The notes under the pieces were generated by a model. The model worked only from the letters and a program-made list of their open reading frames with translations, made no database searches and was not told where the DNA came from. The position numbers were made by a program, and so were the translations under genes. A stretch of 64,000 nucleotides of DNA from positions 2,715,981 through 2,779,980 of the forward strand of contig NZ_LT629732.1 of the NCBI RefSeq assembly GCF_900104745.1, written 5' to 3'. Of the stretch, positions 1-64,000 are shown piece by piece (position 1 is the stretch's first letter; every line of letters begins with the position of its first letter). The stretch comes from Actinopolymorpha singaporensis. Its GTDB lineage: Bacteria > Actinomycetota > Actinomycetes > Propionibacteriales > Actinopolymorphaceae.

Positions 1-474
1 TCAGGGCCAGATGCCCTTGTCGAGCTGGGCGCGGACGTAGTTTAGGACAGCGACCACCTGATCCTCGTTCTTACATCTCCTGAGCAGGCCCCACAGCGCG
101 TCGTAGTACGCCCGGCTGTGGGTCGCCTGGTGCGGCGACTTGCTGAACGGGTTTGGATACTTCGACGCGTCCCTGCCGTGGGGGAGCCAGCTGCCGTTGA
201 CCGGTTCGTCGAGGTGGATCTTGTACTTCTCCAAGATCGCCCGTGCACGCCTCGCGGAGACATAGTTGGACGCCTTCGGCACCAGGTGCGCGGCATCGTC
301 GGTGAGTTTGCCGGCGGCGTCCTTCATGCCGCGTCTTCCGGCCACCTCCAGATTGTGGCCGAGATTCTTCGACAGGTACTTCTTCTCCACCAGCCGCAAC
401 AGATCCGCCGCCGCCTCGGTGATCTTTGCTCTCTTCGCGGCTGCCAGGAGAGCCGACTTCGGTACGCTCGCCAT
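1..474 (-). CDS. AHH-type HNH/endonuclease VII-fold nuclease, stand-alone (157 aa)
   Basis: The C-terminal two thirds match the AHH family, a nuclease fold usually found as the toxin tip of polymorphic toxins. The first catalytic motif reads D-A-A-H-L-V-P near residues 60-66, followed by an Asn-Gly-Ser-Trp-Leu-Pro turn and a late H-x3-H-S-x3-Y-Y motif that would complete the metal and catalytic site. The usual Ala-His-His has become Ala-Ala-His. The first 60 residues are basic and helical, with no secretion or repeat region, so this is either a free-standing nuclease or a detached toxin module. ATG start with a G-rich stretch just upstream. Any immunity gene would lie downstream, outside the window. 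Nuclease activity is inferred. Confidence 0.6.
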   Translation of the reverse strand: MASVPKSALLAAAKRAKITEAAADLLRLVEKKYLSKNLGHNLEVAGRRGMKDAAGKLTDDAAHLVPKASNYVSARRARAILEKYKIHLDEPVNGSWLPHGRDASKYPNPFSKSPHQATHSRAYYDALWGLLRRCKNEDQVVAVLNYVRAQLDKGIWP

Positions 475-619
475 CCCCGTGCCCCCACGTCACCGGTGTC
501 CATCCGATTGATCTTGGGATCGATCGAGTGTGGCACTTTTCCGGCCGGCCACGCCGTGGCGCCTGTGGACAACCGCAGGGGAAGAGCCGGGTGGGTTCTG
601 CCCCGGGCGCCGGAGTACG

Positions 620-1192
620 TCAACGGGCGGTGCTGGACCCCAGCCGTGCGGACGGTCGCTGGTACAACGCACCGGACCTGCGCGACGGTGTGACGACCGT
701 GCCGACGCGGGTGAAGCCCATCCGCTCGTAGTAGTGGTGGAGTTCCTGGTTGCCCCGGTGTACGTCGACGCGCAGCCAGGACTTCCCGGCCCGCGCGGCC
801 AGGTCGGCGGCCCAGGCCAGCAGGTGGTCGCCCACGTGGTGACCGGTGACCCGGCCCGCGATCGCCAACCGGAAGATGTAGAGCGCGTCTCCGGGGCCGC
901 CGGGCCAGCCGTGAGCGAAGTCCGGGTCGGCGTCCGGGCTGAGCGTGATGGTCGCGACGTACCCCTGGTCGTCGGAGCCGACGTAGAGGTGGCCGTCGGC
1001 GACGTACCCCTCGATCCGGCGGGCCCGCCACCCTCCGTCGCGTTCGAACCTCGCCGGCCACTGCTCGACGCCGTGCTCGGCGAGCCGTCCGGCTGCGTCG
1101 TTCAGCAGCGCGAACACGCCGGGCAGATCCTCGGCGGTCGCCTGCCGCATGGCGGGCAGCTGGTCGGGGCCGGGCTCGGTGTCGGGGCTCAT
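620..1192 (-). CDS. GNAT-family N-acetyltransferase
   Basis: Single-domain GNAT protein (190 aa). The core from MRQATAEDLPG to the C-terminal motif H-H-Y-Y-E-R-M-G-F shows the GNAT beta-alpha arrangement, including the strand V-D-V-H-R-G-N before the last helix that typically packs on acetyl-CoA. The acceptor substrate cannot be told. The ATG at 1192 is chosen because GGGGAGG lies 11 bases upstream; the stop of the upstream gene (1212-1214) is only 19 bases before the start, so the two genes are probably cotranscribed. A longer reading frame exists but would run into that gene. Confidence 0.75.
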   Translation of the reverse strand: MSPDTEPGPDQLPAMRQATAEDLPGVFALLNDAAGRLAEHGVEQWPARFERDGGWRARRIEGYVADGHLYVGSDDQGYVATITLSPDADPDFAHGWPGGPGDALYIFRLAIAGRVTGHHVGDHLLAWAADLAARAGKSWLRVDVHRGNQELHHYYERMGFTRVGTVVTPSRRSGALYQRPSARLGSSTAR

Positions 1193-1211
1193 GGCTGTAG
1201 GAGCCTCCCCG

Positions 1212-2117
1212 TCAGTTCTCCCGCCCAACCCCCTCGAAGAGCTGGACGAGAGCACTGGTGTCGAGCGCCCCGAGTCCGGCCGAGCGGGCGTCCTCGTTCA
1301 GGCCGACCACGGCCCGCGCGACCGGCGGGGTGATGCCGGCATCCTCGAGGACGGCGAGCCCGAGCCGGTTGTCCTTGGCGAGCAGGTCGACGGTGAACGC
1401 GGGGGACCAGTCACGGGCGGCGATCTTGGGCGCGATCTCGCGGAACAGGTTGCTCACCGACGCGGCACCGGAGTCGGCGAGCGTGGAGTAGTACGTCTGC
1501 GGATCCAGGCCGAGGCGTTCGGCCGCCGCCATCGTCTCGGCGGTGATCGCGTTGATGGCGCCGAACATCAGGTTGTTGAGCAGCTTGAGGATGCTGCCGG
1601 CACCGACGTCGCCGACCCGGATCACCCGGGACGCCACCTTCTCCAGTACGGGTCGGGCAAGGGCCAGGTCGGCCTCGGCGCCACCGACCGGGAGGGTCCA
1701 GGCACCGCACCGGTGCGGGCGGCCCAGCACCGGCGCGTCCAGGTAGCCCACGCCGGCCTCGGCGGCCGCGGTCGCCATCGCCCTGGCCGTCCCGGGGTCC
1801 ACGGTGCTCAGATCAGCGATCACCCGCGGGCCGCTCGCCGCCGCGAGCACTCCGCACTCACCCGCCACCACGGTGCGGACGACGTCCGGGCCCGGCAGGG
1901 ACAACAGGACGACGTCGGCCTCGGTGGCGAGCTCGGCGACGTCCGTGGCGACGACGGAGCCGGCCGCCTCCTGCCGCCGTACGCTCGCCTCGTCGACGTC
2001 CCACACGACCAGCCGGTGGTGCGGCCGGAGCACGTCGGCGACGGCCGAGCCCATCGTCCCGGTGCCGACGATCCCGACGGTGCCGGTGCTGCCGATGCCG
2101 GCTGTCTCCTCGACCAT
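1212..2117 (-). CDS. NAD(P)-dependent oxidoreductase, 3-hydroxyisobutyrate dehydrogenase family
   Basis: 301 aa, the usual length for beta-hydroxyacid dehydrogenases. The N-terminal Rossmann motif is G-I-V-G-T-G-T-M-G; the substrate loop reads D-A-P-V-L-G-R, a variant of the common DAPVSGG; the catalytic lysine lies in G-S-I-L-K-L-L-N-N. Such enzymes oxidise 3-hydroxyisobutyrate, tartronate semialdehyde or similar 2- or 3-hydroxy acids; the exact substrate is not readable here. The ATG follows AGGAGG by 7 bases. It is divergent from the LarA-like gene with 71 bases between the starts, so the two may share control. Confidence 0.8.
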   Translation of the reverse strand: MVEETAGIGSTGTVGIVGTGTMGSAVADVLRPHHRLVVWDVDEASVRRQEAAGSVVATDVAELATEADVVLLSLPGPDVVRTVVAGECGVLAAASGPRVIADLSTVDPGTARAMATAAAEAGVGYLDAPVLGRPHRCGAWTLPVGGAEADLALARPVLEKVASRVIRVGDVGAGSILKLLNNLMFGAINAITAETMAAAERLGLDPQTYYSTLADSGAASVSNLFREIAPKIAARDWSPAFTVDLLAKDNRLGLAVLEDAGITPPVARAVVGLNEDARSAGLGALDTSALVQLFEGVGREN

Positions 2118-2188
2118 GGGTGCCCTCCTCGTGGGACGTCCTCGAACCGGCCCACTATGGTGCACGAAGTCCCGGCGAGGAGGATCAG

Positions 2189-3616
2189 ATGCAGCGCGTA
2201 CGTCTGGAGTACGGCGACAGCCACCTCGACGTCGAGCTGCCCGACCACGCCACCGTGGTCCGGTCCGGTGGTGCGGCCCACGAGCCGGCGGGCCTGGCGG
2301 ACCCGGTCGCCGCGACCCGCGAGGCGGTCCGAAACCCGCTGGGCACCGAGCCCCTGACCGCGCTGGTCGGACCCGGCTCACGGGTGACCATCGCCTTCCC
2401 CGACCGGGTGAAGGGCGGCGCGCACGCCACGGCCCACCGCAGGGTGGCGATCCCGGTGGTGGTCGAGGAGCTCGAACGCGCGGGCGTACGACGTCAGGAC
2501 ATCACCCTGGTGTGCGCGACCGGCCTGCACCGCAAGAACACCCGGGAGGAGTTCGCGGCCTACCTCGGTCAGGACGTGCTCGATCTCTTCGAACCCGGCC
2601 AGATCGTCAACCACGACGCGGAGGACCCCGACGGCATCGTCGCTCTCGAAGCCTCCGCGCTCGGCGACGTGGTCGAGGTCAACCGCCGCGTCGTCGACTC
2701 CGACCTGACCGTGCTGATCAGCCACGCCGCCGGCAACCCCTACGGCGGATTCTCCGGTGGCTACAAGATGCCCGCCACCGGGCTGACCACCTGGCGGTCC
2801 ATCCGCTGCCACCACACGCCGGCCAGCCTGCACCGCGACGACTTCGTTCCGATTTCACCGCACAGCCACTTCCGGCACCAGCTCGCCGCGATCGGCGCGC
2901 GGATCGAGGAGGCGATGCCGCGGCCGTTCTTCACCGTCGACGCCGTGCTGAACGCCCGGTCCGAACAGGTCGCGGTGCTCGCGGGCAGCATCCCGGCCGT
3001 GGAGGAGGCGTCCTGGCCGCCCGCCACCCGCCGGACCGAGCTGACCCTGCCCGGCGGGCCCGCCGACGTACTCGTCCTCGGGATGCCGCGCAGCTTCCAC
3101 TACGGCAACGGCATGGGCTCCAACCCGGTCCTGATGATGCAGGCGACAGGCGCGTCCATCGCCCGTGCCAAGGCAGCCTTGACACCGCACCCGGTGGTGA
3201 TCGCCGCGTCCGTGTGTGACGGGTGGTTCAACGACGCGGAGTTCCCTTCGTACGAACGAACCTACGAGCTTCTGCAGACCGTGCACCGTCCCGCCGACCT
3301 GGCGAAGTACGAGGACGAGCTGTGCACCGACGAGGGCTACCTCGACCGCTACCGCAACGCGTACGGCTACCACCCGTTCCACGCGTTCTCCATGGCCTAC
3401 ATGGGCGGGCTCGCCCGTGAGTACGCGCGTGCCGTCTACGTCGCGGGTGCGGTCAGCCCCGGCCACGCGCGGGGTATGGGAGCGATTCCAGTACCCACCG
3501 TCGAGGAGGCGCTGGCCGAGGCGCGCCGGCATGTCGGAGCCGACCCCCGCGTGCTCGTGGTGCCGAGTTTGTCCAAGCCCGCTTACCACCTGCGCAGCGA
3601 GCGGCCGACCGGCTGA
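2189..3616 (+). CDS. LarA-like nickel-pincer racemase/epimerase family protein (DUF2088)
   Basis: 475 aa, a little longer than lactate racemase LarA. Family features: C-A-T-G-L-H-R (His114), N-H-D near 141, L-I-S-H-A (His179), Y-G-G-F-S-G-G-Y-K (Lys193) and C-H-H-T (His209). The spacings match His108, His174, Lys184 and His200 of Lactobacillus LarA, where the lysine carries the nickel-pincer cofactor. The catalytic set therefore looks intact. Homologues racemise or epimerise 2-hydroxy acids; the substrate here is not known. larB, larC and larE are not in the window, so the cofactor would be made elsewhere. ATG 2189 has AGGAGG five bases upstream and is preferred to earlier in-frame starts. 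Confidence 0.72.
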   Translation: MQRVRLEYGDSHLDVELPDHATVVRSGGAAHEPAGLADPVAATREAVRNPLGTEPLTALVGPGSRVTIAFPDRVKGGAHATAHRRVAIPVVVEELERAGVRRQDITLVCATGLHRKNTREEFAAYLGQDVLDLFEPGQIVNHDAEDPDGIVALEASALGDVVEVNRRVVDSDLTVLISHAAGNPYGGFSGGYKMPATGLTTWRSIRCHHTPASLHRDDFVPISPHSHFRHQLAAIGARIEEAMPRPFFTVDAVLNARSEQVAVLAGSIPAVEEASWPPATRRTELTLPGGPADVLVLGMPRSFHYGNGMGSNPVLMMQATGASIARAKAALTPHPVVIAASVCDGWFNDAEFPSYERTYELLQTVHRPADLAKYEDELCTDEGYLDRYRNAYGYHPFHAFSMAYMGGLAREYARAVYVAGAVSPGHARGMGAIPVPTVEEALAEARRHVGADPRVLVVPSLSKPAYHLRSERPTG

Positions 3617-3647
3617 TCCGCCGCCCGCGGCGCGGGAAGGAAGCCGG

Positions 3648-5003
3648 TCACGCCCGCAGGAGGGCGTTCATCGTCTTCGTGTGCAGCGGGGAGGTCACCG
3701 CGCCGTCGACCAACGGGTCCTTGGTCTGCACCATCCACTCCGCCAGCTTCGCCGACAGCTCGGCGACGACGCCGGCCTGCTCCGGCTCGTCCACCAGGTT
3801 GGTGAGCTCTGCCGGGTCCGCCTCCAGGTCGTACAGCTCGAGCGACGGGTGGTACGACGCCAGGCCCTCGGTCTGCACCTTCGGCCGACAGCGCCTCATC
3901 CAGCCCTGGCTGGGATCCATGAACGCCGGCGCGGAGCTGAAGTTGGCGATCAGCTTGTGGCGTTCGGTCCGGACGCAACGGCGAGGGTCGTAGTAGTCGT
4001 GGTAGGTCATCTCGCCGAAGATCTCCTGCCGTCGTGGGTGCTCCTCGCCGTTCAGCAGCGGAAGGAAACTACGGCCGTGCACGTTGTCGCCGGCCGCGCC
4101 ACCGGTGGCCGCCAGCAGCGTCGGAAGCAGGTCCACGTGGGACACCAGGGCGTCGTGCACCTGCCCGCCGGTCCAGCCGCCGTCGGGGTATCGGATGATC
4201 AGCGCGACCTCCAGCCCAGGGTCGTACAACGAGCACTTGGCCCGGGGAAGCGCGAGGCCGTGGTCGGTGGTGAAGACGATGATCGTGTTGTCGGACGCGC
4301 CCAGCCGCTCCAGCTCGGCCAGCACCCGGCCGGCGGCGGCGTCCATGTGCCGCACGGCTCCCTGCAGTTCCGCGAGCTCGGTGCGCGCCGACGGGGTGTC
4401 CAGGAGGTACGGCGGGATCGCCACGCCCAGGCTGTCGTCCGGCTCCAGGTGGTTGCCCAGGAAGCCCATCACCCCGGGCTCGTCGCGGTCACCGGCCATG
4501 CGGTGCGGCTCGAGGAACCCGACCTGCAGGTAGAAGGGCCGGTCACCCTCGACGAGCTGCCCCAGCTGGTCGACCGCGGCCAGTGAGACCGGCTCCGCCC
4601 GGTTGGCGGTCGTGTCCACGTGGTCGAAGCCGAGCCGGGCGGCGAGTTCCTCGTCGGCGCGTGCCCGCGACTCGTGCTGCACGCCGAGCAGCACGCTGCG
4701 ATAGCCCTGGTCGCGCAACAGGCCACCCAGGTGGCGTTCGGCGGGGTGCAGGTCCCAGGCGAAGTCCTGGTGCGTCAGCCCCAGAACGCCGTTGACGTGC
4801 GGGTAGCGGCCGGTGAACAGCGAGGCCCGCGACGGACTGCACTGCGGTGCCGTGGTGAACGCCCGGTCGAAGCGCACACCGTCGGCCGCCAGCGCGTCCA
4901 GATGCGGGGTGGCGACGGTCTGGTTGCCGTAGCAGCCGAGAAACCGTCCGAGGTCGTGACAGTGCATCACGACGACGTTGGGCCGGGTGGGGTCCTGGGG
5001 CAT
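3648..5003 (-). CDS. Type I sulfatase, formylglycine-dependent
   Basis: 451 aa. The sulfatase signature C-S-P-S-R-A-S-L-F-T-G-R begins at Cys55, which a formylglycine-generating enzyme would convert; P57 and R59 of CxPxR are present. The following G-L-T-H-Q-D and the general sequence resemble the heparan N-sulfatase-like branch, but the substrate is not certain. No signal peptide is visible, so it probably acts inside the cell on imported oligosaccharides. RBS GAAGGAG sits 7 bases before the ATG. It lies 94 bases downstream of the GH29 fucosidase on the same strand, so desulfation of a fucosylated or fucose-like sugar is the natural guess. No maturation enzyme is encoded in the window. Confidence 0.85.
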   Translation of the reverse strand: MPQDPTRPNVVVMHCHDLGRFLGCYGNQTVATPHLDALAADGVRFDRAFTTAPQCSPSRASLFTGRYPHVNGVLGLTHQDFAWDLHPAERHLGGLLRDQGYRSVLLGVQHESRARADEELAARLGFDHVDTTANRAEPVSLAAVDQLGQLVEGDRPFYLQVGFLEPHRMAGDRDEPGVMGFLGNHLEPDDSLGVAIPPYLLDTPSARTELAELQGAVRHMDAAAGRVLAELERLGASDNTIIVFTTDHGLALPRAKCSLYDPGLEVALIIRYPDGGWTGGQVHDALVSHVDLLPTLLAATGGAAGDNVHGRSFLPLLNGEEHPRRQEIFGEMTYHDYYDPRRCVRTERHKLIANFSSAPAFMDPSQGWMRRCRPKVQTEGLASYHPSLELYDLEADPAELTNLVDEPEQAGVVAELSAKLAEWMVQTKDPLVDGAVTSPLHTKTMNALLRA

Positions 5004-5097
5004 CGAAGTTCTCCTTCGCCGGAAACGCGCTCGAGTGGCTTCGACGCCCCAGTCTGCCCGGGTGCGTTCGAGGTCGGCCTACTGGCCTACGTGGGGC

Positions 5098-6573
5098 CTA
5101 CTCGGCCAGGTGGTCGAACTCGATGGCGAGGCAGTTCACCTCGTCCACCGGCCGGCGTTCGGGGAGTTGGGCGACGAGCACGCCGCCGGCCTGCTCGAAC
5201 GGCACCTGCCCGCCGCCGAGCAGCCGCACCGAGCGGGCCCGGTCGTCCGGGCGCAGGCTGTGGATCACCGTACGACCGTCCTCCGGCCACCGCATCTGGA
5301 ACGCGTAGAGCGTGTCGCACTTGCGGGTGAAGCGGAGATCGGCGCTCGTCCACTCCACCGCGTCCTCGCGGAAGCCCTCGATCCTGACCGCGCTGCCGCC
5401 CTCACCAGACACCCGAAACGGTCGGGTGCCGTAGATGCCCTCGCCGCACACGTCGATCCAGCGGCCCATGGACGTGAGGATGTGGGTGCACTCGTCGTCG
5501 AGCGTGCCGTCGGGCCGCTGCGGGATGTTCAGCAGCAGGTTGCCGTTCTTCGACACGATGTCGACCAGCAACTCGACCACGTGGCCGGCGGTCTTGTAGA
5601 CGTCGCGGACGTTGTAGAACCAGTCGCCCACCGAGGTGTCGGTCTGCCAGGGCTCGGGTTTGATGTCGGGTTCCTGGCTGCGTTCGATGTCCATGACGCC
5701 GACGGAGTAGAGCTCCTGGCGGCGGTCCTTCTGGTTGTAGACCGCCTGGTTGACCCCGCCGTTGCGGGCGGCGCTGGCGTTGTAGAGGTAGGCGATCGCC
5801 TGCAGGCCGATGTCGTAGCCGTTCTTCTCACCGAACGGCACCGGGCCGTCGGAGTACAGCAACTCCGGCTGGTAGAGGTCGATGATCTCCTTCATCACCT
5901 CCAGCCAGTGCTGGTGCCAGCGCTTGTTGCCGGTGTACCAGTTGGCGATGTCGAGCTTGCCGGGGTGTTCGGGGTCGTAGTGCTCGCGGTTGGGCAGGTA
6001 GAGCTCTTGGTACGCCTCGTCGTTGCCGTCGTACGGGATTCCGGCGTACGGGCCGGACCTGTCGGAGCCCTTGTTCGTGTTGGACCAGGAGAAGGCGGCG
6101 CCGTGGTGTTCGGTGAGCCCGAACTTCAGGCCCCGCGCGTCCGCTGCGTCCTTCCACAACCGGGTGATGTCCTTCTTCGGGCCCATCTGGACCGAGTTCC
6201 AGCGGTGGATCCGCGAGTCGTAGTTGAAGAAGTTGTCGTGGTGGGTGGCCTGGCCGACGAAGTACTTCGCACCCGCCGAGACGTAGAGGTCCATCAGTCC
6301 TTCGGGGTCGAAGTTCTCCGCCTTCCACCGCGTCACGATGTCCTTGTAGCCGACCTTGGACGGGTGGCCGTACGTCCGCAGATGGTGGCGGTACTGGTCG
6401 TGGCCCTCGATGTACATGTTCCGCGCGTACCAGTCGCCGTACATCGGGACCGACTGGGCGCCCCAGTGCGACCAGATGCCGAGCTTGGCGTCGCGGAACC
6501 AGTCCGGGCACTCGAACTGGCGGAGGGAGTCGAAGGTGGCCGCGAAGGGCGCGGCGGGGGTGTCGGTGGACAT
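5098..6573 (-). CDS. Alpha-L-fucosidase family protein, GH29
   Basis: 491 aa, cytoplasmic (no signal peptide). The N-terminal (beta/alpha)8 barrel shows typical GH29 motifs: D-A-K-L-G-I-W-S-H-W-G at 28-38, the active-site pair T-H-H-D-N-F near 110-115, and L-L-Y-S-D-G with the predicted nucleophile Asp242. A beta-sandwich follows from about residue 390. GH29 enzymes are retaining exo-fucosidases. It sits between a GntR repressor (upstream, 72 bases) and the sulfatase (downstream), so it is probably the first enzyme of a small catabolic operon. Start ATG follows AGGAG by about 12 bases. Confidence 0.87.
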   Translation of the reverse strand: MSTDTPAAPFAATFDSLRQFECPDWFRDAKLGIWSHWGAQSVPMYGDWYARNMYIEGHDQYRHHLRTYGHPSKVGYKDIVTRWKAENFDPEGLMDLYVSAGAKYFVGQATHHDNFFNYDSRIHRWNSVQMGPKKDITRLWKDAADARGLKFGLTEHHGAAFSWSNTNKGSDRSGPYAGIPYDGNDEAYQELYLPNREHYDPEHPGKLDIANWYTGNKRWHQHWLEVMKEIIDLYQPELLYSDGPVPFGEKNGYDIGLQAIAYLYNASAARNGGVNQAVYNQKDRRQELYSVGVMDIERSQEPDIKPEPWQTDTSVGDWFYNVRDVYKTAGHVVELLVDIVSKNGNLLLNIPQRPDGTLDDECTHILTSMGRWIDVCGEGIYGTRPFRVSGEGGSAVRIEGFREDAVEWTSADLRFTRKCDTLYAFQMRWPEDGRTVIHSLRPDDRARSVRLLGGGQVPFEQAGGVLVAQLPERRPVDEVNCLAIEFDHLAE

Positions 6574-6645
6574 CGCGGTACGGCGCTCCTGCCTACGGCC
6601 GGAAAGATCGGATGTTTCGTAACCGTAACGTCGGCGGGGAGGGTG

Positions 6646-7347
6646 TCAAGAGGTCTGCGGGCGGTCGACGTCCAGTACCTGACGCAGCCAGAGTTCGGTC
6701 GAGCGTACGTGCAGCAGGGCCGCGGCCTGCGCGGACGTACTGTCACGGGCCTGGAGCGCGGCGTAGATGCGCTCGTGTTCGGCCATGGTGCGCTCGGAGG
6801 CGTCGGCCTCGAGGATGTCGCGCCATACTCGGGCGCGCAGTGACCGGCTGGACACTCCCCGCACCATCGACGCCAACGTCTCGTTGCCCGACGCCTCGCC
6901 CACCAGGTCGTGGAACTCCGCGTCGAAGCGCACGAACTCCTCGTGCCCGTTGGCCCGGCGCATCCGGCCCAGGCTGGCGCCGATCTCCTGCAGATGGTCG
7001 GCGGTTGCGCGGTCCGCGGCCAGCGCGGTGACCGCCGGCTCGAGCACGCGCCGGACCTCGATGAGCTCCAGCGCGGAGTCGTCCCGCATCATCTCGACCG
7101 CGAAGCCGATGCCGTCAAGGAGAAGTTGCGGCCGCAGACTCGTGACGTACGTGCCGTCACCGCGGCGTACGTCGAGAACCCGGGCGGTCACGAGGGCGCG
7201 CACCGCCTCCCGCGCACTGCTGCGGGAGACGCCGAGCCGCTCGGCCAGGGTGGCTTCTGGGGGAAGGCGGGAGCCCGGTCCGAGTTCGCCGCCGATGATG
7301 AGTTGGCGAACCTTCTCGATCGCCGCCTCCGTCACCGGAGCTGCCAC
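6646..7347 (-). CDS. GntR-family (FadR type) transcriptional regulator
   Basis: 233 aa. The N-terminal winged helix contains L-I-I-G-G-E-L-G-P-G-S-R-L-P-P-E and A-E-R-L-G-V-S-R-S-S-A-R-E-A-V, the classical GntR recognition helix. The C-terminal FCD ligand domain has R-F-D-A-E-F-H near 140 and an H-x3-E-R-I helix, whose residues commonly bind a metal and a carboxylate effector. The GTG at 7347 has AAGGAAG seven bases upstream and gives the normal FadR length; an earlier start would add about 36 residues unrelated to the family. It is upstream of and codirectional with the fucosidase and sulfatase, so it probably represses them in response to a sugar-derived acid. Confidence 0.85.
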   Translation of the reverse strand: MAAPVTEAAIEKVRQLIIGGELGPGSRLPPEATLAERLGVSRSSAREAVRALVTARVLDVRRGDGTYVTSLRPQLLLDGIGFAVEMMRDDSALELIEVRRVLEPAVTALAADRATADHLQEIGASLGRMRRANGHEEFVRFDAEFHDLVGEASGNETLASMVRGVSSRSLRARVWRDILEADASERTMAEHERIYAALQARDSTSAQAAALLHVRSTELWLRQVLDVDRPQTS

Positions 7348-7469
7348 CGGATCTTCCTTTCGCCCGGGCCCGCGGACGCGGACCTGTCCCCACCCCTTAT
7401 TTCTCGCATGCGCGCAGGGGCCAACACAAGACTTATCTTTGCGGATCGGCTGCACCAGACTCAGGGGCC

Positions 7470-8039
7470 ATGGACGAGCTTGAGTACGCGGGCACTCCCA
7501 CCCTGATCGTGATCAGCGGCCCCGCCGGTTTCGGGAAGACGACCCTGGCGCACGCGGTGGCGCGGTCGGTCGGCTGCCCGGCCATCTGCCGGGACGAGAT
7601 CAAGGAGGGCATGGTGCACGCCCACCCGGAGTTCGACGGGGCCACACCTGGCGATCCACTCACCCGGCGGACGTTCCCGCTGTTCTTCGAGGTTCTCGAA
7701 CTCCTGCTGAAGGCCGGCGTCACCGTGGTCGCGGAGGCGGCCTTCCAGGACTGGAACTGGAAGCGTGGCCTGGAACCCCTGCAGGGGGTCGCGGACATCC
7801 GCATCGTGCAGTGCACGGCCGACGTGGAGGCCGCCCACGCCAGGAACCTTCGCCGCTTCGCCGACACCCCGACCCGGCGCGCACACGCCGACGCCCAGGG
7901 GCCGCAGACGCTGGAGGAGGCGACGAAGCACTACGAGTCGTTCGTACGACTGTCCCTGCCGGTGCCGACGATCACCGTCGACACCACCGACGGCTACGAC
8001 CCGGCACTGGAGGAGGTCGTCGCTTTCGTCGGACGCTGA
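7470..8039 (+). CDS. P-loop NTPase, small-molecule kinase-like
   Basis: 189 aa. Walker A is G-P-A-G-F-G-K-T-T near residues 18-26. A strand V-T-V-V-A-E-A-A-F fits the second conserved region of AAA_33-type kinases, and a basic L-R-R-F stretch resembles a lid. These proteins phosphorylate small molecules or RNA ends; the substrate is unknown. The ATG has only a weak GGGG upstream. Its last 46 bases overlap the end of the convergent cupin gene. Confidence 0.7.
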   Translation: MDELEYAGTPTLIVISGPAGFGKTTLAHAVARSVGCPAICRDEIKEGMVHAHPEFDGATPGDPLTRRTFPLFFEVLELLLKAGVTVVAEAAFQDWNWKRGLEPLQGVADIRIVQCTADVEAAHARNLRRFADTPTRRAHADAQGPQTLEEATKHYESFVRLSLPVPTITVDTTDGYDPALEEVVAFVGR

Positions 8040-8413
8040 GCGCCCTGTCGCGCCCTCAGCCCCGGAGAGCGGATTCCCTGGCCCTCGGGACAGAAGAGGA
8101 ACAGCGTGCAGCCGGTGGTGGTCGCCGGCACGTGCCATGACCCGGCGGGTGCGTGCAGGAACGTTCCGGCGGGGTAGTCGCGCGCCCCGTCGTTGAACGT
8201 ACCCGCGACCACGTAGACCTCCTCCGGTCCGGGCTCGGGCACGTCCCGGCGCGGCCACGACGTGCCCGGGTCCATCTCCAGGACGTTGGCGTGTGCGCCG
8301 GTCGGGCCCTTCCACAGGGGCCGGAGCCGGATTCCGGGGAAGAGTTCGCGAACGGGGGACTCGTCGACGGAGGTGGAGGTGTAGCCCTCCTGATCGAGGA
8401 TTTCTGCGTGCAT
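7994..8413 (-). CDS. Cupin-domain protein (ChrR-like cupin)
   Basis: 139 aa single cupin barrel. The sequence M-D-P-G-T-S-W-P, E-E-V-Y-V-V-A-G-T-F and the later H-A-P-A-G-S-W-H match the two cupin motifs of the ChrR-like type, with Glu and His able to hold a metal. The role is unknown; relatives are sensors or small oxygenases. The start ATG lies just after a weak GAAGG. About 25 residues after the barrel are low-complexity and overlap the convergent kinase gene, so the natural stop may have been lost. Confidence 0.62.
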   Translation of the reverse strand: MHAEILDQEGYTSTSVDESPVRELFPGIRLRPLWKGPTGAHANVLEMDPGTSWPRRDVPEPGPEEVYVVAGTFNDGARDYPAGTFLHAPAGSWHVPATTTGCTLFLFCPEGQGIRSPGLRARQGAQRPTKATTSSSAGS

Positions 8414-8484
8414 GCCTTCGACGCTGCCCGAGCCGGCCAGGACAGGGCAGTGTCTGCAAGGACTCCGTGGGGTACTTTCCTGCC

Positions 8485-9347
8485 ATGCACCGCGTGGTGG
8501 CTCTGGTGCGGCCGGTGCAGTCGACGTTCGAGCTCGGTTGCGCGGTCGAGGTCTTCGGCACGGCGCGGCCGGGCGTGCCCCGGCACTACGAGTTCGGGGT
8601 ATGCACGGAAACGCCGGGGTCGGTGCCCACGTCGGCCGGCTACGCGAGGTGTTCGCGCTCGCCCGCACCGGGTTGCTGGACGGCCGCTCGGCCACGACGC
8701 ACTGGGCGAACGCCGAGCGGCTGGCGCGGGAGTTCCCGCGGATCGAGGTGAAGCCGGACGTGCTCTACGTCGACCACGGCGACCTCGCCACGAGTGCTGG
8801 TGCCGGTGCGGGCGTCGACCTGTGTCTTCATCTCGTACGCCGAGACCACGGTGCCGCGTACGCTTCTCTGCTCGCGCGGCACATGGTGATGCCGCCGCAC
8901 CGCGAGGGCGGGCAGACGCAGTACGCGCCGCCCGCACCGGCCTCGGACGGACTGGACGGCCTCCTCGAATGGGCCGGTGCACGCCTCGAAACCCCTTTGT
9001 CCGTGGACGATCTGGCCGCGTACCTCAGCATCTCGCCTCGCACCCTGGCGCGGCGGTTCGCCGACCGGCTCGGCACCAGCCCGGGTGCGTGGTTGCTGTC
9101 CCAGCGGGTGGCCCGGGCACGCATCCTGCTGGAGGAGACCGACCTGCCGGTGGACACGATCGCCACCCGCGTGGGCCTTGCCTCGGCGGTCAACCTGCGC
9201 CGCAGGTTTCGGGACCAGGTGGGTACGACCCCCGGCGCCTACCGGCGCGCGTTCCGGGCTCCCGGTGACCTCGCAACCCACCCCGGTCAGGAGCCGGAGC
9301 CGGGAGTCAGGAGCTCCATGAGGTGTCCGTCGGGGTCGCGGAAGTAG
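8485..9347 (+). pseudogene. Broken GlxA-family (DJ-1/PfpI plus AraC HTH) regulator
   Basis: The reading frame from ATG 8485 gives 54 residues of a DJ-1/PfpI-type domain (F-E-L-G-C-A-V-E-V-F-G) up to T-S-A-G-Y-A near 8646. From about 8640 a different frame carries the rest: F-A-L-A-R-T-G-L-L-D-G-R-S-A-T-T-H-W, L-C-L-H-L-V-R-R-D-H-G, and a complete AraC two-helix DNA-binding domain to 9347. Relative to intact GlxA-type regulators, roughly 45-50 residues that include the nucleophile-elbow region are missing at the junction, and the frame is shifted. A short version starting at ATG 8601 could still make an isolated HTH protein. The tail overlaps the convergent VOC gene by 61 bases. Confidence 0.75.
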
Positions 9348-9670
9348 GTGCCCCTTCGGCCTTCGTAGCGCTTGCTGTGATAGATCCGCCCCTTCTCCTC
9401 GCAGGCAGGATCGCCGTAGTAGGTGATCCCACCTTCCTGGATGCGAGCGACGGCGGCGTCGAACTCCTCCTCGCTGACCATGAACGCGTAGTGGTGCGGC
9501 TCGATGGCGTCATGGTGGTCGTAGTCCAGGGTGACGTGGTTGGCCAGCGTGACAGGTGTGAAGTGGGCCACCGGCGGGTCCACCGTGAGGCCGAGGATGT
9601 CGGCCAGGAACTTCGCCGAGGTTTGCGGATCGCGGGAGGGGACGATGGTGTGGTTCAGCTCGACCGGCAT
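9287..9670 (-). CDS. VOC-family (glyoxalase/dioxygenase fold) protein
   Basis: 127 aa, one VOC unit with two beta-alpha-beta3 modules. His7 in L-N-H-T-I-V, the central His-Tyr of E-P-H-H-Y-A-F and Glu in H-L-M-E-L-L near residue 117 form the typical metal site. Small VOC proteins of this sort include fosfomycin-type thiol transferases, glyoxalases and isomerases, so the function is open. The RBS is weak; a CAGGCT box six bases before the ATG could be a leaderless promoter. Confidence 0.75.
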   Translation of the reverse strand: MPVELNHTIVPSRDPQTSAKFLADILGLTVDPPVAHFTPVTLANHVTLDYDHHDAIEPHHYAFMVSEEEFDAAVARIQEGGITYYGDPACEEKGRIYHSKRYEGRRGTYFRDPDGHLMELLTPGSGS

Positions 9671-9779
9671 GAGTGCAGCCTGACAACTGCGTGCCCGGCC
9701 ACGCGTCATCCTGCCGGAGACAGTTGCCGTACGCCTCCTGCCGTATGCCCGCCTGAGTGTGGTCGGGGCCGGCCGGCGG

Positions 9780-10289
9780 TCAGTCGCCGGTCGTCCCGTC
9801 GACGATCTCGCGGATGATGTCGATGTGCCCGTTGTGGCGGGCGTTCTCCTCGACCAGGTGGTGCAGGATCCAACGCAGGTTGATCTCCCGCCCGTCGCGC
9901 AGCGGGTGGGCGGCCACCATGTCGAGGTCCCACCCGGCGATCTGCGTGTCGTGCTCGCGGGCAAGCTGTTCGTAGTCGGCGATCACCTCGGCCAGCGGCA
10001 TGGTGAGGCGATAGTGGAACTCCCGGTCGGGGTCCTCCTCGGTCCAGGGGCCTTCGTCCTCGTGTCCGAGCAGTCGCACCTGGATCCAGGAGTACTCCAC
10101 CCAGCGCAGGTGACTGATCAGCCCGGAGACCGTCATCATCGGCGAGGTCGGCAGCGGCGCCCTGGCCGCGTCGGCATCGGAGAGGCCTTCGCACTTCGCG
10201 ATCGCCGTCTTGCGGGTGTAGTCGAGCATGGTCAGCAGCGTGGAACGCTCGTCGAAGGTTGCGGGTACGTCGGTGCGGTCTGTCGTCAT
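9780..10289 (-). CDS. DinB-like DUF664 protein
   Basis: 169 aa four-helix bundle of the DinB/YfiT superfamily, DUF664 branch. The expected metal-binding histidines are visible in I-S-H-L-R-W-V-E and in H-H-L-V-E-E-N-A-R-H-N-G-H. Members are thiol-dependent metalloenzymes or of unknown role. An AGGATC stretch precedes the start. Divergent from the membrane-protein/repressor operon. Confidence 0.8.
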   Translation of the reverse strand: MTTDRTDVPATFDERSTLLTMLDYTRKTAIAKCEGLSDADAARAPLPTSPMMTVSGLISHLRWVEYSWIQVRLLGHEDEGPWTEEDPDREFHYRLTMPLAEVIADYEQLAREHDTQIAGWDLDMVAAHPLRDGREINLRWILHHLVEENARHNGHIDIIREIVDGTTGD

Positions 10290-10355
10290 GTGCTGATCCT
10301 GCCCGGTGCCGCCGCCGACCGGCGAACCGGTTTCACGCCGGACGGCGGCTGGAGA

Positions 10356-10379
10356 CTTGTATCAACTGATTGACACAAG
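10356..10379. promoter_or_regulatory. Operator 1 of the YtrA-type repressor operon
   Basis: Inverted repeat CTTGTATCA-N6-TGACACAAG. The same arms occur again 48 bases further on. The right arm contains the TTGACA that serves as the -35 element, so binding here would block RNA polymerase. Confidence 0.75.
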
Positions 10380-10400
10380 CGTCCTCGTTGGGTCTATGCT
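10370..10400 (+). promoter_or_regulatory. Promoter of the membrane protein/repressor operon
   Basis: TTGACA at 10370-10375 and TATGCT at 10395-10400, 19 bases apart. The -35 lies inside operator 1 and the expected transcription start lies in operator 2. Confidence 0.6.
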
Positions 10401-10403
10401 CCG

Positions 10404-10427
10404 CTTGTATCAAGTCGCTGACACAAG
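10404..10427. promoter_or_regulatory. Operator 2 of the YtrA-type repressor operon
   Basis: CTTGTATCA-N6-TGACACAAG with arms identical to operator 1 and a different 6-base centre. It covers the expected start of transcription and ends at the ribosome binding site. Confidence 0.75.
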
Positions 10428-10437
10428 GAGCGCTGTC

Positions 10438-11388
10438 GTGTCCGGTGGTTTCGCGTTGGCTCTTCCGCTGGTGGCGTTGGTCGCCTGCCTTGCCGTGGTC
10501 CTGTGGGCTGTGCCGCGCCGCCGCGCGCTGGTCGCCGTCGACGAGGCCGCGCACCCGGGGCTCGCGCGACTTCGCCGCTCCACGTTGCTTGGACGCGGTG
10601 TGGCGATGGTGGCCGGGGTGATCGCCGCGGTGGCGACCGCCTCGACGGGCGGGCTGGGCCGCGGGTTCGCGCTCGCCCCGGCCGTGTTCGCCGCAGTACA
10701 GATCGTGGGCGTACTCGCCGCTGATCTCCTCGCCCGCGACGACGCCCGCACGCAAGGTACGGCAGGACTGGAGGTCCGGCGGGTGCGCGACTTCTCGCCT
10801 CCGCGGCTGGTGCGGTTCATCGTCGCGACGGGCGCGGTGCTGGCGCTGTTCCTCGCCTGGGCAGGGGTCGTGGCGGTGCCCGACGATCTCGGGCGGGCGG
10901 GACGGGCCCTCACCTACTCCTGCACTGTGGGCTGCGACCACAGGACGCTGAGTCCCTGGCCGGGTTCGTACTACTCGGTTCCGATGGTTGCCGCCTTGCT
11001 GCTCGTCCTCGTGCTCGCCGGCACCGCCGTCGGGGCGACGGTACGACGGCCGCGCAACGGTGCGGCACCGGAGATCGTCGCGGTCGACGACGTGGTCCGC
11101 CGGCGTTCGGTGGAGTCCGTGCTCGCCGCGGTGGGCGTCGCGTTCACCGGCAGCCTCGCGGGTACGGCACTGCTGGTCGGTGGCCGGCTGGCGGGTCTGG
11201 GAGCGAACCACGGACCGGCCGCCCTGCAGGTCGTGGGCTGGAGCACGCTCCTGGCGGGCCTGGCAGCGCTGGTGTGGCTCGTGTGGTGCCTGGTCGCGCT
11301 CCTGCTTCCCGGCGCGAGCGCCAAGCCGGCTCCGCGTTCCCTCCTTGCCTCGCCTCTCACCAGTGGGCGGGAGCGGGCGCGGGGATGA
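10438..11388 (+). CDS. Multi-pass membrane protein of unknown function
   Basis: 316 aa with about seven hydrophobic segments (near residues 4-25, 55-75, 80-103, 125-148, 182-202, 228-250 and 264-295) and basic cytoplasmic loops. A Cys-x3-Cys pair sits in an outward loop before the fifth segment. No family is recognised. The GTG start has AAGGAG seven bases upstream. Its last four bases overlap the repressor gene as ATGA, so the two are translated together; by analogy with ytrA operons it is probably the repressor's main target. Confidence 0.75.
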   Translation: MSGGFALALPLVALVACLAVVLWAVPRRRALVAVDEAAHPGLARLRRSTLLGRGVAMVAGVIAAVATASTGGLGRGFALAPAVFAAVQIVGVLAADLLARDDARTQGTAGLEVRRVRDFSPPRLVRFIVATGAVLALFLAWAGVVAVPDDLGRAGRALTYSCTVGCDHRTLSPWPGSYYSVPMVAALLLVLVLAGTAVGATVRRPRNGAAPEIVAVDDVVRRRSVESVLAAVGVAFTGSLAGTALLVGGRLAGLGANHGPAALQVVGWSTLLAGLAALVWLVWCLVALLLPGASAKPAPRSLLASPLTSGRERARG

Positions 11389-11771
11389 CCGTCGGGCTGC
11401 GTGTCGATGGGAACGATCCCACACCTCCGTACGAGCAGCTACGCCGTCAGCTGGCCAACCTGATCGAGACCGGCGCGCTCACCGACGGAACCCGCCTGCC
11501 ACCGGTGCGCCAGCTCGCCGCGGACCTGGGGCTGGCGACCGGCACGGTCGCTCGCACATACCGCGAACTGGAGACGGCAGGGCTGGTTCGATCACGTCGG
11601 GCAGCAGGTACGACCGTCACCGCCGCGCGGCCGGGGCTGTCGAGTGCCGACCAGCGGGCCCGGCTCGAGGATCTGGTGGCGACGGCTGTTGCCCGGGCCC
11701 GCCACCTCGGGGCGAGTGATGCCGAGATCCGCGCAGCGACCGAGTCCGCGCTCCGCCGGCCATCGGGCTGA
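11385..11771 (+). CDS. GntR-family regulator, YtrA subfamily
   Basis: 128 aa, the short form typical of YtrA. The winged helix runs from P-P-Y-E-Q-L-R-R-Q through R-L-P-P-V-R-Q-L-A-A-D-L-G-L-A-T-G-T-V to L-V-R-S-R-R-A-A-G-T-T-V. The C-terminal part is a pair of dimerisation helices without a ligand domain. It should bind the two identical palindromes upstream of the operon and repress its own synthesis. It starts by ATGA overlap with the membrane gene. Confidence 0.88.
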   Translation: MTVGLRVDGNDPTPPYEQLRRQLANLIETGALTDGTRLPPVRQLAADLGLATGTVARTYRELETAGLVRSRRAAGTTVTAARPGLSSADQRARLEDLVATAVARARHLGASDAEIRAATESALRRPSG

Positions 11772-11818
11772 AGCGGGCGGCCGGCCGCAAACTGATCGAC
11801 CGTGGACCTCAGCCCACC

Positions 11819-11824
11819 TAGGGT
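11819..11824 (+). promoter_or_regulatory. -10 box of a leaderless promoter
   Basis: TAGGGT followed by six bases and then GTG, the usual arrangement for a leaderless transcript in actinobacteria. It decides the start of the methyltransferase. Confidence 0.5.
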
Positions 11825-11830
11825 GTGCGC

Positions 11831-12694
11831 GTGCCCCACTACACACACGTACTCGGATGGCTGGTGGGCCTGGAAGGCGTCGCTCTCCTTCGAGCGCAGG
11901 CCGGCGACCCTCTGGGCTCGAGCCGTGAGTTCGTGCAGGCTCGCCTTGACGAGGTTCGCGCGATGCTCGCGGATCCCGACCTGTCTGCACGGCCCGGTGG
12001 GATGGTCGGTGACATCGGCACGCGCGACGGCTACGCCCAATGGGTCCATTCCTACGACGACCCCGGCAACCCGCTGATCGCGGCCGAGGAACCGGTGGTG
12101 CGTCCTTTGCTGGACGCGCTGAAGCTCGGCCGGGTGCTGGACGCCGCATGCGGGACCGGTCGGCACTCGCACTACCTTGCTGAGCTGGGACACGAGGTTG
12201 TCGGCGTCGACTCCTCGCCGGAGATGCTCGCCCGTGCCCGGGCCAAGGTCCCTGCCGGTGAGTTCAGGGAAGCTGCGCTTGACGAACTGCCCTTTCCTGA
12301 CGGGAGTTTCGACTCCCTTGTATGCACCTTGGCGCTGACGTACCAACCGCGGCTGGAGCCGACGTTGGCGGAGTTCGCGCGCGTGCTGCGGCCCGGTGGT
12401 CAGATGATCCTCTCCGACATCCACTGGCTGTCGCTCTACCTCGGCGGCGTCTCGTCGATCGACGGTCCGGATGGGAGACTCGCGATGCCCGCCAGCCGTT
12501 TTCTGCCGTCGGACTACCTCCGTGTCGCGATCGCCTCGGGGTTCACGGTCCGCGCCTGTCACGAACCCAGGTGGGGAGACGTCCCCGGCGGTCACGGTGG
12601 TTCGGACGCACAGCGTTACTGCCCGGAAGCGGTACGCGTGGCGTGCCGGGACACTCCAGCGCTGATCGTGTGGCACCTGGAGCGGGCAGCGTGA
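11831..12694 (+). CDS. Class I SAM-dependent methyltransferase
   Basis: 287 aa. Motif I V-L-D-A-A-C-G-T-G-R-H-S is near residue 100, the ribose-binding acid is in V-V-G-V-D-S-S-P-E-M-L, and motifs L-D-E-L-P-F-P-D-G-S-F-D and L-R-P-G-G-Q follow in the Methyltransf_11 pattern. The N-terminal 90 residues are helical and may select the substrate, which is unknown. Start is taken as GTG 11831 from the leaderless promoter spacing; GTG 11825 is possible. GTGA overlap links it to the following acetyltransferase remnant and so to the phosphotransferase gene. Confidence 0.8.
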   Translation: MPHYTHVLGWLVGLEGVALLRAQAGDPLGSSREFVQARLDEVRAMLADPDLSARPGGMVGDIGTRDGYAQWVHSYDDPGNPLIAAEEPVVRPLLDALKLGRVLDAACGTGRHSHYLAELGHEVVGVDSSPEMLARARAKVPAGEFREAALDELPFPDGSFDSLVCTLALTYQPRLEPTLAEFARVLRPGGQMILSDIHWLSLYLGGVSSIDGPDGRLAMPASRFLPSDYLRVAIASGFTVRACHEPRWGDVPGGHGGSDAQRYCPEAVRVACRDTPALIVWHLERAA

Positions 12695-13265
12695 ACGCGA
12701 GCCCGCAGGAGCCCCGCTTCGTCGAGTTTGCCGACGACGCACTGCCGGCCGAACTGCGGTGGCAGGTGCTGTCCTTCCTGCGGATCGTGTGGCCGGAAGG
12801 CTTCACCGGCGACCTTCGGTACCGCGACTGGATCACCCGTGCCGAGTACCAGCCGTACCACCTTCTCTACGTCGCGGACAGCCTGGTGGTCAGTCACCTG
12901 GAGATCGTCGATCACGAGGTCGGGTGCGATGGAGTGACCTACCAGGCCCAGGCTCTGACGAGCGTGCTCACGTTCCCGCCGTTTCGGCGTGAAGGCTGGG
13001 CGAGCAGACTCGTGGCGACCGCATGCCGACGAATCGAGGCCGGCGATGGCGATCTCGGACTCATCTGTTGCTCACCCGAGAAGGTCGGCTTCTACGCCGC
13101 GCCTCCGGCTGGGCGCCGATTCCGGGTGTCCAGGTGATGGTGGGTGACGGGGAGAACGCCTGGCCGACCGGGCAGTCGGCGCTCGCCACATTCCTGACGG
13201 ACAAGGGACAGCGTGGCCGCAACGCCCTCAGTGGGTCCCCGTTCCGGCTCCGGGACGAGGTGTGA
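12691..13265 (+). pseudogene. GNAT acetyltransferase interrupted by a frameshift
   Basis: From the GTG overlapping the methyltransferase stop, the frame reads a GNAT-like protein up to S-P-E-K-V-G-F-Y-A-A near 13104, then drifts into basic residues and stops at 13137. The expected C-terminal part, S-G-W-A-P-I-P followed by a T-F-L-T-D-K-G strand, is intact in the other frame and ends at 13263-13265, exactly overlapping the next start as TGATG. A one-base loss around 13100-13110 explains both halves. Restored, the protein would have about 190 residues. It may be a real mutation or a sequence error. Confidence 0.7.
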
Positions 13266-14239
13266 TGCGTAAGCCGGATGTGGACCCTGGCGCGCTGAAC
13301 GCCTTGCTGGGCGAGATCTTCGGGTCGCAGCAGGAGTTCACCTGCCGACGCACACCCACCGGATCCTCCACCCAGGTCTACCGGGTCGACCGGGGTGCCG
13401 AGACCTTCTACGTTCGGATCGCGGAGGAGGAGCAAGCCAGCCTTGCTCCGGAGGCCGAACTACACCGTGCGCTTCACTCGGCCGGGGTGCGAGTACCCGC
13501 GGTGGTCCACTACGAGCCGTTCGACGAGACGCTGACTCGCTCGGTGATGGTGACCAGGGAGGTGCCCGGCGCACCGTTGAGTGCCTCCGGCCCGGCTCGG
13601 GCGGTAGCCGACATCGGTCGTTCGGCCGGACGCGACCTGGCGCGGATCCACGACGTACCGGTGCGTGGTTTCGGCTGGGTCTGCCGCGAGCACGACCGGG
13701 CCGGCTGGCCGCTTCGCGCGGAGCATCGTACGTACGCCGAGTACGTCGACCCCTCGGCTGCCGCCGGCCCACTTTCCGGGGTTTGTTTCTCCACCGACCA
13801 GGTTCGCACCGTCGAACGCCTGTTACAGGAGGCCGTCGAGGTCGGGCCCGCCGCAGAGATCGGGTCGGTGGCACATGGTGACTTCGATGCCGGTCACATC
13901 TTCGAGAAGAACGGCGCATACACGGGACTGATCGACTTCGGTGAGATCCGGGGGACCGACTACACGTTCGACTTCGCGACGCTTTGCCTGAACGCTGAGG
14001 AGAACCCGCCGGTTGCCCAGTTGCTGGGACACGTGGAGGACGGATACGCCGAGGTGCGTGCGCTCCCGGACGACCACCGGCGTCGGCTCTACCTGGCGTG
14101 TGTCCTCAGCGCCACCCATCGCCTGTCCACCTGGTACGAACGTGACGGCGAGCGAGCGTTCGACGGGTGGTTCTTCCGATGGATCAGGGACTGCCTGGTC
14201 GCCATGCTCGACTCTGGGCGGGTGCCAACGATCGATTGA
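13265..14239 (+). CDS. Aminoglycoside phosphotransferase-family kinase
   Basis: 324 aa with the protein-kinase-like fold. The catalytic loop V-A-H-G-D-F-D-A-G-H-I is near residue 200 and the metal-binding L-I-D-F-G-E about 15 residues on. An N-lobe lysine equivalent is not obvious (Y-V-R-I-A-E in its place). Members phosphorylate antibiotics, choline, homoserine or sugars; nothing here fixes the substrate. The start overlaps the stop of the acetyltransferase remnant by one base, indicating one transcript from 11831. Confidence 0.8.
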   Translation: MRKPDVDPGALNALLGEIFGSQQEFTCRRTPTGSSTQVYRVDRGAETFYVRIAEEEQASLAPEAELHRALHSAGVRVPAVVHYEPFDETLTRSVMVTREVPGAPLSASGPARAVADIGRSAGRDLARIHDVPVRGFGWVCREHDRAGWPLRAEHRTYAEYVDPSAAAGPLSGVCFSTDQVRTVERLLQEAVEVGPAAEIGSVAHGDFDAGHIFEKNGAYTGLIDFGEIRGTDYTFDFATLCLNAEENPPVAQLLGHVEDGYAEVRALPDDHRRRLYLACVLSATHRLSTWYERDGERAFDGWFFRWIRDCLVAMLDSGRVPTID

Positions 14240-14265
14240 CGCGCGAATCCCGCTGCTGCCGTCGG

Positions 14266-14555
14266 CTATGCCGGCGTCGGGGCGCGCAGAGCCTGGCGGA
14301 GCCGGCCGAACACCGGTGCGAGGCTGTCCGGGGCGGGCCATCCGTTGATGCACGCGAGCAGCTTGGAAGTACCGCTCGCGTCGAGGAGCGAAGTTCCAGG
14401 CGCGCCAGGGCATCGGTGTCGTAACGGCGGTAGCCGCTGGGCTGCGTTCGGTCGGCGGCACGGTCCCGCGATCGGAGTAGAAGCGGATGGTCTTGACCGT
14501 GAGCCCGGTCAGCCGCGCCAGTTCCCCGGATCGTGTAGAGCCTGCCGTCGTTCAT
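14266..14555 (-). pseudogene. Remnant of a MerR-family regulator
   Basis: The start M-N-D-G-R-L-Y-T-I is followed, after a one-base shift, by G-E-L-A-R-L-T-G-L-T-V-K-T-I-R-F-Y-S-D-R-G, the MerR helix-turn-helix. The frame then shifts back for G-Y-R-R-Y-D-T-D-A-L-A-R-L-E-L. A third stretch, in yet another frame, reads I-N-G-W-P-A-P-D-S-L-A-P-V-F and ends at TAG 14266-14268, as do C-termini of longer MerR proteins. The whole remnant is 290 bases against the roughly 750 of an intact gene, so at least two frameshifts and a large internal deletion have occurred. Confidence 0.75.
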
Positions 14556-14561
14556 GCGCCC

Positions 14562-14589
14562 ACCCTCAAGCGTCCCTTTGGTGGAGGGT
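14562..14589. promoter_or_regulatory. Probable operator of the lost MerR regulator
   Basis: Inverted repeat ACCCTC-N16-GAGGGT just upstream of the remnant, with a TTGACC overlapping one arm on the minus strand. This fits a MerR-type autoregulated promoter. Confidence 0.5.
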
Positions 14590-14924
14590 CAAGCGCTCCG
14601 GCGCCGCTTCCGCGTGGGTGGGCGGTGGAAGAGCAGCAGATCCCGGACGTACGACGGAACGGCGCGCCACGGGAGGTCGTACTCGTCCCCGGAGTCGGCG
14701 AGGACGAGGGTGCTCTCGTCCCGCACGGCACACATGACGGCGACCCCGCTACCGGTGGCGAGCTCGACCAGGACGTCGGCCCGGTCCGGAAAAGCCGGTG
14801 CCGGGCGTACGACGATCTGGTACGTCACTCCTGCGAGCCCGAGCCGCCGGGAGATCTCCGCCGTCAACCGGTCGATCCGCCTGGCCAGGCGACGTCGGTC
14901 CGCGCGCTCGTGACTCTCGGTCAT
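14589..14924 (-). CDS. Small protein of unknown function
   Basis: 111 aa, soluble. An N-terminal basic helix (R-R-R-L-A-R-R-I-D-R-L) leads to an alternating strand pattern (Y-Q-I-V-V-R-P, D-V-L-V-E-L, V-A-V-M-C-A-V-R) and an Arg/Lys-rich tail. No family is recognised. The ATG has GGAGG about nine bases upstream. It lies just upstream of the MerR remnant on the same strand; its stop is inside that gene's presumed operator. Confidence 0.55.
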   Translation of the reverse strand: MTESHERADRRRLARRIDRLTAEISRRLGLAGVTYQIVVRPAPAFPDRADVLVELATGSGVAVMCAVRDESTLVLADSGDEYDLPWRAVPSYVRDLLLFHRPPTRKRRRSA

Positions 14925-15196
14925 CGGTGGGCCTCCGCCGCGAGACGTGGACAGGGCGTGGCCAGGAACACCCCTGCCACGAAGGTCCGACCCTATCCTG
15001 CGGAAGACCCCAGGCGCCGACTCGCTTCGCGGACGTCGCGAAGGTGGCTGGCTGCCCGTAGACGTCCGCGCCGTTCACGTCCGGGTCGGGCCACCTCTCA
15101 ACTTATGGTCTTGACCGATATGCCGGTCCGGCCGACACTGATCATCGGTTTCGCCTGGGGACCCCCGCCAGCGACGGGCGAAGGAGTCGATCGGAC

Positions 15197-17188
15197 ATGA
15201 CAACGGCACGCGCGGGCAGACCCGAACGCAGGAGCCTTCTGAAGTGGGGCGGTGGCACCCTCCTGGGAAGCTGGCTGCTGTCCGGGTGTGACCTGCTGTC
15301 GACAGACCCGTCGGACAAGAAGCGAAGCGGCCCGAAGGGCGCGGCTTCGGGCAGTGACGTCAAGGAGGCGCCGGCGCTGGCCGCCCAGGTCCAGCAGGGG
15401 AAGCTGCCTCCGCTCGCCCAGCGGCTTCCGAAGAAGCCGGCGGTCGTCAAGCCGCTGGAACAGCTCGGCAACTACGGCGGCACGATCCGGATGGCCACCA
15501 CCGTTCAGTCCGGTGCGCACTTCCTCATCATCGCGCGGGAGGGCCTGGTGGAGTGGGCTCCCGGCTCGACGGACGTCGTGCCCGGCCTGGCGGAGTCGTG
15601 GGACATCGGCGAGGGCGGCAAGGTCTACACGTTCCACCTCCGCGAGGGCGCGAAGTGGTCCGACGGCCATCCCTTCACCGCCGACGACCTCGTCTTCTTC
15701 TACGAGTCGATCCTCTCCAACAAGGAGCTCACGCCCGTCTTCCCGACGTGGCTCATCATCAACGGCAAGCCAGGCGTGATTTCCAAGGTCGACGACCACA
15801 CCGTGCGGTTCTCCTTCGACGGTCCACACGGACTTCTCCTACGCCAGATGGCGTTCCGCGGCGCCTTCCAGGGAAGTCTGCTGACGCCGAAGCACTACCT
15901 CAGCCAGTTCCACGTCGACCACGCACCGAAAGCCGAGCTTGACAAGAAGGTGAAGGCGGCCGGACTGAAGTCGTGGGTGGACCTGTTTGCGGCGAAGGCC
16001 TCGGCCGGCGACAACCCTGACCGGCCGGCGATGGGCCCGTGGAAGCTGACCCACCAGATCACCGCCAGCGATCCCCGTTTCGTCGCCGAACGCAACCCGT
16101 ACTACTGGAAGGTCGACACCAGGGGCCGCCAGCTCCCGTACGTCGACACCATCACCCAGGCGAAGCTGAGCCCGGAGACCATTGCGCTGCAGGCGATCGG
16201 CGGCGATTTGGACATCCAGTTCGAGACGCTCAACGTCCGCGACCTGCCGGTGCTCGCAGACTCCGCGAAGAAGAACGGCTTCCGGCTCCTGCGCTGGGCG
16301 AGCGACGCTCCGTGGATCGCGATGTACATGAACCAGAGCGACAAGGACCCGGTGCTGCGCGGGTTGATGCAGAGCCTCGACTTCCGCGCCGGGTTGTCCC
16401 ACGCTCTCAACCGCGAGGAGATGAACAAGATCCTCTACGCGGGCGCGGGCGGAACGCGTCAGCCATGTGCGGTGCCGCAGGACGACTACTACATCAAGGG
16501 CTCCGGCAACCGGTTCACCACGTACGACGTCGCCAAGGCCAACGCGTACCTGGACAAGGCGGGATTGGACAAGCAGGACGGCAAGGGTTTCCGGTTGCGG
16601 CCCGACGGCAAGCCGCTGGAGCTTTCCATCACCACGTTCACCTTCGAGTACGGCGGGACGGCCGACGCCTCCGACGCGTACGAGATCGTCAAGGCGAACT
16701 GGCAGAAGGTCGGGGTGCGGACCAACTTCCAGAGCGTCAACGGACCGCTGTGGTCCGAACGCGCGACCAGCAACCTGCTCGACATTCCCGGCTACACCGT
16801 GGCGGGACTGCTGTGGGACGTGGACCCGGTCTGGTACGTACCGACGTCGAGAGCCTCCTACTGGGCGCCCGCGTACGGCGAGTGGTACGAGACCGGAGGC
16901 AAGAGTGGGATGGAGCCACCGCCGCAGTACCGCCGCCTGCAACAGCTCTACGACCGGATGGCGAGCGAGGTCGACGAACAGGCGCGGCTCGCGATCGGCC
17001 GGCAGATTCTCGAGGCGCACGACGAGAACGTCTGGATGATCGGCACGGTCACCGCGCCGTTCGCCCCGGTCGTGGTCAGTGCCGACCTGATGAACGTGCT
17101 GAGCGACGCGGTGCTGAGCTACCGGCTGCAGTTCATGGCGACCAGTGCAATGGAGCAGATGGCGTACAAGAACCCCGACGACCACTGA
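15197..17188 (+). CDS. ABC transporter solute-binding lipoprotein, family 5 (peptide/oligosaccharide type)
   Basis: 663 aa. The N-terminus has a twin-arginine-like R-R-S-L-L-K and lipobox L-L-S-G-C, so it is exported and lipid-anchored. The mature part starts with L-P-P-L-A-Q-R-L-P and then Y-G-G-T-I-R, the SBP_bac_5 entry, with the family motif L-R-E-G-A-K-W-S-D-G-H-P-F-T-A-D-D near 150. A paralogue with the same LPPLA-RLP region is encoded at 29739. No permease or ATPase gene is adjacent; a hydrolase follows 44 bases downstream. GAAGGAG precedes the ATG by ten bases. A TTGACC at 15111 may be part of its promoter. The ligand is unknown. Confidence 0.85.
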   Translation: MTTARAGRPERRSLLKWGGGTLLGSWLLSGCDLLSTDPSDKKRSGPKGAASGSDVKEAPALAAQVQQGKLPPLAQRLPKKPAVVKPLEQLGNYGGTIRMATTVQSGAHFLIIAREGLVEWAPGSTDVVPGLAESWDIGEGGKVYTFHLREGAKWSDGHPFTADDLVFFYESILSNKELTPVFPTWLIINGKPGVISKVDDHTVRFSFDGPHGLLLRQMAFRGAFQGSLLTPKHYLSQFHVDHAPKAELDKKVKAAGLKSWVDLFAAKASAGDNPDRPAMGPWKLTHQITASDPRFVAERNPYYWKVDTRGRQLPYVDTITQAKLSPETIALQAIGGDLDIQFETLNVRDLPVLADSAKKNGFRLLRWASDAPWIAMYMNQSDKDPVLRGLMQSLDFRAGLSHALNREEMNKILYAGAGGTRQPCAVPQDDYYIKGSGNRFTTYDVAKANAYLDKAGLDKQDGKGFRLRPDGKPLELSITTFTFEYGGTADASDAYEIVKANWQKVGVRTNFQSVNGPLWSERATSNLLDIPGYTVAGLLWDVDPVWYVPTSRASYWAPAYGEWYETGGKSGMEPPPQYRRLQQLYDRMASEVDEQARLAIGRQILEAHDENVWMIGTVTAPFAPVVVSADLMNVLSDAVLSYRLQFMATSAMEQMAYKNPDDH

Positions 17189-17232
17189 CGAACACCCGCG
17201 ATCAACATCAGGCATCGAAAGGGCAGCGCCCG

Positions 17233-18366
17233 ATGTCGTACCTCTGGTACTGGCCGGACGGAGGATGGGACTTCGCGGCCTGGAAGGCACGCCAGACGTG
17301 GGAGCCGGTGGTCAGCGAGCAGTCGGGTTCGGCCGAACCGCTGCCGCTGCTGGCCGGCCGCTCGCCCGAGGAGCGGCTCGCCGGCTGGGAGCAGGCGCGC
17401 GCGGGCTGGCAGTCCGTGTCCGCCGAGATCCTCGGCTCGGTGACCGACGAGCCGCCCGCAACGATGTCATGGGAGTACCTCGGGGACGAGTTCGTGGTCT
17501 CACCGCCCGCGCCGGGCCATCCGTACGCGATGCGCAGGCTGCGCTACCTGCTGACCCGCGAGGAGTGGGGTTACGCCTGGCTGCTGACGCCGACGGATGC
17601 CACCGAGCCCCGTCCCGCCGTCATCGCCCTGCACCAGACCACCGCGTCCGGCAAGGCGGAGGTGGTCGGGCTGGAGACCACCGGCAACACCAGCCACGTG
17701 CGGTACGCCGCCGAGCTCGCCGCACGAGGGTTCGTCGTGCTGGCACCGGACGCGATCGCGTTCGGGGAGCGCCAGGCCGGCCACGCCAACGCGCGCTACC
17801 GGTCGGCCGAGGAATTCTTCGCCGCCCACCCCGACGGGTCGGTGATGGCGAAGATGTCCTTCGACGTGTCCCGGGCCGTCGACCTGCTCGAGGTGGTTCC
17901 GCAGGTGGACGGGCGCAGGATCGGCTGCATCGGCCACTCCCACGGGGCGTACGGCACGGTGTTCGCCATGCTGGGCGAGCCGCGGATAGCGGCCGGCGTC
18001 GCCAGCTGCGGACTGAATCTCCTACGGCAGGACCCGTCGCCGCACCGCTGGTGGCTCCAGACCGCGCTGATCCCTCGCCTCGGCCTCTACGCCCCGGCGG
18101 TCCAGCAGACGCCGCTGGACTTCCACCACTGGCTGGCGCTGGTGGCGCCCAGGCCGCTGATGGTCGTGGCCGGCACGCGGGACGCGATCTTCCCCGACGT
18201 GGGCGAGGCGCGCTGGCTGGACCAGGTACGCGAGGTGTACGGGGCGTACGGAGCCGAACAGTCGTTCGTTCGGTGGGTTTTCGACGGTCCACACACGTTC
18301 CCGCCCGCCGCCCGGCACCAGGCGTACGGCATGCTCACCGAGGCACTCCGACTGAGCGAAACCTGA
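17233..18366 (+). CDS. Alpha/beta hydrolase (dienelactone hydrolase/acetyl esterase-like)
   Basis: 377 aa, no signal peptide. The nucleophile elbow is G-H-S-H-G-A-Y-G; the likely acid is Asp in A-G-T-R-D-A-I-F-P-D and the histidine in D-G-P-H-T-F-P-P. The length and the N-terminal cap of about 120 residues fit esterases found beside sugar uptake genes, but no substrate can be stated. It follows the solute-binding lipoprotein closely and is probably cotranscribed, so it may act on what that protein delivers. Confidence 0.8.
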   Translation: MSYLWYWPDGGWDFAAWKARQTWEPVVSEQSGSAEPLPLLAGRSPEERLAGWEQARAGWQSVSAEILGSVTDEPPATMSWEYLGDEFVVSPPAPGHPYAMRRLRYLLTREEWGYAWLLTPTDATEPRPAVIALHQTTASGKAEVVGLETTGNTSHVRYAAELAARGFVVLAPDAIAFGERQAGHANARYRSAEEFFAAHPDGSVMAKMSFDVSRAVDLLEVVPQVDGRRIGCIGHSHGAYGTVFAMLGEPRIAAGVASCGLNLLRQDPSPHRWWLQTALIPRLGLYAPAVQQTPLDFHHWLALVAPRPLMVVAGTRDAIFPDVGEARWLDQVREVYGAYGAEQSFVRWVFDGPHTFPPAARHQAYGMLTEALRLSET

Positions 18367-18591
18367 CGTGCCGAGCTGGCGAATGGCCGGAGTCGGACAT
18401 TCGGGCGACGAATCCGGAATAGGACGCCGGCTCACCGGTGTTCGAGCAGCCGATGACCGGACGGTACTTCTGGCGGCGCCTGCACGTCGATCTGCGACGG
18501 CAGGCCAGCTGTGCGTGTCGGCGCTGCCCAGCGCTGTAGTACCCGCCATCCCGCCATCTCTTCCCGCCTTTACTTCCGGAGGCTCCGCACC

Positions 18592-19950
18592 ATGGTCGAC
18601 TCGGCCACCGAAACCAGCGCGCCCAGACGGCGCGTCTCCGTACCCTTCTGGGCGCAGGTCCTGCTCGGCCTGGCGCTCGGCCTGATCCTCGGCGGCATCG
18701 CCCGCGGGTTCCAGGTCAACTGGCTCGCGGAGACCCTGACCCAGATCGGTTCCATCTTCGTCCAGCTGCTGAAGATCACAGTGGTACCGCTGATCTTCAC
18801 TGCGATCGTCGCGAGCATCGCCAACCTTCGCGAGGTGCGCAACGCCGCCCGCCTCGCCGGGCAGACCCTGCTGTGGTTCATGATCACCTCCCTCATCGCG
18901 GTGGTCATCGGAATGGCGATCGGCCTGATCACCAACCCCGGAGCGAACAGCGGGCTGACCCCGGAAGGCGCGTCCTACAAGGGTGGAAGCGGCACCTGGC
19001 TCGACTTCCTGAGCGGCCTGGTCCCGGCCAACTTCCTCGGGCTCACCGCGAACACCCAGACCGGCGACACCGGGCCCACCACCTCGCTGGACTTCAACGT
19101 CCTGCAGTTGGTCGTCGTCGCCGCCGCCATCGGTATCGCCGCGCTGAAGGTGGGCGACAAGGCCGAGCCCTTCCTGGCGTTCAACCGCTCGGCTCTGGAG
19201 ATCGTGCAGAAGGTGCTGTGGTGGATCATCCGCCTCGCGCCGCTCGGCACGCTGGGCCTGATCGGCAAGGCGGTTGCGACGTACGGCTGGAACCTCCTCG
19301 CCCCGCTTGCGGTGTTCACCGTCGACGTGTACGTCGGTTGCGCGCTGGTGCTGTTCGGCGTCTACTCGATCCTCGCCCGGGCGCACGGGCTTTCGCCGGC
19401 GAAGTTCTTCTCCGGTGCGTGGCCCGCGATCCAGCTGGCGTTCGTGTCCCGCTCCTCCGTGGGAACGATGCCACTGACCCGGCAGGTCACCATCCGCAAC
19501 CTCGGCGTGCCCGAGTCGTACGCGTCGTTCGCGGTGCCGTTCGGCGCGACCACCAAGATGGACGGCTGCGCGGCGATCTACCCCGCCCTCGCGGCCATCA
19601 CGGTGGCGCAGATCTTCGGCGTGCCGCTGGGCATCAAGGAGTACCTCCTCATCGCGTTCGTCTCGGTGTTCGGCTCCGCCGCCACCGCCGGGCTCACCGG
19701 CGCGATCGTGATGCTGACGCTCACCCTGTCGACCCTGGGTCTGCCGCTGGAGGGCGTCGGCCTGCTCATCGCCATCGACCCGATCCTGGACATGATGCGG
19801 ACCGCGACCAACGTCGCCGGGCAGGCGCTGGTGCCGACGCTGGTGGCAAAGCGGGAAGGCATCCTGGACGAGGCGATCTACAACTCCGAGCGCACCGACC
19901 TGGTCAACGAGCCGGAGCCGGAGCGAGAGCGCGTGGTCGCGACGGCATAG
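18592..19950 (+). CDS. Dicarboxylate/amino acid:cation symporter (DAACS family)
   Basis: 452 aa with eight membrane helices and two re-entrant loops expected for the family. Landmarks: S-R-S-S-V-G-T-M-P (hairpin 1), T-T-K-M-D-G (the usual N-M-D-G motif with Lys for Asn), and D-M-M-R-T-A-T-N-V-A-G-Q. In the last, the Asp, Arg and Asn that bind substrate and sodium in GltPh are kept, but the position of sodium ligand Asp405 is Gln. It probably imports C4-dicarboxylates or acidic amino acids, perhaps with altered ion coupling. ATG 18592 has GGAGG nine bases upstream. A hairpin terminator follows. The 225 bases before the gene hold no other gene. Confidence 0.85.
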   Translation: MVDSATETSAPRRRVSVPFWAQVLLGLALGLILGGIARGFQVNWLAETLTQIGSIFVQLLKITVVPLIFTAIVASIANLREVRNAARLAGQTLLWFMITSLIAVVIGMAIGLITNPGANSGLTPEGASYKGGSGTWLDFLSGLVPANFLGLTANTQTGDTGPTTSLDFNVLQLVVVAAAIGIAALKVGDKAEPFLAFNRSALEIVQKVLWWIIRLAPLGTLGLIGKAVATYGWNLLAPLAVFTVDVYVGCALVLFGVYSILARAHGLSPAKFFSGAWPAIQLAFVSRSSVGTMPLTRQVTIRNLGVPESYASFAVPFGATTKMDGCAAIYPALAAITVAQIFGVPLGIKEYLLIAFVSVFGSAATAGLTGAIVMLTLTLSTLGLPLEGVGLLIAIDPILDMMRTATNVAGQALVPTLVAKREGILDEAIYNSERTDLVNEPEPERERVVATA

Positions 19951-19987
19951 CCACGAGATCGGCTGCGTACGTCGCAGTCTCCCTCGA

Positions 19988-20023
19988 CGACGCCCCTGTC
20001 CTCTCCGGAGGCCAGGGGCGTCG
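19988..20023 (+). terminator. Hairpin terminator after the symporter gene
   Basis: Perfect 11-base stem (CGACGCCCCTG and its complement) with a 14-base loop, 38 bases after the stop. There is no T-tract, as is common in actinobacteria. Confidence 0.65.
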
Positions 20024-20173
20024 CCGTTCCCGGATTGAAGCACCGTCTCGCTGCCAGGGCGGGAAGGCGGTTGTGCCACACCAGGCGCAAGAAGGAACTG
20101 GCCTGGCACGAGGGCTTTCGCTCCGCAAGTTTTCACTCTCCTCGGCAGCTTTACGAAGAAGTGCAGCCCACTC

Positions 20174-20194
20174 CCTGAAGAGTCGCTCTTCAGG
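20174..20194. promoter_or_regulatory. Perfect palindrome overlapping a -35 region
   Basis: CCTGAAGAG-TCG-CTCTTCAGG, nine-base arms without mismatch, ending about 24 bases before the -10 box of the next gene. A repressor bound here would block the -35 contact. Confidence 0.55.
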
Positions 20195-20217
20195 TGTACG
20201 ACGTCGTTGTCGCGATC

Positions 20218-20223
20218 TATGGT
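20218..20223 (+). promoter_or_regulatory. -10 box of a leaderless promoter
   Basis: TATGGT, six bases, then ATG 20230. Confidence 0.5.
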
Positions 20224-20229
20224 CAACGA

Positions 20230-20988
20230 ATGAGTGAGTACGCCGACGCAATCCGTGAACTGGGTGACTGCGGCGTCATCCGTGCGTTCCAGTGGGCATG
20301 GGGCAGCGCGCGAAAGTCCACGCTGAAGTCGTTTGATCCCAAGACGGGACACGATCAGGGCTGGCTCGGATACACCGCCTACAAGATCTTCACGGCTCGA
20401 CTGGATCGTGTGTTCTCGACCGGCCACTTCGAAGTTCGGTCCAACCAATCTCAGGCCGAGCGGCAACTCCTCGTGTCCACAGGGCTGTCCGAAACTGAGT
20501 ACCTGACGATGCCTACTCTTCCTTCAGGCTTGGTTGTCCATGACGATCTCAATGGATCACAGGGTTGGCGTCGTGAAAACTGGCGGACGCTGTTGCAGTC
20601 ATTCGGCGGTCAGCACGTGGACCGCATCATGTGGTCGCAGAAGAGCCAGACCAAACGGGGGGTGGCTCGTCAACCGGATCCCGACCAGCAACCGTTGCCG
20701 AGGGACGTCCTCGACCTCCGGATGGCCGCTGATTTGGGAGACGAGATCTTTGCGCCACCGGAGACCGCGCACCAAGCGGTGACGCTCGTCTGTGCTTACG
20801 CAATACACCTCGCTTCCGGGGAAACGGAGCTTCACTTGGGACGCCCTCGCCAGAACCGGCGTGGCGAGAAGGCCTGGTACTGGCGCAAACGAATAGATCC
20901 GGGCGGAGACAACGACGGCGACGAGGGAGGCGTACTCCAACCGTCTCGCGCACCTTCCCCGCTGCCCGCAGACAAACTCACGCTGTGA
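20230..20988 (+). CDS. Protein of unknown function, low-GC, possibly acquired
   Basis: 252 aa, soluble, with no signal peptide and no domain recognised. The first 130 residues are rich in Trp, Lys and Gln and look like a compact alpha/beta fold; the last 50 are charged and Pro/Gly-rich, probably disordered. Codon use differs from the neighbours: A- and T-ending codons such as aat, cca, ctt and gat are frequent. The start is set by the TATGGT-N6-ATG promoter; an upstream GTG at 20194 would include the palindrome. It is bounded by a terminator on each side and so is its own unit, which with its composition suggests recent transfer. Confidence 0.6.
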   Translation: MSEYADAIRELGDCGVIRAFQWAWGSARKSTLKSFDPKTGHDQGWLGYTAYKIFTARLDRVFSTGHFEVRSNQSQAERQLLVSTGLSETEYLTMPTLPSGLVVHDDLNGSQGWRRENWRTLLQSFGGQHVDRIMWSQKSQTKRGVARQPDPDQQPLPRDVLDLRMAADLGDEIFAPPETAHQAVTLVCAYAIHLASGETELHLGRPRQNRRGEKAWYWRKRIDPGGDNDGDEGGVLQPSRAPSPLPADKLTL

Positions 20989-21027
20989 GCGCGCTGGCGC
21001 GGCACTTGGTCTCGCCGGCGCGCTCAC
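20985..21027. terminator. Bidirectional terminator overlapping a stop codon
   Basis: GTGAGCGCGC pairs perfectly with GCGCGCTCAC; after one mismatch four further pairs extend the stem, leaving a 13-base loop. The left arm contains the TGA of the upstream gene. It sits between two convergent genes. Confidence 0.75.
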
Positions 21028-21048
21028 CTAAGCATGGGTTCGCGGTCA

Positions 21049-22212
21049 CTACTCGCAGTGGTGTTCGACGAGGGGCCGACCGAGGTCGCCGTTGGTGAAC
21101 TGCCCGACCGCCCACAGGCAGTTCGTTCCTGGGATCGTTGCCACGTCGGCGAAGGCGTTGGCGACCGAGCCCGGACTGGCGCTCGGCGAGGCCGTCCACG
21201 TGTCGCCATTCCAGTGAGCGGCCAACGTCTGCCCGGCCTGGCTGCCCACGGTCCAGATGTCGTTCGAGCCGACCACCCGGACGTCACCGAGGGAGGCGTC
21301 CGCAGGAAGGCCAGACATGTCCACGGCCGACCAGGCGTCACCGTCCCAGCGCAGTACGAGCGGTGTCTGCTCCGCACCGTCCTGTTGCCAGCCGACGGAC
21401 CAGACCTGACCGCGCGGACCGGTCGCCACGCTGGACAGCAGGGAACCCTCACCGGGGGCCGGGCTCTTGACGACGGTCCATCTGGTGCCATCCCAGCGCT
21501 CGGTCAGCGTACGCATCGTCCCGTCGCCGGTGTCGTAGTCACCGACCGCCCAGACGTCGTCCGCGGAGGTCGCGGCGACGTCGAGAAGGAAGCTGCCGAG
21601 CCCGTCCGTGCCGGGACTGGGGCTGGCAACCGTCGACCAGGTCCGCCCGTCCCAGTGCTGGACCAGAGTTCTGCCCGTGAAAGGCCAGGCGATCGTGCTC
21701 CCGACCGCCCAGGCGTTCGTGGGTGACAACGCGACCACCTTGTTGAGCGTCGCGTCCTGGCCCTCGACCGTCGGGCTCGGCACGATCCGCCACCGGGCGC
21801 CGTCCCAGTGGAGCACCAGCGTCCGGTGCTTGCCGTCCGGGCCGATGTCGTAGCCGGTGGCCCAGACGTCGTTCGGGGACGTGCCGGCGACGCCGAACAG
21901 CCAGTTCTCCCGGGCACTGCGGTTGGGACTGGGAATGCGCAGCCAGCGCGTGCCGTCCCAGTGCAGGGTCAGCGTGCTGACGGTCGAGTTCCCACCCGTG
22001 TAGCCGACCGCCCAGGCGTCCGAAGGACCGAACGCCACGACCCCGGTCAGGTCGGCCTGTCCGCGCAACGCCCGAACCGGTGACACCTCCCAACCGTCGC
22101 TGTCGGTCTGTGCCGACGCAGCCGTGGCCGCGCCGGTGAGAAACGTCGTCGCCATGAGTACGCCGGCGGTCACCGCGCCGATCCAGCGTGCCCGTGACCT
22201 TGTCTTCCACAC
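21049..22212 (-). CDS. Secreted beta-propeller-like repeat protein
   Basis: 387 aa. The signal peptide W-K-T-R-S-R-A-R-W followed by a hydrophobic core ends at A-A-S-A. The rest is six to seven repeats of about 45-55 residues with the pattern D-V-W-A-V-G ... L-x-x-H-W-D-G-x-x-W-x-x-V-x-S-P, each making one blade-like sheet. It is likely an extracellular binding or surface protein; no catalytic residues stand out. The start is GTG 22212, because GGAGGTGATC, a near-perfect Shine-Dalgarno, lies directly upstream; an earlier in-frame GTG lacks one. Confidence 0.78.
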   Translation of the reverse strand: MWKTRSRARWIGAVTAGVLMATTFLTGAATAASAQTDSDGWEVSPVRALRGQADLTGVVAFGPSDAWAVGYTGGNSTVSTLTLHWDGTRWLRIPSPNRSARENWLFGVAGTSPNDVWATGYDIGPDGKHRTLVLHWDGARWRIVPSPTVEGQDATLNKVVALSPTNAWAVGSTIAWPFTGRTLVQHWDGRTWSTVASPSPGTDGLGSFLLDVAATSADDVWAVGDYDTGDGTMRTLTERWDGTRWTVVKSPAPGEGSLLSSVATGPRGQVWSVGWQQDGAEQTPLVLRWDGDAWSAVDMSGLPADASLGDVRVVGSNDIWTVGSQAGQTLAAHWNGDTWTASPSASPGSVANAFADVATIPGTNCLWAVGQFTNGDLGRPLVEHHCE

Positions 22213-22403
22213 GGGGATCACCTCCACGAAAGCGCATCCGTCTACCTGGGGATGCCGATGCGGAGCCGAAGGTTGCCGACGCGACCAAAAGGTGACCTAC
22301 GCCGTGAGACAGGCCCTCAGACATCTGATGAATGAGCGGTAGCATGCCGCCCGGGCTGATGCCGGCTCCGTGTCTCGGCATCGTGAACAAGGGGTGGGTA
22401 GAC

Positions 22404-24998
22404 GTGCGACTCCACTACTCGAAGCCGGCCAGGATCTGGACCGACGCACTCCCGATCGGGAACGGCAACCTCGGCGCGATGTGCTTCGGCGGCGTGGAAC
22501 TCGACCGTTTCCAGCTGAACGACGACACGTGCTGGTCCGGTTCGCCGGCGACGGTGGCCGGCAACCCGCCGGTCGACGTGGACGCCGCGCGGGAGGGGCT
22601 GTCTACCGTCCGGGAGGCCCTCGACGCGGGGGATGTGCGCGGGGCGGAGGCGGCCGTCCGCAGGCTCCAGTACGGTCACAGCCAGGCGTACCAGCCGTTG
22701 GCCGACCTGTGGCTCATGCAGGACACGCGGGAGGACGGCCCGGCCGGATACCGGCGCGCACTGGATCTGCGTACTGCGGTCGCGTCACACCGGTGGACGC
22801 AAGCCGGGATTGACATCATCCAGGAGTCCTGGTCGAGCAGACCGAACGCCGCCCTCGTGGTGCACCGGCGGGTCGAGCCCCTGCCAGGCTCAGCAGACGC
22901 CGACGCCGACGCCCGGTTGCCCGAGACCACCGTCCGGATCGACTCGCCCCACCCCACCGCCACCTGCACGACGATCCCTTCTGACGCTGAGGCCGGCGCT
23001 GACGGCGCTGACGGCGCGGCGGCCGACGGGCTCGAGCTGGTCGTCCGTATGCCGTCCGACGTGATCCCCTCCCACGACAGGTCGGATTCGCCGGTCACCT
23101 ACGACGACGCGCCGCGTGCGGCGGTCACCGCGGTAGTCAGGCTTCGGGTCGTCACCGACGGCCAGGTCGCCGTACGCGACGACGGGCTGACCGTCGTCGC
23201 CGCGAGCCGGTTCGTGGTACTGGTCGCTTCGCAGACCGACTACGTGGACCCGCTCACCGCGCCGCACGGTGACGTCGAGGCCCTGCGGGCCCAGGTGTCC
23301 GAGCGGCTCGACGCGCTGGTCCGGCGGCTCACGGACGGCGGTGCCGACGGCGGTGTCGACGGGGGTGTCGACGGGGGTGTCGACGGCGGGGTGAATGCGC
23401 TGCGCGCCGAGCACGTGGCAGACCACGACGCGCTGTTCGGCCGGGTCGAGCTTCGCCTCGACGGTGCCGAGCACGAGCACCAGGGCGGGCAGCTGGACGA
23501 GCTGCCCACCGACGACCGCCTCGCGCGGCACGCCGCCGGCCTGCCGGACCCGGGACTGGCGGCGCTGCTCTTCCAGTACGGCCGCTATCTGCTGATCGCG
23601 AGTTCGCGGCCGGGAATGCTGCCGGCAAACCTGCAGGGGATCTGGAACGCCTCGGTCCGCCCGCCCTGGAGCAGCAACTACACGGTCAACATCAACCTGG
23701 AGATGAACTACTGGCCGGCCGAAGTCGCGAACCTCCCGGAGTGCCATGCGGCGTTGACGGACTGGCTCCGGTACGCCCATCGGACCGGACGCGCGGTGGC
23801 CCGCGACCTGTACGGTCTGGACGGTTGGGTTCTGCACCACAACTCCGACGCCTGGGGGTTCGCGCTACCGGTCGGCGACGGTACGCACGACCCGTGCTGG
23901 GCCTCGTGGCCGCTGGGTGCGGCGTGGCTGTGCCGCCACCTGTGGGACCACTACGACTACAGCCGGGACGAAACCTTCCTGCGCGACGTCGCGTGGCCCC
24001 TGGTCAGAGACGCCGCGGTGTTCTGCCTGGACTGGTTGGTGGAACGCCCGGACGGGACGCTCGCGGTCGCGCCGTCGACCTCTCCGGAGAACCACTTCGT
24101 CGCAACGGACGGGAAGCCGGCAGCCGTGTCGGTGTCCACGACCGCCGACGTGGCGATGATCCGGGACCTGCTGGACCGAGCTCTCGACCTGCAAGCCGCG
24201 CTTGACAGGTCCGGCCGAGGCGGCAGGGGCGGCAGAGACGACGGTACGGACCGGCAGGACAAGGAATGGCGGGAGCGGGTGGTCGACGCCCTGGACAGAC
24301 TTCCCGCCGAGCGGGTCGGAGCCGACGGCCGGCTGGCCGAGTGGTCCACCGAGCTTCGCGACGCCGAGCCGGAACACAGGCACATGTCGCACCTGTTCGG
24401 CGTCTATCCGGCCGAGCGGATCGGGCCCGAGTCGACTCCCGATCTCGCGGCGGCGGCGCTAGGGACTCTCACCGCGCGCGGCGACTACTCGACCGGCTGG
24501 TCGCTGGCGTGGCGGGTCTCCTTGCGTGCTCGGCTGCGAGACGCAGACGGTGCACACACCGCTCTTCGGGCGTTCCTCGTGCCGATGCCGGACGAGGTCC
24601 CGGAGAGTCCTGTGAGGGGACCGGGCGGGGTCTACCGCAGCTTGCTGTGCGCGCATCCGCCGTTCCAGATCGACGGAAACTTCGGTGTCACCGCAGGGAT
24701 CGCGGAGATGCTCGTGCAGTCCCACGACTCCACCCACGAGGTCACCGAGCTCCACCTGCTGCCGGCACTGCCTGATTCCTGGCGTACCGGTGCGTTCTCG
24801 GGGCTGCGGGCACGAGGTGGCGTCACCGTCGACGCGGAGTGGACCGACGGCGTGATCGACCGGGTCTTCGTCACGCCCGACACCGACCGGCGGATCGTCG
24901 TACACGCCGGAGGCGAGCGCGTCACGATCGATGCTCGCGCGGCGGAGCGACGTGCGGTCGAAGGGACGGTCCTGGCCGGCGAGGTTGCGCGGGGATGA
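22404..24998 (+). CDS. Glycoside hydrolase family 95 (alpha-L-fucosidase/galactosidase type)
   Basis: 864 aa with no signal peptide. The N-terminal beta-sandwich starts [11 protein letters not shown]. The (alpha/alpha)6 barrel has [10 protein letters not shown] (the two catalytic Asn of GH95), S-T-S-P-E-N-H (general acid Glu), H-R-H-M-S-H-L-F and F-Q-I-D-G-N-F-G (Asp that orients the base). GH95 inverts alpha-1,2-linked L-fucose or related galactose. Two Asp/Ala/Gly-rich inserts, one a DGGV tetrapeptide repeat, lie before the barrel. GTG 22404 is chosen because the family begins with this strand; AGGGG is upstream. GH43 follows 84 bases later. Confidence 0.88.
23334..23393 (+). repeat. 12-base tandem repeat, five units, in the GH95 gene
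   Basis: Units of the form GACGGSGGTGYC, the third and fourth identical, the fifth less exact. They encode Asp-Gly-Gly-Val/Ala repeats in a linker and can change length by slippage without shifting the frame. Confidence 0.85.
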
Positions 24999-25082
24999 AC
25001 CATCACCTAGCTTCATGATGATCACTTGCTCGGCGCCACTCGTACGGCTCGGACGCTTCACGTCCCTTTCAAAGGAGAAGGC

Positions 25083-26111
25083 ATGCCGCAGGATCCCTCG
25101 TCCCCGTTCACCGGTGCCCTGAGTCGACGGGCCATGCTGGCGGCCTCCGGAGGCGCCGCCGCGGCCCTCCTCATGGGCGGTACGGCCAACGCGCAGGCAG
25201 GCGGATACCAGAACCCCGTCGAACCGACGAACCATCCCGATCCCGCGGTCCTGTTCGCCGACGGAGCGTTCTACCTGTACTCCACTGCCGGGAGCATGGG
25301 TGCGATGCCGGTGCTGACGTCGCCGGATCTGGTCAACTGGACGAAGGTCGGCAACGGCATGCCCGTGATCGCAAGCTGGTCGGTGTCCGGTCGGCACTGG
25401 GCACCGGAAGTGATGCGGATAGGGGATCGTTACCACTCCTACTACACCGCGCGTCGCGCCGACAACGGGCAGCAGGCGGTGTCGGTCTCGGTCTCGGACT
25501 CACCCGCCGGACCGTTCGTCGACGACCGGTCCGCACCGCTGGTCGGACAGGCCGACGAGGGCGGAAGCATCGACGCGTCACCGTTCCGCGACACCGACGG
25601 CTCGTTGTGGCTGCTGTGGAAGAACGACGGCAACGCGGTCGGACTCCCGTCGTACATCTATTTGCAGCGGCTGACCGACGACGGCCTGGAGCTCCAGGGA
25701 GACCGGCAGCGGATCATCGGCATGGACCAGCCGTACGAGAAGTACACGATCGAGGGCGCGTCGGTGATCGTGTACCAAGGCGCGTACTACTGCTTCTACT
25801 CGACCGGTGAGTACTGGAACGACAGTTACGGCGTCTGCTGGGCAACGGCTTCGAAGATCACCGGGCCGTGGACCAAGCAGGGGAGCGGGCCGATCCTGTC
25901 CGGTAATGAGGTGGCCTCCGGACCCGGTCACGGCATGCCGATCAAGGTCGGGCCGCACTGGTGGTACGTCTACCACGCCTGGGAGCCCGACGGCGTGCCC
26001 TCCGGCCGGCTCGTCTGGCTGTCCCGCTTGAAGTTCGGCGACGACGGACCGGTCATCGACGGCCCGCGCGTGCAGAACCCGTTCGCCCCCATCGTCCTGC
26101 GCCGCGGCTGA
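25083..26111 (+). CDS. Glycoside hydrolase family 43, secreted by Tat
   Basis: 342 aa. The signal S-R-R-A-M-L-A-A-S-G-G-A with A-N-A-Q-A cleavage suggests Tat export. The five-bladed propeller has the three GH43 acids: Asp53 in N-H-P-D-P-A-V (base), Asp in S-I-D-A-S-P-F (pKa modulator) and Glu in Y-T-I-E-G-A-S (acid). Enzymes of this type cleave arabinose or xylose side chains or galactan; the substrate is not readable. AAAGGAG precedes the ATG. It probably forms a unit with the GH95 gene. Confidence 0.87.
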   Translation: MPQDPSSPFTGALSRRAMLAASGGAAAALLMGGTANAQAGGYQNPVEPTNHPDPAVLFADGAFYLYSTAGSMGAMPVLTSPDLVNWTKVGNGMPVIASWSVSGRHWAPEVMRIGDRYHSYYTARRADNGQQAVSVSVSDSPAGPFVDDRSAPLVGQADEGGSIDASPFRDTDGSLWLLWKNDGNAVGLPSYIYLQRLTDDGLELQGDRQRIIGMDQPYEKYTIEGASVIVYQGAYYCFYSTGEYWNDSYGVCWATASKITGPWTKQGSGPILSGNEVASGPGHGMPIKVGPHWWYVYHAWEPDGVPSGRLVWLSRLKFGDDGPVIDGPRVQNPFAPIVLRRG

Positions 26112-26151
26112 CCGCCATGCGCCGCCGGGACTGCACACCTGACCGCCTCTG

Positions 26152-26166
26152 CTGAACGCCGTTCAG
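26152..26166. terminator. Small hairpin between convergent genes
   Basis: CTGAACG-C-CGTTCAG, a perfect 15-base palindrome that includes the stop codon of the minus-strand gene. It could also be a TetR-like operator, but it lies between gene ends. Confidence 0.35.
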
Positions 26167-26864
26167 TGATCCGCGCCGCCGCGCCGGGCGGCGGCGCGGC
26201 GGGCGACGTAGCGCTCGATCTTCTGCGCCTTGCCGCAGTCGTTCATGTCGCACCATCGGCGGCTGTGGTTCTTCGAGGTGTCCAGGAACAACCAGGGGCA
26301 GCGTGCGCACCGCGAAACCCGGCGAAGCTGGTCGCCTACCAGCAGATCGGCGGCGGCTGCCGCGATCGGGTGCACGACCACGGCCAGGTCATCCGGCCGC
26401 GGCCACGCCCATCGCAGCGGGGGTGATCCGGGGCGCGGGCCCGACGTGTGGTGACCGTCGCGGTCGTCGGGATCGGGCCCGGCCAGGGTGGCCGCAGCCA
26501 TCGCGTCGGTGACGAACGGGCGCAGGCGCGTCCAGTGCTTCGCGGTCTGCGTGGCGTCGGGCCCGCTCTCGGCGATGTGGCCGAACAGTTCGTTGAGGAC
26601 GTCGCGGAGTTCGTGTGCGCTCTCGAGGGCTTGGAAGGCCTCGTCGGGTCGCCGCCGCGCCAGGCGGCGAAGCCGGCCGGCCTGCGACTCGCTGATCATC
26701 CTCACCTTGGTGGACCAGCGCAGCAGGTCGTCGTAGGTCGCCGCGTGGTCGTGCCGCTGTGGCCCGAGCGGGTCGTCGACGGTGTTGGCGAAGTCCAGTG
26801 CGAGGTGGCCGCCGACGATCGGCAGCTCCCTCGGGCCGGACGGCCGGGTCGAAGCTGTTTCCAT
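26163..26864 (-). CDS. ABATE-domain and CGNR zinc finger protein
   Basis: 233 aa. The N-terminal G-G-H-L-A-L-D-F-A-N-T-V-D opens the ABATE (putative stress-induced regulator) domain; the C-terminus has C-A-R-C-P-W-L-F-L-D ... R-R-W-C-D-M-N-D-C-G, the four-cysteine CGNR zinc finger, though the final CGNR reads CGKA. Such proteins are thought to be DNA-binding regulators. The start is ATG 26864. It is divergent from the MFS gene with 53 bases between, so it probably controls that exporter. Confidence 0.82.
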   Translation of the reverse strand: METASTRPSGPRELPIVGGHLALDFANTVDDPLGPQRHDHAATYDDLLRWSTKVRMISESQAGRLRRLARRRPDEAFQALESAHELRDVLNELFGHIAESGPDATQTAKHWTRLRPFVTDAMAAATLAGPDPDDRDGHHTSGPRPGSPPLRWAWPRPDDLAVVVHPIAAAAADLLVGDQLRRVSRCARCPWLFLDTSKNHSRRWCDMNDCGKAQKIERYVARRAAARRGGADH

Positions 26865-26882
26865 CAAAGTCAGTTTTACCAG

Positions 26883-26911
26883 TTGCGGTGCCGGTGCGCA
26901 CCTGGCATGTT
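26883..26911 (+). promoter_or_regulatory. Leaderless promoter of the MFS gene
   Basis: TTGCGG, 17 bases, CATGTT, six bases, then GTG 26918. Confidence 0.5.
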
Positions 26912-26917
26912 TCCGGT

Positions 26918-28279
26918 GTGACCCAGTTAGCCGGAAACGCCGACATGGGGAACCGGGCTGCGGAGTCCGGGTCCGGTTCGGCCGCCGTGGCGTTGTGCGG
27001 GGTTCAGTTCGTCGACGTGCTCGGCGTGACGGTCGTGGTGACGGCCCTGCCGCGGATGCTGGCCGATCTCGGCGCGACTCCGGCCGCGGGCACGGTGGTC
27101 GTCACGGCGTACGCGATGTTCTTCGGTGGCCTGCTCATGGTGGCCTCGCGGATCGGTGACCGCCTCGGCCATCGCCGGGTGGTCCTCGCGGCACTCACGC
27201 TGTTCGCCGCCGCGTCGGTCCTGGGCGCGCTGGCCGGGTCGGTGTGGATGCTCGCCTCGGCAAGGGCACTGCAGGGCGCCGCGGCTGCCGCGTCGGTCCC
27301 GTCGGCACTGCGGCTGCTGACGACGGTGGTCCCCGAAGGTCCGGTACGCCGGCGCGCGGTTGCCGGGTGGAGCGCGGCCGGCGCCACCGCAGGAGCGTCG
27401 GGGTTCTTCGTCGGTGGTGTGCTGACCGAGGTCGTGTCGTGGCGGGCGGTGTTCTGGTTGAACATCGTGCTCGCCGCCGGGCTTGCGGCGGGCATCGTGG
27501 GAACGATCCCACGCGACCACTCCGGCGCTTCGGAAGATCGCATCGGCTGGTGGTCGTCACTGCTGCTCACCGGGGGAGCGATGGGAGTCGTGGCCGGCAC
27601 TACGATGCTCGGTGAGGGCAGGTCCCGCGCGCTCGCTGTGGCGGTGACCGTTCTGGGGCTGTTGGCCGCCGCGGGTTTCGTGCTGCTCGAACGCCGGTTA
27701 CGCCGTCCGCTGGTCGCCCGAGCCGCCTGGCGTTCGAGCGGTCTGCGATGGGGCGCCTTCGGGTCGTTCTTCGTCACCGCGACAACCAGTTCGTCGGTCA
27801 TCGTGGCCACCCTGTACCTGCAGGGCAAGCTTGGGTTGACACCGCTGCGCGCGGCGACGCTGCTGGTGTCGTTCAGCATCCTCGCCGTCGTCGGTTCGAC
27901 TCTCTCGCCTCGCCTGGTCGCGGTGCTCGGCTGGAGTCACACCGTGTCCGCCGGCCTGGGTGTCGTGGCGGTCGGCACGCTGGTGTTCGTCGTCTGGCCG
28001 CAGGTGACCGGGATCGGCCTGGCCGCCGCGATCAGTGGCCTGGGCATCGGCATCACCTCGGTCGCCGCCAACGACATGGGCACCACCGTCGACGTGCACC
28101 TCAAGGGAACCGCTGCCGGGGTACTGAACACCGCGGCTCAGTTGGGCGCCGCGGTCGGCGTGGCCGCGATCGGGCTGATCGCGACGACAAACCAGCCCCG
28201 GGTCGCGTGGCTGGTGGTCGCGGCACTCGCGGCGGGTGCCGCCGTGGCCACCGCCTCCAGCAGGGTCGGCGGACGTTGA
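26918..28279 (+). CDS. MFS transporter, EmrB/QacA (DHA2) type
   Basis: 453 aa with about 12-14 hydrophobic helices. Motif A appears as S-R-I-G-D-R-L-G-H-R-R near residue 90, and the D-V-L-G-V-T-V-V-V-T-A-L-P of helix 1 is characteristic of drug-proton antiporters; the antiporter motif C region is A-T-A-G-A-S-G-F-F-V-G-G. Probably an exporter under control of the divergent CGNR protein. The start is placed at GTG 26918 from the promoter spacing; ATG 26945 is the alternative. Confidence 0.83.
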   Translation: MTQLAGNADMGNRAAESGSGSAAVALCGVQFVDVLGVTVVVTALPRMLADLGATPAAGTVVVTAYAMFFGGLLMVASRIGDRLGHRRVVLAALTLFAAASVLGALAGSVWMLASARALQGAAAAASVPSALRLLTTVVPEGPVRRRAVAGWSAAGATAGASGFFVGGVLTEVVSWRAVFWLNIVLAAGLAAGIVGTIPRDHSGASEDRIGWWSSLLLTGGAMGVVAGTTMLGEGRSRALAVAVTVLGLLAAAGFVLLERRLRRPLVARAAWRSSGLRWGAFGSFFVTATTSSSVIVATLYLQGKLGLTPLRAATLLVSFSILAVVGSTLSPRLVAVLGWSHTVSAGLGVVAVGTLVFVVWPQVTGIGLAAAISGLGIGITSVAANDMGTTVDVHLKGTAAGVLNTAAQLGAAVGVAAIGLIATTNQPRVAWLVVAALAAGAAVATASSRVGGR

Positions 28280-28416
28280 ACGAGATCCCTCCCGTCGGCC
28301 GCGGACGGGTGGCCGTATTCGGCGGCCGGACCTGTTCTCCTTGACCGTCCTTCACGGACCGGGGTTACGTGGACGCGCGGCACCCGTCCGCGCCCAGCCA
28401 CACCAGGAGGCCAGCG

Positions 28417-29739
28417 ATGCACGACGCGATCGACCTGCGCGACCTCGCCGATTGGGAGATCCGCCAACTTCGTGAGACCGGTTTCGACGTGGCCGAGGAG
28501 GAGCGCCGACTGGCCGACCTCGCTGACGGCAGTGCCGCGGACCTCGGCGCCTTGCTGGACGACCTGGCGAAGAAGGAGGCCACCGACGACCGATCCGGGT
28601 GGTCCTACGTCGAACCCACCGACTGGGAGGAGCTGGCCGCGACCCTCACCGAGCCGGCACCGTCCGTGCCGCCCACCGGTGACGACCTCGCCAACCGCAT
28701 CCACGGCGCGTGGCTGGGGCGGGTCGCCGGCAACATGCTGGGCAAGCCGGTCGAGTCCGGCGACCACTGGACACCCGCGCACCTGCGCTCCTACCTCGAG
28801 CTCGCTGATGCCTGGCCGCTGGACGACTACATCCCCCTGATGGATCCGGTGCCCGAGGGATACCGGATCCTGCCGAACGCCTCCCAGACGACGCGCGGCA
28901 ACGTGCACGGCAGCTCACGCGACGACGACGTGGACTACACGGTCCTCGGACTCCATCTGCTCGAACAACATGGAACCGATCTCACACCGCACCTCGTGGC
29001 GGACGCGTGGCGGCTTCTGCTGCCACTGCACCAGACCTACACCGCCGAACGTGTGGCCTACCGCAATCTGGCACTCGGCCTGCACGCGCCGGCCACGGCG
29101 GTCTACCGCAACCCGTACCGCGAATGGATCGGTGCGCAGATTCGCGGCGACGCGTTCGGCTACGTGTTCCCCGGTGACCCGGCGTCGGCGGCTCGCCTCG
29201 CCTACCAGGATGCCGTGCTCTCCCATGTCGCCAACGGCGTTTACGGCGAGATGTGGGCGGCCGCGGTGGTGGCCGCCGCGTTCACCGCGGGTTCGGCCCG
29301 GGAGGCGCTGGAGGTCTCGTGCGGCGTGGTGCCACCCGCGTCGCGGCTCGCCGAAGCGCTGCGCGACGTACTGGACATGCATGCCCGCGGACTGACCTGG
29401 GAGGCTGCGCGGACCGAGATCGGTGAGCGGTACGGTCACTACGGCTGGGTGCACACGATCAACAACGCCGCCGTGGTCGCCGCCGGACTGCTGTGGGGCG
29501 ACGGCGACTTCACGCAGACGATCACGTTGACCGTGCTGGGCGGCTGGGACACCGACTCCAACGGCGCGACGGCCGGTTCGGTGGCCGGCGCCCTGGTGGG
29601 TGCCGGTGCGATCCCGGCGCACTGGGTCGACCCCCTGGAGGACCGGCTGCGCAGCGCGTTGTTCGGGTTCGACGGATCCCGGATCTCCGACCTCGCTGGG
29701 CGTACGACCCGGCTGGCCGAGCGGTTCCGCGTGCGCTGA
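28417..29739 (+). CDS. ADP-ribosylglycohydrolase family protein
   Basis: 440 aa. After an unrelated acidic N-terminal stretch of about 85 residues comes the ARH fold: G-A-W-L-G-R-V-A-G-N-M-L-G-K-P-V-E, the metal motif S-R-D-D-D-V-D-Y-T, and the late G-G-W-D-T-D-S-N-G-A-T-A-G. These acids bind two magnesium ions in DraG/ARH3 enzymes. The first motif lacks the usual D-D-T. Its substrate could be ADP-ribosyl-protein or a ribosyl compound. RBS AGGAGG. A TTGACC-N18-TTACGT pair at 28341-28370 is a possible promoter. The stop overlaps the following lipoprotein gene by one base (TGATG). Confidence 0.8.
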   Translation: MHDAIDLRDLADWEIRQLRETGFDVAEEERRLADLADGSAADLGALLDDLAKKEATDDRSGWSYVEPTDWEELAATLTEPAPSVPPTGDDLANRIHGAWLGRVAGNMLGKPVESGDHWTPAHLRSYLELADAWPLDDYIPLMDPVPEGYRILPNASQTTRGNVHGSSRDDDVDYTVLGLHLLEQHGTDLTPHLVADAWRLLLPLHQTYTAERVAYRNLALGLHAPATAVYRNPYREWIGAQIRGDAFGYVFPGDPASAARLAYQDAVLSHVANGVYGEMWAAAVVAAAFTAGSAREALEVSCGVVPPASRLAEALRDVLDMHARGLTWEAARTEIGERYGHYGWVHTINNAAVVAAGLLWGDGDFTQTITLTVLGGWDTDSNGATAGSVAGALVGAGAIPAHWVDPLEDRLRSALFGFDGSRISDLAGRTTRLAERFRVR

Positions 29740-31853
29740 TGGCAACCACCGCACCGAGTCGCCGGGACGTCCTGCGCCTGTCGGCCGCGGCGGCGGTGGC
29801 CGCCACGCTCACAGCGTGCTCGTCGGCGGGGAAGAGCGGAGGACCGAGCGCGTCAGGTGGCCGGTCCGGCCGGCCAGCCGTGGGCAAGGGCTCGTTGACG
29901 AAGCCGCCGAAGGTCCCGAGCCGGCTGAAGGAGGCCCCGTCTCTGGCGAGGCGCGTGCGGGCCGGCGACCTTCCACCGCTGGCGGAGCGCCTTCCCGAAC
30001 AGCCGTACGTCGTACCCCATCGCTGGTTGTCCCCCGGCAAGTACGGTGGTGGCCTGCTGCTGGTCGGCACCAGCACCGAGGACGGGTCGAACAAGGAGTT
30101 CATGTACGGCCACTCCTTGCTGCGGTGGCTCAACGACGGGTTGGACATCGGGCCCGGGCTGGTGCACAGCTGGGAGCCGAACGCCGACTCCACCGAGTGG
30201 ACCCTGCATTTCCGCAAGGGACTGCGCTGGTCGGACGGCAGGCCGTGGACGACCGCCGACATCATGTACTGGTGGGAGGACCTGGTGCTCGACAAGGAGC
30301 ACCCGGAGGTGCCGCCGGACGACGTGCGGTCGGGTACGGACACGCTGGCGAAGTTCACCGCGCCGGACGACCACACGCTTGTGCTCACCTTCGACGCGCC
30401 TGCGCCGGTCCTGCCCGAACGCCTCGCGGCCTGGGTGAACCGTGGCAACGGCGCCACCTGGATGCAGCCCAAGCACTACGTGTCGCGGTTCCACCCGAAG
30501 TACAACAAGGCGATCACCAGCAAGGCCTGGTTCAACACCCACGACGACTTGGCCAACTGGGCCACCAATCCCGCATGCCCGACGATGACCGGGTGGCGGC
30601 TCGCGAGCAACCGCGAGGGCCGCGCGGTGACGTTCGAGCGCAATCCCTACTACTGGTGTGTCGCGCCCGACGGGTGCCAGCTTCCCTACCTGGACACGCT
30701 CACGTTCACCACGGTCGTCGACCCACAGGTGCGCAAGCTCCAGGTGACAGAAGGAAAGGTGGACTACTGTCACGGGCCGTTCGTGGGCATCGGGCTGCCG
30801 GACGTGTCGTCCCTGAAGCAGTCGTCGAAGCGCAGCGGCATGCAGGTGCATCTGTGGAACTCCGGGTCGGGCACCGGCACGTTGTTCTTCTTCAACTACG
30901 ACTATCCCGACGAGAAGCTGCGCACCTTGATCCGGAAGCCTGCGTTCCGGCAGGCGCTGTCGCACGCCTACGATCGGGAGGAGGTGCGCAAGTCCGTCTA
31001 CTTCAACACCGGCGAGAAGACCACCGGCACCACCCACCCGACGGCGTACGAGTACATCGTCGACGAGACCGGGCGGAATACGTACGCACGCTGGCGCGAC
31101 TCCTACCTGACGTACGACCCGGAGAAGGCCAAGTCGATGCTGGACGAACTCGGCGTGGTCGACCGGGACGGTGACGGCAAGCGGGAGTTGCCCGATGGTT
31201 CCAGGCTGAAGATCACCCTCGACTACCCTGCGGACACCGACCGGACCAACATCGTCAAGAACGACGTGATCAAGAAGAACTGGCGCGCCGTCGGCATCGA
31301 CACCGAACTCAACCCCGTCCCGCCCACGACGTTCGGAGAGCGCTGGGAGGCGGGCCGGCTGATGTCGTACACCACCTGGGAGGTCAGTGACACCCCGCTC
31401 ATCTACCCGGCCCCTGTGGTACCGGTACCACCCGCGCACTGGGCACCGCTGCACGCGCAGGGTTTCGCCTTGCAGACAGCCGATCCTGGCAAGCTGAAGG
31501 CACAGGCGCACGAGGATCCGTGGAAGCGGCAGCCGCCGTGGCTGCTGGCCGAGCCGGACAGTCCGATCGACCGGTTGTGGAAGCTGTACAGGAAGGGCCG
31601 GGTCGAGACCGACCGGATGAAACAGGTCCGGCTTCTGTGGGAGATCTACAAGGTGCACATCGAGGAGGGTCCGTTCCTGATGGGCTGCGTGGCCGACGCG
31701 CCCCAGGTGACCGTGGTGCACAAGGACCTGCGCAACGTGCCGGCACGGGAGAGTCTCGCGGCCGGCGGCTGGGTGAATGCCTGGACCCACCCGACCCCGG
31801 CGGTCTACGACCCCGAGACCTTCTACTGGACCAATCCCGATCAGCATTCGTAG
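29739..31853 (+). CDS. ABC transporter solute-binding lipoprotein, family 5
   Basis: 704 aa. Tat-like S-R-R-D-V-L-R-L-S and lipobox L-T-A-C. The mature start carries L-P-P-L-A-E-R-L-P and K-Y-G-G-G, shared with the protein at 15197, then L-R-W-S-D-G-R-P-W-T-T-A-D. It is translated by TGATG coupling to the ADP-ribosylglycohydrolase, so the ligand may relate to that enzyme's substrate. No permease or ATPase gene follows. Confidence 0.85.
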   Translation: MATTAPSRRDVLRLSAAAAVAATLTACSSAGKSGGPSASGGRSGRPAVGKGSLTKPPKVPSRLKEAPSLARRVRAGDLPPLAERLPEQPYVVPHRWLSPGKYGGGLLLVGTSTEDGSNKEFMYGHSLLRWLNDGLDIGPGLVHSWEPNADSTEWTLHFRKGLRWSDGRPWTTADIMYWWEDLVLDKEHPEVPPDDVRSGTDTLAKFTAPDDHTLVLTFDAPAPVLPERLAAWVNRGNGATWMQPKHYVSRFHPKYNKAITSKAWFNTHDDLANWATNPACPTMTGWRLASNREGRAVTFERNPYYWCVAPDGCQLPYLDTLTFTTVVDPQVRKLQVTEGKVDYCHGPFVGIGLPDVSSLKQSSKRSGMQVHLWNSGSGTGTLFFFNYDYPDEKLRTLIRKPAFRQALSHAYDREEVRKSVYFNTGEKTTGTTHPTAYEYIVDETGRNTYARWRDSYLTYDPEKAKSMLDELGVVDRDGDGKRELPDGSRLKITLDYPADTDRTNIVKNDVIKKNWRAVGIDTELNPVPPTTFGERWEAGRLMSYTTWEVSDTPLIYPAPVVPVPPAHWAPLHAQGFALQTADPGKLKAQAHEDPWKRQPPWLLAEPDSPIDRLWKLYRKGRVETDRMKQVRLLWEIYKVHIEEGPFLMGCVADAPQVTVVHKDLRNVPARESLAAGGWVNAWTHPTPAVYDPETFYWTNPDQHS

Positions 31854-31899
31854 GACGCACACCTGCCCGCAGAGGTCGGGAACTGGCCGCAATGGTTCC

Positions 31900-31905
31900 T
31901 ACGGT
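31900..31905 (+). promoter_or_regulatory. -10 box of a leaderless promoter
   Basis: TACGGT, seven bases, then ATG 31913. Confidence 0.5.
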
Positions 31906-31912
31906 TGCGGCC

Positions 31913-33073
31913 ATGACCAACCAGCTCCCCACGCGGCTGACGTGGCAGCAGGTGTGCGCCCGGCGCCTGCAGGTGCACGCCCTGGCCCGCCCGGCCAAGG
32001 ATGCCCGTCCGTCCGAGATCGTCGCGGCGACTGCCGGCACCCATGCGCAGGTGATGTCGGCCGCCGAACTCGGGATCGCGCTCCGGATCGAGGGCGCCAC
32101 CCGCGTCGACGTCCGGCACGCGTTGTGGAACGAGCACAGCCTGATCAAGACGTTCGGGCCACGCGGCACCGTTCACCTCCTGCCCGCGGCCGAGCTCGCC
32201 GTCTGGACCGGCGCGCTGTCCGCCGTCGCGCTCGGCCCGAGCCCACTTCCGGACTCGGTGCGGATGAGCCCGGACCAGACCGAGGCCGTGCTCGACGCGA
32301 TCGGCACCGCGTTGCTGGGTACCGAGCTCACCGTGGACGAACTCACCGAAGCCGTCGCGGACCTCGCCGGGCCGTGGGCCGCGGATCCGGTGATGCCGGC
32401 GTTCCAGACGTACTGGCCACGGTGGCGGCAGGTCCAGCACCTCGCGGGGCATCGAGGGTCGCTGTGCTTCGGACCGAACCGCGGCCGCAACGTGACCTAC
32501 ACCAACCCGCGTCGCTGGCTTCCGTCGTTCCGGCCGGCCGCGGCCGAGGAGGCGTTGCCCCGGCTCCTGCGCAGCTACCTGCGTGCGTACGGCCCGTCGA
32601 CTCCCCAGCGGTTCGCGCACTGGCTGAACGCGCCGGTGTCGTGGGCACACTCGGTGTTCGAATCCGCGACCGGGCAGCTGTGCCAGGTCGACGTCGAGGG
32701 GAGCCCTGCCTGGTTGCCGGCCGGCGAGTCGGACGTGCCGGACGAGATGCCGAGCGGGGTACGCCTGCTGCCGTACTTCGACGGATACGCCTACCGGGTG
32801 GGGAACCAGCCGCCCGAGCACCTATGTCCGGGACGCGCTGCCGACCGGATCCTCGGCGGAAACTTCCAGGTGCTCCTGGTCGACGGGGTGGTCGGCGGAC
32901 TGTGGCACCAGCGCCGAAGCGGCCGGCGGATCGCGGTCACCGTCGAGCCGCTGGTGGACCTGACCCCTGCCCAGCGCGGGGAGCTCGACTTGCAGGTGTG
33001 CCGGGTGGGTGAGGTGTTGCAGGGCAACGCGACGTTGACGATCGGCCGGGTGACCGTCGGCAGCCACGGCTGA
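31913..33073 (+). CDS. Winged-helix protein of the AlkZ/YcaQ family (HTH_42)
   Basis: 386 aa, the usual length for DNA glycosylases such as AlkZ and YcaQ (AlkX), which remove bulky alkylated or crosslinked bases. The tandem winged-helix pattern is seen through F-G-P-R-G-T-V-H-L-L, L-R-A-Y-G-P-S-T-P-Q-R-F and L-L-P-Y-F-D-G-Y. The catalytic position near the N-terminus, Q-x-Q in AlkZ and Q-x-D in AlkX, reads His44-Ala-Gln46. A role in DNA repair or self-resistance is inferred. Start set by the leaderless promoter. Confidence 0.75.
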   Translation: MTNQLPTRLTWQQVCARRLQVHALARPAKDARPSEIVAATAGTHAQVMSAAELGIALRIEGATRVDVRHALWNEHSLIKTFGPRGTVHLLPAAELAVWTGALSAVALGPSPLPDSVRMSPDQTEAVLDAIGTALLGTELTVDELTEAVADLAGPWAADPVMPAFQTYWPRWRQVQHLAGHRGSLCFGPNRGRNVTYTNPRRWLPSFRPAAAEEALPRLLRSYLRAYGPSTPQRFAHWLNAPVSWAHSVFESATGQLCQVDVEGSPAWLPAGESDVPDEMPSGVRLLPYFDGYAYRVGNQPPEHLCPGRAADRILGGNFQVLLVDGVVGGLWHQRRSGRRIAVTVEPLVDLTPAQRGELDLQVCRVGEVLQGNATLTIGRVTVGSHG

Positions 33074-33080
33074 GACCGAC

Positions 33081-33097
33081 TCGGCCGGGTCGGCCGA
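33081..33097 (+). terminator. Short GC hairpin after the AlkZ-like gene
   Basis: TCGGCCG-GGT-CGGCCGA eight bases after the stop; no T-tract. Confidence 0.4.
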
Positions 33098-33191
33098 CTG
33101 AGAACACCGTCCGGCAGATGCCGGAAGTAGTCCGCAGAGTGAGGCGCAGATGCGAGGCGGTTCGGGGCTGTCGGCTGGCACCTGCGCCCGC

Positions 33192-33197
33192 TATGGT
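33192..33197 (+). promoter_or_regulatory. -10 box of a leaderless promoter
   Basis: TATGGT, six bases, then GTG 33204. Confidence 0.55.
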
Positions 33198-33203
33198 GTC
33201 GGC

Positions 33204-33608
33204 GTGGCATCGTTTCGAATCAGTGAGGCCGCCGAGCTCCTGGGCGTCAGCAACGACACGGTACGTCGTTGGGTGGACGCAGGCCGGCTCGCCGCGGACC
33301 GGGACGGGCAGGGACACCGGGTGGTGGCCGGGCAGGACCTGGCCGCGTTCGCCCGTGCGCAGGCAGGCGACCCGGACGCGGACGAGGGCACCAGGTTCTC
33401 CTCCGCCCGCAACCGGCTCCGCGGCATCGTCACCGCCGTCGCCAAGGACACCGTGATGGCCCAGGTCGACATCCAGGCCGGGCCGTTCCGGGTGGTCTCG
33501 TTGATGAGCCGGGAGGCGGTGGACGAACTCGGCCTGGAGGTGGGCTCGGTGGCCGTCGCGGTGATCAAGTCGACGAACGTCGTGGTCGAACGCGCGGACC
33601 GGTCATGA
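33204..33608 (+). CDS. Helix-turn-helix plus molybdopterin-binding (TOBE/Mop) regulator
   Basis: 134 aa. The N-terminal MerR/excisionase-like helix-turn-helix has I-S-E-A-A-E-L-L-G-V-S-N-D-T-V-R-R-W-V; the C-terminal Mop domain reads S-A-R-N-R-L-R-G-I-V-T ... V-A-V-I-K-S-T-N-V, the molybdate-binding fold of ModE and Mop. It probably senses molybdate and controls the adjacent modA gene. The GTG start is fixed by the promoter; the stop overlaps modA by ATGA. Confidence 0.85.
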   Translation: MASFRISEAAELLGVSNDTVRRWVDAGRLAADRDGQGHRVVAGQDLAAFARAQAGDPDADEGTRFSSARNRLRGIVTAVAKDTVMAQVDIQAGPFRVVSLMSREAVDELGLEVGSVAVAVIKSTNVVVERADRS

Positions 33609-34453
33609 GCGCGCGCCTGCGCCCCGCCGTCGCCGTCCTCGCCGCGGCAACGCTGGCCGGGCTGGCCGGGCTGGTCGGCCTGGCCGGCTGCGGGGGCGGT
33701 ACGAACTCCGCCGGCGACGACTCCGGCAACCCTCCCGGCAGGAGTGCCACCAGCACGAAGTCCCACATGCCGAAGGTCTCCGGGACGATCACGGTGTTCG
33801 CCGCCGCCTCCCTGACCGAGTCCTTCACCACGCTGGGCAAGGAGTTCGAGGCCGCCCACCCGGGCGTCACGGTGCGGCTCAGCTTCGGCGGCAGCTCCGC
33901 CCTGGCCACCCAGATCAACCAGGGCGCCCCCGCGGACGTGTTCGCCTCGGCCGCCCCGGCCAACATGCAGGCCGTGACCGAGCAGGGTCACGGGGCCGGC
34001 AGCCCGACCACCTTCGTCCGCAACCAGCTCGTGATCGCGGTGCCGAAGGGAAACCCGAAACACGTGCGAGGGCTGGACGATCTGACGAGGCCGGGGACGA
34101 AGGTCGCGCTGTGCGCGGAGCAGGTGCCCTGCGGCGCGGCAGCACGAAGGGCCCTGACGGCGGCCCACGTGAAGCTCACTCCGGTGACGCTGGAGCCCGA
34201 TGTCAAGGGCGCCCTGACAAAGGTCAGGATCCGCGAGGTCGACGCGGCACTCGTCTACCGCACGGACGTCCGCTCGGCCGCCTCCGACGTCGACGGGGTG
34301 GAGTTTCCCGAGTCGGCCAAGGCGGTCAACGCGTACCCCATCGTCGTTCTGAAGGACGGCCGGAACCCGAACGGTGGCAGGAGATTCGTCGACTACGTGC
34401 TGTCCGGTCGTGGACGGGACGTGCTCACCCGCGCGGGGTTCCGGACTCCGTAG
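33605..34453 (+). CDS. modA: Molybdate ABC transporter substrate-binding lipoprotein ModA
   Basis: 282 aa. Signal peptide with lipobox G-L-A-G-C, then the ModA fold: V-F-A-A-A-S-L-T-E-S-F near residue 65, G-G-S-S-A-L-A-T-Q-I and P-A-D-V-F-A-S-A, which contain the serines and Asp that hold molybdate or tungstate, and A-L-V-Y-R-T-D-V. It is coupled to the Mop-domain regulator. modB and modC do not follow; the next gene is a DUF4037 protein. Confidence 0.9.
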   Translation: MSARLRPAVAVLAAATLAGLAGLVGLAGCGGGTNSAGDDSGNPPGRSATSTKSHMPKVSGTITVFAAASLTESFTTLGKEFEAAHPGVTVRLSFGGSSALATQINQGAPADVFASAAPANMQAVTEQGHGAGSPTTFVRNQLVIAVPKGNPKHVRGLDDLTRPGTKVALCAEQVPCGAAARRALTAAHVKLTPVTLEPDVKGALTKVRIREVDAALVYRTDVRSAASDVDGVEFPESAKAVNAYPIVVLKDGRNPNGGRRFVDYVLSGRGRDVLTRAGFRTP

Positions 34454-34456
34454 AGT
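34451..34456 (+). promoter_or_regulatory. Possible leaderless -10 box overlapping the modA stop
   Basis: TAGAGT, eight bases, then ATG 34465. The first three bases are the modA stop codon. Confidence 0.35.
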
Positions 34457-34464
34457 CCATCTCC

Positions 34465-35490
34465 ATGACGGGATTCGCTTCCGGCAGGGAGCTCAGCGCG
34501 CGGTTCTACCACGAGGCCGTGCGGCCGGTCCTGGACGCGACGTCTCCGGGGTTGCCGCACAGCGCGGCGCTTCTCGGCCGGGGCTCGGAGGTGCTGGGCT
34601 TCGACGACGAGATGTCCGCGGACCACGACTGGGATGCGCGCGTGCTGGTCTTCCTCTGTGAGAAGGACCAGGCCCGGCACGGTGATGCTCTCGACGACGC
34701 ACTGCGGGCGCGGCTGCCCGCCAGGTTCGCGGACCATCCGACCAAATACGAGATCCACACCCTGCGTGGCTATTTCCTCACCCACCTGGGTTTCGACCTC
34801 GACGACGAGCTCGATGCGCACGACTGGCTCACCTTTCCCGAGGAACGACTCCGGATGTTCACCGCCGGCGCCGTCCACCACGACGACGTCGGGCTGCAGG
34901 CTGTCCGTGACCGGTTCGCCTACTACCCGCACGACGTCTGGCTCTACCTCCTGCTGGCGGGTTGGTGGCGGGTCCATCCCGAGGCCAACCTGGTCGGTCG
35001 AACCGGCTACGTGGGTGACGAACTCGGGTCGGCGATCATCGGTGCTCAGCTGGTGCACGACCTGATGGCGTTGTGTTTTCTGATGGAACGCCAGTACGCG
35101 CCGTACTCCAAGTGGTTCGGCACCGCCTTCTCCAAGCTCGCCTGCGGCGCCGGGCTGTCGCCCGTACTCACGCGGGCTCTTCGGGCGGTCAGCTGGCCCG
35201 AACGCCAGGAGGCGTTGGCAGTGGCCTACGAATCGGTCGCGGCCATGCACAACGCGCTGGGTGTCACCGAGCCCGTCTCCACCGAGGTGCACCAGCTGTG
35301 GAACCGCCCGTTCGAGGTCGTCTGGGGAGACTTCCCCGGCGCGCTTCGGACGCGGATCACGGACCCGGCGGTGGACCGCATCGCACGCCGCTGGCCGGTC
35401 GGACGGATCGACCAGGTACGAGACCTGTTGCCGGTGCCGCGCCACCGGCAGGAGTTGCTGCGCCTGTACGAGGAGCCTGACGAGAGGTAG
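34465..35490 (+). CDS. DUF4037 protein, nucleotidyltransferase-like
   Basis: 341 aa. The start L-L-G-R-G-S-E-V-L-G-F-D-D-E-M-S-A-D-H-D-W resembles the G-S-x(n)-D-x-D region of minimal nucleotidyltransferases, and the middle region with D-W-L-T-F-P-E-E-R-L is typical of DUF4037. The substrate is not known. It lies 11 bases after modA, without a Shine-Dalgarno sequence. Confidence 0.72.
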   Translation: MTGFASGRELSARFYHEAVRPVLDATSPGLPHSAALLGRGSEVLGFDDEMSADHDWDARVLVFLCEKDQARHGDALDDALRARLPARFADHPTKYEIHTLRGYFLTHLGFDLDDELDAHDWLTFPEERLRMFTAGAVHHDDVGLQAVRDRFAYYPHDVWLYLLLAGWWRVHPEANLVGRTGYVGDELGSAIIGAQLVHDLMALCFLMERQYAPYSKWFGTAFSKLACGAGLSPVLTRALRAVSWPERQEALAVAYESVAAMHNALGVTEPVSTEVHQLWNRPFEVVWGDFPGALRTRITDPAVDRIARRWPVGRIDQVRDLLPVPRHRQELLRLYEEPDER

Positions 35491-35518
35491 TCGTTCGCGC
35501 CCGCGGGGGAGTGGGGCG

Positions 35519-35524
35519 TACTGT
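35519..35524 (+). promoter_or_regulatory. -10 box of a leaderless promoter
   Basis: TACTGT, seven bases, then ATG 35532. Confidence 0.45.
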
Positions 35525-35531
35525 CCGCGGG

Positions 35532-36698
35532 ATGAGTGAGCTGGTTCCCGTGCTGTGGATCTGCGGGCCGCCGGGAGTAGGCAAGTCGGCGGTCGGCTGG
35601 GAGGTCTTCACCCAGTTGGTCGGCTCCGGTGTGAACGCCGCCTACGTCGACCTGGACCAGCTCGGCATGTGTTATCCCGAGCCCGCGGACGATCCGGGCC
35701 GCCACCGGATGCAGGCGACGAACCTCGCTGCCGTCGTGGCCAACTACGCGGCCGCCGGGGTCAGGTGTGTGGTCGCCTCGGGGCTCCTCGACCCCGAGAG
35801 CGACGCACCGGTGGGGCCGCTGCCGCGGGCGGCGGTGACCGTGTGCCGGTTGCGGGCCGCCGACGACGTACTCCGTGAGCGGTTCGTCGGCCGCGGCGTC
35901 CAGGCCGAGCTGGTGGACGCCGTCCTACGGGAGGCGGCGGCGCTGGACGCCGGCGACTCCGGCGACGTCCGAGTCGACACCACCGGCCTGCCCGTCCCCG
36001 AGGTGGTACGCCTGGTGCGTGCGCGGATCGGGCAGTGGCCGGGCCCGGCAGGGACGGTCTCGGCTGCCGGGCCGGCGCCGCGACGGATCAGCCACGCACC
36101 CGGTCCGATCGTGTGGGTGTGCGGCGCCAGTGGGGTCGGCAAGTCAACGGTGGGTTGGCAGTTGTTCGAGCACGCGCGGGCAGGGGGCGTGCCCGCGGCG
36201 TTCGTCGACCTGGACCAGCTCGGCCACTTCCGGGTCCAGGCCCCTGGCGTGGATCCCCACCAGATCAGGGCGAACAACCTCGCGGCAGTGTGGGACACGT
36301 TCCATGCCGGCGGAGCTCGGTGCCTGGTCGTCAACGGGCCGGTCGACGACCCCGCCTCGGTACGCACCTACGCCGACGCGGTGCCGGCCGCGACGCTGAC
36401 CGTGTGCCGGCTCCACGCCGGGACGGAGGAACTGACCCGCCGGATGCTGAGGCGCGGCCGGGGCGGCAGCTGGTGGCAGCCCGGCGATCTGCTGAGAGGC
36501 CAGCCGGACTCCTTCCTGCGGGAGATGGCGAACGACGCGGCGACGGCCGCGGCCCGCCTGGAGCAAGCCGGGGTTGGCGACCTCCGGGTCGACACGGACG
36601 GGCGTACGGTCGAGCAGGTGGTGCAAGCCGTCCTTGCCCGTACCGGCGGCTGGCCGGCTACGGCCCGACCGATGTCTGCTTGTCCCGGGCGGCGGTGA
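35532..36698 (+). CDS. Tandem-duplicated P-loop kinase-like protein
   Basis: 388 aa made of two copies of one P-loop domain. Copy 1 starts W-I-C-G-P-P-G-V-G-K-S (residue about 9), copy 2 W-V-C-G-A-S-G-V-G-K-S-T (about 194). Each continues with a Y/F-V-D-L-D-Q-L-G strand, T/A-N-N-L-A-A-V, and a V-T-V-C-R-L strand, then ends V-R/L-R-V-D-T. Both nucleotide sites look complete. The fold is close to adenylylsulfate or shikimate kinase types; no substrate is evident. The last 41 bases overlap the convergent transporter gene. Confidence 0.75.
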   Translation: MSELVPVLWICGPPGVGKSAVGWEVFTQLVGSGVNAAYVDLDQLGMCYPEPADDPGRHRMQATNLAAVVANYAAAGVRCVVASGLLDPESDAPVGPLPRAAVTVCRLRAADDVLRERFVGRGVQAELVDAVLREAAALDAGDSGDVRVDTTGLPVPEVVRLVRARIGQWPGPAGTVSAAGPAPRRISHAPGPIVWVCGASGVGKSTVGWQLFEHARAGGVPAAFVDLDQLGHFRVQAPGVDPHQIRANNLAAVWDTFHAGGARCLVVNGPVDDPASVRTYADAVPAATLTVCRLHAGTEELTRRMLRRGRGGSWWQPGDLLRGQPDSFLREMANDAATAAARLEQAGVGDLRVDTDGRTVEQVVQAVLARTGGWPATARPMSACPGRR

Positions 36699-37683
36699 CC
36701 CCGGACACCGTGACTGCCAGCACCATCAGTGCCGAACCCAGCAACAGCCAGCCGGTGGGCATCGGCTCGGACGGCACGAGGGCGTCCAGCGCGATTCCGC
36801 ACACCAGCTGGCCGGACAGGGCCGCCAGCACCGTCCGCAGTACGCCGATCGACCTGGCCGCGATCATGTTCGCGCCGGTGACCACGAGGGCGAGCACGCC
36901 ACCGAGGTAGGCCCACCAGGTTGCCGGCCAGCCGGCGAACGGCAGGGCACCCACAGTGGCGAGCACTCCCGCGGCCAGGCCGAGCGCGGTGGTGCCCACC
37001 GTCGCGTTCACCAGCGACGCCGCGCCCACGTTGCGGGCAACCGTCGCCAGCCTGGCGTTCAGTGCGGCCTGGACCGACCGTCCCATGCCGAGGACCAGGA
37101 CGAAGACGATCACCGCGAGCGCCACGTGGGCTGCCGAATGACCGATCTGAGCGACGGCCATCGCGACGACGGCCAGCGCCGCCCCGGCCACCCTTCCCGT
37201 ACTCACCGGGAGTCGACCGGAGGAGCCGAGACCGACCCGGTCGGCGGCGAGGCCGCCCACTCCGGTGCCGCAGACCGAGACGACGGTGAACAACGCAACT
37301 CCGAGGATCGGCGCGGCCAGGGCAGTACCGGCGACCGAAGCCGCTCCCAGGACGCCGCCCAGGTAGGCCCACCACGGCAACCGTTCGCGAGCGACGCGCC
37401 GCAACGAGGTTCGCACGGCCGGTGAGGCGAAGGCGATCACGAGCAGGAGCACGGTGGCGAGTCCGTTGCTGACCAGCGCCGCGGTCACCGGCGTGCCGAG
37501 GCCGGTGGCCAGGCGGCCGTTCACCAGTGCCTGCGCGGCCGAGGCGGCGCCACCGGTGACGGCGACGGCCACCGCACCCGCTTGTCCGACGACGCCCGAC
37601 AGCAACCGCCGGTCGTGCGTGTCGTCGGTCGGCGCCGTGCGGGAGACGCCAGGGTTCGGTGTCCGCGGTGGCGAGGGGCTCAC
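36658..37683 (-). CDS. DMT-superfamily transporter with two fused YdcZ domains
   Basis: 341 aa and about ten hydrophobic helices. Two homologous halves: each has N-G/A-R-L-A-T followed later by W-W-A-Y-L-G-G-V-L, at about residues 20-70 and 190-245. Single-domain YdcZ (DUF606) proteins have about 150 residues, so this is a fusion of two. The GTG 37683 overlaps the stop of the upstream dehydratase gene as GTGA. Its place in the sugar-acid operon suggests uptake or export of the substrate or a product. Confidence 0.8.
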   Translation of the reverse strand: MSPSPPRTPNPGVSRTAPTDDTHDRRLLSGVVGQAGAVAVAVTGGAASAAQALVNGRLATGLGTPVTAALVSNGLATVLLLVIAFASPAVRTSLRRVARERLPWWAYLGGVLGAASVAGTALAAPILGVALFTVVSVCGTGVGGLAADRVGLGSSGRLPVSTGRVAGAALAVVAMAVAQIGHSAAHVALAVIVFVLVLGMGRSVQAALNARLATVARNVGAASLVNATVGTTALGLAAGVLATVGALPFAGWPATWWAYLGGVLALVVTGANMIAARSIGVLRTVLAALSGQLVCGIALDALVPSEPMPTGWLLLGSALMVLAVTVSGVTAARDKQTSVGP

Positions 37684-38729
37684 TCCCACTCGAAACCGGG
37701 TCCCTGCGGAGCAAGCGCGCAGCCGCCCTCGAGTCGCGGGAACGCCGACGGCGACGACCGCAGGCCGGTCTCCAGCCAGACCGCGGTCGGTGCGCACAGC
37801 AGCAGGCTCAGCGCAGCCGGACCACCGCCGTGAGAGGCGTACGGTACGCCGAACGCCGAGGCCAGCGCTCCGACCGCGCGGATCTCGGTCGGCCCGCCCG
37901 CGCGGCGGAGGTCCGGCTGAACGATGTCGCAGCCACGGCGTTGGAAGAACTCACGGAACTGGCGGGCACCGTAGAGATTCTCACCCGCAGCGACCGGGAT
38001 GAGCAGCCGGCTGGTGAGTTCGGCGTAACCCGCGAAGTCCTGTGCGGGCAGTGGTTCCTCGAACCACGTCACGCCCAGCTCGCCGAACGCCTCGCCCCGG
38101 CGCAGCGCCTCGCTGAGTGTCAAGACCTGGTTGGCGTCGACCATGAGCGCGACGTCGGGGCCGACCTGCGACCGGACTGCCTCGATCCGGCGTACGTCGT
38201 CGTCCAGGTCACCGGCGCCCACCTTGATCTTCACCCCGCGAAAGCCCTGCGCGACCGCCTCGCCGCACTGCTGCCGGAGTTCGTCGAGGTCGTAGTTGGA
38301 CCAGCCGACCATCGCGTACGCGGGTACGCGATCGCGGTGGGCGCCCCAGAGTTGGTACGTCGGCACGCCGTGGGCCTTGCCCAGCAGGTCCCACAACGCG
38401 ACGTCGACCGCGCTGATGCCGAACGTCGCGAACCCCGCGGTGCCGTGGTACTCGGTCTCCATCTTCAGCGACTCCACGATCGCCGGGATCCGGGTGGCGT
38501 CCTGGCCGACCACCAGCGGAGCGAGCACCTCGTCGATGAAGACCGACAACGCCTTCGGCGCCCCGTCGATCCGCCCGAATGACGACGAGCCGCGCCCGAC
38601 CAGTCCGCCTTCGGACTCGATCTCCACGCTCACCGAACCGCCGCCGGTCAGGGTCTGCAGGGCGTCGCGGATCGGCCGGGCCGCGTGCGGGCGCACCGAG
38701 TAGGCCGTACGCACTTCCTTCACCCGCAT
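37680..38729 (-). CDS. Mandelate racemase/muconate lactonizing enzyme family protein
   Basis: 349 aa, enolase superfamily. The barrel shows G-V-K-I-K-V-G (KxK base), M-V-D-A-N-Q (Asp), W-F-E-E-P-L (Glu) and A-G-E-N-L (Glu) for magnesium, and an S-H-G-G-G histidine late in the barrel. These enzymes abstract the alpha proton of a carboxylate; sugar-acid dehydratase is most likely here. ATG 38729 (GGGGAAGA upstream) matches the family N-terminus; a GTG at 38786 overlapping the previous stop is possible. Confidence 0.83.
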   Translation of the reverse strand: MRVKEVRTAYSVRPHAARPIRDALQTLTGGGSVSVEIESEGGLVGRGSSSFGRIDGAPKALSVFIDEVLAPLVVGQDATRIPAIVESLKMETEYHGTAGFATFGISAVDVALWDLLGKAHGVPTYQLWGAHRDRVPAYAMVGWSNYDLDELRQQCGEAVAQGFRGVKIKVGAGDLDDDVRRIEAVRSQVGPDVALMVDANQVLTLSEALRRGEAFGELGVTWFEEPLPAQDFAGYAELTSRLLIPVAAGENLYGARQFREFFQRRGCDIVQPDLRRAGGPTEIRAVGALASAFGVPYASHGGGPAALSLLLCAPTAVWLETGLRSSPSAFPRLEGGCALAPQGPGFEWE

Positions 38730-38782
38730 GACTGTCTTCCCCGCCTCGTCTCGTTGCGTTGGTTCTGCGGCTTCGTACGCTG

Positions 38783-39961
38783 TCACCAGTCGGAGACGGA
38801 GTTGTCCTCCCGGCGGAGGATGTGCGTGCCCGCCATCTGATAGGGCTCGGCGAGTGCCGCCTCGTCGTCCAACTCCACGCCGAGGCCGGGGGATCCGCCG
38901 CTGTAGAGGTTGCCGCCCTCCAGCCGCATGTCGGTGGTCACGATGTCGGCGAGGATGTCCGGCCGCCAGGTGAGTTCCTGGACGGCGAACAGCGGTGTGG
39001 ACAGGTCGAAGTGCAGGCAGGCCGCGGTTGACACCGGCCCGAGTGGGTTGTGCGGGACCTGTTCGATGTAGTGCGTCTCACACCAGCCGGCGACTTTGCG
39101 TGCCTCGGTGAGGCCACCGCAGATGCACAGGTCCACCCGGCAGTAGTCCATCAGGTCCTGTTCGACGAGTTCGCGCCAGTCCCACTTGCTCGGAAGCTGC
39201 TCGCCGGTGGCGATCGGCACCGAGATGTGCTGGCGCAGGTAGGCGAACTCCGAGGGGTTCTCCGCCCGCAGTGGATCCTCGATGAAGAACGGCCGCATGG
39301 GCTGGAGCTCGCGGGCCAGTTCGATGGCGTACGGCGGAGTGGTGCGCTGGTGGAAGTCTACGCAGATCTCGACCTCCGGGCCCACCGCGTCCCGCAGCGC
39401 GCCGAAGGCCTCCACGGTCCACCGCACCGCTCGGGACTGTTCGTAGATGCCTTCCGCGCCCTGCCTGCTGCCCTCGCCGGCCCCGAACCGGATGAACTGC
39501 CAGCCCTGTTCGACCTGGCCCTTCGCGTAGTCGACCATCGCGTCGATCGCGCCGCGTGGGCCGTGGCCGGCGCCAGGTTGCTGAACGTGGCAGTAGCAGC
39601 GTGCGTAGTCGCGGGTGCGTCCGCCCAGCAGGTCGTAGACAGGGACGCCGAGTACCTTGCCGCGCAGGTCCCACAGCGCGATGTCGATGGCAGCCACAGC
39701 GGCGGAGTGGACGTGCCCGCCACGGAAGAAGTGGCCGCGCCACAGCGTCTGCCAGATGTGTTCGATCCGGGTCGGGTCCATCCCGCGGAGGATGGGTGCG
39801 AAGCTCTCGACCATCCCGCGTACCGCCAGCTCACGGCCCGTGACCCCGGCCTCACCGAGACCGGTCACACCCTCGTCGGTGTAGATCTTCACGAACGTGT
39901 AGTTGCGGCTCGGGCGCTCGCGGTCGTGGACCAGGAAAGTCTTGACGTCCGTGATCTTCAT
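38783..39961 (-). CDS. Enolase-superfamily sugar-acid dehydratase (mannonate/galactonate dehydratase type)
   Basis: 392 aa. It begins M-K-I-T-D-V-K-T-F like the D-galactonate/mannonate dehydratase group. Magnesium ligands: Asp in I-C-V-D-F-H-Q, Glu in F-F-I-E-D-P-L and Glu in A-T-G-E-Q-L; the catalytic His follows in V-P-H-N-P-L-G-P-V, and the H of V-D-F-H fits the mannonate dehydratase type. It is the first gene of the minus-strand operon. GAGGAG lies just upstream of the ATG. Confidence 0.85.
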   Translation of the reverse strand: MKITDVKTFLVHDRERPSRNYTFVKIYTDEGVTGLGEAGVTGRELAVRGMVESFAPILRGMDPTRIEHIWQTLWRGHFFRGGHVHSAAVAAIDIALWDLRGKVLGVPVYDLLGGRTRDYARCYCHVQQPGAGHGPRGAIDAMVDYAKGQVEQGWQFIRFGAGEGSRQGAEGIYEQSRAVRWTVEAFGALRDAVGPEVEICVDFHQRTTPPYAIELARELQPMRPFFIEDPLRAENPSEFAYLRQHISVPIATGEQLPSKWDWRELVEQDLMDYCRVDLCICGGLTEARKVAGWCETHYIEQVPHNPLGPVSTAACLHFDLSTPLFAVQELTWRPDILADIVTTDMRLEGGNLYSGGSPGLGVELDDEAALAEPYQMAGTHILRREDNSVSDW

Positions 39962-40283
39962 GAGTCTCCTCATGGACGTACGGGGCCCGGCGGGCCGGAC
40001 GCCCGCCGTGATTTCCTTCGATACTAGGGCGAACCACGCCCGAGTCGGTCGGTGGGCAAACGCTGTCCGTTGTCGGACAACTGTCGTCTGCCGTCGGCGG
40101 TGACGAACTGGACCGGCGCGGCCGGGCACTGCCCGCCGGGCTGCTGTTCAGGCGGGCAGTTGTCACAATGGGGTCCCGCTCGCATGCAGGCGCAAGCCGA
40201 GCTTGCCTGCGACAGTTCGGGTTTTGAAACGTTGCACAGGACACTGCTAGCGTGCCCCGTCCGGAACCGGCCGAGGAGGACTA
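39962..40283. promoter_or_regulatory. Divergent control region of the sugar-acid operon and MHS transporter
   Basis: The 322 bases hold no gene. Present are TGTCCG-TTGT-CGGACA at 40064-40079 overlapping TTGTC-G-GACAA at 40070-40080, the latter of the kind bound by FadR-type GntR proteins; and near the plus-strand start, a LacI-like site inside a promoter (separate entry). Confidence 0.55.
40224..40253 (+). promoter_or_regulatory. Promoter of the MHS transporter with a LacI-like operator
   Basis: TTGAAA at 40224-40229, 18 bases, TAGCGT at 40248-40253. TGAAACGTTGCA (40225-40236) is an imperfect palindrome centred on ACGT, as in LacI-family sites, and covers the -35. Confidence 0.55.
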
Positions 40284-41684
40284 GTGAGTTCACAGAAATC
40301 CGCCAGACCGACCGTGGAGAAGGAACAACCATCCGGGGTGTTGCGCCGAGCGATCGCCGCGTCGGCCATCGGGAACGGAACCGAGTGGTTCGACTACGGC
40401 ATCTACTCGTACGGCGTCATCTACATCTCGGCCGCGTTCTTCCCGGGTGACACCCAGAACGCGACGCTGTTTGCTCTGTTGACGTTCGCGGTGTCGTTCC
40501 TCGTCCGCCCGCTGGGTGGTCTGATCTGGGGGCCGCTGGGTGACCGGCTCGGCCGCAAACACGTGCTCGCGCTGACGATCCTGCTGATGTCCGGTGCGAC
40601 CCTGGCGGTAGGGCTCATTCCCACCTACCACTCCATCGGACTGTGGGCGCCCGCACTGCTGGTCGTCCTGCGGATGATCCAGGGGTTCTCGACCGGTGGC
40701 GAGTACGGCGGTGCGGCGACGTTCATGGCCGAGTACGCGCCCAGCCGGCGTCGTGGCTTCTTCGGCAGCTTCCTCGAGTTCGGCACCCTGGCGGGCTTCT
40801 CGCTCGGTGCTCTGCTGATGCTCGGCTGCTCGTTGGCGCTCGGCGACGAGACCATGCACGCGTGGGGCTGGCGGTTGCCGTTCCTCGTGGCCGCGCCGCT
40901 GGGTCTGATCGGCGTCTACCTGCGCTCCAGGCTGGAGGACACGCCGGTGTTCCAGGAGCTGGAGGCATCGGGTGAGAAGGAGAGGATCCACCACCCGTTC
41001 CGGAGCCTGATCACGGAGTACTGGCGGCCCATCCTCCAGCTCGGTGGGCTGGTGATCGCACTGAACGTCGTCAACTACACCTTGCTGACGTACATGCCGA
41101 CCTACCTCAAGACTGAGATCGGCCTGAGCGCGAACGTCTCGCTGGTCGTCCCGATCATCGGCATGCTGGCGATGATGCTGTTCGTGCCGTTCGCAGGTGC
41201 GTTCTCCGACCGGTTCGGCCGCAAGCCGATGTGGTGGCTGTCGCTCGGCGGGCTGTTCATCGCGGTCGTGCCGATGTTCATGCTGATGGCGACGAACGTC
41301 GTGGGGGCGATCATCGGGTTCGCCGTCCTCGGCCTGCTCTACGTCCCGCAGCTGGCGACGATCTCCGCGACGTTCCCGGCGATGTTCCCCACCCACATCA
41401 GGTATGCCGGGTTCGCGATCGCCTACAACGTCTCGACGTCGTTGTTCGGAGGCACGGCACCGGCCGTCAACGACTGGCTGACGGCGAAGACGGGAGTCGC
41501 GCTCACGCCGGCGTTCTACATGATGGCCGCCTGCGCGATCGGCGCCATCTCGCTGGTCCGGATCCCCGAGACCAGCCGGTGCCCGATCAACGGAACCGAG
41601 GTGCCCGGCACCGAGGACGCCCCGCCGCCGGTCGCGCTGGAGCCGGCGGGCGCACCTGCCCCGGCTGCGGCCCGCTCCACCTGA
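40284..41684 (+). CDS. MFS transporter of the metabolite:H+ symporter (ProP-like) family
   Basis: 466 aa, 12 helices. Family marks: G-N-G-T-E-W-F-D-Y-G-I-Y in helix 1, G-D-R-L-G-R-K in the loop 2-3, R-M-I-Q-G-F-S-T-G-G-E-Y-G-G in helix 4 and F-S-D-R-F-G-R-K in the second half. Relatives carry alpha-ketoglutarate, citrate, shikimate or proline/betaine. Divergence from the dehydratase operon suggests uptake of the sugar acid or related acid. GTG with GAGGAGG upstream. A strong hairpin follows. Confidence 0.87.
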   Translation: MSSQKSARPTVEKEQPSGVLRRAIAASAIGNGTEWFDYGIYSYGVIYISAAFFPGDTQNATLFALLTFAVSFLVRPLGGLIWGPLGDRLGRKHVLALTILLMSGATLAVGLIPTYHSIGLWAPALLVVLRMIQGFSTGGEYGGAATFMAEYAPSRRRGFFGSFLEFGTLAGFSLGALLMLGCSLALGDETMHAWGWRLPFLVAAPLGLIGVYLRSRLEDTPVFQELEASGEKERIHHPFRSLITEYWRPILQLGGLVIALNVVNYTLLTYMPTYLKTEIGLSANVSLVVPIIGMLAMMLFVPFAGAFSDRFGRKPMWWLSLGGLFIAVVPMFMLMATNVVGAIIGFAVLGLLYVPQLATISATFPAMFPTHIRYAGFAIAYNVSTSLFGGTAPAVNDWLTAKTGVALTPAFYMMAACAIGAISLVRIPETSRCPINGTEVPGTEDAPPPVALEPAGAPAPAAARST

Positions 41685-41728
41685 GTGCAGGGCCAGGCAT
41701 GCTCGGCTGACCCGGCTTGCTGGACGAA

Positions 41729-41765
41729 AGTCCTGCCCCGACGCGATCGGCGTCGGGGCAGGACT
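41729..41765 (+). terminator. Strong hairpin terminator after the MHS transporter
   Basis: Perfect 16-base stem (AGTCCTGCCCCGACGC and its complement) with a 5-base loop, 44 bases after the stop. Confidence 0.82.
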
Positions 41766-41999
41766 GCGTCTGGCTGAAGGATCCTTTCGCCGAAAGGAAC
41801 GACTCGTCGGCAGGCGCCGCCACCGCTGAGGGAGTTCGTCGAAAGACGTCTGCCGTAGGAAGTGTCCTACCGGACCTACCCGGCGGGTGCGCATCGGACC
41901 ATGGATCATGGTGTCAAGAAGTACACATCGTGGTGGTGTGACCTCACCGTGGTGTGGTTGATCATGTCGAGTGAGACGGCGATCTTGCGGGAGGAATGC
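41766..41999 (+). promoter_or_regulatory. Upstream region of the monooxygenase gene, with palindromes
   Basis: No gene. A perfect inverted repeat ACCATG-GAT-CATGGT is at 41898-41912; GGTG-TGACCT-CACC follows near 41936. Either may bind a regulator; no clear -35/-10 pair was picked. Confidence 0.4.
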
Positions 42000-43265
42000 A
42001 TGAAGGTACTGATCGTCGGAGGCGGGATCGGGGGCCTCACCGCCGCGCTCAGCCTGCACGCGGCCGGTCTCGACTGCGAGGTCGTCGAGTACGTCGTGGA
42101 GCCCCGGGCGCTCGGCGTGGGAATCAACCTGCAACCCCACGCCGTCCGTGAACTCACCGAACTCGGCCTGGGGAATGCGCTCGCCGAGATCGGCATACCG
42201 ACGAGCCGGATGACCTACACCGACAGGTTCGGCGGCACGATCGTGACGATTCCGCGCGGGAGGTTCGCGGGATACGACTGGCCGCAGTACTCCGTCCATC
42301 GCGGCGAGTTGCAGATGATGCTCCTTGCCGAGGTACGCGAACGCCTCGGCGGGATCTCGACCGGACTGGCGCTGGAGAACCTCGAGGAGGACGGCGCCGG
42401 CGTCACGGCGCACCTGCGCGACGTACGGACAGGGGAGCACGTGTCGAGGAGGGCTGACGTACTCGTCGGTGCGGACGGCCTGCACTCGACGGTCCGTGCC
42501 CGGCTCCATCCGGACGACGGACCGCTCCTGTGGAGCGGGATCCGGATGTGGCGCGGAGTGGTCGAAGGTGAGCCCTACCTCGACGGCGCCACGATGATCG
42601 TCGCGGGTTCCAACCGATCGGCGAAGTTCGTGCTCTACCCCGTCTCCGCTGCCGCCCAGGCCCGCGGGCGGGCGCTGCTCAACTGGGTCGCCGAGGTGAC
42701 GCTCGCGGAGCCGGGCCCGGTACCCGTCGCGGACTGGTCCCGGCTCGGCCGGCTGGAGGACGTACTCCCGCACTACGACGGCTGGCGGCTTCCCGGCCCC
42801 GACATCGCAGCGATCATCTCCCGTACGGAACGGATCCTGGAATATCCCATGGTGGACAAGGATCCTTTACCTCATTGGGGGACTGGACGGGTCACTCTGC
42901 TGGGAGACGCCGCGCACCCGATGTATCCGGTGGGTTCCAACGGCGGATCGCAGGCCGTCCTCGATGCTCGCGTCCTGGCGAGGGAGCTTGCGATGGCCGA
43001 CGACCCGGTTGCCGGACTGGCGGCCTACGAGGCCGAACGGCGAACCGCCACGACCGAACTCGTACTCGCCCAGCGCGAACTGCCCATGGAGCAGACGATC
43101 GAGCTGGTCACCGAACGCGCGCCCCACGGCTTCGACGACATCGCCGACGTGCTGACGCCGGAGGAACTCGCCGACATGTTCGACGCCCAGCGGCGGCTCA
43201 GCGACACGGACGTACAGGCGCTCAACAGCCGTCCGTCGTGGAATGTCGTACGGCAGAAGGCCTGA
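42000..43265 (+). CDS. FAD-dependent aromatic-ring monooxygenase (PHBH fold)
   Basis: 421 aa. N-terminal FAD motif V-L-I-V-G-G-G-I-G-G-L; the NAD(P)H/FAD motif appears as V-L-V-G-A-D-G-L-H-S-T-V-R; and G-D-A-A-H-P-M-Y-P-V-G-S-N-G-G near residue 300 is the second FAD ribityl-binding site. It belongs with salicylate or 6-hydroxynicotinate type hydroxylases; the substrate is unknown. GGGAGGA lies upstream of ATG 42000. A single-gene unit. Confidence 0.86.
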   Translation: MKVLIVGGGIGGLTAALSLHAAGLDCEVVEYVVEPRALGVGINLQPHAVRELTELGLGNALAEIGIPTSRMTYTDRFGGTIVTIPRGRFAGYDWPQYSVHRGELQMMLLAEVRERLGGISTGLALENLEEDGAGVTAHLRDVRTGEHVSRRADVLVGADGLHSTVRARLHPDDGPLLWSGIRMWRGVVEGEPYLDGATMIVAGSNRSAKFVLYPVSAAAQARGRALLNWVAEVTLAEPGPVPVADWSRLGRLEDVLPHYDGWRLPGPDIAAIISRTERILEYPMVDKDPLPHWGTGRVTLLGDAAHPMYPVGSNGGSQAVLDARVLARELAMADDPVAGLAAYEAERRTATTELVLAQRELPMEQTIELVTERAPHGFDDIADVLTPEELADMFDAQRRLSDTDVQALNSRPSWNVVRQKA

Positions 43266-43288
43266 GGGCTCCTGCGAAACCTGCGCGG

Positions 43289-43894
43289 TCAGAGCCAGCC
43301 GGCATCGTGGGCCGCGCGGAAGGCCTCTCCGCGGGTGCGTACGCCGAGCTTGGTGACAGCCGCCGCGAGGTAGTTGCGAACCGTGCCGTGGGAGAGGTTC
43401 ATCCGGCGGGCCACGACCGTGAGCGGGGTGTCGTACTCGGCGAGGCGCAGCACCTCCAGCTCGCGCGGGCTCAACGGGCATTCGGGGGCGCTGAGCGCGT
43501 CGGCGGCCAGTGCCGGATCGACGTACCGACCGCCCGCCGAGACTCGCCGGATCACCTCGGCGAGCGCACCACCGGGAGATCCCTTCGGCAGAAAGCCTTT
43601 CGCCCCGGCGGCGAGTGCCTTCTGCAGATGCGGCGGCCGGCCGCGGCCGGTGAGGATGACGACGTGGCAGGAGGGGAGGACGCGACGGAGTTCGGCGGTG
43701 ACCTCCAGCCCGTCCAGCCCCGGCATCTGCAGGTCGACTACGGCGACGTCTGGCCGGTGCGCTCGGGCCGCCTCGACCGCGGTCGCGCCGTCGGCCGCCT
43801 GCGCGACGACCTCCAGGTCGGGTTCGAGGTCGAGCAGCGCGGCCAGCGCGGTGCGGATGAGTTCCTCGTCGTCGGCGAGGAGCACGCGGATCAC
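43289..43894 (-). CDS. NarL/FixJ-family response regulator
   Basis: 201 aa. Receiver domain with acidic pair D8-D9, phosphoacceptor Asp54 in A-V-V-D-L-Q-M-P-G-L-D-G, and Lys in G-F-L-P-K-G. The LuxR-type HTH has L-S-P-R-E-L-E-V-L-R-L and the recognition region L-S-H-G-T-V-R-N-Y. GTG 43894 overlaps the kinase stop as GTGA, so the pair is cotranslated. Confidence 0.9.
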   Translation of the reverse strand: MIRVLLADDEELIRTALAALLDLEPDLEVVAQAADGATAVEAARAHRPDVAVVDLQMPGLDGLEVTAELRRVLPSCHVVILTGRGRPPHLQKALAAGAKGFLPKGSPGGALAEVIRRVSAGGRYVDPALAADALSAPECPLSPRELEVLRLAEYDTPLTVVARRMNLSHGTVRNYLAAAVTKLGVRTRGEAFRAAHDAGWL

Positions 43895-45099
43895 GATACG
43901 TCCGGCGGTCCGGCCGAAGCGGTCGGCGGGGGATCGACCGGCACGGTCGCCGCGAGCGTGAACACGTCGTTCACCTCCTCGACGTTCATGGAACCGCCCA
44001 GCTCGGCAAGCCTGTCGGCGACGCCACGCAGCCCGAAGCTGTGGCGATCGGGACCGGACCGGTCCGCGCCGTCGTTGGAGACGGTGAGCGTCATCTGGTC
44101 CGCGTCCCGTGCAATCGCGACAGTGGCCCACGTGGCCCTGCTGTGCCGGAGTATGTTCGTACCCGCCTCTCGTAGTGTGAGCGCGAACGCAGTGGCGATG
44201 TGGGCAGGCAGGTCATCGACGGAGTTCGTTGCCGTGCAACGGATTCCGGACGAACGCAAGACCTGGTTGACAGCACTCAGCTGATCGGACAGGTCGATCG
44301 AACGGTAGCCGTGCACAGCCTCGCGTACCTCCGACAACGCGGTGGCGGCCAGGCGTTGCACCTCGGCCGACTCGTCCGCGGCCCGGCCGGGATCCGTGCC
44401 GGCCAACCGTGCGGCGAGTTCAGCCTTCAAGGCGATCACGGCGAGCCGATGACCGAGCAGGTCGTGGACGTCGCGGGCGAAGCGCAGGCGTTCCTCGGTC
44501 ACCGCAAGGCGAGCTTGCGCGTCCCGCCCGGCTCGTGCCTGCAGGAGCAGGCTCCACAACCAGATCTGCAGCCCGCTCAATGCTGCGACGGACACCGCGA
44601 GCGAGGCGGTCACCACCAGGAACGCCCACACCGCCGCACCCGTCGCCAGGGCCACGACTGTCGCGCAGCCGAGCACAGCGGCGGCCACCGCCAGCGCGTG
44701 CCGCCGGCCGGTGAGCATCGGCGAGAAGCCCGCTGTCGTTCCGCCGAACCATGCCCACGTCAGCCACTCGGTGCCACCGACCGGCGCGACCAGCGGCACC
44801 GACGCCACGCAGGTGGCACCGAAGGCCGCCAGCAGCCGACGGCGGGTACGGGCGGCCAGCCACGGCGTCGCGGTGGCGTAGAGGCAGCCGGCCAGGGCGA
44901 CCCCGAACGCGGTGGTACCCACGGCGCCGAGCACGGCCCACGCCGGCCGCTGTTCCCTGAACACGGCGAGGTACGGCATCGCCATACAGGCGAGCCAGCC
45001 CGCGGCGAGTGACCCGATGGTCGCCCACCGGGCCCGCCGCAGCCGGGGGTCCGTGGCGTCGGCGGGTTCGCTGCCCGCAATCGCGCTCAGAGTGGTCAC
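43891..45099 (-). CDS. DesK-type sensor histidine kinase
   Basis: 402 aa. About six membrane helices in the first 200 residues and no large outside domain, so it probably senses a membrane or cell-envelope signal. HisKA_3 follows with F-A-R-D-V-H-D-L-L-G-H-R (phospho-His), then an HATPase with R-E-A-G-T-N-I-L-R-H-S, V-S-N-D-G-A and F-G-L-R-G-V-A-D-R. Start GTG 45099 from a leaderless promoter. It is divergent from a membrane protein gene, a likely target. Confidence 0.87.
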   Translation of the reverse strand: MTTLSAIAGSEPADATDPRLRRARWATIGSLAAGWLACMAMPYLAVFREQRPAWAVLGAVGTTAFGVALAGCLYATATPWLAARTRRRLLAAFGATCVASVPLVAPVGGTEWLTWAWFGGTTAGFSPMLTGRRHALAVAAAVLGCATVVALATGAAVWAFLVVTASLAVSVAALSGLQIWLWSLLLQARAGRDAQARLAVTEERLRFARDVHDLLGHRLAVIALKAELAARLAGTDPGRAADESAEVQRLAATALSEVREAVHGYRSIDLSDQLSAVNQVLRSSGIRCTATNSVDDLPAHIATAFALTLREAGTNILRHSRATWATVAIARDADQMTLTVSNDGADRSGPDRHSFGLRGVADRLAELGGSMNVEEVNDVFTLAATVPVDPPPTASAGPPDVS

Positions 45100-45105
45100 G
45101 CCCAG

Positions 45106-45111
45106 ATCGTA
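45106..45111 (-). promoter_or_regulatory. -10 box of a leaderless promoter
   Basis: On the minus strand TACGAT, six bases, then GTG 45099. Confidence 0.5.
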
Positions 45112-45233
45112 GGCGGCCGGGACACCGGACCGCCTCACCCGCCACAGTGCCGCGGCAAGACCTGCGAACTGCACGGGCAGACGATGACAATCCGCATCTG
45201 GGGGTTGCGCCCGGCCGGATCCACGCTCGACCC

Positions 45234-46109
45234 ATGACGACAGATCAGCTCACCAACACCGCTCCTCCCAGGCGCCGGGACCGTCCACTGTGGATCGCCG
45301 TGCGGCACTACCTCGAGATGGTAGTGGCCATGGTCGCCGGCATGGTGCTGCTCGGCCCGGTCTGGACGACGGCAACAGCAGTCTTCGGCGGCCGGGAGAT
45401 CCTCGACCGTTCCGACGTCGGCGCCCTGGTGATGGCCACGAACATGGCCGTCGGGATGGCGATCTGGATGCGGCACCGGCGGCACGGCTGGACCCCGATC
45501 GCGCAGATGAGTGCGGCGATGTACGTGCCGTTCGGGTTGTTTCTCGTCCCGTACTGGCTCGGTGCCGTCTCCGGCGACGTGATGCTCGTCGGTGGTCACC
45601 TGCTGATGCTGCCGGCGATGGCGGTGGCGATGCTCCTACGGCCGGGGGAGTACGCACACCATAACCACCATCGGGTTCCGGCCCCCGGGCCGAGCAGAGC
45701 CCGTCGCGTCGGGGCCGCCGTCGCCCGCCGCTGGCCGAGCCTGCTCGCCCTGGTGGTGACGGTGAGCGCGTGGGTGAACGACCCGCTCCCGGTGGAGCCG
45801 TGGCTGTTGCTGGTCCTGTCCGGCGGCTACCTCGTGTTCGGGCTGTGGCGCCGGGAGTTCGGCAACCGCCGGGTGCTCGCGATCCAGCTGGCCGGGCTGG
45901 CGGCGTACGTGCTGCTCGCTCTGGCCGCGGCCGGCGCCGACGAGAGGCTCGCCGCGGTGCTGGTCGCCGCCGGCTGGCTGGCTCACGCCGGCTGGGACCT
46001 CGCCCACCACCGCGCCCGGGCGGTGGTGCCGCGGGCGTACGCCGAAGGGTGCATGGTCTTCGATGTCGTCGTCGGCGTCACCATCCTGCTCGCGCTGTGG
46101 CCTCGATGA
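45234..46109 (+). CDS. Multi-pass membrane protein of unknown function
   Basis: 291 aa with about eight hydrophobic helices, a His-rich loop H-H-N-H-H near residue 144, and many Met and Trp residues in the first half. No family is recognised with confidence. Divergent from the two-component system by 134 bases, so likely controlled by it. No clear Shine-Dalgarno sequence. Confidence 0.65.
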   Translation: MTTDQLTNTAPPRRRDRPLWIAVRHYLEMVVAMVAGMVLLGPVWTTATAVFGGREILDRSDVGALVMATNMAVGMAIWMRHRRHGWTPIAQMSAAMYVPFGLFLVPYWLGAVSGDVMLVGGHLLMLPAMAVAMLLRPGEYAHHNHHRVPAPGPSRARRVGAAVARRWPSLLALVVTVSAWVNDPLPVEPWLLLVLSGGYLVFGLWRREFGNRRVLAIQLAGLAAYVLLALAAAGADERLAAVLVAAGWLAHAGWDLAHHRARAVVPRAYAEGCMVFDVVVGVTILLALWPR

Positions 46110-46123
46110 GAAGGCCGCCGCCA

Positions 46124-46158
46124 TGCCGGCAGTGCTGAAGCCCCTGCCGGCAGTACTG
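46124..46158 (+). repeat. Pair of 14-base direct repeats upstream of the sugar ABC operon
   Basis: TGCCGGCAGTRCTG at 46124-46137 and 46145-46158, 21 bases apart (two helical turns), one mismatch. The second contains the palindrome CAGTACTG. Possible activator or repressor sites. Confidence 0.5.
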
Positions 46159-46297
46159 GACGGTGCCGGACCGGCTGCGGACAGTGATCTGGACACCGGC
46201 CGCACCGACCGCAGAGGATGCGTGGAACCGCTCCCGGGTTTCGTTCTCCTGCTCCGCTCCCAGGTTCCGCTCAATCTCTGTGCCGGAAGGGACCAGC

Positions 46298-47812
46298 ATG
46301 GCCGCGCCCCACCACGCTCCGGCGGTTCTGCGCACGAATCGGCCGCGCCGCCTGCGTTCGGCGTTCTTTGTCGTGGTGGCACTGCTGCTGGCGTTGTCCG
46401 GAGCGGCCTGCGCGGGTGACTCCGCGGACTCGACCGGCGGTGACGGGAAGCTCACCATCACCGTGGAGGGCCCGAACCAGTGGAACGACAGTGGTTCGTC
46501 GTTCGGCAAGCCCTGGGAGGATCTGGTCGCGGCCTTCGAGAAGGCCGAGCCCGGCATCAGGGTGAAGACCGTCGTCCTTCCCCTGAACAGTTTCAGCCAG
46601 ACGATCTCCACCCACCTGGCCGCCGGGACCGCGCCGGAGCTTGTCTTCAACCAGGCGCCGCACCAGCCCTACATGGTGACCGCGCTGGACGGCTACCTGA
46701 AGAAGCCGAACCCCTACATCAAGAAGGGCCCCGGTAGTCGACGGTGGCTGGACGTGTTTCGCAAGCGCTACTACGGAATCGGCAACCCTTCCAGTCGCAA
46801 TGCCGAAGGACATGTGGAGTTCGTACCGTTCAACCTGGTCGGCACCGGGATCTTCTACAACCGCGACGCTTTCGACAAGGCCGGGCTCAAGGCGCCCGTC
46901 GCGACCTTCGAGGATCTGATCGACGCGTGCGGACGGCTGAAGGCGGCGGGCTACACCCCGCTGGCGATGGACCGCTCCGACCTCGGCCCGGGCTGGACCA
47001 TGACGACGATCAGCGGGATGCTCCTCGACAGTTGGGTCGACAAGCTCAACGTCTACACCGTGGACGGCAAGCCTGGTAAGGCATTCTCGTCCACCGGTGC
47101 GCCGGTGGTCGCCGGGAAGTCGATGGCCAAGGCGGTGCTGACCGGTGAGCTCACCACGAGGACGCCCGAGGTGGTGGAGTCCCACAAGCTCATCAAACGG
47201 ATGTGGGACGCCTGTGTGGACAAGGACTGGTCCGGCAACACCGAAGGGCTCAACGGCGCGGTCGTCGGCCTGCGCGACTTCGCGTCCGGCAAGGCCGGGA
47301 TGGCGTGGGGTGTCAACTTCGGCGTGAGCGCGCTGAAGGACGTGAAGTTCTCCTTCGCCAGCATGCCCTTCCCGCAGGTCACCAAGGAGTCGACGCGGCT
47401 GGCCACAGGTGCGCCGGCGCGCTTCGGAGCCGGGGTCGGCGGCACGAGTTACATGGTTCCGTCGACCATCAAGGGCGACAGGCTGGCCGCTGCGGTCAAG
47501 TTCCTGCAGTTCGTGAGCACGCCTGCGAACATCCAGCCCTGGCTGTCCCGAACCGGCGGCATCTCCGCGGTCGAGGGAGCCAGCGGTGCGACTGCAACGA
47601 AGGCGTTCGCCGACGGTGACTGGGGTGACTCGATCCCGCTGGCCGTACCGGGAGGTCCGCCGGGCGTGACCACGCTCAGCCTGTACGAGGGTTGGCTACT
47701 CGGTACGAAGTCCCTGCCCCAGCAGGAGTCCTACCTGCAGGACATGTGGACCAAGGGCCAGCGACAGGCCGTCAAGGACAACAAGTGGGACAAGGAGCCG
47801 TGGGCGAAGTAG
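46298..47812 (+). CDS. Sugar ABC transporter solute-binding lipoprotein (family 1)
   Basis: 504 aa. Signal peptide with lipobox S-G-A-A-C; the extracytoplasmic domain has the family 1 layout, including Y-M-V-T-A-L-D-G-Y-L, Y-N-R-D-A-F-D-K-A-G-L and a late M-V-P-S-T. It should bind an oligosaccharide and pass it to the two permeases that follow. GGAAGGG is upstream of the ATG. The stop TAG overlaps the first permease start. Confidence 0.87.
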   Translation: MAAPHHAPAVLRTNRPRRLRSAFFVVVALLLALSGAACAGDSADSTGGDGKLTITVEGPNQWNDSGSSFGKPWEDLVAAFEKAEPGIRVKTVVLPLNSFSQTISTHLAAGTAPELVFNQAPHQPYMVTALDGYLKKPNPYIKKGPGSRRWLDVFRKRYYGIGNPSSRNAEGHVEFVPFNLVGTGIFYNRDAFDKAGLKAPVATFEDLIDACGRLKAAGYTPLAMDRSDLGPGWTMTTISGMLLDSWVDKLNVYTVDGKPGKAFSSTGAPVVAGKSMAKAVLTGELTTRTPEVVESHKLIKRMWDACVDKDWSGNTEGLNGAVVGLRDFASGKAGMAWGVNFGVSALKDVKFSFASMPFPQVTKESTRLATGAPARFGAGVGGTSYMVPSTIKGDRLAAAVKFLQFVSTPANIQPWLSRTGGISAVEGASGATATKAFADGDWGDSIPLAVPGGPPGVTTLSLYEGWLLGTKSLPQQESYLQDMWTKGQRQAVKDNKWDKEPWAK

Positions 47813-48786
47813 TGACCGCAGCGGTCGAGCACCGGGGCGGCTCACAAGGTCGTGGTGGCCAGCCGAGTCCGGAAGGGCGGACCGGTAGGCGCCGACGGCG
47901 CACCCGCTTCCCGTGGTACGCCTATCTCGCGCTCGCCCCGCTCTTCGTGACCCTCGGGGTGTTCGCGTACTACCCGGCCGCCAGTGGAATCTGGCACTCG
48001 TTCTACGAGTGGCGGCCGGGGTTCGACTCGCCCTTCGTCGGGCTGGGCAACTACGCCACGATGATGGCCGACGACCTGTGGTGGAAGTCGTTCCGCAACC
48101 TTGGTTTCATCTTCGTGTTCGGTGTCACCATCGCGTGGGCGCTGCCGCTGCTGGCGGCCGAACTGATCATCAGCCTGGACAGCAAGCGGGCGCAGTTCAC
48201 CTTCCGCACCCTGCTGATCGCGCCGATGGCGTTCCCGGGAGTGGTCACGGTCTTGTTGTGGGCGGCGATGTACGAGCCCGGCAACGGCGTGATCAACCGC
48301 GTGCTACGCGGCGTCGGCCTGGTCTTCCTCGCGCAGAACTGGGTCGGTGACCCGAAGTACGCGCTGATGTCCCTGCTGTTCATCGGGTTCCCGTTCGTGG
48401 CCGGCCTGCCGTTCCTGGTGTTCCTCACCACCTTGCAGAACGTCTCGGCGGAGATCTTCGAGGCGGCCGAACTCGACGGGTGCGGCCGGTTGCGCCGGTT
48501 GGTCGCGATCGACCTGCCGTTGATGGCCGGCCAGCTGAAGCTGCTGGTGTTCCTGGCCACGATCGGAGTTCTGCAGTATGGCTTCGCGGCCTACCTGCTC
48601 ACCGGTGGCGGGCCCGACAACGCCACCCAGGTGCCCGTCCTGCGCATGCTGGGCGTGGCGTTCCAGGGCAGTCAGTGGGGTTACGCCGCGGCCTTGTCGA
48701 CCACCTTGTTCGCGATGACCATCGCGCTGAGTGTCGTGATCGTGTTCGTACGCAGGAAGGGCGACGCCGATGTCCGCCCGCTCTAG
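47812..48786 (+). CDS. Sugar ABC transporter permease, MalF type
   Basis: 324 aa with six helices after an Arg-rich cytoplasmic N-terminus (R-R-R-R-R). The EAA loop that docks the ATPase reads E-A-A-E-L-D-G-C-G-R-L-R-R. GTG 47812 overlaps the previous stop as TAGTG; GTG 47800 is an alternative. The following permease overlaps it by 17 bases. Confidence 0.86.
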   Translation: MTAAVEHRGGSQGRGGQPSPEGRTGRRRRRTRFPWYAYLALAPLFVTLGVFAYYPAASGIWHSFYEWRPGFDSPFVGLGNYATMMADDLWWKSFRNLGFIFVFGVTIAWALPLLAAELIISLDSKRAQFTFRTLLIAPMAFPGVVTVLLWAAMYEPGNGVINRVLRGVGLVFLAQNWVGDPKYALMSLLFIGFPFVAGLPFLVFLTTLQNVSAEIFEAAELDGCGRLRRLVAIDLPLMAGQLKLLVFLATIGVLQYGFAAYLLTGGGPDNATQVPVLRMLGVAFQGSQWGYAAALSTTLFAMTIALSVVIVFVRRKGDADVRPL

Positions 48787-49618
48787 TCGCCGTCGCCGTC
48801 GCCAGCAGGCCGTGATCAAGGCCGTGCTCGGCCTGATCGTGTTCGTGGGGCTGTTCCCGTTCCTGTTCATGCTGGTCACCTCCTTCAAGACCAACCAGCA
48901 GTACTACGAGTCCTGGTGGCTGCCCACCTTGCCGCTGCACCTGGAGAACTACACCCGCGCCTGGATCCAGATCCGCCCGTACTTCGTCACGTCGGTCGTC
49001 GTGGCGGCAGCGGCCATCGCCGGGGCGCTCGTCCTGTGCACGGTCGCGGCGTTCGTCTTCGCCCGCTACCGGTTCTTCGGTCGCAGCGTGTTGTTCGGGC
49101 TGGTCGCCGCCCTGCTCATGGTGCCTGGCATCGCGAGCCTGATCCCGATGTTCGTGCTGATGCGTGACCTCGGCCTGCTGAACACGCGCGTCGTTCTGGT
49201 GATCCCACATCTGGTCGGCGGGGCGGTCCTCGGGACGCTGCTGATGAAGACGTTCGTCGAGCAGTTGCCACAGGAGTTGTTCGACGCTGCCCGGGTCGAC
49301 GGTGCCGGCGGGCTCCGGCTGTTCGCGTCGATCATGCTGCCGCTGTCGTTGCCGGTGGTCGGGACGATCGCGCTGGTCACGGTGATCGGCGTCTGGAACG
49401 ACTTCTTCTGGCCGCTGCTCACGGTCACCGAGAACGAGCTGCGCACGGTGTCGGCCGGACTGCAGTTCTTCCAGACCCAGAACGCCACGGAGTACGGGCC
49501 GCTGTTCGCGGGCTACGCGATCGCCAGCGTCCCGCTGCTCGTGTTGTTCGTCTTCTTGTCGAAGTACTTCCTTGCCGGTCTGCAGGGCGGAGTGCCCGGG
49601 ATGGGCGGCAACAAGTGA
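48770..49618 (+). CDS. Sugar ABC transporter permease, MalG type
   Basis: 282 aa, six helices, N-terminal R-R-R-R-R-Q-Q, and the EAA loop F-D-A-A-R-V-D-G-A-G-G-L-R. It pairs with the MalF-type protein. No ATPase gene follows; a shared MsiK-like ATPase is expected. The next gene begins 59 bases later, so the secreted enzyme is probably in the same operon. Confidence 0.88.
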   Translation: MSARSSRRRRRQQAVIKAVLGLIVFVGLFPFLFMLVTSFKTNQQYYESWWLPTLPLHLENYTRAWIQIRPYFVTSVVVAAAAIAGALVLCTVAAFVFARYRFFGRSVLFGLVAALLMVPGIASLIPMFVLMRDLGLLNTRVVLVIPHLVGGAVLGTLLMKTFVEQLPQELFDAARVDGAGGLRLFASIMLPLSLPVVGTIALVTVIGVWNDFFWPLLTVTENELRTVSAGLQFFQTQNATEYGPLFAGYAIASVPLLVLFVFLSKYFLAGLQGGVPGMGGNK

Positions 49619-49677
49619 GGACGACCGAACCGGTGACGCCAGGTGCGCCGCCGAGGACAACCCAGTGGAGGTCCGTC

Positions 49678-52600
49678 ATGCTCGGGCGGTTGCGTCACCG
49701 AAGCCTGCTCACGCTCGCGTCCGTGCTCGCCGGACTCCTCGCGGTCACCACGGGTATGTCGACGGCTGCGGTCGCATCGCCCGCTGTCACCGTGCCGGGG
49801 AACGCGTCCGCGAGTGCCGACGCGAACGCGGACGGCATCGCGGCGGTGTCGGCGCAGGAGACGACGGTGGAGGTCAGCGGAAGGGCGACCGAGGCGGGCG
49901 ACCAGGTGTCGATCTACGCCCTCGGCGCCGAGGCGGACGCGGCCGACTACACCGGCGGTGAGTTGGTGGCGCGGACGTCCGCGGGAGCCGGTGGTGCGTT
50001 CGACGCATCGTTCCCCCGAACCGACCAGGCGGGGCACGACCGGCTGTACGACCAGTACGTCGCGGTGGTCGGTTCTGGCGCGGAGGCGAAAGTCGTGGGC
50101 GGCCCGAGGTACGTCGACCGGCTCGACTTCGCTCCCGCACGTGACTTCGACTATCCGAAGGCGGCCAGCAAGAAGGGCCTGCAGGTGGAGATGACCGACG
50201 ACGCGGAGGAGCTCGGCGTCCAGCACGCCGGGATCAACGTGGCGTTCAACGAACTGATGCGCAACGGGCCGGGCGACGACCCCTCGAAGGTGGTGTCGTT
50301 CGAGTCCGGCGGCCGGACCTTCTACTTCGACGCGGACGCGGTCGCCCGCCTCGACGGGCAGATCAAACCGCTGTCGGACAACGGCATCCTCGTCAACCTC
50401 ATCCTGATCCTCTACCGGAGCGGCGACCCGAACTCCGCCTGGCCGGTTCTGCACGACCCGGACGCGACGGTGGGCTCCGGCACGGTCTACGCATTCAACA
50501 CCCGGACGGCGGAGGGGGTGGCGTACTTCACCGCGGCCATGGAGTTCCTCGCCGACCGTTACACCCGCGCGGACCAGGCGCACGGACGAGCCGTCGGCTA
50601 CATCGTCGGGAACGAGGTCGACGCGCAGTGGGTGTGGGCGAACTCCGGTGACAAGCCGTTGGGCGAGTTCCTCACCACCTACGCCCGGGCGGTGCGAATC
50701 GCCTGGCAGGCGACGCAGAAGTTCTGGGCCGGCGCCCGCACCTACATCTCGCTCACCCACTGCTGGACCACTGTGTGCGGGGACAATCCCGACCCTGCCA
50801 ACCCGACGAGGTTCTACGCGGGCAAGGACGTGATCGACCAGTTGAACGCGCTCACCAAGCGCACCGGTGACGTCGGCTGGAACGTGGCCTACCACCCGTA
50901 TCCGCAGGACCTGTTCGACCCGGCGTTCTGGAACGACCAGGCGGCGACGCCCGGCTTCGACACGCAGCAGATCACGTTCAAGAACATCGAGGTGCTGCCG
51001 GACTACCTCGCCCAGGACGACCTGACCTATGCGGGTTCGAAGCGGCGGATCATCCTGTCCGAGCAGGGCTGCAACACCCCCGGCGACACAGCAGACGCCG
51101 AACGCCTGCAGGCCGCCTGTTATGCGTACGCCTACTACAAGATCCGCTTCCTGGACGGCATCGACGCGTTCATACTCCACCGGCATGTCGACCACCAGCA
51201 GGAGGGCGGGCTTCGGCTGGGCCTGTGGACCTGGGACGACCAGCGGTCCGAAGCGGCGATGCCGGGTCGGCACAAGCTCAGCTACGACGTGTTCACCGGC
51301 ATCGACACCGCGCGGTCACTGGAGGTCACCGACTTCGCGAAGGCCGTGATCGGAATTCGCGACTGGGCAGACGTCATCCCCGGCTTCGATCCGGGCAAGC
51401 TCGCCGAGCGAACACCGCCCACCCAGGTCGGTACCAGGAACGGAGCAAGGCCGGTACGGCCAGACGTCCTCGCCGACTTCGAGACGGGTCTCGACGGCTG
51501 GCGGGTCTCCGACAACGCGGCAACTGTACAGACGGTGGCCGGCGGCTACCACGGCCGGCGGGCGCTGCGGGTGCGGTTCGACGCCGCAGCCCTGCCGGCC
51601 TGGTCTCGCGATGCCAAGACGTGGAAGGGCGCGGACGTGGTACTCCCCAAGCCGGTGAACGCGGACGCGACGCCGCGGCTGAGTCTCGCCGTGCGGGTGC
51701 CGAAGCCGGCGGCGGGGGAGTTCAAGCCCGGCAACGCCTTCTACGCCAAGGTTCGTGCGTACGCGGGCGACGGGCAGGTGGCGTACGGGCTGGCCAGGCT
51801 GGATCCCGATCGGGGCTGGAACGTTCTGTCCCTGGACCTGTCCGGTTGGCAGCCGAGATCCCAGCTCGCCCGGGTGAAGGTCTGGGTACGCGGATCCACC
51901 GACGACGACTGGCGCGGCAGCTTCGACCTGGACTACGTCGCGTTGTCCGGCGAGGTCGCGCCGGCAGGGGCGGTCCCGAACATCGACGTCTCGGCGACGC
52001 TCGCCGAGCACCACCCTGTCGGGTCGAAGCTGTCGGTGACGGTGACCAACAACGATGTACGGCCGCTGGCAGGCAAGCTGGCCTTGCAGCCCTGTGGCGG
52101 TGTGTCGGTCACGCCGGAAACGCTGGACGTCGGCGGCATCGGGACCGGCGCAGGCGAGACGTTCGACACCACCGTGACGGCTTTCGACCCGGCCGACCCC
52201 GACCACCCGGTGATCTGCGCGGCGTACGAGGGACTGGTGCTTCCGGTGGAGTTCACGGTGCCACCTGCCACGCCCACGTCGCTGTTCACCTTCGACGACG
52301 GTGTTCAAGGCTGGGTCGCGGGGGAGAACGTCACGTCGGTGGCTCGCGTGGGCAGCTTCGCCAACGGGCCCGGGTCTCCACACGGTGGATCCGGTGCGCT
52401 GGAAGCAACCGGAGCTGCGGCGCCGGCCTCGGCACGCAGAACCGTCGCCGTCGACCTGACCTCCCCGCTGGACCTGTCCGGCGCGAAGAGCGTCGTCGCC
52501 TGGGTGGACTCCTACGGGGGTGCGCCCGGAGCGACCGGCTACGAGGCGACGCTGACTGTGGTCAGCGGGTCCGAACGCCGGTCGACGACAGTGAGCACCT

Positions 52601-52755
52601 TCACACCGGACAGGTGGAACGAACTTCGGGTCGACGTCGGCGACTGGGCCCAGCGCAACAAGGTGACCAGGCTCGAGGTCGGCTTCCGGGCGATCGGGTC
52701 GGACACGCCCTGGAGCGCGAGGTTCCAGGTCGACGACGTCGCCTACCTCGACTGA
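49678..52755 (+). CDS. Large secreted DUF5722 protein, probable glycosidase with two carbohydrate-binding-like domains
   Basis: 1025 aa. The signal peptide ends near residue 34. After a beta-rich domain (about 60-145) comes the DUF5722 barrel (about 150-590), which has G-N-E-V-D (Glu313) and L-S-E-Q-G-C-N (Glu462), placed like the acid/base and nucleophile of clan GH-A enzymes. Two jelly-roll modules follow, each beginning with an F-D/E-x-G-x-x-G-W motif (about 600-760 and 865-1025), separated by an Ig-like domain. It probably cuts an outside polysaccharide whose products are imported by the ABC system directly upstream. GGAGG precedes the ATG. Activity is inferred, not shown. Confidence 0.75.
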   Translation: MLGRLRHRSLLTLASVLAGLLAVTTGMSTAAVASPAVTVPGNASASADANADGIAAVSAQETTVEVSGRATEAGDQVSIYALGAEADAADYTGGELVARTSAGAGGAFDASFPRTDQAGHDRLYDQYVAVVGSGAEAKVVGGPRYVDRLDFAPARDFDYPKAASKKGLQVEMTDDAEELGVQHAGINVAFNELMRNGPGDDPSKVVSFESGGRTFYFDADAVARLDGQIKPLSDNGILVNLILILYRSGDPNSAWPVLHDPDATVGSGTVYAFNTRTAEGVAYFTAAMEFLADRYTRADQAHGRAVGYIVGNEVDAQWVWANSGDKPLGEFLTTYARAVRIAWQATQKFWAGARTYISLTHCWTTVCGDNPDPANPTRFYAGKDVIDQLNALTKRTGDVGWNVAYHPYPQDLFDPAFWNDQAATPGFDTQQITFKNIEVLPDYLAQDDLTYAGSKRRIILSEQGCNTPGDTADAERLQAACYAYAYYKIRFLDGIDAFILHRHVDHQQEGGLRLGLWTWDDQRSEAAMPGRHKLSYDVFTGIDTARSLEVTDFAKAVIGIRDWADVIPGFDPGKLAERTPPTQVGTRNGARPVRPDVLADFETGLDGWRVSDNAATVQTVAGGYHGRRALRVRFDAAALPAWSRDAKTWKGADVVLPKPVNADATPRLSLAVRVPKPAAGEFKPGNAFYAKVRAYAGDGQVAYGLARLDPDRGWNVLSLDLSGWQPRSQLARVKVWVRGSTDDDWRGSFDLDYVALSGEVAPAGAVPNIDVSATLAEHHPVGSKLSVTVTNNDVRPLAGKLALQPCGGVSVTPETLDVGGIGTGAGETFDTTVTAFDPADPDHPVICAAYEGLVLPVEFTVPPATPTSLFTFDDGVQGWVAGENVTSVARVGSFANGPGSPHGGSGALEATGAAAPASARRTVAVDLTSPLDLSGAKSVVAWVDSYGGAPGATGYEATLTVVSGSERRSTTVSTFTPDRWNELRVDVGDWAQRNKVTRLEVGFRAIGSDTPWSARFQVDDVAYLD

Positions 52756-52770
52756 CGAGTGTGGGGGCGT

Positions 52771-53829
52771 TCAGGTGAGCAGGAGGACGGCATAGGCCGC
52801 GAGCCAGTGCTCGACCATGTAGTCGCTCCCCGCGACATGCGGCAACGCGACGTCGGCATGACGCCGCATCGCCGTGAGAGCGGCGTCCACCCGAGGGTCG
52901 TCCCCGGGAAGGGACTCGGCGATCCGGCGCCAGCACCACGCGCGGCTCGCGTTCAGGCCGTGCAGGTGCGCGATCTGGCCGTCGCTGTCGTCCGACACGA
53001 CCGCAGGGGTGAACAGGGCCGCCGGGCTTGCGTCGGCGAGTCCGGGCAGGAACCGTTCGAGCCAGTTCGGAAACTCCTCCGCCGGCATCAGCTGGGCCAT
53101 GAGTTCGGCCTCGGTCAGCGCCGGTGACAGGAAGTCGCTGCCGGATGGCTCCCACGCGCCGGGGTAGTCGCGGTCGTCGCCGAACCACCGGTGCGTGGCC
53201 GTTACGAGTGCGTCCAGCAGGTCAGGGGCGCCGTCAACGGCACGCATCCGGGCGTACGGAAGTGACAGGGACACGGCGAAGGCGCTGTTCGAGTGGATGC
53301 CGTACCGCACCGGATAGGTCGCGTTGGGTAGCCACCGGAGGAAGTTCCCGGTCAGGGTTTCGGCCAACGGTGTGAACCGTTGTGACCACCGCCGGGCGTC
53401 CGGGTCGTCCCAGCTCGCGAGCTCGTGAGCAAGGCGGAGTGCCCACCCCCACCCGTAGGGGCGCTCGCGGCGACCTCCGACCCGGTCGACCATGAACGCG
53501 GCCTCGGCGGCCAGGCCGTCGGCGCTGAGGTGGCTGTCGAGGAGGGACCGGATCTCCGCCTCCGGTAGCGCGCCGACGGGGACGCCGCGGCCGGCCGTTG
53601 CGAGCAGGCGCACCAGCAGCCAGTACATCTCCACGCACGAGTGCCAGTCGTAGCTGCCGTAGAAGACCGGGTGCTGTGCTCGCGGCCGGTGGGGGAAGTC
53701 ACCCGGCTCCTGCATCGTGTGCGGGACGGCGTACGGGAACTCGCGGTCGATGTTGTCCATCGCCACCCGTGCGTAGCCGGCGGCGTCCGCCTCCAGCAGT
53801 TCCCGCCACTCCTGCCGCTCCTCGATCAC
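52771..53829 (-). CDS. DUF2891 protein, (alpha/alpha) barrel
   Basis: 352 aa, no signal peptide. Conserved DUF2891 stretches: F-Y-G-S-Y-D-W-H-S-C-V, Y-G-W-G-W-A-L-R-L-A, R-Y-G-I-H-S-N-S-A-F-A, W-E-P-S-G-S-D-F-L-S-P and H-L-H-G-L-N-A-S-R-A-W. The many buried aromatic and acidic residues suggest a sugar-processing alpha-barrel enzyme. GTG start with GAGGAG about ten bases upstream. It faces the DUF5722 gene end to end and may use its products. Confidence 0.8.
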   Translation of the reverse strand: MIEERQEWRELLEADAAGYARVAMDNIDREFPYAVPHTMQEPGDFPHRPRAQHPVFYGSYDWHSCVEMYWLLVRLLATAGRGVPVGALPEAEIRSLLDSHLSADGLAAEAAFMVDRVGGRRERPYGWGWALRLAHELASWDDPDARRWSQRFTPLAETLTGNFLRWLPNATYPVRYGIHSNSAFAVSLSLPYARMRAVDGAPDLLDALVTATHRWFGDDRDYPGAWEPSGSDFLSPALTEAELMAQLMPAEEFPNWLERFLPGLADASPAALFTPAVVSDDSDGQIAHLHGLNASRAWCWRRIAESLPGDDPRVDAALTAMRRHADVALPHVAGSDYMVEHWLAAYAVLLLT

Positions 53830-53884
53830 CGGGCATCGCTCCTCGCCTCGCCGCCGCCCGACTCTACCGAGTGGCGGTGGGGCG

Positions 53885-54634
53885 TCAGGCGTCGACGACG
53901 GGGTACTCCGGCGCCGGCGGCATGCCGGTGTAGCGGTGACCCGGCCCCAGATAGCTCATGGTCACCGCGCGGCGCGGATTCCCTGACGTGTTCGCCGCGC
54001 TCCCGTGCAGCAACAGGCTGTGGAAGAACAACGCCGAACCGCGTCTCATCGGTACCGGCACCAGCGCGGACGGGTCGTAGTGCTCGGCCGGTACGACGAA
54101 GTCGTCTCACGTCTGCACGTGCGGCAACGCGCCGTGCCGGTGACTGCCGGGGATGACCGTCAGGCAGCCGTTGTCCATGGTGGCGTCGTCGAACGGGATC
54201 CAGCACGACCACAGCGACATCGGCTCGATCGGCCAGTACGGCGAGTCCTGGTGCTGACCCTTCTCCGAGCCGACCGCCGCCGGTTTCATCAGCGCGGTGG
54301 CGCGGAACAGCCGCGGCGGTTCACCGACGAGCGACCGGACGAACCGCAGCACCTTCTCGCTGGTGATCAGCCCGTGCAGCAGCTCGTCGTGGAACAGCCC
54401 GTCCACCTTGCGGATGTCCCCGCCGTCGGGGCGTACTTCGCCGGACCGGTCGAGCGCGGGCTCCCGCTGCAGTCGGATGCCGTCCGGAGCCGCCAGTCGG
54501 CCGCCGGCGTACTCGCTGAGGCGAGCGGCGTAACGCGCACAGTCGTCGGCGCCGACCAGACCCTCCACCAGGAAGAACCCGTCGCGCCCGGCCTGCTCGC
54601 TCACCTGTCGCCCCGCCGCCACGTCGCTCACCAT
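53885..54634 (-). pseudogene. Phytanoyl-CoA dioxygenase-like gene with an in-frame TGA
   Basis: The frame from ATG 54634 (GGGGAGG upstream) reads a PhyH-type iron/2-oxoglutarate dioxygenase. The first 175 residues contain G-Q-H-Q-D-S-P-Y-W with the H-x-D iron ligands. TGA at 54107-54109 interrupts it, yet the same frame continues with 73 more residues, F-F-H-S-L-L-L-H-G-S and A-V-T-M-S-Y-L, the third iron ligand and the 2-oxoglutarate arginine region, to TGA 53885. One point change (for example from CGA or TGG) explains the break. Unless read through, the protein lacks the third ligand and is inactive. Confidence 0.8.
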
Positions 54635-54658
54635 CGCCGTACCTCCCCGTCCTCTCGC

Positions 54659-56032
54659 CTACGTCGGTGCGCTGTGGTCCAGTAGCTCGTCGATGGAGTA
54701 CGGACGGTTGTCGGCCACCGAACGCCAGACCGCCTCGCCCATCGCCACCGCCAGCGCACCCTCGCGGCTGTCGGCCGGTATGCGCAGGTCCAGCGACTCC
54801 TGCGACGGGCCGAGCAGCAGGTCCCGCCGGATCAGCGGGTCCGCCCCGCCGTGCCCACCCTCGCCACCGGCGATGTCGTGACGCCGCGCCTGCCCGAACA
54901 TCGGGTGGTGCACGATCTGCCCGGACTCCGGCGTTTCGCCCTTCCCGTCACGGAAGTCCACGCTGCACGCCTCCAGCCGCCCGTGCGTGCCGTTGATCGC
55001 CAGCCGGTAACCCTCCCAGGCGCCGGAGAACAGCACCGAGTAGCTCAGGCTCGCACCCGAGCGGTAGCGAACGACCGCGGAATAGGTGTCCTCGATGTCG
55101 ATGGCCTCGTCGTAGATCCAGTTCCGCGTGCCGGGTGGGTACTGCACGGTGTACGGAAGGCCGCCCAGGCCGGTGCGCGGCTTCAGGTGGTCGTCCTCGG
55201 GCACGTCGCCGTCTGCCAGCCAGCGTTGGTGGTACGGACAGTCCCGGCGCGGGTCGTCGCCCTCGCCCGTCTCCGGACGGTGCGGGCTGCCGGGCCCGTA
55301 GTAGTTGAGCGCGCCGTAGGCGAACACCTGCTCCGGCACGTCGCCGACCAGCCAGTTGACCATGTCGAAGTGGTGGCAGGCCTTGTGGATCGACAGCCCA
55401 CCAGAGATCCGGCGTTCGCGGTTCCACCGGTGGAAGTAGCTCGAACCGTGGTAGGTGTCCACGCTCCAGGTCAGCTCGACGCTGGTCACCCTGCCCACGG
55501 CACCGTCGAGCAGCATCCGCTTCAGCTGACGGTTGCGTTCGGTGTAACGCAGGTTGTGCGCCACCCTGATCGATCCGCGGCTGGCGCGTTCGGCGGCGAG
55601 CATCTCGCGAACCTGCGCACAGGTGGCCGCCATCGGCTTCTCGGTGATGACGTCGCGGTCGCGGCGCAGCGCGGCGATCGCGTAGACGGCGTGGGTGGCG
55701 TCGGGGGAGGTGACGAGCACGACGTCCGGGCCCACCTCGTCCACCATCCGGTCGAACTCGGCCGGAGCGTAGAACGGGACGTCGGTGGAGGTCAGGTCGC
55801 CGAACGCGCGTACGCGGTCGGCGTCCACGTCGAGGATCGCCACCAGCTCGCCGTGTTCGGGCAGTTCCGACAGCTCGGACGGCCCAGCCGGCTCGGCCGG
55901 GTCGGCGTGCTCGGCGGGCCGCGTACCCGTGGCGTCCAGACCGAGCAGGGGTAGCGCGAACAGCGACAGTCCGCGGTTGGACAGTCCGCAGAGCGCATAT
56001 CGGGTACGCCGTCCCGCCGGTGTGCGGCTCAT
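54659..56032 (-). CDS. Gfo/Idh/MocA-family oxidoreductase
   Basis: 457 aa. The N-terminal Rossmann domain has L-C-G-L-S-N-R-G in place of the usual GxGxxG, then V-T-S-P-D-A-T-H, V-I-T-E-K-P-M-A (catalytic Lys motif E-K-P) and H-N-L-R-Y-T. The C-terminal sheet domain contains S-G-G-L-S-I-H-K-A-C-H-H-F-D, a histidine set typical of the sugar dehydrogenases of this family. A Pro/Ala/Glu-rich insert lies near residues 40-60. The ATG overlaps the upstream hydrolase stop as ATGA. Probable sugar or cyclitol dehydrogenase. Confidence 0.83.
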   Translation of the reverse strand: MSRTPAGRRTRYALCGLSNRGLSLFALPLLGLDATGTRPAEHADPAEPAGPSELSELPEHGELVAILDVDADRVRAFGDLTSTDVPFYAPAEFDRMVDEVGPDVVLVTSPDATHAVYAIAALRRDRDVITEKPMAATCAQVREMLAAERASRGSIRVAHNLRYTERNRQLKRMLLDGAVGRVTSVELTWSVDTYHGSSYFHRWNRERRISGGLSIHKACHHFDMVNWLVGDVPEQVFAYGALNYYGPGSPHRPETGEGDDPRRDCPYHQRWLADGDVPEDDHLKPRTGLGGLPYTVQYPPGTRNWIYDEAIDIEDTYSAVVRYRSGASLSYSVLFSGAWEGYRLAINGTHGRLEACSVDFRDGKGETPESGQIVHHPMFGQARRHDIAGGEGGHGGADPLIRRDLLLGPSQESLDLRIPADSREGALAVAMGEAVWRSVADNRPYSIDELLDHSAPT

Positions 56033-57102
56033 CGGCCGAGCCCGAGGTGCCGGGAGAAGAACGCCACGGACCGGTTGCCGCCCCAGCCGTGCCCGCCGGG
56101 GAACAGGTCGAGCTCGAGGTGGTCGCCTGCGTCCGCCGCGCGGTAGATCTCGCGAACCCGCTCGTGACAGGCCATCGCCGACTCCAGCCGGAAACACTCG
56201 TCGTAGGCTCCGACGTCGACCAGCAGTGGACGCGGCGCAAGCAGCCCTTGCAGGTCCGGCAGGTCGACCAGGGTGAACAGGCCGGGGGTGATCTGGGAGC
56301 CGCAGTAGTTGAGGTCGCGGAACCCGAAGACGGCGAACAGGTCGCTGTAGCAGATGATCTCGGCCGCGCGCAGCCGCTCGTCGGTGAGCGCGCTCCACAA
56401 CGTCATCGTGCCGCCGCCGGACAGGCCCATCACGCCCAGCCGGTCGGCATCCACGAACGGCAGGGTGACCGCGTGGTCGACCAGGCTCCGCCCGTGGGCG
56501 AGGTTGATGCCGAGCGGAGTCATGCCGAGCATCGTCGCCTGCAGGTAGTAGAGGTTGCACCAGTCCCGGTTGCCGGCCACGTCGTGGTGGTGCGGTTTGC
56601 GGCGGTCGTCCTGGTCGCCGTACCCCATCCAGTCGATTCCGAAGGTGACGAACCCGTCCTCGGCCATCCGGCGGCCGTAGGAGGTGTGGGTGTCCAGGTC
56701 GGCGTCGCGGTACTCGGGGGAGGAGGCGTTTCCCATGATGACCTCCTTGCCACCCGCGGAGTGGCCGTGCCAGCACAGCAGCGCCGGACGTCGTTCACCC
56801 GGCGCCAGGTCGGCCGGCCGGTTGACGTAGGCGTAGGCGTCGAGGTCCTCGCTCACCGACAGCAGCCAGCGCTGGGTGAGCACCGTGCCGTCCTGCCACT
56901 CCGCCACCAGGTCCGCACGCCGCTCGGACGGCGCGGCGGGCGGGAGGCCGAGCGTGGCCAGCACGTCCGGCAGGGCGCGTGCCCGCCAGGCGGCGACGTC
57001 CTCTCCCGGCCGGTAGCCGTGTTTCGGGTGGTTGTGGTCGGCGAGGGTGCGGAACATCTCGTACGGGCTGGTGTTGCCTGGCTTGCCTGATCCGTGTGGC
57101 AT
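56029..57102 (-). CDS. Alpha/beta hydrolase, acetyl xylan esterase/dienelactone hydrolase-like
   Basis: 357 aa, no signal peptide. The oxyanion region C-W-H-G-H, the nucleophile elbow G-L-S-G-G-G-T, Asp in D-V-G-A-Y-D-E-C and His in G-G-H-G-W form a plausible triad. The likely role is removing acyl groups from imported sugars. ATG 57102 follows a minus-strand TAGCGT by eight bases. First gene of an operon with the dehydrogenase and the broken dioxygenase, divergent from the ABC operon. Confidence 0.8.
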   Translation of the reverse strand: MPHGSGKPGNTSPYEMFRTLADHNHPKHGYRPGEDVAAWRARALPDVLATLGLPPAAPSERRADLVAEWQDGTVLTQRWLLSVSEDLDAYAYVNRPADLAPGERRPALLCWHGHSAGGKEVIMGNASSPEYRDADLDTHTSYGRRMAEDGFVTFGIDWMGYGDQDDRRKPHHHDVAGNRDWCNLYYLQATMLGMTPLGINLAHGRSLVDHAVTLPFVDADRLGVMGLSGGGTMTLWSALTDERLRAAEIICYSDLFAVFGFRDLNYCGSQITPGLFTLVDLPDLQGLLAPRPLLVDVGAYDECFRLESAMACHERVREIYRAADAGDHLELDLFPGGHGWGGNRSVAFFSRHLGLGR

Positions 57103-57471
57103 GACCTTGGACGCTAGTGCAGGCGCCCGCGACCCGTCCACGGCCCGTGCGCCGCGTGCCCGGGGTCGGCCGTGTCCTTCGCACCCGGGAAGGGCGGTGC
57201 ACTCCTACTCGAAATAACGCGAAATGGGCCAGCTTTTTGTTGAGCGCTCAGCACTTGAAAATTCAGTCCCTAATTCCGCCTCATAATTTGAAGCCAATGC
57301 TGTCCGAAGCTGGCCACCCCGCTTCCCCGTGTATTGACTCCCGTCGTACGCTCAACGCCTCCGGCGGGGGAATCGTGTGTGTCGCGCCAACCGAATTGTC
57401 GTCAGTAGGAAAACGAACTGCCCTATAAACGTGTTTGTCGGCGGTTCGATGCTTTCGAAGGGCTGGTGAAG
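57103..57471. other. Relatively AT-rich intergenic region between the esterase and sugar ABC operons
   Basis: No gene in these 369 bases, whose middle is markedly richer in A and T than the rest of the window. Besides the LacI-type site there is a nine-base inverted repeat, GGCCAGCTT at 57227-57235 and AAGCTGGCC at 57307-57315, that brackets that site. TAGCGT at 57111-57116 (minus) is the probable -10 of the hydrolase. TATAAA near 57424 may serve the plus strand, without a good -35. Confidence 0.5.
57238..57253. promoter_or_regulatory. LacI-family (CebR-like) operator
   Basis: TGTTGAGCGCTCAGCA, a 16-base palindrome with one mismatched pair and the GAGCGCTC core of the streptomycete CebR site. 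No lacI gene is in the window. Confidence 0.65.
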
Positions 57472-58794
57472 ATGGCGTCTGTGACCAGAAGGTCGCTGCT
57501 CAAGGGGGCCTTGGCGGCGGGAGCTGCGGTCGCCGGCGGGTCGGTTCTGGGTAGCTGTGGCCAGGCGCCGAACTTCAATCGCGGGGTGAAGAAGACCCTT
57601 AATTTCTGGGCATTTACCGACTCGCGGATCGCCTGGCAGAAGAAAGCGTTCGAGCTGTACAAGAAAGAGAAGAATCCGGACTTCGAGATCAACTGGCTCA
57701 TCCTGCCGTTCACGCAGATGCACGACCAGTTGCTCATTACCGCCCAGGCCGGATCCGGCGGCCCGGACATGGCCGACGTCGAAATCAGTCAGTTCCCCCG
57801 TTACATCAAGGGGGACGTTCTTTTTGTCGATCTGGCGGCAAAGCTCAAGCAGATGGGTGAATGGGACAACCTCTACCATCCGTCCGCGACCGACCCCTGG
57901 ACCTGGCGCGGCCGTACGTACGGCATCGGCAACGAACTGAACGCCTGCCTGCTCAGCTACCGCTGGGACGTGTGGAAGAAGGCGAAGGTCGACACCAACA
58001 TCTCCACCTGGGAGCACTTCGCCGAGGAGGCGAAGCGCTTCCACCGTGACACCGGCAGCTACCTGATCGACCAGGCCTACCTCGACTGGAGCCAGTGGTG
58101 GATGCAGACGCTGCAGCAACGCGGTGGCTTCTTCCACCCGAACGGCCATCCGGCCTTGGACACCCCCGAGGGCGTCCGCACGCTGACGTGGATGCAGAAC
58201 GCGATGAAGGCCGGGTGGTCGACCCTCCGACCGACGGGTCAGTCCTACAACGTCGCGCTGTCGCAGGGCAAGATCGCCTCGCTGATCGGCCCGTCCTGGC
58301 AGTTCAGCGGGTACGTCCAGCAGAACATCCCGGAGACCAAGGGCAAGTGGCACCTGATGCCGTTCCCGCGGTGGGAGGCGGACAGCGGCGCGCGCACCGC
58401 GACCTGGGGCGGCACCGGCGTGACGGTGCTCAAGACCGGCAAGTACGCCGAAGAGGCCCGCGACTTCGTGTTGTTCGCGCACACGTCGGCGCGGGCGCTG
58501 CTGGACGACTTCGAGATCCGGCAGGTGTGGCCGACCTACAAGCCCGCGTTCGCCGACAAGCGGCTGTCCCAGCCGCTGCCGTTCTTCGACAACCAGCGGG
58601 TGGGCGCCTTGATCCACCAGGTCTCACCGGAGATTCCCACCGCGTACATGTCGCCGTACTGGCCGGAGACCACCAGCACCTTCGTGCGGGTGGGCCTCAC
58701 CCCGCCGATGCAGAACCTGCGCATGTCGCCGCGGTCGGCGCTGACCGCGGCGCAACGGGAGTCGGCGGACACCATCAGCTTCGTGACGGCGTAG
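57472..58794 (+). CDS. Sugar ABC transporter solute-binding lipoprotein (family 1)
   Basis: 440 aa. Tat-like T-R-R-S-L-L-K-G-A and lipobox V-L-G-S-C. The mature domain has T-L-N-F-W-A-F-T-D, G-P-D-M-A-D-V-E and the late W-G-G-T-G-V-T-V, as in family 1 sugar-binding proteins. The first 130 codons use aat, ctt, gaa and att more than the rest of the gene. ATG 57472 is preferred (AAGGG nine bases upstream) over GTG 57466. Two permease genes follow. Confidence 0.86.
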   Translation: MASVTRRSLLKGALAAGAAVAGGSVLGSCGQAPNFNRGVKKTLNFWAFTDSRIAWQKKAFELYKKEKNPDFEINWLILPFTQMHDQLLITAQAGSGGPDMADVEISQFPRYIKGDVLFVDLAAKLKQMGEWDNLYHPSATDPWTWRGRTYGIGNELNACLLSYRWDVWKKAKVDTNISTWEHFAEEAKRFHRDTGSYLIDQAYLDWSQWWMQTLQQRGGFFHPNGHPALDTPEGVRTLTWMQNAMKAGWSTLRPTGQSYNVALSQGKIASLIGPSWQFSGYVQQNIPETKGKWHLMPFPRWEADSGARTATWGGTGVTVLKTGKYAEEARDFVLFAHTSARALLDDFEIRQVWPTYKPAFADKRLSQPLPFFDNQRVGALIHQVSPEIPTAYMSPYWPETTSTFVRVGLTPPMQNLRMSPRSALTAAQRESADTISFVTA

Positions 58795-58819
58795 GGCCGA
58801 GGGAAGGAGAGGTTGCCTG

Positions 58820-59758
58820 ATGGCGACGTCGACATTGAGTGCGCGCGTGTCCCGACCGCTGGCCCCGGCGCGGACGTGGTGGTGGCGACGACAGAGGAAG
58901 GTGGCGCCCTATCTGTTCATCGCGCCGTTCTTTCTGCTGTTCCTGGTGTTCGGCCTGTATCCGATCGTCTACTCGTTCATCCTGAGCTTCACCAAGGGCT
59001 TCGGGTTCGAGCACCGGACGTTCGTGGGACTGGGCAACTACATCCACTTGATGTCCGACCCGCGGTTCCTGATGGCGCTGCGCAACACCACCATCTACGC
59101 GCTCGGCAGCGTGGTCCTGATCGGCGGCCTGTCCCTGCTGATCGCACTGGCCATCAACTCCCGGTCGGTGCGCTGGAAGACGTTCTACCGGACCGCGTTC
59201 TTCTTCCCGGTGCTGACCTCGGAGGTGGTCATCACCGTGATCGCCGCCCGGATCCTGGACGATCAGTTCGGTCTGCTCAACACTGCGCTCGGATGGTTCG
59301 GCGTCGGGCCGTTCGCCTGGCTGACCGACCCGAAGCTGGTGATGCTCGCCATCGTGCTGATCGGTGTGTGGACCTGGACCGGCATCAACGCGTTGTACTG
59401 GATGGCCGGCCTCAACGGCATCGACGACGACCTCTACGAGGCGGCCTCGATCGACGGGGCCAGCAGTTGGCAGGCGTTCCGTCACATCACCCTGCCGCTG
59501 CTGAAGCCGATCGCGTTGTTCGTGGTCCTGCAGGCGATCATCGGCTCGTACAACCTGTTCGCCCTGCCGTTCCTGCTGACCAACGGTGGGCCGTCGGACG
59601 CGTCGCTCACGGTGACGCTCTACATCTACAACCAGGGCTTCCAGTTCTTCAACGTCGGCTACGCGAGTGCGATCGCCTACGTGATGACGTTCTTCCTGCT
59701 GATCGTGTCGTTGGTCAACATCAAGGTCTTCCGCGGCAGGTCCGCGCCCGGCGAGTGA
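58820..59758 (+). CDS. Sugar ABC transporter permease, MalF type
   Basis: 312 aa and six helices; EAA loop E-A-A-S-I-D-G-A-S-S-W-Q-A-F. GGAAGGAG lies upstream of the ATG. Works with the adjacent permease and binding protein. Confidence 0.88.
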   Translation: MATSTLSARVSRPLAPARTWWWRRQRKVAPYLFIAPFFLLFLVFGLYPIVYSFILSFTKGFGFEHRTFVGLGNYIHLMSDPRFLMALRNTTIYALGSVVLIGGLSLLIALAINSRSVRWKTFYRTAFFFPVLTSEVVITVIAARILDDQFGLLNTALGWFGVGPFAWLTDPKLVMLAIVLIGVWTWTGINALYWMAGLNGIDDDLYEAASIDGASSWQAFRHITLPLLKPIALFVVLQAIIGSYNLFALPFLLTNGGPSDASLTVTLYIYNQGFQFFNVGYASAIAYVMTFFLLIVSLVNIKVFRGRSAPGE

Positions 59759-59768
59759 GGTGGAGTAA

Positions 59769-60656
59769 GTGGCAGTCATTCACAAGGTGTCCGCGCGGAC
59801 TTACGTCGAGACCGCCCCGGCGGTGGGGACGAGGCGACGCTGGCCGGCCATCTCGTTCGTCGTCGTCAACGTCCTGCTGCTGGTCGGCGTCCTGGTCGAG
59901 GTGTTGCCCTACCTCTACATGGCGTTCAGCGCGTTCAAGAACAACGCGGAGATCTTCGGCGTCCCGCTCACTCTGTGGCCGCGGACCTGGACGTTCACCA
60001 ACATGACGCAGCTGTTCCAGGGCTTCCCGGTCGCCCGGTGGATGCTCAACACCGCGATCGTCGCGGTGGTGGGCACGTTCCTCGCGGTGATGCTCGCGTC
60101 GCTTGCGGGCTACGCGTTCGCCAAGCACGACTTCAGGTTCAAGAACCCCCTGCTGTTCATGATGCTGGCCACCATCCTGCTGCCCAGCCAGGTGCTGCTG
60201 GTGCCGCAGTTCCAGATCATGCGAACGCTGGACTGGTTCAACACCTACGAGGGCCTGATCATCCCGCGTGCGGTCACGGCGTTCGGCATCATCCTGATGC
60301 GGCAGTACACCCTGTCGATCCCGAACGAGCTGCTCGACGCCGCCCGGGTGGACGGCGCGAGCGAGTTCGGCATCTGGTGGCGGATCGTCGTACCGCTGGT
60401 CCGTCCCGGCCTGGCCGTGCTCGGCATCCTGACGTTCCTCGGCCTGTGGAACGACTACTTCTGGCCGCTCATCATCACCACCGACCCGAAGATGTTCGTC
60501 ATGAACCTCGGGATCTCCTCGTTGATCGGACCGTACGACTTCCGCTACGGAATGTTGCTGTCCGGTGCGCTTCTTGCGTCGCTGCCGGTGATCCTGGTGT
60601 TCATCTTCTTCCAGAAGCAGTTCGTGGCCGGGCTGACGAGGGGTGCCCTCAAGTAG
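59769..60656 (+). CDS. Sugar ABC transporter permease, MalG type
   Basis: 295 aa, six helices, EAA loop L-D-A-A-R-V-D-G-A-S-E-F-G-I. GTG start with GAGGTGGAG upstream, ten bases after the previous gene. No ATPase gene follows. Confidence 0.88.
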   Translation: MAVIHKVSARTYVETAPAVGTRRRWPAISFVVVNVLLLVGVLVEVLPYLYMAFSAFKNNAEIFGVPLTLWPRTWTFTNMTQLFQGFPVARWMLNTAIVAVVGTFLAVMLASLAGYAFAKHDFRFKNPLLFMMLATILLPSQVLLVPQFQIMRTLDWFNTYEGLIIPRAVTAFGIILMRQYTLSIPNELLDAARVDGASEFGIWWRIVVPLVRPGLAVLGILTFLGLWNDYFWPLIITTDPKMFVMNLGISSLIGPYDFRYGMLLSGALLASLPVILVFIFFQKQFVAGLTRGALK

Positions 60657-60715
60657 CTCACCGGGCAGGAAAGTCTTGCTGGAGTTCCGGTTGGCGTTCG
60701 AATCGGTGCGTTCTC

Positions 60716-60757
60716 GTCGTACGTTGTGAGTCGTACGTTCCGAGTCGTCGGTTTCGG
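60716..60757 (+). repeat. Three 14-base direct repeats upstream of the esterase gene
   Basis: Units GTCGTACGTTGTGA, GTCGTACGTTCCGA and the more distant GTCGTCGGTTTCGG, head to tail, ending 15 bases before the start codon. The first two contain CGTACG. Possibly a stacked regulator site. Confidence 0.6.
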
Positions 60758-60772
60758 TCTCAGGAGCAGCCC

Positions 60773-61735
60773 ATGACGGCGAACCCGCGAGGTATCGCAC
60801 TCAACCCGGCCGCGCAGGCGTTCGCCGAGGCGACCGACGCACCGCCCTATCTCCACGATCTGCCGCCTGAGGAGGGGCGGGCCGTGGTGGACGACGTCCA
60901 GTCCGGGGACGTCGACAAGCCCGAGGTGTTCGACCAGTGGGTGACCGTGCCGGGCGGGCCCACCGGGTCGGTTCGGGTGCGGATCGTCCGTCCGCCGAGG
61001 GCGCGGGGCCTGCTGCCGGTCATCGTCTACGTGCACGGTTCCGGCTGGGTGTTCGGCAACGCCCACACGCACGACCGGCTGGTCCGCGAACTCGCCACGC
61101 AGGCGAACGCCGCGGTGGTGTTTCCGGAGTACGACAGAGCACCCGAGGCGCGTTACCCGGTCGCGCTGGAGCAGTGCTACGCGGCGGCGCAGTGGGTGTG
61201 CGCGCAGGGGGCGCTCCAGGGGCTGGACTCCTCCCACATCGCGGTGGCCGGTGACTCCGTGGGCGGAAACCTGGCGATCGCCCTTACCCTGTTGGCGAAA
61301 CAGCGCGGTGACGTGCGCTTCGTCGCGCAGGTCGAGTTCTACCCCGTGACCGACGCGGCGTGCGACAGCGCCTCCTACCAGGAGTTCGCCGAGGGATACT
61401 TCCTGCGCAGGGACGCGATGCGGTGGGCCTGGGACCAGTACACCACCGACGAGGAGGAACGCTCGCTGATCACGGTGTCCCCGCTGCGTGCCCGCCTGGA
61501 CGATCTTCGTGACCTGCCGCCCGCGCTGGTGATCACCGCGGAGGCGGACGTGCTCCGCGACGAGGGCGAGGCGTTCGCCGTCAAGTTGCGGAGGGCCGGC
61601 GTGCCCACGACAGCCGCACGCTACGCCGGGACGATCCACGACTTCGTGCTGCTGGACGCGCTCCGCGAGACCGGCGCGGCCCGGGCCGCGGTCGCCCAGG
61701 CGGCGACGATGCTCCGCGAGCACCTGAAGGCCTGA
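60773..61735 (+). CDS. Alpha/beta hydrolase fold-3 (hormone-sensitive lipase-like) esterase
   Basis: 320 aa. The family oxyanion motif HGGG is H-G-S-G-W here; the nucleophile lies in A-G-D-S-V-G-G-N, the acid in I-T-A-E-A-D-V-L-R-D and the histidine in T-I-H-D-F. Typically cleaves short-chain acyl esters. CAGGAG is upstream of the ATG. It follows the ABC operon by 116 bases and may deacylate imported sugars. Confidence 0.83.
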   Translation: MTANPRGIALNPAAQAFAEATDAPPYLHDLPPEEGRAVVDDVQSGDVDKPEVFDQWVTVPGGPTGSVRVRIVRPPRARGLLPVIVYVHGSGWVFGNAHTHDRLVRELATQANAAVVFPEYDRAPEARYPVALEQCYAAAQWVCAQGALQGLDSSHIAVAGDSVGGNLAIALTLLAKQRGDVRFVAQVEFYPVTDAACDSASYQEFAEGYFLRRDAMRWAWDQYTTDEEERSLITVSPLRARLDDLRDLPPALVITAEADVLRDEGEAFAVKLRRAGVPTTAARYAGTIHDFVLLDALRETGAARAAVAQAATMLREHLKA

Positions 61736-61748
61736 GTGGCCGCTCAGG
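61731..61748. terminator. Hairpin spanning both stop codons of convergent genes
   Basis: CCTGAG-TGGCCG-CTCAGG. Each arm holds the stop codon of one gene, eight bases apart. Confidence 0.55.
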
Positions 61749-62544
61749 TCGCGTGGGCCGCCCGGTCGTAGGCGGCGCGGGGCATCTGGGTGGCGAGCTT
61801 GCCGCCGCTGACGTCGATCAGGGTTCCGGTCACGTAGCCGGCCTGGTCGGAGGCGAGGAAGCAGACCAGGTTGGCGATGTCGTCCGGCGTACCCCACCGG
61901 CGGATCGTGAGCAGGTCCAACAGCCTGTCCTGTTCCTCCGGTGAGCGTTCGGCGAAGTGGTTCATCTGCGTGGGCACCATGCCCGGGGCGTAGGCGTTCG
62001 CGGTGATGTTCCACGGGCCCAGCTCGCCGGCGAGCGCCCGGGTGAAGTGCGCGACCGCCGCCTTCGCCGAGGCGTACGCCGAGCCGCCCGCGGTGGGGAC
62101 GATCGCGGCGAACGACGAGACGTTGATGATGCGGCCGGAACGCTGCTCCTTCATCACCGGGACGACGGCCTTGCACATCAGGAACGTTCCGGTGAGGTTG
62201 ACGTCCTGGCAGCGGCGCCAGCTCTCCTCCGACAGCACGTCGACGGGCCCGCCCGCGACGATGCCGGCGTTGTTGACCAGGATGTCGATGCGGCCGTGCC
62301 GGCGTACGGTCTCCTCGACGACCTCCTGGATGCGGGCGAGGTCGGTGACGTCGCAGACGAACTGACTCGCGGGTACGCCGCTCTCGGAGCCGAGCTCGGC
62401 GCCCAAGGCGTCCAGCTCGTCGGGGTGGACGTCCAGCGCCACGGTGGTGACCCCTTCGGCGGCCAGCCGGCGCACCAGCGCGCGGCCGATCCCGCGCCCG
62501 GCGCCGGTCACCACGGCGACACGTCCACTCAGATCGATGTGCAT
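61744..62544 (-). CDS. Short-chain dehydrogenase/reductase
   Basis: 266 aa classical SDR. Cofactor motif T-G-A-G-R-G-I-G, acidic end of beta-2 (L-D-V-H) favouring NAD, N-N-A-G-I, catalytic Ser in N-V-S-S-F and Y-A-S-A-K. Substrate probably a sugar or alcohol. The final A-T-Q-M-P tail is unusual but not informative. No good Shine-Dalgarno sequence. Confidence 0.87.
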   Translation of the reverse strand: MHIDLSGRVAVVTGAGRGIGRALVRRLAAEGVTTVALDVHPDELDALGAELGSESGVPASQFVCDVTDLARIQEVVEETVRRHGRIDILVNNAGIVAGGPVDVLSEESWRRCQDVNLTGTFLMCKAVVPVMKEQRSGRIINVSSFAAIVPTAGGSAYASAKAAVAHFTRALAGELGPWNITANAYAPGMVPTQMNHFAERSPEEQDRLLDLLTIRRWGTPDDIANLVCFLASDQAGYVTGTLIDVSGGKLATQMPRAAYDRAAHAT

Positions 62545-62645
62545 GCCCGTCAGCCAACCACGAAGGCGGGCGGGCGGTGGCCGAGCTGTCCGGGCATGGT
62601 CTGCCCTGTCTCGCTCCTCGGGCCGGGTGTGAGGCGGGCCAGGGC

Positions 62646-63275
62646 TCAGCGCACCCCGTGCGGACGGAACTGGATGCTGATCCGCGGCCCGACCACTCCC
62701 TTGGTCTTGGGCACGCAGTGCTCCCAGGTGCGCTGGCAGGAGCCACCCATCACGATCAGGTCGCCGTGGCCGAGCGGATGACGGATCGTCTCTCCGCCGC
62801 CGCGCGGTCGCAGCAGCAGGGAACGCGGGGCGCCGAGAGAGATGATCGCGACCATGGTGTCGTCGGTGCGGCCGCGACCGATCCGGTCACCGTGCCAGGC
62901 CACGCTGTCGCTGCCGTCGCGGTAAAGGCACAGTCCGGCGGTACGGAAGGGCTCGCCCAGCTCCTCGGCGTAGTGGGCGTCCAGGGCGGCCTTCGCCTCG
63001 TCGAGCAGTGGGTGGGGAAGGGGCGCGTCCTCGTCGTAGAAGCACAGCAGCCGCGGGACGTCGACCACCCGGTCGTACATCTGCCGCTTCTCGGCGTACC
63101 ACGGGACCGTCTCACACAGCCGCTCGAACAGCTGGTCGGAGCCGCGCACCCACCCGGGCCGAAGGTCGATCCATGCTCCATAGCTGAGCGGCACCCGGCG
63201 GACGGCGCCGGCGAGCTCGGCCAGGCCCGGCTCGTCGGCGTAGTCCAGCAGGGAGCCCTGGAACGCCGCGGTCAC
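62646..63275 (-). CDS. AlkB-like 2-oxoglutarate/Fe(II) dioxygenase
   Basis: 209 aa. Iron ligands: H-x-D in V-A-W-H-G-D and the distal His in T-W-E-H; the 2-oxoglutarate arginines appear as R-I-S-I-Q-F-R, the AlkB R-x5-R signature. The nucleotide-recognition part precedes them. Expected role: demethylation of alkylated DNA or RNA bases. GTG 63275 follows TAGGGT by seven bases on the minus strand. Confidence 0.85.
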   Translation of the reverse strand: MTAAFQGSLLDYADEPGLAELAGAVRRVPLSYGAWIDLRPGWVRGSDQLFERLCETVPWYAEKRQMYDRVVDVPRLLCFYDEDAPLPHPLLDEAKAALDAHYAEELGEPFRTAGLCLYRDGSDSVAWHGDRIGRGRTDDTMVAIISLGAPRSLLLRPRGGGETIRHPLGHGDLIVMGGSCQRTWEHCVPKTKGVVGPRISIQFRPHGVR

Positions 63276-63282
63276 GTCTCCG

Positions 63283-63288
63283 ACCCTA
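63283..63288 (-). promoter_or_regulatory. -10 box of a leaderless promoter
   Basis: On the minus strand TAGGGT, seven bases, then GTG 63275. Confidence 0.55.
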
Positions 63289-63440
63289 CCCGATGCTTCG
63301 AACAGACGTTCGCCGGAGGCGGTGCCCGGAGTGTCAACCGGACGTTTCGGACCGCCCCGCCGCATGGAACCTGATCCGGTGGAGCGGTTCAATAGCGATC
63401 ACCTGACAGCCCTGACAGCGAGTTCACGGGAAGGATGCCG

Positions 63441-63506
63441 ATGACGCCTGCCACCGCCGACCCGCGGACCGCTCCGGCGCCGCCGCGGCGCAGGAGGGAG
63501 CCGTGA
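63441..63506 (+). CDS. Possible small Pro/Arg-rich leader peptide
   Basis: 21 codons from ATG 63441, with GGAAGG six bases upstream, ending in a TGA that overlaps the GTG of the next gene as GTGA. The peptide (M-T-P-A-T-A-D ... R-R-R-R-E-P) is Pro-, Ala- and Arg-rich. It may couple or pace translation of the following gene, or be chance. Confidence 0.35.
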   Translation: MTPATADPRTAPAPPRRRREP

Positions 63507-64000
63507 GCCGGCATCGTTTCCACGGCGACCCGGCCCGCTTCGAGGTGGTCGCGGCGTACGTCGGTGAGCGGTTCCCGACGGCGAAGTACGTCGCGGACGT
63601 GGCCGGTGGCCAGGGCATGCTGGCGCGGCTGCTGCGCAAGCGGTACGGCATGGAGTGCGAGGTGGTGGACCCGCGCGGCTGGACGCTGAAGGGTGTGCCC
63701 GGCCGGGCGGAGGAGTACTCCGCGGCGATGGCCGACTTCTACGACGTCGTGGTCGGCCTGCATCCGGACGAGGCGCTGCGGGAGGTTGTCGACTCAGCCG
63801 TCACCCGTCCGGTCCTGGTGGTGCCCTGCTGCAACTTCTGGGATCGCTCCCACCGGCTGGGCCAGGCCGAGCTCCTCGCCGCGGTCGCCGCGCACCACCG
63901 CGGCCTCGGTGGCCGCTGCGAGACCGTACGACTGGACTTCCGAGGGCCGAAGAACCTCGGCCTCGTCCTCGAACCCCCCGCTGCGCCTGGCCGCGACGCC
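63503..64000 (+). CDS. Methyltransferase-like protein, 3' end outside the window
   Basis: 166 codons without a stop. V-A-D-V-A-G-G-Q-G-M-L-A near residue 32 resembles the SAM-binding motif I and E-V-V-D-P-R-G motif II; V-V-P-C-C-N-F-W near residue 109 resembles the Pro-Cys-Cys motif of some RNA and histidine methyltransferases. GTG with AGGAGGGAG directly upstream. Role unknown. Confidence 0.65.
   Translation, partial: MSRHRFHGDPARFEVVAAYVGERFPTAKYVADVAGGQGMLARLLRKRYGMECEVVDPRGWTLKGVPGRAEEYSAAMADFYDVVVGLHPDEALREVVDSAVTRPVLVVPCCNFWDRSHRLGQAELLAAVAAHHRGLGGRCETVRLDFRGPKNLGLVLEPPAAPGRDA

Follow-up and report, generated by a model that had tools for sequence, protein, structure and literature searches.

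The secreted DUF5722 protein of Actinopolymorpha singaporensis, encoded behind a carbohydrate ABC importer, is supported by structure prediction as a GH-A-type glycosidase, a predicted cutter of sugar chains, and it probably takes part in the breakdown of a rhamnose-containing glycan, with the exported enzyme cleaving inside the glycan, the ABC system importing the pieces, and an alpha-L-rhamnosidase of family GH78 removing the rhamnose within the cell. Evenly balanced, in our judgement, is the broader proposal that DUF5722 is an undescribed clan GH-A family for rhamnose-containing glycans in Actinomycetota and Bacillota, serving the importer-rhamnosidase pathway and also, in a PslG-like manner, a surface-polysaccharide cluster in Promicromonospora. 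Computed in this study were the fold, an invariant pair of glutamates and the ABC linkage, as well as, in relatives, a rhamnosidase linkage and a shared operator. The Pfam entry for the family (PF18989) gives no function, a literature search found no paper naming DUF5722 or PF18989, and, among the matches listed, the literature on rhamnan-degrading enzymes does not name the family. Fold, catalytic residues and an operator in common with rhamnosidases together make DUF5722 a specific predicted enzyme with a short list of candidate substrates, and internal cutters of rhamnose-rich polysaccharides would serve both cell-wall and exopolysaccharide analysis.

The host is a soil-type actinobacterium, and the window (the whole stretch of 64,000 nucleotides that was analysed) holds an operon in the order binding protein, two permeases and secreted DUF5722 protein, with the following features:

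46298..47812, + strand, ABC sugar-binding lipoprotein (SBP_bac_1, PF01547, 9e-24, above cut-off)
47812..48786, + strand, ABC permease A (BPD_transp_1, PF00528, 9e-7, above cut-off)
48770..49618, + strand, ABC permease B (BPD_transp_1, PF00528, 4.7e-17, above cut-off)
49678..52755, + strand, secreted DUF5722 protein, 1025 residues (PF18989, 1.4e-136, 456 bits, residues 180-587)
50614..50616, + strand, codon of Glu334, putative acid/base in the GNEVD that follows strand 4 (invariant in 85/85)
51061..51063, + strand, codon of Glu483, putative nucleophile in the LSEQG of strand 7 (invariant in 85/85)
51400..52752, + strand, C-terminal part, likely carbohydrate-binding modules (CBM_4_9 / Mann_GBD_bact, weak in this protein, with better scores in relatives)
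52771..53829, - strand, DUF2891 protein (PF11199, 2.6e-118, 395 bits), judged to lie outside the system

An earlier reading from the sequence only had described a binding protein and permease set followed in one operon by an exported 1025-residue protein, and both the open reading frames and the Pfam matches above cut-off bear this out. The binding protein runs from ATG 46298, in a frame open from 46163, to a stop codon at 47812 that overlaps by one base the GTG start of permease A (47812), and its LSGAAC motif is, by our own reading, lipobox-like. The DUF5722 frame is open from GTG 49615, overlapping permease B, and the ATG at 49678, preceded by GGAGG, gives the 1025 residues; owing to these two starts, the glutamates previously numbered E313 and E462 are residues 334 and 483 of the open frame. 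A binding lipoprotein and two permeases make up the set of a carbohydrate ABC importer, presumably of the CUT1 type, and no ATPase gene lies in the operon. Promoter and terminator scans gave results at chance level. The binding protein is 84-90% identical within Actinopolymorpha, and the binding proteins encoded close to DUF5722 in actinomycetes of other genera are 39-68% identical to it; a sequence search of solved structures returned no relative at E 1e-10. The proposed tie of DUF5722 to an ABC importer also stands, the two being adjacent in five of seven long-type relatives and linked in other genera too, with a different gene order in Kribbella. Neighbourhood genes were called by codon usage; an earlier clustering of all open frames had been swamped by antisense frames.

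Residues 76-595 of the DUF5722 protein were predicted with high confidence (pLDDT 96.8, pTM 0.95), and an earlier model built from seven close sequences (pLDDT 55.7) was discarded. In clan GH-A, by definition, strand 4 ends with a conserved Asn-Glu pair and strand 7 with a conserved Glu, and the predicted model has a (beta/alpha)8 barrel in which strands 251-256 and 404-409 (barrel strands 4 and 7) carry N258-E259 and E408, in model numbering. The two glutamates that had been placed in GH-A-like positions from the sequence thus fall at the ends of these two strands, and their retention across the family, set beforehand as a test, was complete, both being invariant in all 85 aligned DUF5722 sequences. 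Among the best 50 fold matches listed, residues 107-504 of the model resemble structures of the GH39, GH1, GH10 and GH53 type (Z 21.5-25.8); a family outside those that VIA-align lists could fit too. GH39 tops the matches listed with the Bacteroides cellulosilyticus protein 5jvk (Z 25.8 over 311 residues, 3.4 A; Foldseek 6.5e-11), to which DUF5722 is 14% identical, and GH1 and GH10 rows stand between it and the PslG entries (Z 22.8-22.9), a few Z units apart. By sequence, hmmscan of the window protein at E up to 10, with HMMER filters that drop most weak matches, returned DUF5722 and CBM_4_9 only, with no GH39 model, and a profile of the 85 DUF5722 sequences found no solved chain, 5jvk included, at E up to 5; since the profiles match neither a GH39 model nor a solved protein, DUF5722 looks like an unassigned family.

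PslG of Pseudomonas aeruginosa, a GH39 enzyme of clan GH-A, shares the barrel fold and the arrangement of a Glu acid/base and a Glu nucleophile, but DUF5722 is only 15-16% identical to it over the structural alignment, carries other domains and, in actinomycetes, occurs mostly with an importer rather than with polysaccharide synthesis. PslG is described as a retaining endo-beta-glucosidase whose substrate, Psl, has L-rhamnose in its repeat (PMC11912335). Two putative carbohydrate-binding modules had also been proposed for the DUF5722 protein, and the matches in its C-terminal part touch only the first of them. In the window protein the match is weak, CBM_4_9 falling below cut-off (E 2e-4, 22.2 bits against 25.9). 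Relatives give better scores, 10 of 26 members matching Mann_GBD_bact at E up to 1, with a best value of 1.4e-8, and a further match is to 1wky, a solved mannanase, at E 5e-4.

The link to rhamnose comes from relatives. A scan of a genome collection confirmed 159 stretches encoding DUF5722 relatives, in phyla as far apart as Actinomycetota, Bacillota, Verrucomicrobia and Planctomycetes; the 80 best of them were retained. At least 13 of 21 Actinomycetota and Bacillota genomes searched encode an alpha-L-rhamnosidase of family GH78 no more than 12 kb away from DUF5722, against 0.40 expected; GH78 is present in 21 of 91 DUF5722 loci, 11 of these 21 GH78-bearing loci being close relatives. In two loci from Jiangella an L-rhamnonate dehydratase takes the place of GH78 (for a Jiangella locus, with a score that passes the NCBIfam cut-off), Nonomuraea-type loci bring together a LacI-type regulator, an ABC importer and rhamnosidases, and the rhamnose-linked members are spread across the clade that contains the window's DUF5722 protein. 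None of 45 loci from other phyla carries GH78, GH106 or RgpF, and the three DUF5722 genomes from those phyla that were searched have no GH78 anywhere, which shows that the link is not family-wide. No GH78 turned up in the further six Actinopolymorpha loci that were looked at, two of which had been seen twice. Genome-wide presence of GH78 was rejected as a discriminator, being found in 12 of 12 DUF5722-bearing relatives yet also in 47 of 85 genomes without DUF5722.

A candidate operator, TTGAAANNTTTCAA, is present, with at most one mismatch, in 14 of 25 actinomycete loci (36 sites altogether) and nowhere in shuffled sequence. In 11 loci it precedes the rhamnosidase and also, at a distance of 18-35 bases, the binding-protein gene upstream of DUF5722, so that in Streptosporangiaceae-type loci one operator is common to the rhamnosidase and the DUF5722 operon; in Wenjunlia, where a DUF5722 gene lacks an importer, it stands about 110 bases ahead of that gene. 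The operator was derived by aligning intergenic stretches, a choice made with the 11 Streptosporangiaceae-type loci already in view, and only the sites in L061, L069, L077, L163, L022 and the A. singaporensis genome are independent of that choice. Ten Bacillota loci have none (1.0 expected by chance), and the window has only one match with two mismatches, at 40224 (0.08 expected). A strict-score palindrome search gave one, unrelated, match.

Within the window there is no GH78 or GH106, and no rhamnosidase or LacI regulator adjacent to or co-regulated with the importer. The A. singaporensis genome has four GH78 matches, the nearest more than 0.5 Mb from the operon, and two L-rhamnonate dehydratases; one GH78, 52% identical to that of Nonomuraea, lies beside a LacI-like gene and the genome's one operator site, far from the window. 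In Actinomycetales, a reconstruction has a LacI-type regulator, RhaR, controlling the ABC transporter rhiLFG and alpha-L-rhamnosidases for rhamnose-containing oligosaccharides (PMC3870299). By kind, these are also the genes of the Nonomuraea-type loci, whereas the window's genome has regulator and rhamnosidase elsewhere; in the available text of that paper a search for 'DUF' returned nothing, and no DUF5722-type secreted enzyme was noticed.

We infer the activity, its endo action, the substrate and the keeping of the clade's role by the window's member. Using Glu334 as its acid/base and Glu483 as its nucleophile, the exported protein would act by the retaining mechanism of clan GH-A and break a rhamnose-containing glycan at an internal bond, while its C-terminal modules would keep hold of the chain. 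Uptake of the oligosaccharide pieces would fall to the binding protein and the two permeases; the likely inside trimmer, a GH78 rhamnosidase whose gene lies elsewhere in the genome, would strip the rhamnose, and the freed sugar would be degraded via L-rhamnonate. An alpha-L-rhamnosyl bond is axial, and the known enzymes of clan GH-A act on equatorial (beta-D-type) bonds, so the cut is expected at a beta-D-hexosyl linkage in a repeat that bears rhamnose, as with PslG, rather than at the alpha-rhamnosyl one. For the same reason we hold it unlikely that DUF5722 is itself an endo-rhamnosidase cutting alpha-L-rhamnosyl bonds of rhamnans, despite its place in a Promicromonospora surface-polysaccharide cluster beside rhamnan synthesis (RgpF) genes, ABC-2 export genes and GH78, and beside GH78 or GH106 in other loci. 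GH187 was considered as a possible rhamnanase and dropped, the one paper with that term among the matches listed concerning fucoidan-degrading enzymes.

That Promicromonospora protein, which by our reading appears to have an N-terminal membrane anchor, together with the three DUF5722 genomes without GH78, might instead suggest remodelling of the cell's own surface polysaccharide, as by PslG within the Psl cluster; the window and most actinomycete loci examined pair DUF5722 with importer genes and not with glycosyltransferases, and we consider this improbable. Exo action, or action on small glycosides (for example as a diglycosidase on flavonoid or saponin rhamnosides, with the importer taking up the disaccharide), would suit the rhamnosidase linkage and the presence of GH1 exo-beta-glucosidases and a GH39 glucosidase among the fold neighbours, but the export signal and C-terminal binding modules point to a polymer, and we consider it unlikely.

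The sequence-only reading had instead joined DUF5722, the importer and DUF2891 in one full glycan pathway with DUF2891 trimming inside. Its outside cleavage, by a predicted GH-A-type enzyme, and its link to import survive; the inside trimming by DUF2891 is not supported. The DUF2891 gene does face the DUF5722 gene, on the opposite strand, convergent and 15 bases apart, but of the proposed four-gene order only the pairing of DUF5722 with the importer is kept, DUF2891 adjoining in three of eight long-type loci, all from three closely related Actinopolymorpha genomes. It has its own upstream partners (PhyH, GFO/IDH/MocA and a hydrolase), follows DUF969/DUF979 in 11 of 16 other loci, has neither GH78 nor GH106 in any of 17 loci, and is kept in the G003 genome, where DUF5722 is down to a 113-residue remnant and a search of the genome for close relatives of the binding protein found none. 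A single pathway including DUF2891 is thus very unlikely; because it adjoins DUF5722 in three close relatives only, accompanies DUF969-DUF979 mostly elsewhere and survives the loss of DUF5722 and importer, DUF2891 is judged to lie outside the DUF5722 system and seems to belong to something else. The available text of the DUF2891 literature gives no activity. In Campylobacter it is the third gene of cj0552-4, a DUF969-DUF979-DUF2891 set (PMC12795558), while the window's copy has neither partner beside it; among solved structures, DUF2891 matches the chain 8ieu (E 1.7e-66).

Open frames and Pfam bear out the sequence-only reading's account of the importer genes, of the DUF5722 protein with its 1025 residues and of the DUF2891 gene convergent to it, and both DUF families have a single match apiece in this 6.40 Mb, single-contig genome (window at C1:2715981-2779980). 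The two glutamates which that reading put in GH-A-like places (Glu334 and Glu483 in open-frame numbering) are kept without exception across an 85-sequence alignment (85/85 rows) of the window's protein, four further relatives and 80 scan loci, the best 80 of 159, with the Kribbella soli gene entered twice (L022, L069). The scan used two peptide patterns, one containing the first glutamate, but the other one alone is found in 67 of the 85 rows, so the invariance was not built in; in the four remote short-type DUF5722 proteins examined, the pair is retained within NEVN and LTESG. No Pfam GH family matched the window's DUF5722 protein at E up to 10, and no solved chain matched the 85-sequence profile. 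A weak relative from another genome of the phylum (L014) reached 30.9 bits against DUF5722 (cut-off 30.5) and 21.8 bits against Glyco_hydro_cc (cut-off 21), which ties the family to known glycosidases.

A structure model from the alignment (pLDDT 96.8, pTM 0.95) has a barrel that matches 5jvk (GH39) at Z 25.8 and both GH39 xylosidases and PslG at about 22–23, the same range in which GH1 and GH10 structures fall; Foldseek gave E 6.5e-11 against 5jvk. Glutamates at strands 4 and 7 are a hallmark of clan GH-A, and in the model Glu334 directly follows strand 4 and Glu483 lies on strand 7, so that the GH-A-like places proposed earlier are borne out by structure prediction. Based on the model match, the placement of the glutamates and the negative profile searches, the family is assigned to clan GH-A by predicted fold and residues, and not to GH39 by sequence, and we consider it highly likely that DUF5722 is a glycosidase of this clan. 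Secreted hydrolase, importer and inside trimming together make a system of a familiar kind, in which the enzyme family is the unassigned part.

Gene-order conservation was found in part. Among seven long-type relatives, fetched with 19–20 kb, the binding protein and both permeases adjoin DUF5722 in five (L018, L020, L021, L022, L023), and this set does not adjoin it in the other two (L019, L024) or in four of four short-type loci. Since the order of these genes in Kribbella differs from that in the window, the linkage has outlived rearrangement; the exact order was thus not retained there, and DUF2891 adjoins in three relatives only. Across 43 loci from actinomycetes and Bacillota, with the window among them, the two permease clusters occur in 29 and 28 and the binding-protein cluster in 25, counts in which three places are entered twice (L058/L021, L065/L024, L069/L022) and transporter clusters can merge paralogues. 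In G003, a genome of the same genus, DUF5722 is reduced to a 113-residue piece (L142 7871-8209, 15 kb examined), the family was not found genome-wide, and nothing closer to the binding protein of the first importer turned up than a match with 30% identity (E 1e-4). In A. alba (L065 6068-9274), a beta-N-acetylglucosaminidase gene (PF07555) lies directly upstream of DUF5722 and no importer adjoins, so this member may act on another substrate.

The proposal that DUF2891 is a partner in the glycan pathway did not hold up. Of 97 relatives, 36 have DUF2891 and 12 have DUF5722, and DUF2891 follows the same two genes in 11 of 16 loci outside Actinopolymorpha, these being DUF969 and DUF979 (Pfam, two loci checked). 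The same DUF969-DUF979-DUF2891 order is described for Campylobacter in PMC12795558, where the DUF969/DUF979 pair is suggested to carry 5-oxoproline. Moreover, the DUF2891 gene group is intact and the second importer retained in G003 after DUF5722 decay. DUF2891 more likely belongs to a small-molecule pathway. Upstream of it, on its own strand, are genes for a phytanoyl-CoA dioxygenase-like (PhyH) protein, a GFO/IDH/MocA oxidoreductase and an alpha/beta hydrolase. A second importer lies past this group on the opposite strand. Three features of the window outside the operon and DUF2891 were noted:

53885-54634, minus strand: phytanoyl-CoA dioxygenase-like gene, interrupted in frame by a stop codon at 54107-54109, past which the frame continues
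57466-60656, plus strand: second ABC sugar importer, divergent from the PhyH/GFO/hydrolase group, then a lipase-like hydrolase and an SDR gene
about 37788-39892, minus strand: two enolase-superfamily proteins, some 6 kb before the operon

The stop position is a sense codon in two related genomes, one of which (L018) has a break close to the beginning of the gene, and the second importer's binding protein keeps its place beside the group in three relatives. The enolase-superfamily pair scores 121 and 93 bits against the L-rhamnonate dehydratase model, far under the cut-off of 393; both are sugar-acid dehydratase relatives, which may be unrelated to the operon.

The gene neighborhoods of relatives point to rhamnose. 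In Nonomuraea, Microtetraspora and Streptosporangium the order is a LacI regulator and, divergently, a GH78 rhamnosidase, two permeases, the binding protein and DUF5722. In 9 of 11 Streptosporangiaceae-type loci the LacI gene is followed by a short DUF5722 (e.g. L063 252-1793, about 515 residues, 150 bits), a paralogue that possibly acts as a second enzyme on this glycan; similar short forms occur in one further genome (G007) and in three from the Kribbella genus group. GH78 lies near DUF5722 in 21 of 91 loci scanned, 11 of them of Streptosporangiaceae type, and further genera with this pairing are Pseudactinotalea, Promicromonospora, Microbacterium, Kribbella, Lederbergia and Paenibacillus, plus a MAG. 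Within 12 kb, GH78 accompanies DUF5722 in at least 13 of 21 actinomycete and Bacillota genomes, versus 0.40 expected from GH78 numbers, where the genomes were picked for genus coverage (non-random, non-independent), the count was read from coordinates with contig numbers not matchable in every genome, one nearby match is weak (G504, E 9e-6) and one GH78 gene is split (G053). An L-rhamnonate dehydratase relative accompanied by an oxidoreductase gene is found in two Jiangella loci (426 bits in L060, cut-off 393) and Pseudactinotalea, and the MAG locus (L084) holds GH106, GH78 and an apparently ribose-type ABC set. In Promicromonospora panici, a GH78 gene and a DUF5722 protein whose N-terminus has a hydrophobic stretch sit in a polysaccharide synthesis cluster with four RgpF-type (rhamnan synthesis) proteins, multi-domain glycosyltransferases, an ABC-2 exporter, a Wzz-type protein, an epimerase, a bacterial sugar transferase, a nucleotidyl transferase and a sulfotransferase-like gene. 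This single case resembles the setting of PslG, described in PMC11912335 as an endo-glycosidase within the cluster making its own rhamnose-containing substrate.

In the branching order of a FastTree tree (midpoint root), actinomycete and Bacillota proteins group together with one Anaerolineae protein, separate from those of Verrucomicrobia, Planctomycetes and Armatimonadetes, and rhamnose-linked members are scattered across the former group, around the window's protein. GH78, GH106 and RgpF were found in none of 45 other-phylum DUF5722 loci, nor was GH78 found genome-wide in Lacipirellula, Chthoniobacter or a Verrucomicrobium; the DUF5722 substrate may differ outside the actinomycete and Bacillota clade.

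For the window's system itself, we regard a rhamnose-containing glycan as the probable substrate, and the clan's chemistry suggests that the bond cut is other than the rhamnosyl bond itself. The genome has four GH78 matches, one weak, and two of its genes pass the cut-off for L-rhamnonate dehydratase (708 and 437 bits). The second of them is 69% identical to its Jiangella counterpart and, as in Jiangella, has an oxidoreductase-like gene after it (a name read from sequence, as is that of the LacI-like gene below). No GH78 lies within the 64-kb window; the genome does have the parts for rhamnose breakdown, though not together. The main weakness of the rhamnose reading for this genome is a missing operator at the window's operon. 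The palindrome TTGAAANNTTTCAA is almost unchanging when the regions between LacI and GH78 are aligned across the 11 Streptosporangiaceae-type loci, each of which also has one site 18–35 bases before the binding-protein gene that precedes DUF5722. With at most one mismatch it was found at 36 sites in 14 of 25 actinomycete loci, 33 of them in the 11 loci used to derive it, and at none in Markov shuffles, 10 Bacillota loci (1.0 expected) or 45 other loci (0.3 expected). The search found no site near the window's operon; the genome's only one lies between a GH78 gene (52% identical to that of Nonomuraea) and the divergent LacI-like gene, so the operon is controlled in another way or through a site that has changed. 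In Wenjunlia, one site precedes the start of a DUF5722 gene without an adjoining importer by about 110 bases. In Kribbella soli, the operator also occurs (L022 1560, L069 18454, L163 9979-10006) between two unassigned large proteins and near GH78 matches 9–18 kb from DUF5722.
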